Virus record (IMG/VR): IMGVR_UViG_3300035670_001186
Coordinates: 1-24,801 of that record
Length of the DNA: 24,801 nucleotides
Origin: a virus
Strand: one strand, 5' to 3'
The stretch's first letter is position 1. Every line of letters starts with the position of its first letter. Both the position numbers and the translations under genes were made by a program. The notes under the pieces are model-generated. The model was given only the letters and a program-made list of their open reading frames with translations, did no database searches and had not been told where the DNA came from. Positions 1 to 24,801 of the stretch are shown piece after piece.

Positions 1-518
1 GGGTGCGGGGCCACGCGTGAGGCACCCACCCCTAAAATAGATTCCTTCCGGTCGGTATCCCCCCGCTTTTCCTCACCAAACAACTCCTCGCGGATCTTCT
101 GCACCCGATGGTTGATTCCGGCGCGCGTCATGCGGAAGAGACGGCCGAGCTGCTCGCCGTCCATCGCCTTCGGATCGCGCAGGACGATGCGGATTAGCTG
201 GAAGTGGAGGCGCACGTCGGGCGAGTGGCTGCGCTCGAGGGTGCCAAGCAGTCTCCGAATAAACTCGGCCACCTTATCGCGCGAGTAGAAGGTCTCGCTG
301 TTGGCGCCCTCGTTGTCGCTGTCGAACATGGCCGACGGACGGTTCACGTCGTACTCGATGACGTGCGGGTTGCTGGGCATCTCGGCGTAAGGCAGGACGC
401 CCTTGGCACGCATGGTGTCCTGGTCGCGCTTGGGCAGGGAATAGAACCAGCGGTCAAAGTCCTTAGTCGCCTTGCTGAACCACCGCTCGCTCTCGGCCTT
501 CTCGCTTTCCCTGCTCAT
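1..518 (-). CDS. HTH protein, possible small terminase subunit (3' end cut off by the window)
   Basis: I translated this frame from the ATG at 518; it stays open to base 1, so the C-terminus lies outside the window. The N-terminus (MSRESEKAESERWFSKATKD) is charged and helical. About residues 105-145 contain a helix-turn-helix-like stretch (GEQLGRLFRMTRAGINHRVQ) that looks DNA-binding. It is the only gene here with a textbook Shine-Dalgarno (AGGAGG, 11 nt before the ATG), and it starts 1 nt after the stop of the 85-aa gene upstream. A DNA-binding protein at the end of the replication block, with no terminase elsewhere in the window, fits a small terminase subunit. That role is inferred from position and HTH only; a transcription regulator is equally possible. 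Confidence 0.6.
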   Translation of the reverse strand, partial: MSRESEKAESERWFSKATKDFDRWFYSLPKRDQDTMRAKGVLPYAEMPSNPHVIEYDVNRPSAMFDSDNEGANSETFYSRDKVAEFIRRLLGTLERSHSPDVRLHFQLIRIVLRDPKAMDGEQLGRLFRMTRAGINHRVQKIREELFGEEKRGDTDRKESILGVGASRVAPH

Positions 519-519
519 G

Positions 520-777
520 CTATCCGACCCCTCCTAATTTGTCGTCGACCTCCTCGGCCGCTACCTTGGCGATCTGGTGCACGGTGTCCCCGATGTCGAC
601 CGAGATGAACCAGCAGCCGTCGACCATCTCCTTGGCGGACTTGTATTTGATACGCCGGCCGTAGGTGCCGTGCGCGGTGCGGATGTAGATGACGTAATCG
701 AGGCCGAGCTCATCGAGCATGGCGCACGTTTGGACGAGGGCCGCCTCGGCCTGTTCCTTAGTGGTGATGTCTGCCAT
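520..777 (-). CDS. Hypothetical phage protein, 85 aa
   Basis: The protein begins MADITTKEQAEAALVQTCAM and is acidic and probably mixed alpha/beta. It has a region YVIYIRTAHGTYGRRIKYKS and an acidic C-terminus. I do not recognise a family. The ATG at 777 was chosen because the frame upstream of it is Arg/Pro-rich and lies under the preceding gene, as expected for shadow sequence. It lies 20 nt downstream of the 125-aa gene and its TAG is next to the ATG of the HTH gene at 518, so it belongs to the same transcription unit. No clear ribosome binding site precedes it. Confidence 0.65.
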   Translation of the reverse strand: MADITTKEQAEAALVQTCAMLDELGLDYVIYIRTAHGTYGRRIKYKSAKEMVDGCWFISVDIGDTVHQIAKVAAEEVDDKLGGVG

Positions 778-797
778 GCGTAAGCCGTGTAATCGGC

Positions 798-1175
798 CTA
801 CGGAGACTTGGCAACTGTCCAAACAAGACGCGAAAGGTCGAAGGTCAGCATCTGTCGTCGGCGAAGGTTGGAGATGAATCGGACGACCGCCTTCGGGTCG
901 TGTTGCTTCCCGGCGTTTGCTAGGGCTTGGCGTAGCATGTCCTTGAGCTCGGTGGATGGTATCGTGTCGGGCAGGGTCGCCGTTATCGTGGCGATGACCC
1001 TTGTCCTGGCGTCCGCCCATTCCCTCCTCTGACTGTTAATCCTTTGTAGGTTCGCAGCCAGGGGTCCCGGGTTTGTTTGCCAGAGGTTGCGCCAGTAAGT
1101 CGCCTGCCGCCGCATGGCCTGGACCTTCTTCCACGACCTAGCCTTGGCGATCTGCTTTGCCTTGGGGTCTTTCAT
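798..1175 (-). CDS. Hypothetical basic protein, 125 aa, first gene after the origin-like region
   Basis: A strongly basic protein (MKDPKAKQIAKARSWKKVQA; later QRREWADARTR and NLRRRQ) that could bind nucleic acid, although no named domain is recognisable. Its ATG at 1175 lies 13 nt beyond a large stem-loop (1189-1234) that contains a GGAGG sequence on the transcribed strand. That GGAGG is about 19 nt from the ATG, rather far for a normal ribosome binding site, so the hairpin may affect translation. It leads the short block 1175-1. The function is unknown. Confidence 0.65.
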   Translation of the reverse strand: MKDPKAKQIAKARSWKKVQAMRRQATYWRNLWQTNPGPLAANLQRINSQRREWADARTRVIATITATLPDTIPSTELKDMLRQALANAGKQHDPKAVVRFISNLRRRQMLTFDLSRLVWTVAKSP

Positions 1176-1188
1176 CGTGAGAAAACGT

Positions 1189-1234
1189 GATAGACCTCCG
1201 CCCCCCCGTAAGGGGAGGGCAAGGAGTGTCTATC
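1189..1234 (-). repeat. Compound stem-loop before the 125-aa gene
   Basis: Outer arms GATAGAC (1189-1195) and GTCTATC (1228-1234) are continued by CTCC (1196-1199) with GGAG (1223-1226). An inner hairpin CCCC-GTAA-GGGG occupies about 1204-1215. The structure ends 13 nt before the start codon at 1175 on the minus strand. Confidence 0.55.
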
Positions 1235-1236
1235 TT

Positions 1237-1274
1237 TAATTACCCCTCTTACCCTTAAGGGTAAGGGGTAATTA
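1237..1274. repeat. 38-bp imperfect palindrome
   Basis: The arms are TAATTACCCC(TC)TTACCC and its complement around a CCCTTAAGGG core; only a two-base insertion breaks the symmetry. The segment is AT-rich compared with its surroundings. It could be an origin melting or binding site, a repressor operator or a bidirectional hairpin. Confidence 0.6.
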
Positions 1275-1278
1275 CTAC

Positions 1279-1327
1279 GTGCGACACAGGTGCGACACGG
1301 GCGTGCGACACGGCCGTCCGACACAGG
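1279..1327. repeat. Four iteron-like direct repeats, GTGCGACAC(A/G)GG
   Basis: Copies begin at about 1279, 1290, 1303 and 1316, a spacing of 11, 13 and 13 bp. The core is GTGCGACAC; the last copy reads GTCCGACAC. Spacing of 11-13 bp places the copies on roughly one face of the helix, as in iterons bound by an initiator. Confidence 0.6.
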
Positions 1328-1389
1328 TTGGGGATGGGGGCTGGCAGGAGTCATTTGGGGAAAAGGGGTCTAGGATGCCCTAGGAGGCC

Positions 1390-2799
1390 TTAGGCGTACT
1401 CGCCGAAGGTAGGACCGCCCCCCTGCCATCCAAACGCCTTGGCGGTGCCTTTCTGCTCGATTGGCGTGGTATCCTGCTCGGCGGGGAGGTTGGCAAGGCG
1501 GCGTTCCCAGCGGATGACCCCCGGCTCCTTGGCATGGCGGAGGGGGATGGCGGTGGTGAACTGGCCCTGGTCATCGGTGAGGCCGGCGCGTCCCCCGCGC
1601 TTGGCGAGGCGTAGGGTAAATAGGGGCTGCTCCGGCTCGCCCTCGGGTGTCTGATCGCGCTGGAGGACCATCACGGCGCGGTGCCAGTTGGCTAGTTCGG
1701 CGGACCCGGCGCCCAGGTAGGACAGGTCCGAGGAGGTGTTGCCTGCCTGCTCGGCCTTCGGCTTCGGCTTCGTGGTGTGGTGGATGGAGAAAAGGATGAC
1801 ACCTGTCTCGGTAAGGACGGGCTGCAGGACGTGGCGAAGGAAATGGGAGGACTCCTTCTGGTCGGCGATGTCGATGCCGGCGAAGCCCAGGAGCGGGTCG
1901 ATGAAGACGCAATCGGCCTTATGGGCGAGGACGAGCTCTCGGAGGAGTTTGCCGAAGTCGTCGCCCGTGCGGACGGCCTCTCGGTAGAAGGCGACGCGTG
2001 AGCCGATGTCGCGGGCGAGGTCCGAGCCCGAGGCGATGCCCATGCCGGCGAGTGTGCCCTGGACGGACTCGGCGACGTCGCCTAGGTCGTTCTCCGACTG
2101 GATGACAAGGGAGCGGAGGGGCCCTACGCGGGTCTTGATGCCGAAGAAGTCGCGGCCGAGGGCCCACGTCATGGCCGCTTGGGTGGTGAGGGCGGACTTG
2201 CCTGCTCCAGTCTGGGCGACGAGGAGGCAGGATCCGCCGCGGCAGAGCCAGCGGTTGCCTAGGACGGCGGTCGGGTCTTGGGTGCGGTCGAAGGTGAGGA
2301 GGTCGTCGAAGGTGAAGCGGGAGGGCCCTGTGTCGCCGGGCTTGCGGGTGGGGGCTGTGGTCTGCTCGGCGATGCGGCGTAGGTCGTCGGCGATCTCGTC
2401 GGGCGTGAAGGCGCCGGAGGTGGCCTTGGACTTGGCGAGGTCGAGGGCGGCGGCGAGGGAGCGGGCGCGTGCGGCCTCGGTGATGGCGGCCTGCCAGCGT
2501 GCGACGGCTGGGGTGGGGCCGTAGAGCAGTGAGGAGAGCTCGTTGACGTAGGTGTGGCCGCCGGCATTGTCGGTGAGGCGGGAGGCTTGGAGGTCGGCGA
2601 GGATGGAGACCTCGTCGGCGGGGTTGCCGTCGTGGGTGGACGAGACGATTGCCGACCAGAGGATTTGATGCTTGGGCTCGGTGAAGAGGTCGGCGCGGAG
2701 ATCGCGCTTGGCGGCGGCGAGCCATTGGCCGTCGTGGAATGCGGCGGCGAGGAGGTGTCGCTCGGCGTCCAGGAGGACGACGGAAGGGGCGGCAGGCAT
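1390..2799 (-). CDS. Replicative DNA helicase: DnaB-type N-terminus plus RecA/RepA-like ATPase
   Basis: This 469-aa protein probably unwinds the phage replication fork. Residues about 5-125 resemble the DnaB N-terminal helical domain (ERHLLAAAFHDGQWL, then FTEPKHQILWSAI). Residues 160-440 form a RecA-fold ATPase with Walker A AQTGAGKSA (195-203), Walker B CVFIDPL (297-303) and a sensor-like FSIHHTTKP (337-345). The ATPase half looks more like the RepA/AAA_25 group of hexameric helicases than classical DnaB. The ATG at 2799 follows a C/A-rich leader without a Shine-Dalgarno, 18 nt after the winged-helix gene that may load it. An origin-like region follows immediately. The helicase class is confident; the exact subfamily is not. 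Confidence 0.88.
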   Translation of the reverse strand: MPAAPSVVLLDAERHLLAAAFHDGQWLAAAKRDLRADLFTEPKHQILWSAIVSSTHDGNPADEVSILADLQASRLTDNAGGHTYVNELSSLLYGPTPAVARWQAAITEAARARSLAAALDLAKSKATSGAFTPDEIADDLRRIAEQTTAPTRKPGDTGPSRFTFDDLLTFDRTQDPTAVLGNRWLCRGGSCLLVAQTGAGKSALTTQAAMTWALGRDFFGIKTRVGPLRSLVIQSENDLGDVAESVQGTLAGMGIASGSDLARDIGSRVAFYREAVRTGDDFGKLLRELVLAHKADCVFIDPLLGFAGIDIADQKESSHFLRHVLQPVLTETGVILFSIHHTTKPKPKAEQAGNTSSDLSYLGAGSAELANWHRAVMVLQRDQTPEGEPEQPLFTLRLAKRGGRAGLTDDQGQFTTAIPLRHAKEPGVIRWERRLANLPAEQDTTPIEQKGTAKAFGWQGGGPTFGEYA

Positions 2800-2817
2800 G
2801 GCGGGGTGGGTTGTGGG

Positions 2818-3111
2818 CTAGCGTGCGGCGCGTGTCAAGCCGAGGGCCTTGAGGGCGGGCTTGGAGAAGCGGTAGTGGTCGACGGGGCGGATCATGCTCC
2901 TCTGCTTGATGCGGTAGGTGGCCTTCTCTGCGTGGCCGACCTTCAGGAAGCGGTTTATGACGTTGAGGGTCTGCCGGGTGTTGACGCGGAGGTACGGCGC
3001 CCATTGGGAGACGGTGCGGAAGCCGGCTGGCACCTTGTCGGACTCGTAGGAGGCGAGGAACGCGTTGACGGCGGCCCCGAGCGAGCTGTTTGATGTCTTG
3101 CCTGTTCTCAT
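2818..3111 (-). CDS. Small winged-helix DNA-binding protein, possible replication initiator or helicase loader
   Basis: The 97-aa protein starts MRTGKTSNSSLGAAVNAFLA. Residues 25-82 look like a winged helix: a helix pair (FRTVSQWAPYLRVNTRQTLN), a recognition helix (VINRFLKVG) and a basic beta wing (ATYRIKQRSMIRPVDHYRF). The ATG at 3111 overlaps the previous stop as ATGA, so I preferred it to an upstream start inside the preceding gene. It is directly upstream of the helicase gene, where phages often keep their initiator or loader. The DNA-binding fold is moderately supported; the initiator role is inferred from position. Confidence 0.7.
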   Translation of the reverse strand: MRTGKTSNSSLGAAVNAFLASYESDKVPAGFRTVSQWAPYLRVNTRQTLNVINRFLKVGHAEKATYRIKQRSMIRPVDHYRFSKPALKALGLTRAAR

Positions 3112-3437
3112 TTCTTCGGAGGGGTCGGAAGGTGCATCCATCGCGTCGGCTGGTCGGCCTCGGTGAATCCGAACCATTTGCCAGCCGACCAGAATGTCAC
3201 GCCCATCGCCCAGACACCGGCGACGCCTACCTTTGCAGCTCCGAGGATGTGCTTGTTCTTGGGGGCGGCGGTCATCGCCTGCCAGGTGTTAGGCTCTCGC
3301 TCCTTTAGCAGGTTCGAGATGCGGGGCTGGCTTAGGCCCACCTCCGCGGCGATCGCGGCTTGCTTGAGGCCTTTCTCGGCCAAGGCAAAGACGCGCTTTC
3401 GCAGTTCCATGTCCCTTTTGCGTCCGACGTGTTTCAT
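3108..3437 (-). CDS. HTH protein with a hydrophobic C-terminal segment, 109 aa
   Basis: Residues 14-45 form a classic helix-turn-helix (ALAEKGLKQAAIAAEVGLSQ, then PRISNLLKE), close in style to the HTH of the 117-aa gene at 4183-4536. Residues about 66-91 are strongly hydrophobic (GAAKVGVAGVWAMGVTFWSA) and might be a single membrane helix, unusual for a phage HTH protein. The ATG at 3437 overlaps the phosphoesterase stop (ATGA) and its own stop overlaps the next ATG, so translation is probably coupled. It may be a small regulator or terminase-like DNA binder. Confidence 0.7.
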   Translation of the reverse strand: MKHVGRKRDMELRKRVFALAEKGLKQAAIAAEVGLSQPRISNLLKEREPNTWQAMTAAPKNKHILGAAKVGVAGVWAMGVTFWSAGKWFGFTEADQPTRWMHLPTPPKK

Positions 3438-4186
3438 GAGCTGAAGGGCATGACCCACTTTCCGGCGAAGCGGTGGGCTTGGCGGCCGATGTAGTCCTCG
3501 CCTCGGACGACGAAGGCCATGAAGGAGTTCTGCCAGCGGAGGGTCGAGGGGCGGCGCTCGGCGTACTGGAGAGACAGGTCGCAGGCGCACCCGCAGGACC
3601 AGACTGCCCCGCCTCCGCGTCGCTCCAGGTTGTGCTGCTCGGCGCGGTGGATGTGGCCCATGACGAGGGCGCGTCCGGGCCCGCTATTGAAGCGGTGGGC
3701 CATCTTGAGGACGGCATCGTTGCCGTGGTAGAAGCCGTGGGAGAAGGTGATCGGGCCGATGTCGATGTAGCCCTGCTGGACGGTGTATTCCTTCACCACC
3801 TTGCACCCGACGCCTCGGAGGACGCGCCGCATCTGGCTGTCGATGTCCTTGAGGGCGTCGAGGCGGGTCAGGGAGTCGGTGGCGTGCATCATGTCGCGGA
3901 CGCGGTGCTCGTGGTTGCCCATGAGGAAGTGCGTGGGGCGGTAGCTCTCGAGCCATTGGCAGCCGGCCTCCACGTCTTCCTTGAGGGCGGCCCAGGAGCC
4001 TTCCTTGTCGTTTGAGCCGACGCCGCGGCGCAGGGCGGCGAAGTCCCAGTTGTCGCCGAGGTGGACGCGGTGGTGGGGCTTCCAGTCGCGGCAGAAAGCG
4101 GCGATGGCCTTGAGGGTGTCGGGGTCGCCGTGGTTGCCATGGTTGTCGGCCATGACGACGATGCGGGTCTCGGTGGCGGTGCTCAT
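3434..4186 (-). CDS. Calcineurin-like metallophosphoesterase
   Basis: This 250-aa enzyme carries the ordered metal-ligand motifs of the family: D14-N-H16 (MADNHG), GDNWD at 44-48, GNHEHR at 90-95, SHGFYHG around H150 and GHIHR at 177-181. The first motif is DNH rather than DxH with a small middle residue, but both ligands are present. Family members hydrolyse phosphomonoesters or phosphodiesters, including nucleic-acid ends and cyclic nucleotides; the substrate cannot be read from the sequence. The ATG at 4186 overlaps the preceding stop (ATGA), and upstream in-frame sequence is shadow of the HTH gene. It lies between HTH genes and a dNMP kinase, consistent with nucleotide metabolism, end processing or counter-defence. 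Confidence 0.9.
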   Translation of the reverse strand: MSTATETRIVVMADNHGNHGDPDTLKAIAAFCRDWKPHHRVHLGDNWDFAALRRGVGSNDKEGSWAALKEDVEAGCQWLESYRPTHFLMGNHEHRVRDMMHATDSLTRLDALKDIDSQMRRVLRGVGCKVVKEYTVQQGYIDIGPITFSHGFYHGNDAVLKMAHRFNSGPGRALVMGHIHRAEQHNLERRGGGAVWSCGCACDLSLQYAERRPSTLRWQNSFMAFVVRGEDYIGRQAHRFAGKWVMPFSS

Positions 4187-4536
4187 CCGATTGAGGCGCC
4201 TCCGCGCCATCCCTTTGCGTTGCCAGCGTGCGGGCAGGTGCAGAGCCACGCGAACCGCTCGGGGGAGATGCCGGTGCGGCGTGCGACCTCGAGCTGCCAC
4301 GGGGCGAGGCTCGAGGGGTCGGCGGTCTCCCTGCCCCATTGGGCGCTCTGCCTGGCGGCCTTGGACATGGCGAGGGACTTCCTTGTGAGGCCGCGCAGGC
4401 GCATGAAGGCGTGCACGGCGGGCTGTGAGATGCCGAGGCGGGAGGCCATGTCCTGCTGGGTCAGCCCCTCCTTGATGAAGCCTAGGATGGCGACGCGGCG
4501 CTCCTCGGCCTTCTGCTTGGTGATGCGGCCGGCCAT
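4183..4536 (-). CDS. HTH DNA-binding protein, 117 aa
   Basis: Residues 15-48 form a helix-turn-helix (AILGFIKEGLTQQDMASRLG, then ISQPAVHAFMRLRG) of the resolvase/sigma-like type. A second helix-turn-helix-like stretch lies at about 79-96 (WQLEVARRTGISPERFAWLC). The N-terminus is basic. It begins 3 nt after the stop of the dNMP kinase gene and overlaps the phosphoesterase gene by 4 nt. It could be a regulator, a small-terminase-like protein or a replication accessory factor; nothing in the sequence decides. Confidence 0.72.
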   Translation of the reverse strand: MAGRITKQKAEERRVAILGFIKEGLTQQDMASRLGISQPAVHAFMRLRGLTRKSLAMSKAARQSAQWGRETADPSSLAPWQLEVARRTGISPERFAWLCTCPHAGNAKGWRGGASIG

Positions 4537-4539
4537 GGC

Positions 4540-5100
4540 TCAGGCTCCTCGGACTTGCGGGATGGCGGCGACCAGGTCGTTGGCCCAGTCGTCGATGGCG
4601 GCGAGGTCGCCCTGTTTGAAGGAACGCGAATTCTCTACCCCGTTGTATATTATTTGGTTGATGGACTTCTCCTCAAACTCGTTAGCGGGTCCGATTCCGT
4701 GCCTAGAAATGTGGATCGGTATGACGGGCGCTGGGTGGACGAGGCGGTGCACGACCTGCATCTCGTTGAGGTAGCGCCAGTCGGGGATGACGACGCAACG
4801 GCCTGCGAGGATGTTGTAGCGGGCCTTCTCGGCGGCGTGCCGGGCTAAAACTTCCGGATCTCTGCGACGTGCGGAATTGCCCATTGCAATAAGTAGGTCT
4901 CTTTCAATCAACTTGTCGTATGTTGAATTAAGGTCGACATACTCAATGCCAAGGGAGGTGAAGAAGCGGTTTCCGGCCTCCTTAAGTGGTTCCGCGAAGG
5001 AGACCTTGCGGGCTCCCGTGAGCTCGACGATGCGGTCGGCGAGGGTGTCCTTGCCGGCTCGGGCGTAGCCGGTGATGAGGAAGACGGTGGGGCGGTGCAT
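4540..5100 (-). CDS. Deoxynucleoside monophosphate kinase-like P-loop protein
   Basis: The 186-aa protein opens MHRPTVFLITGYARAGKDTL; the P-loop GYARAGKDT (11-19) immediately after the first strand matches phage dNMP kinases such as T4 gp1-type enzymes. Further features are VSFAEPLKEAG, a region rich in Arg (NSARRRDPEVLA) and VVIPDWRYLNEMQ, as in enzymes that read a mononucleotide base. It would phosphorylate dNMPs for phage DNA synthesis. The start at 5100 places the P-loop at the usual distance from the N-terminus. No Shine-Dalgarno is visible and the gap to the upstream gene is 20 nt. Base composition dips in AT-richer stretches around 4630-4930, suggesting a recently acquired gene. Confidence 0.82.
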   Translation of the reverse strand: MHRPTVFLITGYARAGKDTLADRIVELTGARKVSFAEPLKEAGNRFFTSLGIEYVDLNSTYDKLIERDLLIAMGNSARRRDPEVLARHAAEKARYNILAGRCVVIPDWRYLNEMQVVHRLVHPAPVIPIHISRHGIGPANEFEEKSINQIIYNGVENSRSFKQGDLAAIDDWANDLVAAIPQVRGA

Positions 5101-5120
5101 GGCGGCAGGCTTTGGCGGCT

Positions 5121-5537
5121 TCAGAAGGGCTGCGTGAAGGAGCCGACCTCGTAGTCGACGTAGGTCTTGCCGTTCCACTCGCGGGGCTCGCCCTTCTTGA
5201 TGGTGGCCTTGATGCGCTTGCCCTGGAGGGCGTGGATCGCGTCGGCGAGGCTGAACTGGTCCTTGATGGTCCCGGCGGCGGGCTTGGTGCCGCCGGCCGC
5301 CTCGATGAGGTCGAGGACCTTGCCGACGGCCTTGGGGGTGGCGAAGAAGGAGGTCTTCACGTACGCGCCGCAGTCGGAAATCAGGCCGACCTTGACGTAG
5401 CCGGTGCCCTTGGCGCTGACCTTGACGTCGGTCTCCTTGACCTTGCCGATGCGGAAGGTGTAGGTGCCGTCCTCGGGGTTGAAGTTGAGCGGGGGCCGCT
5501 CGGAGTTGTCGTTGCTGAACGCTTTGTCGGGGTGCAT
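5121..5537 (-). CDS. DUF669-like recombination-associated protein, probable ssDNA binder
   Basis: This 138-aa protein starts with a polar segment (MHPDKAFSNDNSERPPLNFN). It continues with GTYTFRIGKVKETDVKVSAK and a domain ending LQGKRIKATIKKGEPREWNG, then KTYVDYEVGSF. That last pattern, a request for Lys/Arg-rich beta strands around an NGKTY turn, is typical of the DUF669 family that accompanies phage exonuclease and annealing genes and is thought to bind single-stranded DNA. It follows the exonuclease by 31 nt. The leader is C/A-rich (CCAACCCAACATAACACC) with no Shine-Dalgarno. Family assignment is by pattern memory, so moderate. Confidence 0.65.
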   Translation of the reverse strand: MHPDKAFSNDNSERPPLNFNPEDGTYTFRIGKVKETDVKVSAKGTGYVKVGLISDCGAYVKTSFFATPKAVGKVLDLIEAAGGTKPAAGTIKDQFSLADAIHALQGKRIKATIKKGEPREWNGKTYVDYEVGSFTQPF

Positions 5538-5568
5538 GGTGTTATGTTGGGTTGGTGGGGGAGATAGG

Positions 5569-6411
5569 TCAGAAGCTGATGCCGTTGGACGCGCCCTTGC
5601 CAGCGGTCTTGGCGCCGGGAAGGTCGGAGAGGACGGTGACGCTGCCGGCGGTCTCGGCGTACCCGGGCCAATCGCCCGAGGTCATGCACCTGTCGTAGAT
5701 TGAATAGGCTCGGTCGACCTCCTTGTTTCCGAGGGCGAGCAGGTCGCCTCCGATCTCGTAGACCGCGCCAAGATGGGCACCCTCTTTCTCGACCATGATG
5801 AGGCGGAAGCCGCGGATGTCGGAGCGGTTGGCGCCGGCGAGGCGGATGTAGTGGGCGGCCTGGAGGTGGTATCCGAAGTTGAGGATGGTGCGGAGGGCGG
5901 CGCGCTCGGAGGCGTCGTCGGTGGTCTTGAGGTCGTAGATCCAGCCCTCGGCGTCGATGAGGTCGGGGATGCCCTTGAGCGGGGTTGCCTTGTCCTTGGC
6001 GAAGAGGGGACGCTCGACCCACGCGCCGTTGCGGTAGAGCAGGTTGTCGGAGATGCGGGTCGCGGCGAACCCCAGTTCGGTGGCGAGCTCGTACTCGTCA
6101 TTTGCGAGCAGGGTGTCTCCGGGCTTCAGGGAGGACAGGATGGCCTCGTAGGTGGCCTTGCCGTCCTTGGTGCGGCGGTCGAGGTCGGCGGGCAGGGTCT
6201 TGTAGGTGGTGGCCCATACGTCGGGCGTAAGGAAGGCGGCGTGGGTGGCCTTGCCGAGGCGGAGGGCCTTGGTCTCATCCTTGGGGTTCTTCTTCCAGTG
6301 CTGGAAGTGCGCGGGGGAGCGCAGGAGTTCCTTCATGCCGGAGTAGGAGAGGGCCTCGACGGCCTCGTACTCGGCGCGGGTCATGTTGCTGGCAGTGTTT
6401 GCGGTGGTCAT
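5569..6411 (-). CDS. RecE-like PD-(D/E)XK exonuclease
   Basis: The 280-aa protein has the motif order of phage RecB/RecE-family nucleases: LRLGKATHAAFL with H57, then GIPDLID with D150, IYDLKTTDD with D160 and K162, and YHLQAAHY with Q184. It would resect double-strand ends so that the ERF annealing protein (8974-9426) can act. The start MTTANTASNM at 6411 was chosen because upstream in-frame sequence lies in a region with an inverted repeat and no coding character. The mRNA leader is CCCCAACACACACAA with no Shine-Dalgarno. Confidence in the fold is high; direction of resection is unknown. Confidence 0.88.
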   Translation of the reverse strand: MTTANTASNMTRAEYEAVEALSYSGMKELLRSPAHFQHWKKNPKDETKALRLGKATHAAFLTPDVWATTYKTLPADLDRRTKDGKATYEAILSSLKPGDTLLANDEYELATELGFAATRISDNLLYRNGAWVERPLFAKDKATPLKGIPDLIDAEGWIYDLKTTDDASERAALRTILNFGYHLQAAHYIRLAGANRSDIRGFRLIMVEKEGAHLGAVYEIGGDLLALGNKEVDRAYSIYDRCMTSGDWPGYAETAGSVTVLSDLPGAKTAGKGASNGISF

Positions 6412-6436
6412 TTGTGTGTGTTGGGGGGAAATTGGA

Positions 6437-6508
6437 GGGGCATCCCTGCTGCTTGCTATGCTTTTTCTGTCACCCCTGACGTCCGAACACGAGACGCAAG
6501 GATGCCCC
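6437..6508. repeat. Inverted repeat GGGGCATCC / GGATGCCCC in the exonuclease upstream region
   Basis: Nine-base arms at 6437-6445 and 6500-6508 are separated by 54 nt in the 105-bp gap between the genes ending at 6517 and starting at 6411. They could be paired operator half-sites or a long stem. GGGCATCCCT recurs near 11284 in the other regulatory gap. Confidence 0.45.
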
Positions 6509-6516
6509 AAGGTGGT

Positions 6517-6855
6517 TCAGAGGTCGGTGTCGTCGACGCGCTCGATGGCGTCGGCTAGGTTGCGGGAGGCCTCGCGGAGTTTCTCGGCGAGCTCGACCAG
6601 GTGCTGCGAGGACACGTGCAACTCGTTGCAGATCGCGACGAGGAGGTCCATGCGGGCGGTGATGTGTGTGGCGTCCTCGTCGCGGAGGGCGGCGGTGACG
6701 GACTCGGGGCTGAGGGCGCGGAGGGCCTTGCGGGTGGCCTCGTGCATCGTCTCGGCGCAGTTGACCTGGTCGGCGGCGTCCTCGATGTCGCGGACGAGGT
6801 TGATGACCTTGGTGGCGTGGCGCAGGGCTTCGCCGGACTCTTCGGGGGTGCTCAT
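6517..6855 (-). CDS. Hypothetical helical protein, 112 aa
   Basis: The protein is almost entirely predicted helix with heptad-like stretches (MSTPEESGEALRHATKVINL at the start, LVELAEKLREASRNLADAIE at the end). No family is recognised. It is the first gene after the small-gene array and is preceded by a good sigma70-type promoter whose expected start site coincides with its ATG, so its mRNA may be leaderless. Confidence 0.7.
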   Translation of the reverse strand: MSTPEESGEALRHATKVINLVRDIEDAADQVNCAETMHEATRKALRALSPESVTAALRDEDATHITARMDLLVAICNELHVSSQHLVELAEKLREASRNLADAIERVDDTDL

Positions 6856-6861
6856 GGGGCT

Positions 6862-6890
6862 GTTATGGGATTGTGTAGAGGGATTGTCAA
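6862..6890 (-). promoter_or_regulatory. Predicted sigma70-type promoter for the 112-aa gene and downstream replication genes
   Basis: On the minus strand TTGACA (6885-6890) is followed by 17 nt and CATAAC (6862-6867). The -35 box is a perfect consensus and overlaps the stop codon of the last array gene. Only six bases separate the -10 box from the ATG at 6855, so transcription should begin at or next to the start codon. Confidence 0.6.
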
Positions 6891-7228
6891 CGGCCTTCCT
6901 TGGCGGCGAGCCACGCCCGGCGGCAGTCGAGCATCCCGTTGGTGGTTCCGTCGATTCGCTTCAGGTAGGCGTCCATTTCATCCCCGGCCGCGCGGAGACG
7001 CTCGACCTCGGCCTTGGCGACGACCAGTTGGTCCTTCAGCTGCTTGACCAGGTTGCGGTTGGCCTCGGCGGCGGCAATCGCGGCCTTGAGGTGCTCCTCG
7101 GTGCGGGACAGGCGGTCGTGCAGGAGGTAGTAGCAGGTGAGGGAGGTCCAGTCGCCGGACTGGTCGGGGCGCATCTCGGCCTCCTTGCCCTTAGAGACGG
7201 GGCGGTAGCGGACGAGGTCGGCGCTCAC
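6887..7228 (-). CDS. Array gene 6: coiled-coil protein with AWLAAKEGR tail, 113 aa
   Basis: This is the last member of the tandem small-gene array. It starts at a GTG in the overlap GTGA with the previous gene (VSADLVRYRPVSKGKEAEMR) and ends in AWLAAKEGR, a diverged form of the family tail. The middle is a long coiled coil (KQLKDQLVVAKAEVERLRAA). The ATG-like start further upstream in the same frame lies inside the previous gene's tail and was rejected. Proteins with the signature AEVERLRAAGD are common in phages without a known role. Confidence 0.68.
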   Translation of the reverse strand: MSADLVRYRPVSKGKEAEMRPDQSGDWTSLTCYYLLHDRLSRTEEHLKAAIAAAEANRNLVKQLKDQLVVAKAEVERLRAAGDEMDAYLKRIDGTTNGMLDCRRAWLAAKEGR

Positions 7229-7488
7229 GGTTGCACCCCCTTGGCGGCGAGCCACGCTTTAAGGACAGGCAGGGTTCGCATCAGACTATCGGCTGGCTCC
7301 CCAGCCTCGATTTCGATGCGCTCGGCGTAGTCCAATGCCACAGCATCCCCCGCCGCGCGTAGCCGCTCGTTCTCGGCCTTGAGCGCGGCGTAGTCATCGT
7401 GAAGGACATACTCGCCGCTGTCAGACGGAACCATGTCCGGGTTAAAACAGCAGTTCAGTTCCTCGACCTTGTATCGCTGGACGCTCAC
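7225..7488 (-). CDS. Array gene 5: YAALKAENERLRAAGDA protein, 87 aa
   Basis: It begins at the GTG within a GTGA overlap (VSVQRYKVEELNCC). It contains the family core GEYVLHDDYAALKAENERLR, then a variable segment, then KAWLAAKGVQP. Compared with array gene 2 the core and tail are conserved and the flanking 20-30 residues differ completely. Function unknown. Confidence 0.72.
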   Translation of the reverse strand: MSVQRYKVEELNCCFNPDMVPSDSGEYVLHDDYAALKAENERLRAAGDAVALDYAERIEIEAGEPADSLMRTLPVLKAWLAAKGVQP

Positions 7489-7853
7489 GACTGACCCCCC
7501 TTGGCGGCTCGCCACTTAATCAAGCAGTTGTAATGCGAGGCGGTGTTGCCAGCAGCCTTTTCCAAGTTGTCGGCAAGTTCGTTGGCATCGTTGCGGAGCC
7601 GCTCGTTCTCGGCTTGGAGGCGCTTGACCTCGTCGACCTGTTCGTGCCACATCCGGTTCCATTCCTTGAGTTCCCTGTCGCGGGCCTCGATGCTCATCTT
7701 GGAGCGGACGGACTCCTCCTCCATCTCGTCGATCACGGATTGGAGGTCGGCGGCCTCGGAAGAGTCCAGGTTCTGGTCCACCTCGCGGACGGCGGCGAGG
7801 AGGTCGTCCAAAGCCCCTTGGAGGCGGCGCAGCTTGTCGAGGCGCTCGCTCAC
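7485..7853 (-). CDS. Array gene 4: long coiled-coil protein with RAAKGGQS tail, 122 aa
   Basis: GTG start in a GTGA overlap (VSERLDKLRRLQGALDDLLA). Nearly the whole protein is heptad-rich (VDEVKRLQAENERLRNDANE), ending IKWRAAKGGQS. It keeps the start and tail of the array family but lacks the RYD and DYAAL segments, so it appears to be a different body joined to the same ends. Confidence 0.7.
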   Translation of the reverse strand: MSERLDKLRRLQGALDDLLAAVREVDQNLDSSEAADLQSVIDEMEEESVRSKMSIEARDRELKEWNRMWHEQVDEVKRLQAENERLRNDANELADNLEKAAGNTASHYNCLIKWRAAKGGQS

Positions 7854-7954
7854 GACTGCACCCCCTTGGCGACGTTGATAAGATTGATGATGGTCATTCC
7901 AATAGAAACACCGGCCAAGAACAGGGCGATGTGTGTGATGCGTTCTTCGCTCAC
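7850..7954 (-). CDS. Array gene 3: 34-aa single-helix membrane microprotein
   Basis: The frame from the GTG at 7954 to the TGA at 7850 translates as MSEERITHIALFLAGVSIGM, then TIINLINVAKGVQS. It has one hydrophobic helix (about residues 8-28). Both ends match the array: a GTGAGC start overlapping the upstream stop and an AKGVQS tail whose stop overlaps the next GTG. Without it there would be an unexplained 100-nt gap between coupled genes, which supports it as real despite its size. Confidence 0.65.
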   Translation of the reverse strand: MSEERITHIALFLAGVSIGMTIINLINVAKGVQS

Positions 7955-8205
7955 GACTGCACCCCCTTGGCGGCGAGCCACGCCTTCATAACACGGCGAA
8001 CAGCCAACTCCGAATAAGGATAGCCGTTGAAGTTGGCTTCGTGGGCAAGGTGCATCGCATCCCCCGCCTTGCGCAGCCGCTCGACCTCGGCTTGGAGGGC
8101 GGCATAGTCGGAGTAACGGACATAATCACCGTTATTAACTACGCCAATCACGGCATCATCAATCATTTGAGACCACATAAGGTCATATCGCATGGGCTGG
8201 CTCAC
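7951..8205 (-). CDS. Array gene 2: RYD / YSDYAALQAEVERLR protein, 84 aa
   Basis: GTG start at 8205 (VSQPMRYDLMWSQMIDD), then NGDYVRYSDYAALQAEVERL, RKAGDAM, a variable segment, and KAWLAAKGVQS. This is the best representative of the array family: N-terminal RYD, central short coiled coil, variable stretch, fixed tail. Such proteins are widespread in phages and vaguely recall Ea22-like proteins; no function is established. Confidence 0.75.
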   Translation of the reverse strand: MSQPMRYDLMWSQMIDDAVIGVVNNGDYVRYSDYAALQAEVERLRKAGDAMHLAHEANFNGYPYSELAVRRVMKAWLAAKGVQS

Positions 8206-8594
8206 GATTCCACCCCCTTGGCGGCGTGCCACGCATCACCGTCAATCGCATCCCATTCTTTCACAGGTTCGGGTTGAGTGACGCAATAAGTTCCCTCGGC
8301 AATAGCCCTCAATCCACGCCCTGCCTTGCGGAGACGCTCGTTCTCGAGTTCCAACTGAATGCAACGCTCCATCTCTGCGTTTTGATTTGCGGACTGCAAG
8401 TATGAGTCCGCTTGACTCAAGAACTCAACAAGTTCCTTTAGTTCTGCGACCTCGGCTTGGAGGGCGGCGTAGTCGGCGTACTTCACAAATAGTCCGCTTT
8501 CAGATTCAGAAACCAAAGGGCGCGTTTCGTGAAAACCTGTTGTCGGACAACTTTCAACAGTCAGTCCGAAGTCGTATCGCTTCGGCTGGCTCAC
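8202..8594 (-). CDS. Array gene 1: longest RYD / YADYAALQAEV member, 130 aa
   Basis: GTG start at 8594 overlapping the previous TGA (VSQPKRYDFGLTVESC). The core is LFVKYADYAALQAEVAELKE followed by an inserted helical stretch and a second LELENERLRKAGRG, then AWHAAKGVES. The two coiled-coil blocks suggest internal duplication or fusion of two array modules. The local DNA is AT-richer than its neighbours, a sign of recent exchange. Confidence 0.72.
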   Translation of the reverse strand: MSQPKRYDFGLTVESCPTTGFHETRPLVSESESGLFVKYADYAALQAEVAELKELVEFLSQADSYLQSANQNAEMERCIQLELENERLRKAGRGLRAIAEGTYCVTQPEPVKEWDAIDGDAWHAAKGVES

Positions 8595-8977
8595 TTGGCG
8601 CCTCCCTTCCTAGCCGCCGGCACGGCGATCGTCGTGTAGTTGACCTTCCCGCGGTCCTTCCCGGCCCAGCCCTCGGAGGCGGTGACGAAGCCGATGACGT
8701 CCTTGTACTTGGCGGCCAGGGCGGCGAGGTTCGTCTTGCGGATGAGTGGCTGGAAGTCGGCGACTACCGAGGCGCCGCCGATGGGGAACACCGTGCAGTC
8801 GGGTGCCACGCCCCAGAGGACGTAGCAGGAGGTCTCGGGGGAGACGCGGAAGGAATCCTTGGACTCCTCGCGGATGTGCTCGGCCTTGACCCGGGCGAGC
8901 TTGGCGTTGTGGACGGCTAGGCCTGCGACCTTGGGCTTGTCGAAGTCCGACGACTTGTAGATGGTGGGCTTGCTCAT
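8591..8977 (-). CDS. Hypothetical protein, 128 aa, between ERF and the array
   Basis: It begins MSKPTIYKSSDFDKPKVAGL and includes SFRVSPETSCYVLWGVAPDC and an FQPLIRKTNLAALAAKYKDV helix, ending in a basic AARKGGAK. It is probably alpha/beta. No family is recognised. The ATG at 8977 overlaps the ERF stop (ATGA), and its own stop overlaps the GTG of array gene 1. Being coupled to ERF, it may be a recombination or ssDNA accessory protein; that is inference only. Confidence 0.7.
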   Translation of the reverse strand: MSKPTIYKSSDFDKPKVAGLAVHNAKLARVKAEHIREESKDSFRVSPETSCYVLWGVAPDCTVFPIGGASVVADFQPLIRKTNLAALAAKYKDVIGFVTASEGWAGKDRGKVNYTTIAVPAARKGGAK

Positions 8978-9426
8978 CGGGAGGAGGGCGTCCAGGAGCG
9001 GGTTGCGGTGGCGGCGGGGTTGGCGCTCTCGTTGCCGTCGTCGTCGAGGTCCGTGGCGATGCCTAGGGCGGCCTGTATCGACTGCCGGCGGAGGTAGGTG
9101 AGGATGCCGCCGACCTGCTGGGCGTTGGTCTCGGGCTTCACGGCGACGGTGATCTCGCCGAGCTCCATGGCGCCCTCGGGGTGGACGATGGACGTGCGGA
9201 CGCCGACCCGGCCCTCGGTCGAGTAGACGGCCTGCGTGAGGGCGAGGCCGTGCTTGGCGAGGATGGGGCGGATGTGGTCGAGGATGTGGTCGAGGGTGGC
9301 GTAGCGCGACTTGAACGCGGGGTTCACCTTGTTGGCGGTCGGAGACGTCATCTCGGCCAGGGCGGCGGAGAGGCGGGCGTGGGGGGTCATGGTAGGGCTG
9401 GTGGTTTGGGTTTTGGGTGTGCTCAT
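8974..9426 (-). CDS. ERF-family single-strand annealing protein
   Basis: The 150-aa protein shows the ERF signature: NPAFKSRYATLDHILDHIRP (35-54), ILAKHGLALTQ, then GGILTYLRRQSIQAALGIAT followed by DLDDDGN (to about 132). ERF proteins anneal complementary single strands in phage recombination and work with a 5'-3' exonuclease, here the RecE-like enzyme at 5569-6411. The C-terminal tail after the ERF core is short and Ala/Thr/Ser-rich. The ATG at 9426 follows TTCCCTGCC with no Shine-Dalgarno. Confidence 0.87.
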   Translation of the reverse strand: MSTPKTQTTSPTMTPHARLSAALAEMTSPTANKVNPAFKSRYATLDHILDHIRPILAKHGLALTQAVYSTEGRVGVRTSIVHPEGAMELGEITVAVKPETNAQQVGGILTYLRRQSIQAALGIATDLDDDGNESANPAATATRSWTPSSR

Positions 9427-9441
9427 GGCAGGGAAAGTGAA

Positions 9442-9639
9442 TTAGGCCTTGTCGCAGTAGTCGGCGAGCTTGTCGTCGGAGACGCGCTTGACCTTGCCGT
9501 CGCCGGTGACCGCGAGGTTCCAGTAGCGGCGGCCGGAGATGACGATGGGCTTGAGGCGGCGGGCGGGCGTGCCGTCGGGCAGGAGCACGTAGGCGCGGCG
9601 CTCAGTTGAAGCGGTGGGGGTTGCGGGGGGCTTCTTCAT
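9442..9639 (-). CDS. Hypothetical small basic protein, 65 aa
   Basis: MKKPPATPTASTERRAYVLL, then PDGTPARRLKPIVISGRRYW and a C-terminal KVKRVSDDKLADYCDKA. The beta-rich middle and basic charge suggest nucleic-acid contact but no family is recognised. The ATG at 9639 follows an A/C-only leader (CCAAAACACCACCAACA). It overlaps the end of the upstream 64-aa frame by 38 nt. Confidence 0.6.
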   Translation of the reverse strand: MKKPPATPTASTERRAYVLLPDGTPARRLKPIVISGRRYWNLAVTGDGKVKRVSDDKLADYCDKA

Positions 9640-9796
9640 TGTTGGTGGTGTTTTGGGAGGAGGGAAGGGCGAGGTTGGCGAAGGAGAACAGGGTCTTGAG
9701 GACGTGCTGCTGGTAGAGGTTGGCGGCGATCGCGGCCTCCTCGGGTGAGAGCGGGAGCGTCGGCTCGTCGCGGCGGGGGGTGTTTGCGTAGTCCAT
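9602..9796 (-). CDS. Hypothetical small protein, 64 aa
   Basis: MDYANTPRRDEPTLPLSPEE begins a short helical protein (AAIAANLYQQHVLKTLFSFA) with an Asn/Pro-rich end. The ATG at 9796 is preceded by ACACCCACCCACC, the same C/A-rich type of leader as neighbouring real genes. The last 13 codons overlap the next gene, so either frame could be shorter than given. No family recognised. Confidence 0.55.
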   Translation of the reverse strand: MDYANTPRRDEPTLPLSPEEAAIAANLYQQHVLKTLFSFANLALPSSQNTTNNEEAPRNPHRFN

Positions 9797-9808
9797 GGTG
9801 GGTGGGTG

Positions 9809-10309
9809 TCAGATGAGGCGGTGCTGGGCGGCGTGGTAGATGAGCAGCGCGTCGGCGGTCTTGAGCGTCACATGCTCCTCGGGGAACAGTTCCTGGGCGC
9901 GGCCCTTCAGCTTGTTCTTCCATTGGGTCTTGGTGCCGCCCTTGGAGTCGCCGAGGCCAAGTGCCTTCTGCCACGTCTGCGGGCGCACGTGGACGACCGG
10001 GACTTGGAAGGCGGTCAGCACGCCCTCGAGTTGGCCGTAGTTTCGCGCCATGACGAAGACGGCGGAGGACGGGATGGCGCGGACGAACTTCGGCAGCTCC
10101 TCGACGTAGCAGGTGACGCGGGCCTCGCCGATGAAGAAGGACTGTTCGAGCAGGATGTTGAAGACGACCTCGCGGAAGTCGCCGATCGTGGCGGGCATCG
10201 GTGCGGTCTTGTCGCCGTTGGGGGACGACCAGGCGATGCCGCCGTTCACGCCCGGGTCGATGCCGATGACGTGGCGGGGCATGATGGGGTCGGTGGAAGG
10301 TTGGCTCAT
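9809..10309 (-). CDS. RuvC-like Holliday junction resolvase
   Basis: The 166-aa protein has the RNase H-fold resolvase motifs: VIGIDPGVNGGIAW with D18, CYVEELPKF with E70/E71, HVRPQTWQKALGLG (107-120) and KTADALLIYHA with D153. It would cut branched DNA before packaging or during recombination. I chose MSQPSTDPIM at 10309 over a TTG-initiated extension because the leader CACCTGCCCCCTGCC matches that of the ERF gene. Confidence 0.88.
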   Translation of the reverse strand: MSQPSTDPIMPRHVIGIDPGVNGGIAWSSPNGDKTAPMPATIGDFREVVFNILLEQSFFIGEARVTCYVEELPKFVRAIPSSAVFVMARNYGQLEGVLTAFQVPVVHVRPQTWQKALGLGDSKGGTKTQWKNKLKGRAQELFPEEHVTLKTADALLIYHAAQHRLI

Positions 10310-10331
10310 GGCAGGGGGCAGGTGCAAAGGA

Positions 10332-10892
10332 TTAGAGCGCGGCCTTGACCTTCTGCCAATACTTTATTGTCGCGGCCTTCTTGAAGCCGTTGGGTCCTCC
10401 GTTCCAAATGCGGGCGGCGTCCTCCATCGTGGGCTTGCGGCCCAGCCGGCGCTCGGTGCAGTAGATGGACAGATACGCGCGGCAGATGGCGCGGGCCTTC
10501 ACCGGATCAAAGGCGTCAGCGTGGACGTAGCTCGTGCCGTGGAGGCGGTTCACGTCTAGGATGACGACCTCCCAGATTTGGAGGATGCCGAAGGCCTTGC
10601 CCTTGTCGCCGATCGCCTTGGGGTCGCCGCCGGACTCGACCTGCTCGAGGGCGGGGATGAGGCGGTCGACGTCTAGGGGCTGCGCGGCGGCCTTTGTGGC
10701 GCAGGCCTTCACGCCGACGAGGATGAGGGCGATGAAGAGGAGCGAGCCGAGTAGGCCCTGGAGGGCGTACCACGTGGCCTTGCCAGCGCGCTTGAGCCGG
10801 TAGAGCCAGCGGGGCGTGGGCTTCTGGGCGGCGAGGAGCGCCTTCAGTTCGTCGGACTGGGTGTGCATGGGCTTGTGGGTCGGATCGGGCAT
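10332..10892 (-). CDS. Membrane-anchored lysozyme/transglycosylase-like protein, candidate endolysin
   Basis: The 186-aa protein has a basic N-terminal tail, one hydrophobic helix at 44-62 (LQGLLGSLLFIALILVGVKA) and an SLT/lysozyme-like domain: ALEQVESGGDPKAIG with candidate catalytic E86, AFGILQI (100-106) and ARIWNGGPNG (160-169). It should cleave peptidoglycan glycan strands. The single N-terminal helix could act as a signal-anchor-release segment or a permanent anchor. It lies downstream of the regulatory region at 11.2-11.5 kb, apart from the holin-like genes, so it may be expressed with early genes. The ATG at 10892 follows an A/C-rich leader (CACCCCAACAACCACC). Confidence 0.8.
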   Translation of the reverse strand: MPDPTHKPMHTQSDELKALLAAQKPTPRWLYRLKRAGKATWYALQGLLGSLLFIALILVGVKACATKAAAQPLDVDRLIPALEQVESGGDPKAIGDKGKAFGILQIWEVVILDVNRLHGTSYVHADAFDPVKARAICRAYLSIYCTERRLGRKPTMEDAARIWNGGPNGFKKAATIKYWQKVKAAL

Positions 10893-10914
10893 GGTGGTTG
10901 TTGGGGTGAGAGGG

Positions 10915-11184
10915 TTAGCGGGTGCGCTCGACAAGCTCCTCGGCGATGTCGGTCGCGGTGTCCTCTAGGTTCGTCTTGACGACCGACTGGACGGCGAAGG
11001 CTCGCTCAAGGATAACCTGCAGAACCTCGGTGTTCGCTTCCTTGGTGATTTCGCGGACGGCCTCGTGATCGCCGGAGCGCTTGAGGCAGCGGGCGAGGTT
11101 GTCGTTATTCCTTCGGAACGCCTTGAGAGCGGCCTCCAGTTGGCTGATGTCGTCGAGCAGGGTTTGGATGATGTCGTGGTTCAT
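10915..11184 (-). CDS. Hypothetical coiled-coil protein, 89 aa; first gene of the early operon
   Basis: MNHDIIQTLLDDISQLEAAL, then KAFRRNNDNLARCLKRSGDH and a helical C-terminus (NLEDTATDIAEELVERTR). It is predicted all-helical. No family recognised. It is the first gene downstream of the 346-bp regulatory gap and has an A/C-rich leader (CACCCCCACCAAAC). Confidence 0.68.
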   Translation of the reverse strand: MNHDIIQTLLDDISQLEAALKAFRRNNDNLARCLKRSGDHEAVREITKEANTEVLQVILERAFAVQSVVKTNLEDTATDIAEELVERTR

Positions 11185-11206
11185 GTTTGGTGGGGGTGAG
11201 GTCGAC

Positions 11207-11236
11207 AGGCTAAGGCAGTCCTTTGTCTGCCGTCAA
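11207..11236 (-). promoter_or_regulatory. Predicted promoter of the early minus-strand operon
   Basis: TTGACG (11231-11236) with TAGCCT (11207-11212) at 18 nt, or TTAGCC at 17 nt. The -10 match is poor, but TTGACGG recurs at the ligase promoter at a similar distance (118 versus 108 nt) from the shared 39-bp element. The ATG is 22 nt downstream. Confidence 0.42.
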
Positions 11237-11315
11237 TGCCTTTTTGCAAAATACTTTGCACCCCTAGGAAATGGGCGGGTGCAGGGCATCCCTAGGCAGT
11301 CCCACAGGAAGGCCC

Positions 11316-11354
11316 ATTAGACCCCTCTGGCTGGCCCGCTGAGGGGGGTATCCC
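11316..11354 (-). repeat. 39-bp element, copy B (inverted relative to copy A at 20524-20562)
   Basis: Read on the minus strand it begins GGGATACCCCCCT and ends AGCCAGAGGGGTCTAAT. Thirty-four of 39 positions match copy A without gaps, and weaker similarity continues past the end (GGGC.TTCC.GTGG). It stands upstream of the early operon promoter in the direction of transcription. Confidence 0.8.
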
Positions 11355-11376
11355 CTCCGACCCGACCCTTGGCTAG

Positions 11377-11410
11377 GGTGCGTAGATTAGCCGGCCGTAT
11401 TCTACGCACC
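11377..11410. repeat. Hairpin with perfect 10-bp stem
   Basis: GGTGCGTAGA (11377-11386) pairs with TCTACGCACC (11401-11410) around a 14-nt loop. The sequence TGCGTACC recurs near 11507-11515. Confidence 0.6.
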
Positions 11411-11411
11411 A

Positions 11412-11475
11412 TTCCCGAGCGGGAACATAAGCCGCCGTTTATGGCGTCCTGCCGCCAAATGTTCCCGAGCGGGAA
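11412..11475. promoter_or_regulatory. Two identical 14-bp palindromic operators, TTCCCGAGCGGGAA
   Basis: Copies at 11412-11425 and 11462-11475, 50 bp centre to centre. Both are perfect TTCCCG-N2-CGGGAA palindromes. The first is followed by CAT and the second preceded by ATG, so the pair forms a larger inverted repeat. This is the expected layout for a dimeric repressor with looping or cooperative binding; the repressor itself is not identified. Confidence 0.65.
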
Positions 11476-11512
11476 GCCTGACCAATCTGAAGCCTGTTTT
11501 CGTTTGGTGCGT

Positions 11513-11543
11513 ACCAAAATACGATAGACCTTATTTTGGTCTA
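11513..11543 (-). terminator. Overlapping hairpins at the end of the lysis block
   Basis: Two mutually exclusive stems: ACCAAAATA (11513-11521) with TATTTTGGT (11532-11540), and TAGACC (11525-11530) with GGTCTA (11538-11543). The stop codon of the 120-aa gene sits in the second. On the minus strand the second hairpin is followed by TCGTATTTT. This is a weak intrinsic terminator at best. Confidence 0.35.
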
Positions 11544-11893
11544 AACGTGCGCCAGACCAGCGCCGCCCCGATCACGCCGCAGGCGACCATGAGCAGCACG
11601 GCCTCGGACTGCGCCTGCGCGAGGGCCGCCTGCCCGGCGTTCACCTTCTCCGCGAGCGCCTGGTTGTCGGATGCGAGGCCCTCGTCGGTCACGAAGAGGA
11701 CGTAGGTGTCCCTGTCCTGCGCCGCGTCGATGACGGCCTGCGCCGCGGAATGCACCCGCCATGCGCCGAGGGCGGTGATGCCCAGGATGCCGGCCAGCGC
11801 GAAGCCTACAGGGTCAACCCCTGCGGCCTCGGCCTCCGCGTCCACCCTTGCGGGGGCGGCGGTGCGGCCTGTGGCTGTGGTGGTGGGCGTCAT
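11531..11893 (-). CDS. Two-helix membrane protein of the lysis block, 120 aa
   Basis: A Thr/Ala-rich N-terminus is followed by one hydrophobic helix (PVGFALAGILGITALGAWRV, about 27-46), a soluble helical segment (ALAEKVNAGQAALAQAQSEA) and a second helix (VLLMVACGVIGAALVW). This fits a second holin, an antiholin or an inner-membrane spanin-like protein. It starts 80 nt inside the end of the upstream holin-like gene, an unusually long overlap for this genome. No Shine-Dalgarno is visible. Confidence 0.65.
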   Translation of the reverse strand: MTPTTTATGRTAAPARVDAEAEAAGVDPVGFALAGILGITALGAWRVHSAAQAVIDAAQDRDTYVLFVTDEGLASDNQALAEKVNAGQAALAQAQSEAVLLMVACGVIGAALVWRTFRPK

Positions 11894-12245
11894 GGGGGAC
11901 GGCGGGGGGTTGGGCGGCGACCTTGGCCTCTTCCTCCCGCACCTTGGCCTCGGCGCGTGCGTTGAGCCAGCGCATGGCGAAGCCGACGAGCTCGGGGGCG
12001 AAGGCGCCGGAGATGCCCAGGATGGCGTTGAGGAGGTTCTGGGACTGGACGTAGTCCTTGGCGGCCCAGCCGACGACCACGGCTACGATGCCGGCGGCCA
12101 AGGCCTGCAGGATGAGGTCGAGGAAGCGGGGCTTGTCGGGCGACAGCAGGCGGCGCGCGACCAGCATGGAGAAGCCGATGGTGCCCGAGCGCACGGCATC
12201 CGCGACGAGGTCGGCGTCGGTGGAGTTGGCGGGGGCGGCGCTCAT
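11814..12245 (-). CDS. Holin-like protein, 143 aa
   Basis: The segment LDLILQALAAGIVAVVVGWA (52-71), then KDYVQSQNLLNAILGISGAF and APELVGFAMRWLNARAEAK, follows the pattern of LydA-type phage holins: a helix, a short turn, a glycine-rich helix ending FAPELV, and a charged tail. The C-terminus is odd: it becomes His/Arg/Gly-rich (HHHSHRPHRRPRKGGRGG) exactly where it overlaps the next gene. That may be a genuine out-of-frame extension after loss of the original stop. The ATG at 12245 overlaps the HExxH gene stop (ATGA). Confidence 0.68.
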   Translation of the reverse strand: MSAAPANSTDADLVADAVRSGTIGFSMLVARRLLSPDKPRFLDLILQALAAGIVAVVVGWAAKDYVQSQNLLNAILGISGAFAPELVGFAMRWLNARAEAKVREEEAKVAAQPPAVPHDAHHHSHRPHRRPRKGGRGGRGRRG

Positions 12246-12556
12246 TGTGCGACCCGGCGGTAGCCGGCCTTCCATAGGACCTCTGTGACGTGGTCGGCGA
12301 TCAGTGAGACCTCGGCCTCGGTGAGCTCGTCGGTGCGCTTGGCGCCCTTGGCGCGCAGGGCCATCCAGTCCCCCACGTGCGTCGCCTCGTGCGCGTACGT
12401 GTTCATCAGCTCCTTCTCGTCCTTGTGCGCGCGGACGGAGGGGTTGACCGTGACGGTGGCCTTGTCGCCCTCGATGGAGGCGAGGCCGTAGAAGGGGCGG
12501 CCGCTGGGGTAGCGCAGGTCGCCGGCCTTCAGCTCCAGGGAGCGGAGCTTAGTCAT
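12242..12556 (-). CDS. HExxH metalloprotease-like protein, 104 aa
   Basis: The signature YAHEATHVGDWM gives a zinc-binding HEATH motif. Downstream E residues (TDELTEAEVSLIADHVTEVL) could supply the third ligand. The protein is small and has no signal peptide. Sitting between a lipoprotein and a holin, it may help lysis by cutting peptide crosslinks, or be a structural metallopeptidase. The ATG at 12556 gives an 8-nt overlap (ATGACTAA) with the preceding stop; an alternative ATG at 12577 adds MSTRRRK. Confidence 0.7.
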   Translation of the reverse strand: MTKLRSLELKAGDLRYPSGRPFYGLASIEGDKATVTVNPSVRAHKDEKELMNTYAHEATHVGDWMALRAKGAKRTDELTEAEVSLIADHVTEVLWKAGYRRVAQ

Positions 12557-13286
12557 CTTTCGCCGTCGGGTGCTCATGGGGTCCGAGGGGTTGCAGGGCC
12601 TTGGCGGTCGTGGCGCAGCGGGAGCGCGAGCGCCTGAGGAAGAGCAGCTGCGCGAGCTTGGCGAGGCCTAGGAGGGCGGCGAGCCCGATGGCGTAGGAGG
12701 CGTACTCGCTGGCGACTATGTGCGGGAGGACGGCGACGAGCGAGCCGATCGCGAAGGCTAGGCCCGCCTCGGGCTTGGAGATGCCGACGGCGGTGCCCCA
12801 GAAGAAGGCGGCGACGGAGGCGAGGATGATGAGACCGCCGAGGGAGGTGAGCAGGAGGTCGCGCTGGGCGTCGAGGTCGGCTTGGTGCTGGGCGAGGGCG
12901 GCGGCGTCCCGGCCCTTGTCCTTCTCGACCATGGCCCAGAGGGTCTCGAGGTCGCGCTGGGCGCGGTCGGCGAGGATGGAGGCGCGGTCGTACTCGGCGG
13001 GGTCGGCGGCGTCGGCGCGCTTGCGGGCGCGGGTGACGGTCTCGGGGGCGGGGCGGGGGAGGATGGACTCGGCGAGGGAGAGTTCGGCCGAGGCGACGGA
13101 GGTGCGGCCGGCGGCGTTGGCCTCCTTGGCGACGACCACCGAGGCGGCGGCGCGGTCCATCACGTCATCGGCGGCGGAGGCGTAGGCGTCCACGGAGGCG
13201 CCCGTTCCCGACCCTTCGGAGGTCTGACGGAGGGCGCACCCTGTCAGCAGGAGACACGTCGAAAGAGCTGCGAAAAATCGACGCAT
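12549..13286 (-). CDS. Lipoprotein with C-terminal membrane helices; spanin-like
   Basis: MRRFFAALSTCLLLTGCALR is a lipoprotein signal peptide with lipobox LLTG-C17. A periplasmic helical region (about 30-140) with charged heptads follows, then three hydrophobic segments at about 144-165, 174-192 and 196-217, and a basic/polar tail. A lipid anchor at one end and membrane helices at the other is the topology of unimolecular spanins, although those usually have a single helix. In the lysis block it is the best candidate for disrupting the outer membrane. The lipoprotein assignment is firm; the spanin role is inferred. Confidence 0.7.
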   Translation of the reverse strand: MRRFFAALSTCLLLTGCALRQTSEGSGTGASVDAYASAADDVMDRAAASVVVAKEANAAGRTSVASAELSLAESILPRPAPETVTRARKRADAADPAEYDRASILADRAQRDLETLWAMVEKDKGRDAAALAQHQADLDAQRDLLLTSLGGLIILASVAAFFWGTAVGISKPEAGLAFAIGSLVAVLPHIVASEYASYAIGLAALLGLAKLAQLLFLRRSRSRCATTAKALQPLGPHEHPTAKDD

Positions 13287-13303
13287 CGCGGGGAACGTGT
13301 CGA

Positions 13304-13429
13304 TTACTTCTTCAGGGCGTCGGCGGCCGACTTGGCGGCACCCTTGAGGGCGAGCGCGCGCTTGGCGTTGTGGGCGCCGGCGAAGAAGGCGGCGACGGCG
13401 ACGATGACGAGCAGGGCGAGGTAGAGCAT
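13304..13429 (-). CDS. Small single-helix membrane protein, 41 aa
   Basis: MLYLALLVIVAVAAFFAGAH, then NAKRALALKGAAKSAADALK K: one N-terminal membrane helix and a basic amphipathic tail. It lies between the tail fibre block and the lysis block; the longer upstream frame overlaps the 68-aa gene and has shadow composition. Possible pinholin or lysis regulator; no family recognised. Confidence 0.6.
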   Translation of the reverse strand: MLYLALLVIVAVAAFFAGAHNAKRALALKGAAKSAADALKK

Positions 13430-13445
13430 GGCGGTATGAGGTTGG

Positions 13446-13652
13446 TTAGTTGGAAGGGAGTTCCTCGACCTTGACGAGCGGGCCGAGGTCGGCGGGGGTC
13501 TGCGGGGAGGTGAAGGTGACGTAGATCGCGTTGTCGCGACCCTCGGTGGGCTCGCCGTTCCAAGCGGGGAAAACAAGTAGCAGGAGGGGCGACGGGGCGA
13601 CCGAGGTGTCGATGGTCTGCCCGGGAAGCGTGATGCGGTAGGTTGTTCTCAT
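13446..13652 (-). CDS. Hypothetical protein after the tail fibre, 68 aa
   Basis: MRTTYRITLPGQTIDTSVAP, then a beta-rich segment (LLLLVFPAWNGEPTEGRDNA, IYVTFTS). The ATG overlaps the fibre stop as TGATG, indicating coupled translation. It may be a fibre chaperone or small tip protein; there is no direct evidence for either. Confidence 0.65.
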   Translation of the reverse strand: MRTTYRITLPGQTIDTSVAPSPLLLLVFPAWNGEPTEGRDNAIYVTFTSPQTPADLGPLVKVEELPSN

Positions 13653-15382
13653 CAGAGGACGGCGACCGAGGACTGGTAGGTGTAGTAGTTTTGGGGAGCC
13701 GAGGTGAAGGACGAGGTGTTCTCGACTCGCACCTTGTAGAATCGGCGGTTGTCAGTACCGGCGACGAGCGTGGTCGGGCCGCCCGTGGTCGTGCCGACGG
13801 AAACGCCATTGACGAAGGCCTCGACGTTTCCTGCGCCGTCGGAGACCACCAGCAAATCAAACGCGGAGAAGGTGCTTGGCGTATGTGTGGTAGTAGAAGT
13901 CGAGAGCGTCGTGCCGTCGTGAGCCATGAGAACCATGGCGCCGCTTCCCGTGACCTTGATGCCGATTGAGGGCACCGTGGGGTCGCCGGTGTTGGTCGCC
14001 TCGGCTTCGCCTAGGGTGACTAGATAGATGCTTTCGGAACTAGGGCTAACCGCAGCACGAATTATGCGAGCAGAAAAAGAAACTCGGCGTGTCCAGTTAA
14101 GGTTTCCGTTTTGAGCCTGACCAGCATAAGGAGGCGTGCTGTGATTGGCGACGACGTGGCCTGCGCCCGTCGAGGTGGGGCCGTTGGTTCGACGAGCCGC
14201 GCCCGCACCGAATGAGTCATTCAGTCCGCCTGTTCCGCTTGTGGCGGTCGTGAAGTCCGGGCCGTAAAACCTCCAGGTGCTCGGTGAGATTTCCGAGTTT
14301 ATGACTCCCCTAGGCGTGACCGCGAGGGAGTTGCTCGTCCCGGCAACAGCCTCCGCATCGGTCGCCAACTCCACCTTGCCCTTGACGGTGGTGGATGCGT
14401 CGGGGATGGCCGCAAGCGCCGCCGTGTCGAAGTCGGTGATCGCGCTCGCCGTGTGGGTGTGGACGATGGGCGCGTAGGTCGTCGCCGCGGCGCTGGTCGT
14501 CAGGTAGGACGACATCCCGGCGATGGTCTGGAACAGCGCCTCCGCCTCGGCCTGCGTGTAGTAGTTGTTAAGGTCGGCCGAGGTCGCCAGCCCGAGGGTC
14601 GCGAACGACTTGTTCTTCCAAAGCCCCGTCGCCGACTCGTAGGCCAGAAGGTCGTTGTTGGCCTTGCTGGTCAGCAAAACGTCGGACTGCTCGCCCAACT
14701 CCTGGTAGTTGTCCACCCGCACCTCGATGACGCCCGTCGAGGCGTTCGAGCGCACGACGTAGCCCATCAGCACGCCGTGGTTGGGCTGGGTCGGCAGGGT
14801 CGTCTGGAAGCCGCCGGCGGACGAGGCCGACAGGTAAAGCACGTCCCCAGCCACGAAGGCCGAAGTGTCGACGTTCTCGAGGGCCCCGGCGACGATGACC
14901 TTGCCCGTGCCGTTGTCGGCGATGGCCTCCGCCGTGATGCCGATGGTGCGCGAGGACGAGAGTTCGGTGTCGGCCTGCGCAAGCGTGATCTCGGGATGGT
15001 TGCCCGTGGCGCCCGAGATGTAGACCGCCTTGCCCTTGGCGATCGTAGTGCCGGTCTTGTTCGTGCCGTTAAGGAAGAGCGTGCGGGCGTCGTTGGCAAT
15101 CCACAGCGGGCGCAGGGTGTCCGCGTCCCAGCTGAGAATCTGCCCGTCCGTCGCCGCCACCTCGGGCGAGCGCACGAAATAGGCCGTGTCCATAGCCACC
15201 GTCTGCGTGCCGCTGTCGTAGGTGACAGGCGCCGTCGCGGCGATGACCCCGGTAGGGCCGGTCGCCCCAGTGTCCCCCTTGGGCCCAGGAACCGCCCCGA
15301 GCGAGGCCGTGAAGGACACAGGGCCCTCCTCCATGCTGGCCGAGAAGGTGCCGCCGCCGTTGACAACAATCGTTAGGGACAT
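13652..15382 (-). CDS. Tail fibre protein with collagen-like repeat
   Basis: The 576-aa protein begins with a short beta segment and a collagen-type GPKGDTGATGPTG (33-45), which forms trimeric fibres. It continues with beta-rich repeats (GDVLYLSASSAGGFQTT) and a HTHTASAITDFDTAALAAIP element typical of fibre shafts. The C-terminal half has a jelly-roll-like domain (GSGAMVLMAHDGTTLSTSTT, then FNG-type turns) that may bind the host receptor. It is the last large structural gene before the lysis block. Confidence in the fibre role is good; the receptor is unknown. Confidence 0.82.
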   Translation of the reverse strand: MSLTIVVNGGGTFSASMEEGPVSFTASLGAVPGPKGDTGATGPTGVIAATAPVTYDSGTQTVAMDTAYFVRSPEVAATDGQILSWDADTLRPLWIANDARTLFLNGTNKTGTTIAKGKAVYISGATGNHPEITLAQADTELSSSRTIGITAEAIADNGTGKVIVAGALENVDTSAFVAGDVLYLSASSAGGFQTTLPTQPNHGVLMGYVVRSNASTGVIEVRVDNYQELGEQSDVLLTSKANNDLLAYESATGLWKNKSFATLGLATSADLNNYYTQAEAEALFQTIAGMSSYLTTSAAATTYAPIVHTHTASAITDFDTAALAAIPDASTTVKGKVELATDAEAVAGTSNSLAVTPRGVINSEISPSTWRFYGPDFTTATSGTGGLNDSFGAGAARRTNGPTSTGAGHVVANHSTPPYAGQAQNGNLNWTRRVSFSARIIRAAVSPSSESIYLVTLGEAEATNTGDPTVPSIGIKVTGSGAMVLMAHDGTTLSTSTTTHTPSTFSAFDLLVVSDGAGNVEAFVNGVSVGTTTGGPTTLVAGTDNRRFYKVRVENTSSFTSAPQNYYTYQSSVAVL

Positions 15383-15395
15383 CGCTTAAGGTCAG

Positions 15396-15713
15396 TTAGG
15401 CCTTGGTGATCTCGGGCAGGACGGTGAACGTCACGGTCGAGGAATAGATGACCACGCCGGTGTTCAGGGCGACGCGGATGTCCCACTTGGCGGGCCCAGT
15501 AGACCACTCGGCGCACTCGCCGGCAGGCTCCGTGGCCGTGATGATGAGCCCCGTGGCGTCGAGGGAGGTCGTCACCGGGTGCACCACGCCGGCCGAGTCC
15601 AGGATGTCCGAGGTGATGGTCGTCCCTAGGAGGTTCGCCAGCCCGCCCACGGGTGGCGCGTAGGTGATGGTCGCCGTGAACGTGCCGCCGCGCTTGAAGT
15701 TGAAGGAGCTCAT
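15396..15713 (-). CDS. Structural protein, beta-rich, 105 aa
   Basis: MSSFNFKRGGTFTATITYAP begins an immunoglobulin-like beta protein (TTITSDILDSAGVV, TEPAGECAEWSTGPAKWDI RV, VIYSSTVTFTVLPEI). This profile is common in phage baseplate-associated small proteins encoded next to fibres. It precedes the fibre gene by 13 nt and has no Shine-Dalgarno. Confidence 0.68.
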   Translation of the reverse strand: MSSFNFKRGGTFTATITYAPPVGGLANLLGTTITSDILDSAGVVHPVTTSLDATGLIITATEPAGECAEWSTGPAKWDIRVALNTGVVIYSSTVTFTVLPEITKA

Positions 15714-15722
15714 TTGATGGTA

Positions 15723-16502
15723 TTAGGCGGGGTCCTCGACCTGCGCGCGGATGGTGATCGGCGTCTGGATGTAGGTCTGCGTGTCGCCGCTGTCAGTCAC
15801 CTGCACCTCAAGGTAGGAGGTCTTGCTGGTCTCGGCGCCTAGGAACGTGCCGATGGCAGCCGCGGAGAAGTCGAGGTCGACGTACTTGCCGGAGAGTCCC
15901 GTGAGGTTGGAGGTGAAGCCGATGTTCGAGGTCACCCCCGAGATGGTGTAGACCGTGGTCGAGTTCGTGGCCTTGAGCGAGATGGTCCCCGTGTTGTTGC
16001 CCGTCTGCAGGACCTGGCAGGTGGCCGCCGACCAGCCGGCCTGACCGTTGACCGCGGTCTCAATGGCCGTTGCCATCTCCTCGAGGTCGATGGGGTAGGA
16101 CAGGAAGGCCGTGGTCGCCGACAGGGCGGGGGATGTGTTGGCGATGGTCACCGCAAAGAAGCCCGTCTGCGCGCCGTCGCTGATGACGAAGGGCGAGAGG
16201 TCGCTGCCGACCGTGGTCGCCGAGATCGTGGGGGTGGAGAGGGCCGTCGCCGTGGTCGTCGAGATTAGGTGTTCCGAGCCGGGGGTGCCGACCTGAACCT
16301 TGACCGTCCCGGAGGGGAAGGCGATGACCTCCTGCGGGGTCTCGGGGAGGACCGTCTGGCGGGTCACGTAGAGGTTCAGGCGCACCTTGTCACCCTCCGT
16401 GAAGGTCATGTTCGTCAGCTGGGTCAGGTCTCCGTAGTCCTTGAAGATGACCTGGTTCACCGGGTCGATGAACAGCCTGTAATTGGTGAACTGGATAGCC
16501 AT
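15723..16502 (-). CDS. Structural (tail tip/baseplate) protein, 259 aa
   Basis: MAIQFTNYRLFIDPVNQVIF opens a Thr/Ser-rich, beta-rich protein (ISTTTATALSTPTISATTVG; FLSYPIDLEEMATAIETAVN). The composition matches phage tip or adsorption proteins, but no family is recognised. A copy of the TTGAC-N7-CTAGGGTA motif ends 14 nt before its ATG, suggesting its own control. Confidence 0.7.
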   Translation of the reverse strand: MAIQFTNYRLFIDPVNQVIFKDYGDLTQLTNMTFTEGDKVRLNLYVTRQTVLPETPQEVIAFPSGTVKVQVGTPGSEHLISTTTATALSTPTISATTVGSDLSPFVISDGAQTGFFAVTIANTSPALSATTAFLSYPIDLEEMATAIETAVNGQAGWSAATCQVLQTGNNTGTISLKATNSTTVYTISGVTSNIGFTSNLTGLSGKYVDLDFSAAAIGTFLGAETSKTSYLEVQVTDSGDTQTYIQTPITIRAQVEDPA

Positions 16503-16516
16503 CGGGTGCGGGTCGC

Positions 16517-16536
16517 TACCCTAGGCTGGGCGTCAA
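16517..16536 (-). promoter_or_regulatory. TTGAC-N7-CTAGGGTA motif, copy 1
   Basis: Minus strand TTGAC-GCCCAGC-CTAGGGTA in the 41-nt gap before the 259-aa gene; the ATG (16502) begins 14 nt after the motif. Confidence 0.65.
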
Positions 16537-16543
16537 AGGGGGG

Positions 16544-17428
16544 TCAGCCTGTGACAAAGTCGGGCACGGTATAGTTGAGATCGCCACCGCCATAGGTCTC
16601 GGTCGAGTTGGTCAGATACTCGTCCTGGAACGAGATAAGGGTCTCAGTTCCGCCGTCGAACTCGTATTCGCGGCCAAACTGACAGGCCGCGGCGAACATT
16701 CCATAGGCGTTCTCGGCGATGTCGGGGAAGGGTGATAGATAATAAGTCCCGGCTACACTTCTTTCCATCGGGCTTATGTAGGAAGGGCCGTAGCAAACCC
16801 CGTTGCCTGCTCCGAACTGGGTCGTGCCGTTCTCGTAGGCGTGGCCGTAGGACTTGGGGGAGCCGTAATCATCCTCGGACTTAAGGACGGAGCTCAGGCC
16901 GTAGATCCAATCAAGAGAGGCCTCGTCCTTTGTTATGTTGTAGTGCGAGGTCATTCCTCCGGGCATACCATAACCGTCCCAAGACGCCGCGCTGGGTGGT
17001 TGCATCCTGGGGTACTCGGTGTCGGTCAGGCTTCCGCCATTGTCCGAACTGTAAAACCAGCCGTTCTGGACGCTGATCGTGTGATAGCCCTCCTCGGAAG
17101 GAATGGCGGAGCCTTGCCCACCAATCCTTTGAAGGGCCGTATCCTTGATTCCACGCAGTCGTGCGTAATAGACCGAGACCGGGAAGTCGAAGATGGTCCA
17201 AAGCCGCATCGAGACGTCCACGGGGTCGGCGACCGACGTTCCGAAGAAGCCGTTGTTTACGCTTTTGGTGAACTCAAAGTCTTTGACCGCAGTCCTTGGG
17301 TTGTCGCCCGCCTCGGTGGCATCCATCGCCAGATAGAGGTATCCGCCGTAGGAGACAACGTCGCCCTTGGCGTAGGCCGTCTCCTCATTCCAAGCAGGGT
17401 AGACCGCGCTCGGGTCGTAGTAGGGCAT
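16544..17428 (-). CDS. Adsorption-type structural protein with carbohydrate-binding-like N-terminus, 294 aa
   Basis: Residues 12-45 (AWNEETAYAKGDVVSYGGYL, then YLAMDATEAGDNP) follow the pattern of family 5/12 carbohydrate-binding modules, found in many phage tail tip proteins. The rest is rich in Tyr, Gly and Ser (YGMPGGMTSHYN, GNGVCYGPSYISP) and beta-like. It may contact surface glycans. The ATG overlaps the preceding stop as TGATG. Module assignment is by pattern and moderate; the remainder is unrecognised. Confidence 0.7.
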   Translation of the reverse strand: MPYYDPSAVYPAWNEETAYAKGDVVSYGGYLYLAMDATEAGDNPRTAVKDFEFTKSVNNGFFGTSVADPVDVSMRLWTIFDFPVSVYYARLRGIKDTALQRIGGQGSAIPSEEGYHTISVQNGWFYSSDNGGSLTDTEYPRMQPPSAASWDGYGMPGGMTSHYNITKDEASLDWIYGLSSVLKSEDDYGSPKSYGHAYENGTTQFGAGNGVCYGPSYISPMERSVAGTYYLSPFPDIAENAYGMFAAACQFGREYEFDGGTETLISFQDEYLTNSTETYGGGDLNYTVPDFVTG

Positions 17429-17922
17429 CAGCGCGAGTTCCAGTTCCAGAGGGCGGTCGCCGAACCGGGCTTCACGCGCATCAAGACCTGCGAGGCGTAG
17501 ACGTATTGGGCAAAGGAAGCGATGGCGCCGTCGACGATGTTGACGGAAGCCAAGGCAAGGTAACCGTTCTCGTCCGTGTCGGGGTAGGTCCCGCGCGCCT
17601 TGACCTGAACGGTGACTGTGTCGGGGAAAAAGATAGGAGGGTCGCCGACGGAGGCCTCGAGCACGATGTCCTTGTATCCCGTGCCGGTGAAGGTCAGCGA
17701 GGGCTGAGGGCTGGCGTCCAGGTAGTCAGTCCCAATCTTGGGGACTAGGTTGTTCACCGTGCCGGCTCGCACCTTGGCGACGAAGTTCTCGCCGCTCTTG
17801 TAGACCGTCACCTTGAACGGATGGATAATCTCGGGGTCTGGGCGGTCCTCGGCCACAAACGACGGCGAGCCGGAGCCGATGCCCTTCGCCAATACCCCGA
17901 CGCCTTTGCCCAGGATGGTCAT
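17428..17922 (-). CDS. Structural protein, 164 aa
   Basis: The glycine-rich N-terminus (MTILGKGVGVLAKGIGSGSP) leads into beta strands (HPFKVTVYKSGENFVAKVRA, DTVTVQVKARGTYPDTDENG). It is coupled by TGATG overlaps on both sides to larger tail proteins, so it probably belongs to the same tip complex. No family recognised. Confidence 0.7.
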   Translation of the reverse strand: MTILGKGVGVLAKGIGSGSPSFVAEDRPDPEIIHPFKVTVYKSGENFVAKVRAGTVNNLVPKIGTDYLDASPQPSLTFTGTGYKDIVLEASVGDPPIFFPDTVTVQVKARGTYPDTDENGYLALASVNIVDGAIASFAQYVYASQVLMRVKPGSATALWNWNSR

Positions 17923-18824
17923 CAGCCGAGGGTCTTAGGCATGAACGACGTGCCGTGCTGGTAGTACGAGCCCTTGCCCTTCCAAGTCGAGGCCTTGGAG
18001 TCAGCGGGCTTGCTGGCGTTCGCGGAGCGGCGGCCGTAGATGGTGCCGTTCCACCCGTCCTGCGAGTACATGATGTCGTAGGAAATCTTGATGAGCTTGC
18101 CGAAGTACTCGGCCTGAACGCCTGCGAGCAGCAGCTGGTCGTCCTCGCGGGGCGTGATCCAGTTGCCGTAGCCCGTCCAGCCGGGTTGCCCCGTCGACAG
18201 GCCGCCGAAGTCGCCGAGGAGGTTCGGGCCGCCGAAGTTCCCCGTCGAGGAGGTCGTGCCCAGGGACTCCTTGAGCGCGACAAGGATGTTGAAGTCGGAG
18301 GTGTAGAAGGTCCCCGTGATGCCGAAGCCGCAGGCGAGGTAGGAGGTCACGCCGTAGTACTGGTCGAGCGGGGGCGTGGGGTCGGCGAACCGTTTGAACG
18401 AGCCGTCCTCGTTGAAGACCGCGCCGTTCTTTGGCGAGGCCGCGTTGCCGCCGATTTGCTCGACGAACTTGGGGTGGGTGGAGATGGGCTCCTGGTTGGA
18501 CGAGAAGCGCCCGGAGACGTTGGGGATGGTTGTCGACCCCTTGGCGATGCCGACGTAATCGACCGAGATTGTCTGTATGCCGTTCTGGTCTAGTGAGGAC
18601 GAGGCGCGGTGGCAATGCATCCGAGGGTCAAGCGGGAACGGGTCGCCGCGTTGAGGGGTCTTGCCAAGCGCCTCGGGGCCCGTCGCCGGCGTGCCCGTGC
18701 TCGTCCCGTGCGAGGTCTTGTAGACAACCGAGGCCGTGATGAGGCCGAAGCCGTCGTCCTCGATGACCCAGCCGGCCTGCAGCTCGAGGGTGGATAGGGA
18801 CTTGCCCTTGGATACGCGTGCCAT
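17922..18824 (-). CDS. Structural (tail tip-type) protein, 300 aa
   Basis: MARVSKGKSLSTLELQAGWV begins a protein with beta-rich, aromatic segments (DQYYGVTSYLACGFGITGTF, LLLAGVQAEYFGKLIKISYD). It directly follows the tape measure gene (3-nt gap region), the usual place of distal tail proteins. No catalytic motif or known domain is evident. Confidence 0.7.
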   Translation of the reverse strand: MARVSKGKSLSTLELQAGWVIEDDGFGLITASVVYKTSHGTSTGTPATGPEALGKTPQRGDPFPLDPRMHCHRASSSLDQNGIQTISVDYVGIAKGSTTIPNVSGRFSSNQEPISTHPKFVEQIGGNAASPKNGAVFNEDGSFKRFADPTPPLDQYYGVTSYLACGFGITGTFYTSDFNILVALKESLGTTSSTGNFGGPNLLGDFGGLSTGQPGWTGYGNWITPREDDQLLLAGVQAEYFGKLIKISYDIMYSQDGWNGTIYGRRSANASKPADSKASTWKGKGSYYQHGTSFMPKTLG

Positions 18825-18828
18825 GGTC

Positions 18829-19944
18829 TCAGAAAGTTCGGGTTAGTTTGGGCCTCTTGGAGTCGGTGAATGGATTGAAGCCAGGGGCAATCGACGGCTT
18901 GGGTGTAGGCTTGGGCATCGTGCCCTTGATGAAATCGCCTGCGTCCTTGATGTTGGGCTTCGTCAAATCGGTCGAGCCTGTAGCGGGCGCCGCCGCCTTG
19001 GGGGCCGTGTTGACTGCGATGGTCTCCGTGGCCTGCGCCGTGCGGGCCGCGTAGGACTCGAGCGTGCTAGGGCCGCGGGCTATGCCGCCGCCGATCTGCT
19101 GGAGCGACGTGACCGCCATGCCGGCCGTGCTGTCGGACTTGTCCTTGCCGTCGCGCGCGTCTGCCGCGAGCACCGCGTCCTTCATGGCCCTTGCCCGTGC
19201 CCTCTGGGCTTCGGTGCGCTCGGGCTTCGCGGTGTCCTCATCGGTGATGATGCCGAGTTTCTTCGCGGACCAGCCGACGAAGTTGGCGAACTCGCCGGAA
19301 AGGTTCTGCCCCGCCTTGCTTATCTTGGTGCCCAGGATGTCAAAGGCCGTTGCGTTCTCGCTCGTCGTCACCGTCAGCTCCTGTTGCAACTTCAGGAAGT
19401 TCTCGTAGTCGGATAGGATAGGCACGATTGACTGAGCCACGCGCGAGCCGACGATGCGGGTCGCCATGGCGAACTTCTCCTCCTCGGACGTGGCCTCGCC
19501 GATGGCCTCAGCCATCCTCTGCATGACCTCCTCCTGCTTGATCGTGCGGTTGAGAATCTCGGCGTCCGAGAAGCCGAGCGCCTGCAGGGCCTTCATCTCG
19601 GGACCCTTCTTCGTGGCCGCAACGTCCAGCAGGGTGTTGACGTCCTTCAGCGCCATGGCGACTTGCGAGATGTCCATCCCGTAGTCCTTGGCGGCGAATG
19701 AAAGCCGCTGGTAGGTCTCGGGGGACAGGCCAAGCTTTGCCGCCTCGTCGGCGATGTCGCCTTGCTTGCCGACCCACTCCGAAATCTTGTTGAAGGTCAT
19801 CAGCAGCGCCGCCGCCTTCGCCGCCGCAACGGTGAATGATGCCCCGAGCTTCTTGCCAAACGACTCCGCCGACTTCTCCACCTTCGCCATCGAGGCCGTC
19901 GCCCTGTCGTTGGCGACGATGTCAAACTGCATGGCTCGGCTCAT
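18829..19944 (-). CDS. Tail tape measure protein (short)
   Basis: The 371-aa protein has the N-terminal pattern of tape measure proteins: MSRAMQFDIVANDRATASMA, KVEKSAESFGKKLGASF, a helical region with IADEAAKLGLSPETYQRLSF that recurs in many such proteins, a long helical middle and a Pro/Thr-rich end. Tape measure length sets tail length at about 0.15 nm per residue, so a tail no longer than about 55 nm is expected. The ATG overlaps the previous stop (ATGA), and a TTGAC-N7-CTAGGGTA motif lies 26 nt upstream inside that gene. Confidence 0.85.
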   Translation of the reverse strand: MSRAMQFDIVANDRATASMAKVEKSAESFGKKLGASFTVAAAKAAALLMTFNKISEWVGKQGDIADEAAKLGLSPETYQRLSFAAKDYGMDISQVAMALKDVNTLLDVAATKKGPEMKALQALGFSDAEILNRTIKQEEVMQRMAEAIGEATSEEEKFAMATRIVGSRVAQSIVPILSDYENFLKLQQELTVTTSENATAFDILGTKISKAGQNLSGEFANFVGWSAKKLGIITDEDTAKPERTEAQRARARAMKDAVLAADARDGKDKSDSTAGMAVTSLQQIGGGIARGPSTLESYAARTAQATETIAVNTAPKAAAPATGSTDLTKPNIKDAGDFIKGTMPKPTPKPSIAPGFNPFTDSKRPKLTRTF

Positions 19945-20504
19945 GGTGCGGGGCTAGAGGGTGGAGGGTCTACCCTAGCGAGGGAGTCAAGCAGCTCCTC
20001 GTCCTCGCTCGTCAGCACGTCCAACTCGCCGCCGGCTTGGATGCTCGCCGCCGTGGAAAGCCAGATGGCCTGGCACTCGGGAAGGTTGAGCGCGTCCTCC
20101 AGCGTGTGCCCCGCCTTGATGAGGTTGGCGACGATGGACAGCACCCAGGGCATCCCGCGGTTCCTCCCCCCGCTCCCCGACTCGTCCTTCTTCTCCCAGA
20201 ACTGCGGCCAGCAGTCCAGACGCAGGTGGTCGTAGGCCAACTCGAGGCAACGGTTGAACGTCCTAGGGTTGCCTAGCCGCACCCGCTGCCACCGATCGCG
20301 GAGCGTCACCTCGCCGGCGGGCTTCTCGGCGCACACCTTGGCGAAGAAGATGAGGTCGGCGGGGGTGCAGGGCTTGCCGGAAAGGATGGGGTGGTCCAAG
20401 GCCTCCAGCCAAAGGCGGTGCTTGAGGCACCAAGGGTAGAGGTCGTAGCCGCAGAGGCGGGTCGCCCTAGGGGTCAGAAAGGCGGATAGAAAGCGGCGGT
20501 CCAT
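19941..20504 (-). CDS. Conserved tail protein in the chaperone position, 187 aa
   Basis: MDRRFLSAFLTPRATRLCGY, then PADLIFFAKVCAEKPAGEVT and a C-terminal NLPECQAIWLSTAASIQAGG followed by an acidic stretch (DVLTSEDEELLD). Immediately upstream of the tape measure is the place of tail assembly chaperones, and the C-terminal pattern recalls proteins at that position in other phages. No frameshift signal was recognised. It restarts minus-strand transcription after the ligase island. Confidence 0.6.
   Translation of the reverse strand: MDRRFLSAFLTPRATRLCGYDLYPWCLKHRLWLEALDHPILSGKPCTPADLIFFAKVCAEKPAGEVTLRDRWQRVRLGNPRTFNRCLELAYDHLRLDCWPQFWEKKDESGSGGRNRGMPWVLSIVANLIKAGHTLEDALNLPECQAIWLSTAASIQAGGELDVLTSEDEELLDSLARVDPPPSSPAP
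19971..19990 (-). promoter_or_regulatory. TTGAC-N7-CTAGGGTA motif, copy 2
   Basis: Minus strand TTGAC-TCCCTCG-CTAGGGTA, inside the 3' end of the chaperone-position gene and ending 26 nt before the tape measure ATG. Confidence 0.6.
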
Positions 20505-20523
20505 GGTAGGAGTCGGACCGTAT

Positions 20524-20562
20524 GGGATACCCCCCTAGGAAGGCAAGCCAGAGGGGTCTAAT
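20524..20562 (+). repeat. 39-bp element, copy A
   Basis: Begins GGGATACCCCCCT and ends AGCCAGAGGGGTCTAAT, 34/39 identical without gaps to copy B at 11354-11316. It points towards the ligase promoter and also sits 20 bp from the divergent tail gene, so it could control both. Confidence 0.8.
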
Positions 20563-20631
20563 AGGGCATTCCGTGGCATGGGGTGGTAGGGGTATGGCTA
20601 GGGGGCTTTGACAAATCCTTTTATTTCCCTG

Positions 20632-20659
20632 TTGACGGTCACCCCTGCCGATGTAAAGT
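20632..20659 (+). promoter_or_regulatory. Predicted promoter of the ligase island
   Basis: TTGACG (20632-20637), 16-nt spacer, TAAAGT (20654-20659). The ATG at 20667 is 7 nt after the -10 box, so the transcript is predicted to begin at or next to the start codon. A further TTGACA lies at 20609-20614 without a convincing -10 partner. Confidence 0.5.
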
Positions 20660-20666
20660 CCTTTGC

Positions 20667-20900
20667 ATGGAAACCGCCGATACACCTGCCGTCATCGCCG
20701 CCCGCGCCGCCGTCACCGAGGCCGCCGCCAAACTCCAGACTATCAAGTCCGGCATCGCCTTCGCGCGCGCCAACCCATCCGAGGTCAGCAAGGCCGAGGT
20801 CGCCGATCTGGTCATCCGAGCCAATGCCGCCTGCGAACTGGTCGAGAAGCTTGTCCGCATCTACGACAGGGCCGTCGCCCGCGCCGAACGCTCCGCCTAA
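20667..20900 (+). CDS. Small helical protein upstream of the ligase, 77 aa
   Basis: METADTPAVIAARAAVTEAA begins an almost wholly helical protein (AKLQTIKSGIAFARANPSEV, IRANAACELVEKLVRIYDRA). The ATG at 20667 was chosen because upstream sequence is the promoter. It is followed after 7 nt by the ligase gene, so the two form a bicistronic unit. Role unknown; a ligase partner or early host-interacting protein is possible. Confidence 0.68.
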   Translation: METADTPAVIAARAAVTEAAAKLQTIKSGIAFARANPSEVSKAEVADLVIRANAACELVEKLVRIYDRAVARAERSA

Positions 20901-20907
20901 CAAACCG

Positions 20908-21633
20908 ATGACCCTCATCGCCCCCACCCTCTGCCGCGTCCACGAAAAGGGCGACACCGGCGATTTCATCGTCGAGGCAAAGGTCGACGGCGTCCGCGCA
21001 ATCGTCGAGGTCGAGGCCGGCACCGTCCGGGCCTATACCCGCAACGGGAACCCCATTGACCTGCCCTACGAGACCGCCGCCGCCGCGATTGCCCTCGGCC
21101 ACCCCGCCCTCGACTGCGAGTTGGTCGGCGATGTCCTGCACGTCTTCGACCTGCCCGCCTTCGGAGGCTCCTGGCGCGTCCGCCGCGCCGTCCTCGAGCA
21201 CGCCTTCGCCAAGGCCCCCGAGTCCGACAAGCTGCGCCTCGTCCCCGTCCTGCACGATCCCGCCCTCGACAACGGCTACCCCGAGGACACCCAGACCATG
21301 ATGGACCGCGCCGTCGCCGCCGGCTACGAAGGCATCGTCCTCAAGGACCCTGAGGCCGGCTACGTACAGGGCGAGCGAGTCTGGGCCAAGGCCAAGCCCG
21401 AGCACACCGAGGACCTCCGCGTCGTCGACGTCCTCCGCAACGGGTCGCTGGTCGTCTCCCGCAAGGGCGTCAAGGTGGTCGTCGGCATCGGCCTGTCCCG
21501 AGCCGTCCGCGCCGCCAAGGCCGCCATGCTGGGCAGGCTGGTCGAGGTTCGCTTCCAGGAGGTCACCGCCGCCGGGTCCCTCCGTCACCCCGTCCTCGTC
21601 CGCGTCCGCGACGACAAGACCGAGGTCAACTAA
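20908..21633 (+). CDS. ATP-dependent DNA ligase, minimal phage type
   Basis: The 241-aa enzyme seals nicks using ATP. Motif I is EAKVDGVR with adenylated Lys25; then RAYTRNG (41-47), LDCEL (68-72) with E71, VFDLPAF (79-85), EGIVLKDP (motif IV, 141-148) and VWAKAKP (motif V, 158-164). An OB-fold-like tail ends VRFQEVTAAGSLRHPVLVRV, then RDDK. It is short, as in T7-like and Chlorella-virus-like minimal ligases, with no extra N-terminal domain. It is one of only two plus-strand genes and sits between structural genes. The longer in-frame N-terminus is the shadow of the 77-aa gene. Confidence 0.92.
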   Translation: MTLIAPTLCRVHEKGDTGDFIVEAKVDGVRAIVEVEAGTVRAYTRNGNPIDLPYETAAAAIALGHPALDCELVGDVLHVFDLPAFGGSWRVRRAVLEHAFAKAPESDKLRLVPVLHDPALDNGYPEDTQTMMDRAVAAGYEGIVLKDPEAGYVQGERVWAKAKPEHTEDLRVVDVLRNGSLVVSRKGVKVVVGIGLSRAVRAAKAAMLGRLVEVRFQEVTAAGSLRHPVLVRVRDDKTEVN

Positions 21634-21639
21634 AACAAC

Positions 21640-21663
21640 AGACCCCGCTTGCGGGCGAGGTCT
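21640..21663 (-). terminator. Hairpin terminator between converging transcripts
   Basis: AGACC (21640-21644) with GGTCT (21659-21663), and an inner CCGC/GCGG stem. On the minus strand the hairpin is followed by TGTTGTTTT, so it should stop the tail-operon transcript arriving from 22061. On the plus strand no U-tract follows, but it lies just after the ligase stop and may act in both directions. Confidence 0.55.
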
Positions 21664-21695
21664 GCGTCTGGGGCCCTTGGCCCTAGGAAGGGAAA

Positions 21696-22061
21696 TTAGG
21701 AGTAGGAGGCGATGCCCTCGTAGGACACCGCCGTCAGGGAGATGAGGGAGAAGCCCTTGTTCTGGCCGCGGTCCTCGACCCGGGTCACAACGCCGTCAAA
21801 GGTAATCTCGTTGCCAGCGAACTGCAGGCGGTCGCCGATTCCCACCGAGAAGGTGGACGACTGGAGCACGCCCTCGATGCTAATCTCGTTCGTGCGGCCG
21901 TCGAGGCGGTGGGTGACCGTGAGGCCCGAGGCGTCCGCCACCTTGTCGTCGAGCTCGAAGGAGCGCGAGATGGTGTAGGACTGAACGGTGATGTTCGCGG
22001 GGGCGTTGAGGCCCGGCGTGATTCCGTAGACGTGGGCGGTTCCTTTGACGACGGCGGCCAT
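21696..22061 (-). CDS. Beta-rich tail protein, possible tail tube, 121 aa
   Basis: MAAVVKGTAHVYGITPGLNA, then ITVQSYTISRSFELDDKVAD, FSVGIGDRLQFAGNEITFDG and LISLTAVSYEGIASYS. Alternating beta strands, the small size and the location after the tail completion genes and before the chaperone/tape measure genes fit a tail tube or tube-like protein. No sequence motif proves it. A TTGAC-N7-CTAGGGTA motif ends 5 nt before the ATG. Confidence 0.7.
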   Translation of the reverse strand: MAAVVKGTAHVYGITPGLNAPANITVQSYTISRSFELDDKVADASGLTVTHRLDGRTNEISIEGVLQSSTFSVGIGDRLQFAGNEITFDGVVTRVEDRGQNKGFSLISLTAVSYEGIASYS

Positions 22062-22066
22062 GGTGA

Positions 22067-22086
22067 TACCCTAGGAGCCGCGTCAA
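22067..22086 (-). promoter_or_regulatory. TTGAC-N7-CTAGGGTA motif, copy 3
   Basis: Minus strand TTGAC-GCGGCTC-CTAGGGTA; its TTGAC contains the TGA stop of the 144-aa gene and it ends 5 nt before the ATG at 22061. Confidence 0.65.
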
Positions 22087-22517
22087 GCGGGCAGGACGAC
22101 CAGCAGGGAGAAGGTCGCCTGGGTGCCCAGCGCCCTGTCCCCACGACCGTCCTCGACCGTGTCGGGGCTCACGTCGTACAGGGTGGCATCCCCGCCGGCC
22201 ACGAACGCGGCCTTGAGGCCGTCAAGGTCCTGCATTGCGCCAAGGACGGCGGCAGAACGGTCACGGTGAACCGACAGGGCCGAGGCCTCGTCAGCCGAGG
22301 AATAGACCTGCAGGGTCACCGTGCACAGGTAGTTGCCCAGCCCCTCGGGGAGGTCGGGAGGGTTGGCGACCGAGCCGCAGTCGACGACCACCAGGGGCAG
22401 GGTGTCGGTGGCGACCTCGATGCCCTTGTAGACGTTGACGCCCGTCAACTCGGTCTGGGCGACTAGGTGGGCGCGGACGGCGGTCTCGACGATCTCGCGG
22501 ATGGATTTGGTTCCCAT
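22083..22517 (-). CDS. Tail terminator-like / DUF3168-type protein, 144 aa
   Basis: MGTKSIREIVETAVRAHLVA, then TGVNVYKGIEVATDTLPLVV, VDCGSVA, YLCTVTLQVYSSADEASALS and a closing FSLLVVLPA. The order of an N-terminal helix, VYKG strand, LPLVVVDCG strand, TVTLQVYS strand and a helix resembles minor tail/tail terminator proteins that cap the tail tube. The position after the gp10-like protein agrees. Moderate confidence. Confidence 0.7.
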   Translation of the reverse strand: MGTKSIREIVETAVRAHLVAQTELTGVNVYKGIEVATDTLPLVVVDCGSVANPPDLPEGLGNYLCTVTLQVYSSADEASALSVHRDRSAAVLGAMQDLDGLKAAFVAGGDATLYDVSPDTVEDGRGDRALGTQATFSLLVVLPA

Positions 22518-22526
22518 AAAGGTTTG

Positions 22527-23459
22527 TTAGGCTCGTGGTCCTAGGTTGTTGTTCCAGTTGCGGACGATGCGGGATGCGTACTTCTGGTATGGACGCTTGG
22601 CAATGGCAGCCTGCCTATGGTTGATGACAAGTGAAAGGGTTTTTGTGCGCAGGCCAGCCCCGTCAGCGTCGCCGATGTCGTTCTTAATCGTGACCTTCTT
22701 AGACCTTCCCGTGAAAGCCTTTGCCAGAGTTCCGTTGCCGCCGTGGCGGGTGATGTACTTGGGCAGTCCCTTGGCCCCGGCATCTACCGTGCGGCCGAAG
22801 ATGTTGAGGTTCTTCCCGTACCTGTGGATAATCTCATACCAGCCGGACTTCAGCTTGCCGACCTGCAGGGCGCGCATGGCGACGTACTTCTTGATGATGG
22901 CGGGGCTTTGGACGATGTGGGGATAGCGTTTGACGTGTGAGCTAGGCCGACCCTCGCGAACCACGCGGCCATTTTTCCGCTCCTGCTCGTGCAGGCTTTT
23001 CATCTGCCCGACCGATGTGATCAGAGTCGACCTATTGGGCTTGTTGCCGTAAAGGTTCACGGCCTTGTAGAAGGCCTGGCGAACGTCGTCGTCGTCATGC
23101 AGTTTCCGCATCAGCGTCGAGCTGCTGGCCGCAAGGGGCTTTTGACGCCACTCAAGGAAGCCCTTCAGGGACTTCGTGCTTGCGCCTTCGATGAAGATGG
23201 AGGCCAGCGTGGAGCCTTGCACGGCGAAGATGGCGCGCACGTCCTTGTCGATTGCGCGGATACCCATCTTGCCGGCGGCCGCCGTGTCCCCCTTGCCGCC
23301 TGTCTGGACGAGGGGAGGGGCGTACTTGAGCGCTGCGCGCGCCGTGAGGCAGGCCTCTTGGGTCAACAGGTCTCCTGTTATCTTGTCCAGGTACTGGCGG
23401 AACTTGCCGAGGTCGCCCTTGACCTTGTTCTCCTTCACCCTGATGCCAAAGGTAATCAT
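22527..23459 (-). CDS. HK97 gp10-like tail completion/head-tail protein, 310 aa
   Basis: MITFGIRVKENKVKGDLGKF, then a helical stretch ending ARAALKYAPPLVQTGGKGDT and a basic region (KRYPHIVQSPAIIKKYVAMR). The alternation of RxALKYAPPxxxTG with a following strand resembles HK97 gp10-type completion proteins, but the protein is much longer than the usual 120-180 aa. The extra C-terminal basic, beta-rich part (LPKYITRHGGNGTLAKAF) is unexplained. The ATG overlaps the previous stop (ATGA). Confidence 0.68.
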   Translation of the reverse strand: MITFGIRVKENKVKGDLGKFRQYLDKITGDLLTQEACLTARAALKYAPPLVQTGGKGDTAAAGKMGIRAIDKDVRAIFAVQGSTLASIFIEGASTKSLKGFLEWRQKPLAASSSTLMRKLHDDDDVRQAFYKAVNLYGNKPNRSTLITSVGQMKSLHEQERKNGRVVREGRPSSHVKRYPHIVQSPAIIKKYVAMRALQVGKLKSGWYEIIHRYGKNLNIFGRTVDAGAKGLPKYITRHGGNGTLAKAFTGRSKKVTIKNDIGDADGAGLRTKTLSLVINHRQAAIAKRPYQKYASRIVRNWNNNLGPRA

Positions 23460-23845
23460 CGGTCGTCCTCGGCGCGGACTTGTAACTCGACCCAAGCCGA
23501 GCCGGGCTTGTAGGTCACGCCCTCGATGCGGTACTCGCGGTTGCCCTGCTCCGTGGCGATGAGGGTCTTGCCGATCGCGAGCGCGGCGACGGGTGCGCCG
23601 GCAGAGATGGCCGCCGCGCAGGCCGTGCCGTAGGCCGTGGTCCAGGATGCGGTCGATGCCACGATGCGGGCAGAGTGCGAGACCTTGTCCACGAATCCGC
23701 CGGCCGTAAGCTCCTGAGTGACCGCCGGGCCGTCGATGAGCAGCTGGAAGGACGGATTGCCGCCGACCGCCGTCCAGGTCTGCGCGAGGTCGGCCATGTC
23801 GCCGACGATGTCCTTGGCGTCCGCGATGAGGTCCGAGGTCTTCAT
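23456..23845 (-). CDS. Head-tail joining protein, 129 aa
   Basis: MKTSDLIADAKDIVGDMADL is a helical N-terminus. It is followed by beta strands (NPSFQLLIDGPAVTQELTAG; KTLIATEQGNREYRIEGVTY) and the closing VELQVRAEDDR. The pattern 'IGKTLIATEQGNREYRIEG' is like small head-tail connectors that follow the capsid gene. A TTGAC-N7-CTAGGGTA motif overlaps the start codon itself. If that motif is a promoter, translation may begin from an inner Met such as M16. Confidence 0.65.
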   Translation of the reverse strand: MKTSDLIADAKDIVGDMADLAQTWTAVGGNPSFQLLIDGPAVTQELTAGGFVDKVSHSARIVASTASWTTAYGTACAAAISAGAPVAALAIGKTLIATEQGNREYRIEGVTYKPGSAWVELQVRAEDDR

Positions 23846-23864
23846 ACCCTAGGGATAGGGTCAA
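23845..23864 (-). promoter_or_regulatory. TTGAC-N7-CTAGGGTA motif, copy 4
   Basis: Minus strand TTGAC-CCTATCC-CTAGGGTA, whose final A is the A of the ATG at 23845. It directly abuts the T-tract of the capsid terminator. Confidence 0.65.
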
Positions 23865-23889
23865 AAAAAGAGGGCCCCCGAAGGGGCCC
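23861..23889 (-). terminator. Intrinsic terminator after the capsid gene
   Basis: On the minus strand GGGCCCC-TTCG-GGGGCCC (stem 23872-23878 with 23883-23889, UUCG loop) is followed by TCTTTTTTT. This is a textbook rho-independent terminator, 23 nt beyond the capsid stop. It would make capsid mRNA the dominant transcript, with read-through or re-initiation for downstream genes. Confidence 0.92.
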
Positions 23890-23912
23890 CCATCTCAGGG
23901 TCTATCCGAAGA

Positions 23913-24788
23913 TTAGACGACCGTGTCCTCGAAGCGGACCAGGGAGGTCACGCGGCCCTTGGCGGCACCGAACAGCAGGGTCGCGGTGACGTTGAGGTAG
24001 CCGGACTGCTCCTGGCCGACGATGACCTGGACACCCAGACCCGTGTCGGGCTCGACAGCGTTGGCGACTTCCCAGCCGGGGATCTCGGTGTAAGGGAGGG
24101 CGGCGGCGACGGCGATGGCGTCCGCGCCGAGCATGAAGCCCGCGAGGTCCTCGCTGTTGTCGGCGAGGTTGCTCCACTGATAGGCTTCTGCGCCGGCGAG
24201 GGTGCCGATGCGGCCCGAGGAGATGACCTGCGCGCCGAGACCGTTGGCGCCGACGATGGTCGAGTCGCCGAGGAGGTCGCTGGTGTACTTGTTGTTCAGC
24301 ACCAGGACGCGGGGCTCGGAGGCCTTGCCGTCGTCAAGGGTCTTCTTGGCCGAGAGGACTTCGGCGTAGGAGAGGGCGGCGCCGGAGACGACGTCCTGCG
24401 AGTAGTTGGCGACGGTGATCAGGGCGCCGATTTCCTCCATGCACTTCTGGGCGAGGGCGTTGGCGGCCGTCACGGTGAAGTTGTCGATGAAGAAGCCGGC
24501 ACCGTACTCCTTGATGTTGAGCGGGTCGACGCGGGTCGAGACCTTGAAGTGCTTAAGGGTGACGTCAGTCTTGGTGACGGTCGCGTCGTCCTGGGCGAGG
24601 TAGCCGGAGGCGCCGAACTCGGTCGCGGTGGAGGTGCCGATGAGGGGCACCTGGATGGTCTTGCCCGACGCCTGGGGGGTCGAGGTGAAGACGCGGGACA
24701 TGCTGCGGAGGACCGGCAGCTTGTTCTTGAGGGACGCGATCACGCCGTCGGCGAGGACAGCGGGGGCGGCCTGAATGGAGTTAGCCAT
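23913..24788 (-). CDS. Major capsid protein
   Basis: The 291-aa protein starts MANSIQAAPAVLADGVIASL and has the pattern of P22-like/HK97-fold coat proteins: LKNKLPVLRSMSRVFT, a strand pair ending IQVPLIGTSTATEFGASGYL, then VTLKHFKVSTRVDPLNIKEY and a C-terminal VNAVEPDTGLGVQVIVGQEQ-like beta region followed by GYLNVTATLLFGAAKGRV. It lies first in the structural operon and is followed by the strongest terminator in the window, as expected for the most abundant virion protein. Upstream sequence is only 13 nt (ATCCCTACCTATC, no Shine-Dalgarno) before the window ends. Confidence 0.85.
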   Translation of the reverse strand: MANSIQAAPAVLADGVIASLKNKLPVLRSMSRVFTSTPQASGKTIQVPLIGTSTATEFGASGYLAQDDATVTKTDVTLKHFKVSTRVDPLNIKEYGAGFFIDNFTVTAANALAQKCMEEIGALITVANYSQDVVSGAALSYAEVLSAKKTLDDGKASEPRVLVLNNKYTSDLLGDSTIVGANGLGAQVISSGRIGTLAGAEAYQWSNLADNSEDLAGFMLGADAIAVAAALPYTEIPGWEVANAVEPDTGLGVQVIVGQEQSGYLNVTATLLFGAAKGRVTSLVRFEDTVV

Positions 24789-24801
24789 GATAGGTAGGGA
24801 T

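Follow-up and report, generated by a model that had tools for sequence, protein, structure and literature searches.

The stretch of DNA analysed here (the window) is the 24,801-nt virus record IMGVR_UViG_3300035670_001186, positions 1 to 24,801. On its minus strand, six small genes lie in tandem between a gene for a protein of 128 aa and one for a protein of 112 aa (Table 1). All six start with GTG, each GTG overlaps the TGA of the preceding gene as GTGA, and the encoded proteins end in versions of one short peptide, AAKGVQS, which is decayed in the sixth. Between these fixed ends the bodies differ, being an RYD segment plus coil, a long coiled coil or a membrane helix, and the array adjoins genes for an ERF/RecE recombination system. 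The original prediction had noted the six genes, their fixed ends and differing bodies and the recombination system, and the open reading frames and translations, together with the Pfam and PHROG matches of the two recombination genes, bear it out.

Table 1 Features of the array and its neighbours in the window.
Feature	Position	Strand	Description
RecE/exonuclease VIII-like nuclease (PDDEXK, DUF3799)	5569..6408	-	PHROG 412 E=3.2e-55; PF12684 E=1.1e-21
Gene directly after array	6517..6855	-	112 aa; same position kept in L145
Array gene 6	6887..7228	-	113 aa; LVRYRP N-segment, coil, decayed end AAKEGR
Array gene 5	7225..7488	-	87 aa; RYK N-segment, coil, C-segment ending AAKGVQP
Array gene 4	7485..7853	-	122 aa; long coiled coil; end AAKGGQS
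Array gene 3	7850..7954	-	34 aa; one hydrophobic (membrane-type) helix; end VAKGVQS
Array gene 2	7951..8205	-	84 aa; RYD N-segment, coil, C-segment ending AAKGVQS
Array gene 1	8202..8594	-	130 aa; RYD N-segment, coil segments, C-segment ending AAKGVES; ORF and translation
Flanking gene	8591..8977	-	128 aa; same position kept in L145
ERF-family single-strand annealing protein	8974..9426	-	PF04404 E=3.4e-20; PHROG 2324 E=6.7e-33
Stop/start joint 1|2	8200..8234	-	SD AAGGGGGT, stop TGA/start GTG overlap; 3 mismatches over 35 bp
Stop/start joint 2|3	7949..7983	-	0 mismatches to reference over 35 bp
Stop/start joint 3|4	7848..7882	-	9 mismatches over 35 bp
Stop/start joint 4|5	7483..7517	-	6 mismatches over 35 bp
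Stop/start joint 5|6	7223..7257	-	2 mismatches over 35 bp
Decayed joint, array end	6882..6916	-	11 mismatches over 35 bp; keeps GCGTGGCTCGCCGCCAAGG; no next-gene start
Coil joint copy, gene 1	8323..8354	-	6 mismatches of 32
Coil joint copy, gene 2	8066..8097	-	3 mismatches of 32
Coil joint copy, gene 4	7588..7619	-	2 mismatches of 32
Coil joint copy, gene 5	7352..7383	-	5 mismatches of 32
Coil joint copy, gene 6	6987..7018	-	9 mismatches of 32

A PHROG scan of array proteins 1, 2, 4, 5 and 6 gave no matches, and a Pfam scan of the same proteins gave matches in one only, below the cut-off and of the coiled-coil kind. The AlphaFold model of the product of gene 2 is weak (mean pLDDT 62), with a disordered N-terminal end and two helices. 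The N-segment of gene 6 is related to that of genes in two other loci, L140 and L144. The mini-gene with a single hydrophobic helix recurs as a module (window 7850-7954, L129:3675-3818, L072:4332-4460 and L140:2694-2840); its size and type recur, and the sequences from different arrays look unrelated.

The genes are connected by a repeated piece of DNA that we call the stop/start joint. Its 26-bp version, GCCGCCAAGGGGGTGCAGTCGTGAGC, has five copies in the window, all on the minus strand and each with 0-2 mismatches, against a mean of 0.00 copies in 100 dinucleotide-preserving shuffles of the window. The near-identical DNA predicted for five junctions is therefore real, as is the predicted sixth, decayed copy. 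Gene 1 starts (8594) with a GTGA overlap and a Shine-Dalgarno (SD) sequence of its own, but the full joint is absent there. The consensus of the joint is GCCAAGGGGGTGCAGTC or GCCAAGGAGGCCAAGC followed by GTGAGC, and it carries a strong SD (AAGGAGG or AAGGGGGT) suitably spaced from the GTG.

The joint is widespread in viruses. In IMG/VR at least 119 stretches matched a loose joint pattern, 41 the window's own flavour, and the joint is present in more than 140 contigs. Relatives of the array were gathered via this pattern and not by protein queries; in IMG/VR, neither the nuclease (P0002) nor the 128-aa gene (P0001) retrieved relatives as a single-sequence query. Across 147 loci we counted 335 joints (≤4 mismatches), and none in a reversed-sequence control. 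Spacing from joint to joint has a median of 278 bp, and 144 of 185 spacings fit one gene between joints. The genes started by a joint (183 families among 306) lie in the non-structural region and are flanked by recombination and replication genes. Matches to Pfam, PHROG and PADLOC for 56 modules were mostly coiled-coil noise, with a few named exceptions. Joints also precede identifiable genes, that is, those for a RecE-type nuclease, a dNMP kinase, a phosphoesterase, a DnaC-like loader and a Lar-like restriction alleviation protein; in alignment A1 these include L068:3728-4513 and L008:4089-4709.

Two flavours of the joint dominate. AKGVQS*/GTGAGC is found in phages with ERF, metallophosphoesterase and dNMP kinase, AKEAK[PL]*/GTGAGC mostly in phages with RecT, and no locus has both ERF and RecT. 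Fifty larger records (19-68 kb) have 0-6 joints each, on a single strand per record, and most genes in these phages are without the joint sequence. When a tighter pattern was run against bacteria and archaea (84,980 genomes, 257 billion bases), nine single matches and no arrays were obtained; with so few isolated matches, the joint is neither a host element nor a common prophage. The search in other phages that the original prediction had proposed thus found the joint widespread in IMG/VR viruses and almost absent from cells. Among named phages, neither the array DNA nor the major head protein gave a match; a test module gave none either, a result of little weight because the query was an approximate composite of module motifs.

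Exchange of modules was assessed at 312 joints with sufficient flank by ungapped nucleotide comparison of pairs from different contigs, which are not phylogenetically independent. This comparison was used because protein-family adjacencies, counted on genes from a home-made caller, carried too much noise for arrays to be distinguished from other regions. The loci were cut at about 15 kb, and genes were called with a simple caller. In 148 pairs the downstream side was shared and the upstream side different, in 282 the upstream side was shared and the downstream side different, and in 154 both sides were shared. The swap fraction at joints is 0.74 (pairs sharing one side; kinship ignored), as compared to 0.20 at overlaps more than 1.5 kb away from joints and to no swaps (0/85) at module midpoints. 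Within -20 to +13 of the GTG, identity falls from about 0.95 (shared side) to about 0.25 (other side), and across the joint the linkage to the upstream gene falls while that to the downstream gene rises.

A conservative grouping at the protein level gave the same picture, with families joined to many unrelated partners and seven squares in which two upstream families occur in all combinations with two downstream families. Forty-four adjacencies recur in at least two metagenomes, and seven upstream and seven downstream families each have at least two partners that themselves recur across metagenomes. Recurrence in independent metagenomes shows that these adjacencies are no chimeras of the assembly. 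One could argue that the whole pattern is an artefact, produced either by assemblers joining contigs at short repeats or by tandem duplication and divergence without any exchange between phages. Indeed, the relatives are all metagenomic contigs, and some genes of the window are paralogous (genes 2 and 5, for example, share 75 nt at 79%). However, not only the adjacencies but also the alternative partners recur, and near-identical joints between unrelated bodies are unexplained by duplication alone. The reads and k-mers of usual assemblies are longer than the joints, which also counts against an assembly artefact. We give this explanation next to no credence.

Direct cases of exchange are seen in closely related contigs. 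L113 and L018 differ by 1,949 bp located between two joints, and a 26-bp overlap remains in the shorter contig; L069 differs from L112 and L031 by 782 bp, again between joints and with a 25-bp overlap. Such clean joint-to-joint indels are few (two independent ones). L144 and L140 share 92-94% identity across more than 5 kb; the identity ends inside the coil segment of one gene, reappears only over the 35 bp of the stop/start joint, and is then restored from the ATGAGC of the following conserved gene onwards. Thus, the C-terminal half of one gene and the entire next gene were replaced. The closest relative of the window, L145, has ERF, nuclease and metallophosphoesterase proteins that are 73%, 71% and 78% identical to those of the window, and carries two modules in the slot in which the window carries six. 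A further case is contig 3300032093_007230, where the C-terminal half of window gene 2 (84% identity over 147 nt, coil included, with a different N-half) immediately adjoins the N-terminal half of window gene 1 (86% identity over its N-terminal 144 nt); the order of the two segments is reversed compared to the window, and both are fused to other partners. Altogether, whole genes and gene halves are swapped, reordered, gained and lost at joints in about 150 virus contigs, and arrays in the same genomic slot differ in the number and order of their modules. The original prediction had expected just this variation in relatives, with breakpoints at the joints and joints more conserved than bodies, and had reasoned that recombination between joints would move whole genes in frame; the comparison was positive throughout, and swaps, indels and reordering at joints are what was seen.

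Other overlaps of the NTGA type with an SD in the same arrays also swap, with a fraction of 0.64, and here the similarity extends little beyond the SD core and the NTGA. Long joint homology is therefore not strictly required. In L004, L005, L011 and other AKEAK loci, NTGA overlaps such as TTCAAATGGAAGGAGTGCAAATGAGC and GAGAAATGGTTGGAGGGAAGATGA have also exchanged neighbours, the breakpoints falling at the NTGA, and resemble additional flavours of the joint or minimal versions of it.

A second repeated element lies inside the genes. It is present in five of the six array genes (≤9 mismatches in 32 bp) and encodes a LQAENERLRKAG coiled coil; in the flavour of the window this coil joint is about 32-45 bp long, encodes a LQAENERLRKAGDA coiled coil and is found mid-gene in most array genes. 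Intragenic breakpoints fall at the coil motif in 528 of 786 distinct cases, as compared to 24% of random positions, the motif having been picked after inspection. A strict coil regular expression gave too few sites and was replaced; a strict long DNA pattern matched only one contig, which indicates that the coil joint varies between lineages. When pairs were anchored on the coil, N- and C-terminal sides were swapped in 120 pairs and shared in 28 for the flavour of the window, and swapped in 130 and shared in 31 for the other flavour. This test and the codon test described below are separate from the enrichment, yet they too are anchored on coil motifs found by inspection. The coil segment, which the original prediction had regarded as a protein feature only, is a second joint at which N- and C-terminal halves are exchanged. 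Contig 3300032093_007230 also has a gene of 200 aa (L159:1258-1860, minus strand) that contains the DNA of the coil joint several times over, which gives the impression that segments were serially inserted between coil joints.

Both joints are conserved as DNA. The codon test compared identical residues in genes with unrelated bodies, and the same residues elsewhere in the same genes served as control. At stop/start joints the same codon was used with a frequency of 0.97 and 0.95, against 0.36-0.40 in the control, in line with the conservation of synonymous sites that alignment of the junctions had been expected to reveal. The value was 0.86 for the coil joint of the window flavour (control again 0.36-0.40); for the AKEAK-flavour coil joint the effect was weaker (0.60, control 0.38). 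In addition, the type of joint correlates with the family of the downstream gene, even though the joint itself is part of the upstream gene (permutation p<1/5000). The translational role of the stop/start joint could explain part of its codon conservation. For the coil, which has no ribosome site, common descent or exchange of the shared DNA is the simpler account.

These data bear on the possibility that recombination is illegitimate and nearly random, that selection sorts the products and that the joint is a conserved ribosome-binding or translational-coupling element rather than a substrate for exchange. Such a process would agree with the strong SD at a proper distance from the GTG, with swapping at NTGA overlaps that have SD similarity alone, and with the related start-associated repeat of Cluster K phages (PMC3203893). 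On the other hand, the joint is conserved beyond the SD and at synonymous sites, the coil joint, which is no ribosome site, is likewise conserved as DNA and likewise a place of breakpoints in the lineage of the window, the joint type follows the downstream family, and most genes lack the joint (0-6 copies per 19-68 kb record, one strand). We regard this explanation as unlikely; the evidence, although indirect, speaks for joint homology and less for selection on outcomes as the determinant of the breakpoints. In all likelihood the process is a mixed one, in which annealing at joints is accompanied by joining at the short similarity of SD and NTGA, filtered for in-frame, translated genes.

Breakpoints fall in sequence common to both partners, as seen from the identity profiles, the 25-26 bp overlaps at the indels and the L144/L140 pair. 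Of the 26 multi-joint records, 18 encode RecT or ERF and 14 a RecE-type nuclease; the eight records without RecT or ERF may be fragments. A tyrosine integrase (PF00589) was found in none of the 26 multi-joint records and in four of 50 records overall, all single-joint, and a serine recombinase in none of the 50. The four integrase records (L057, L081, L095 and L102) have one joint match each, which may be a chance or unrelated pattern match. The minimal efficient pairing segment is 23-27 bp for Red-beta and 31-34 bp for RecA (PMC3945230). Thus, the joint length of 23-36 bp, which fits Red-beta and is short for RecA, and the absence of integrases point to recombination by an exonuclease plus an annealing protein.

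Short conserved sites in one orientation that flank single genes would also be expected if a dedicated recombinase or endonuclease recognised the joint, similar to what happens with integron cassettes or in a shufflon. However, apart from the lack of integrases and serine recombinases in the records mentioned, two joint flavours and an unrelated coil joint are in use, joint RNAs of the window fold no better than shuffles (z -1.07 to +0.74), and the crossover points are spread across the joint and have no fixed position. Site-specific recombination is therefore highly improbable.

Exchange itself is observed; for the enzyme we infer the annealing system of the phages. In our opinion the locus is probably a mosaic cassette array with two alternating kinds of joint, in which crossovers are made by a RecE-type exonuclease together with ERF or RecT and in which joints and products are selected. 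The stop/start joint (about 23-35 bp) combines the end of one gene with the SD of the next and the GTGA overlap, and a crossover between two such joints would exchange whole genes in frame, ribosome site included. A crossover between two coil joints would give a chimera of N- and C-terminal halves. The exonuclease and the annealing protein would act on identities of 23-36 bp, and the partners would be co-infecting phages or copies within one genome. Selection might retain the joints as ribosome site or translational coupler and as coil, and might retain the products because varied early accessory proteins for host take-over or counter-defence pay. It is tempting to speculate, if only tentatively, that the two joints form a dedicated system for combinatorial protein diversification, similar to exon shuffling but in intron-free virulent phages. 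In such a system RecE together with ERF or RecT would mix whole genes and domain halves at a high rate, the joints would be selected partly because they recombine, and the phages would gain novel early proteins to counter the defences of the host.

Between the AKEAK lineage and the Verrucomicrobia phage P8625, the RecT proteins have 39% identity, and the phosphoesterase and head protein of the window are 23-24% identical to those of this phage, which is lytic (PMC4642752). P8625 (L157, NC_029047) has RecT, metallophosphoesterase and a distant head protein in common with the array lineages. It has no joints, however, so that the array may have been gained in one branch. From these protein similarities a verrucomicrobial host of the window phage is plausible. 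The phage is probably virulent, since multi-joint relatives are without integrases and prokaryote genomes are without prophage copies.

With genes and halves swapped, reordered, gained and lost exactly at the seams, the array behaves like a kit of interchangeable parts for making new proteins. It has been argued whether the neat mosaic boundaries between phage genes result from random joining plus selection or from homology at the boundaries. Here this question is directly testable, because joint identity, exchange frequency and type of recombinase (ERF or RecT) vary between lineages. The arrays also offer an origin for the numerous small orphan genes of phages that encode coiled coils (AEVERLRKAGD-type), which would then be recombined segments and not independent families. 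Finally, they are a place to seek variable counter-defence genes, and Lar-like antirestriction members are among the modules.

Modular shuffling at promoter-early stem-loops (PeSLs) was reportedly described in T4-type phages by Arbiol et al. in 2010 and Comeau et al. in 2014. As far as those accounts go, short repeats between small accessory genes and shuffling of these genes among related virulent phages are common to both systems, and small genes are indeed shuffled at a repeated junction here. PeSLs, however, are intergenic units of promoter and terminator/stem-loop, whereas the joints described here are coding, hold a ribosome-binding site and a stop/start overlap, and are accompanied by a second joint inside genes. 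A scan of window positions 6600-9500 for sigma-70-like promoters and terminators found none.

In Cluster K mycobacteriophages the SAS/ESAS element, GGGATAGGAGCCC, lies 3-7 bp upstream of the start; a role in translation initiation was proposed, and the available part of the paper does not link it to gene exchange (PMC3203893). Like the joint, SAS as presented there is a repeat in one orientation with an AGGAG core just upstream of starts, is conserved beyond the SD, is restricted to non-structural genes and is attached to different gene families. The sequence differs (GGGATAGGAGCCC compared to GCCAAGGGGGTGCAGTC or GCCAAGGAGGCCAAGC before GTGAGC), the joint spans the stop/start overlap with a fixed C-terminal peptide whereas SAS lies upstream of the start, and that part of the account has no coil joint. 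Gene-cassette arrays of integrons have been reported also in phages (PMC9892861). To judge from the available part of that source, they too have small genes separated by a recurrent element and vary in number and order, but the multi-joint records have neither an integron-type tyrosine integrase nor a folded attC-like site.

Also close are the linkers at module boundaries of lambdoid phages and the relaxed recombination by Rad52-like proteins (Red-beta, ERF, RecT) as a source of mosaicism (PMC3945230, PMC4546147). Exchange driven by homology at short conserved boundaries and by phage annealing proteins is probable for the array too; a Rad52-like annealing protein is encoded in the window (ERF) as well as in the 18 multi-joint records with RecT or ERF. 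Unlike the lambdoid linkers, one boundary sequence is repeated here at many positions of the array, which allows modules to vary in order and number, and at the coil joint the halves of domains are exchanged. In outcome the array thus resembles PeSL shuffling and the exchange at lambdoid linkers, and in its position the Cluster K element. A coding stop/start joint combined with an internal coil joint and reassortment of both genes and domains was not found in the open-access literature. In our view the array is probably a variation on homology-driven phage mosaicism.
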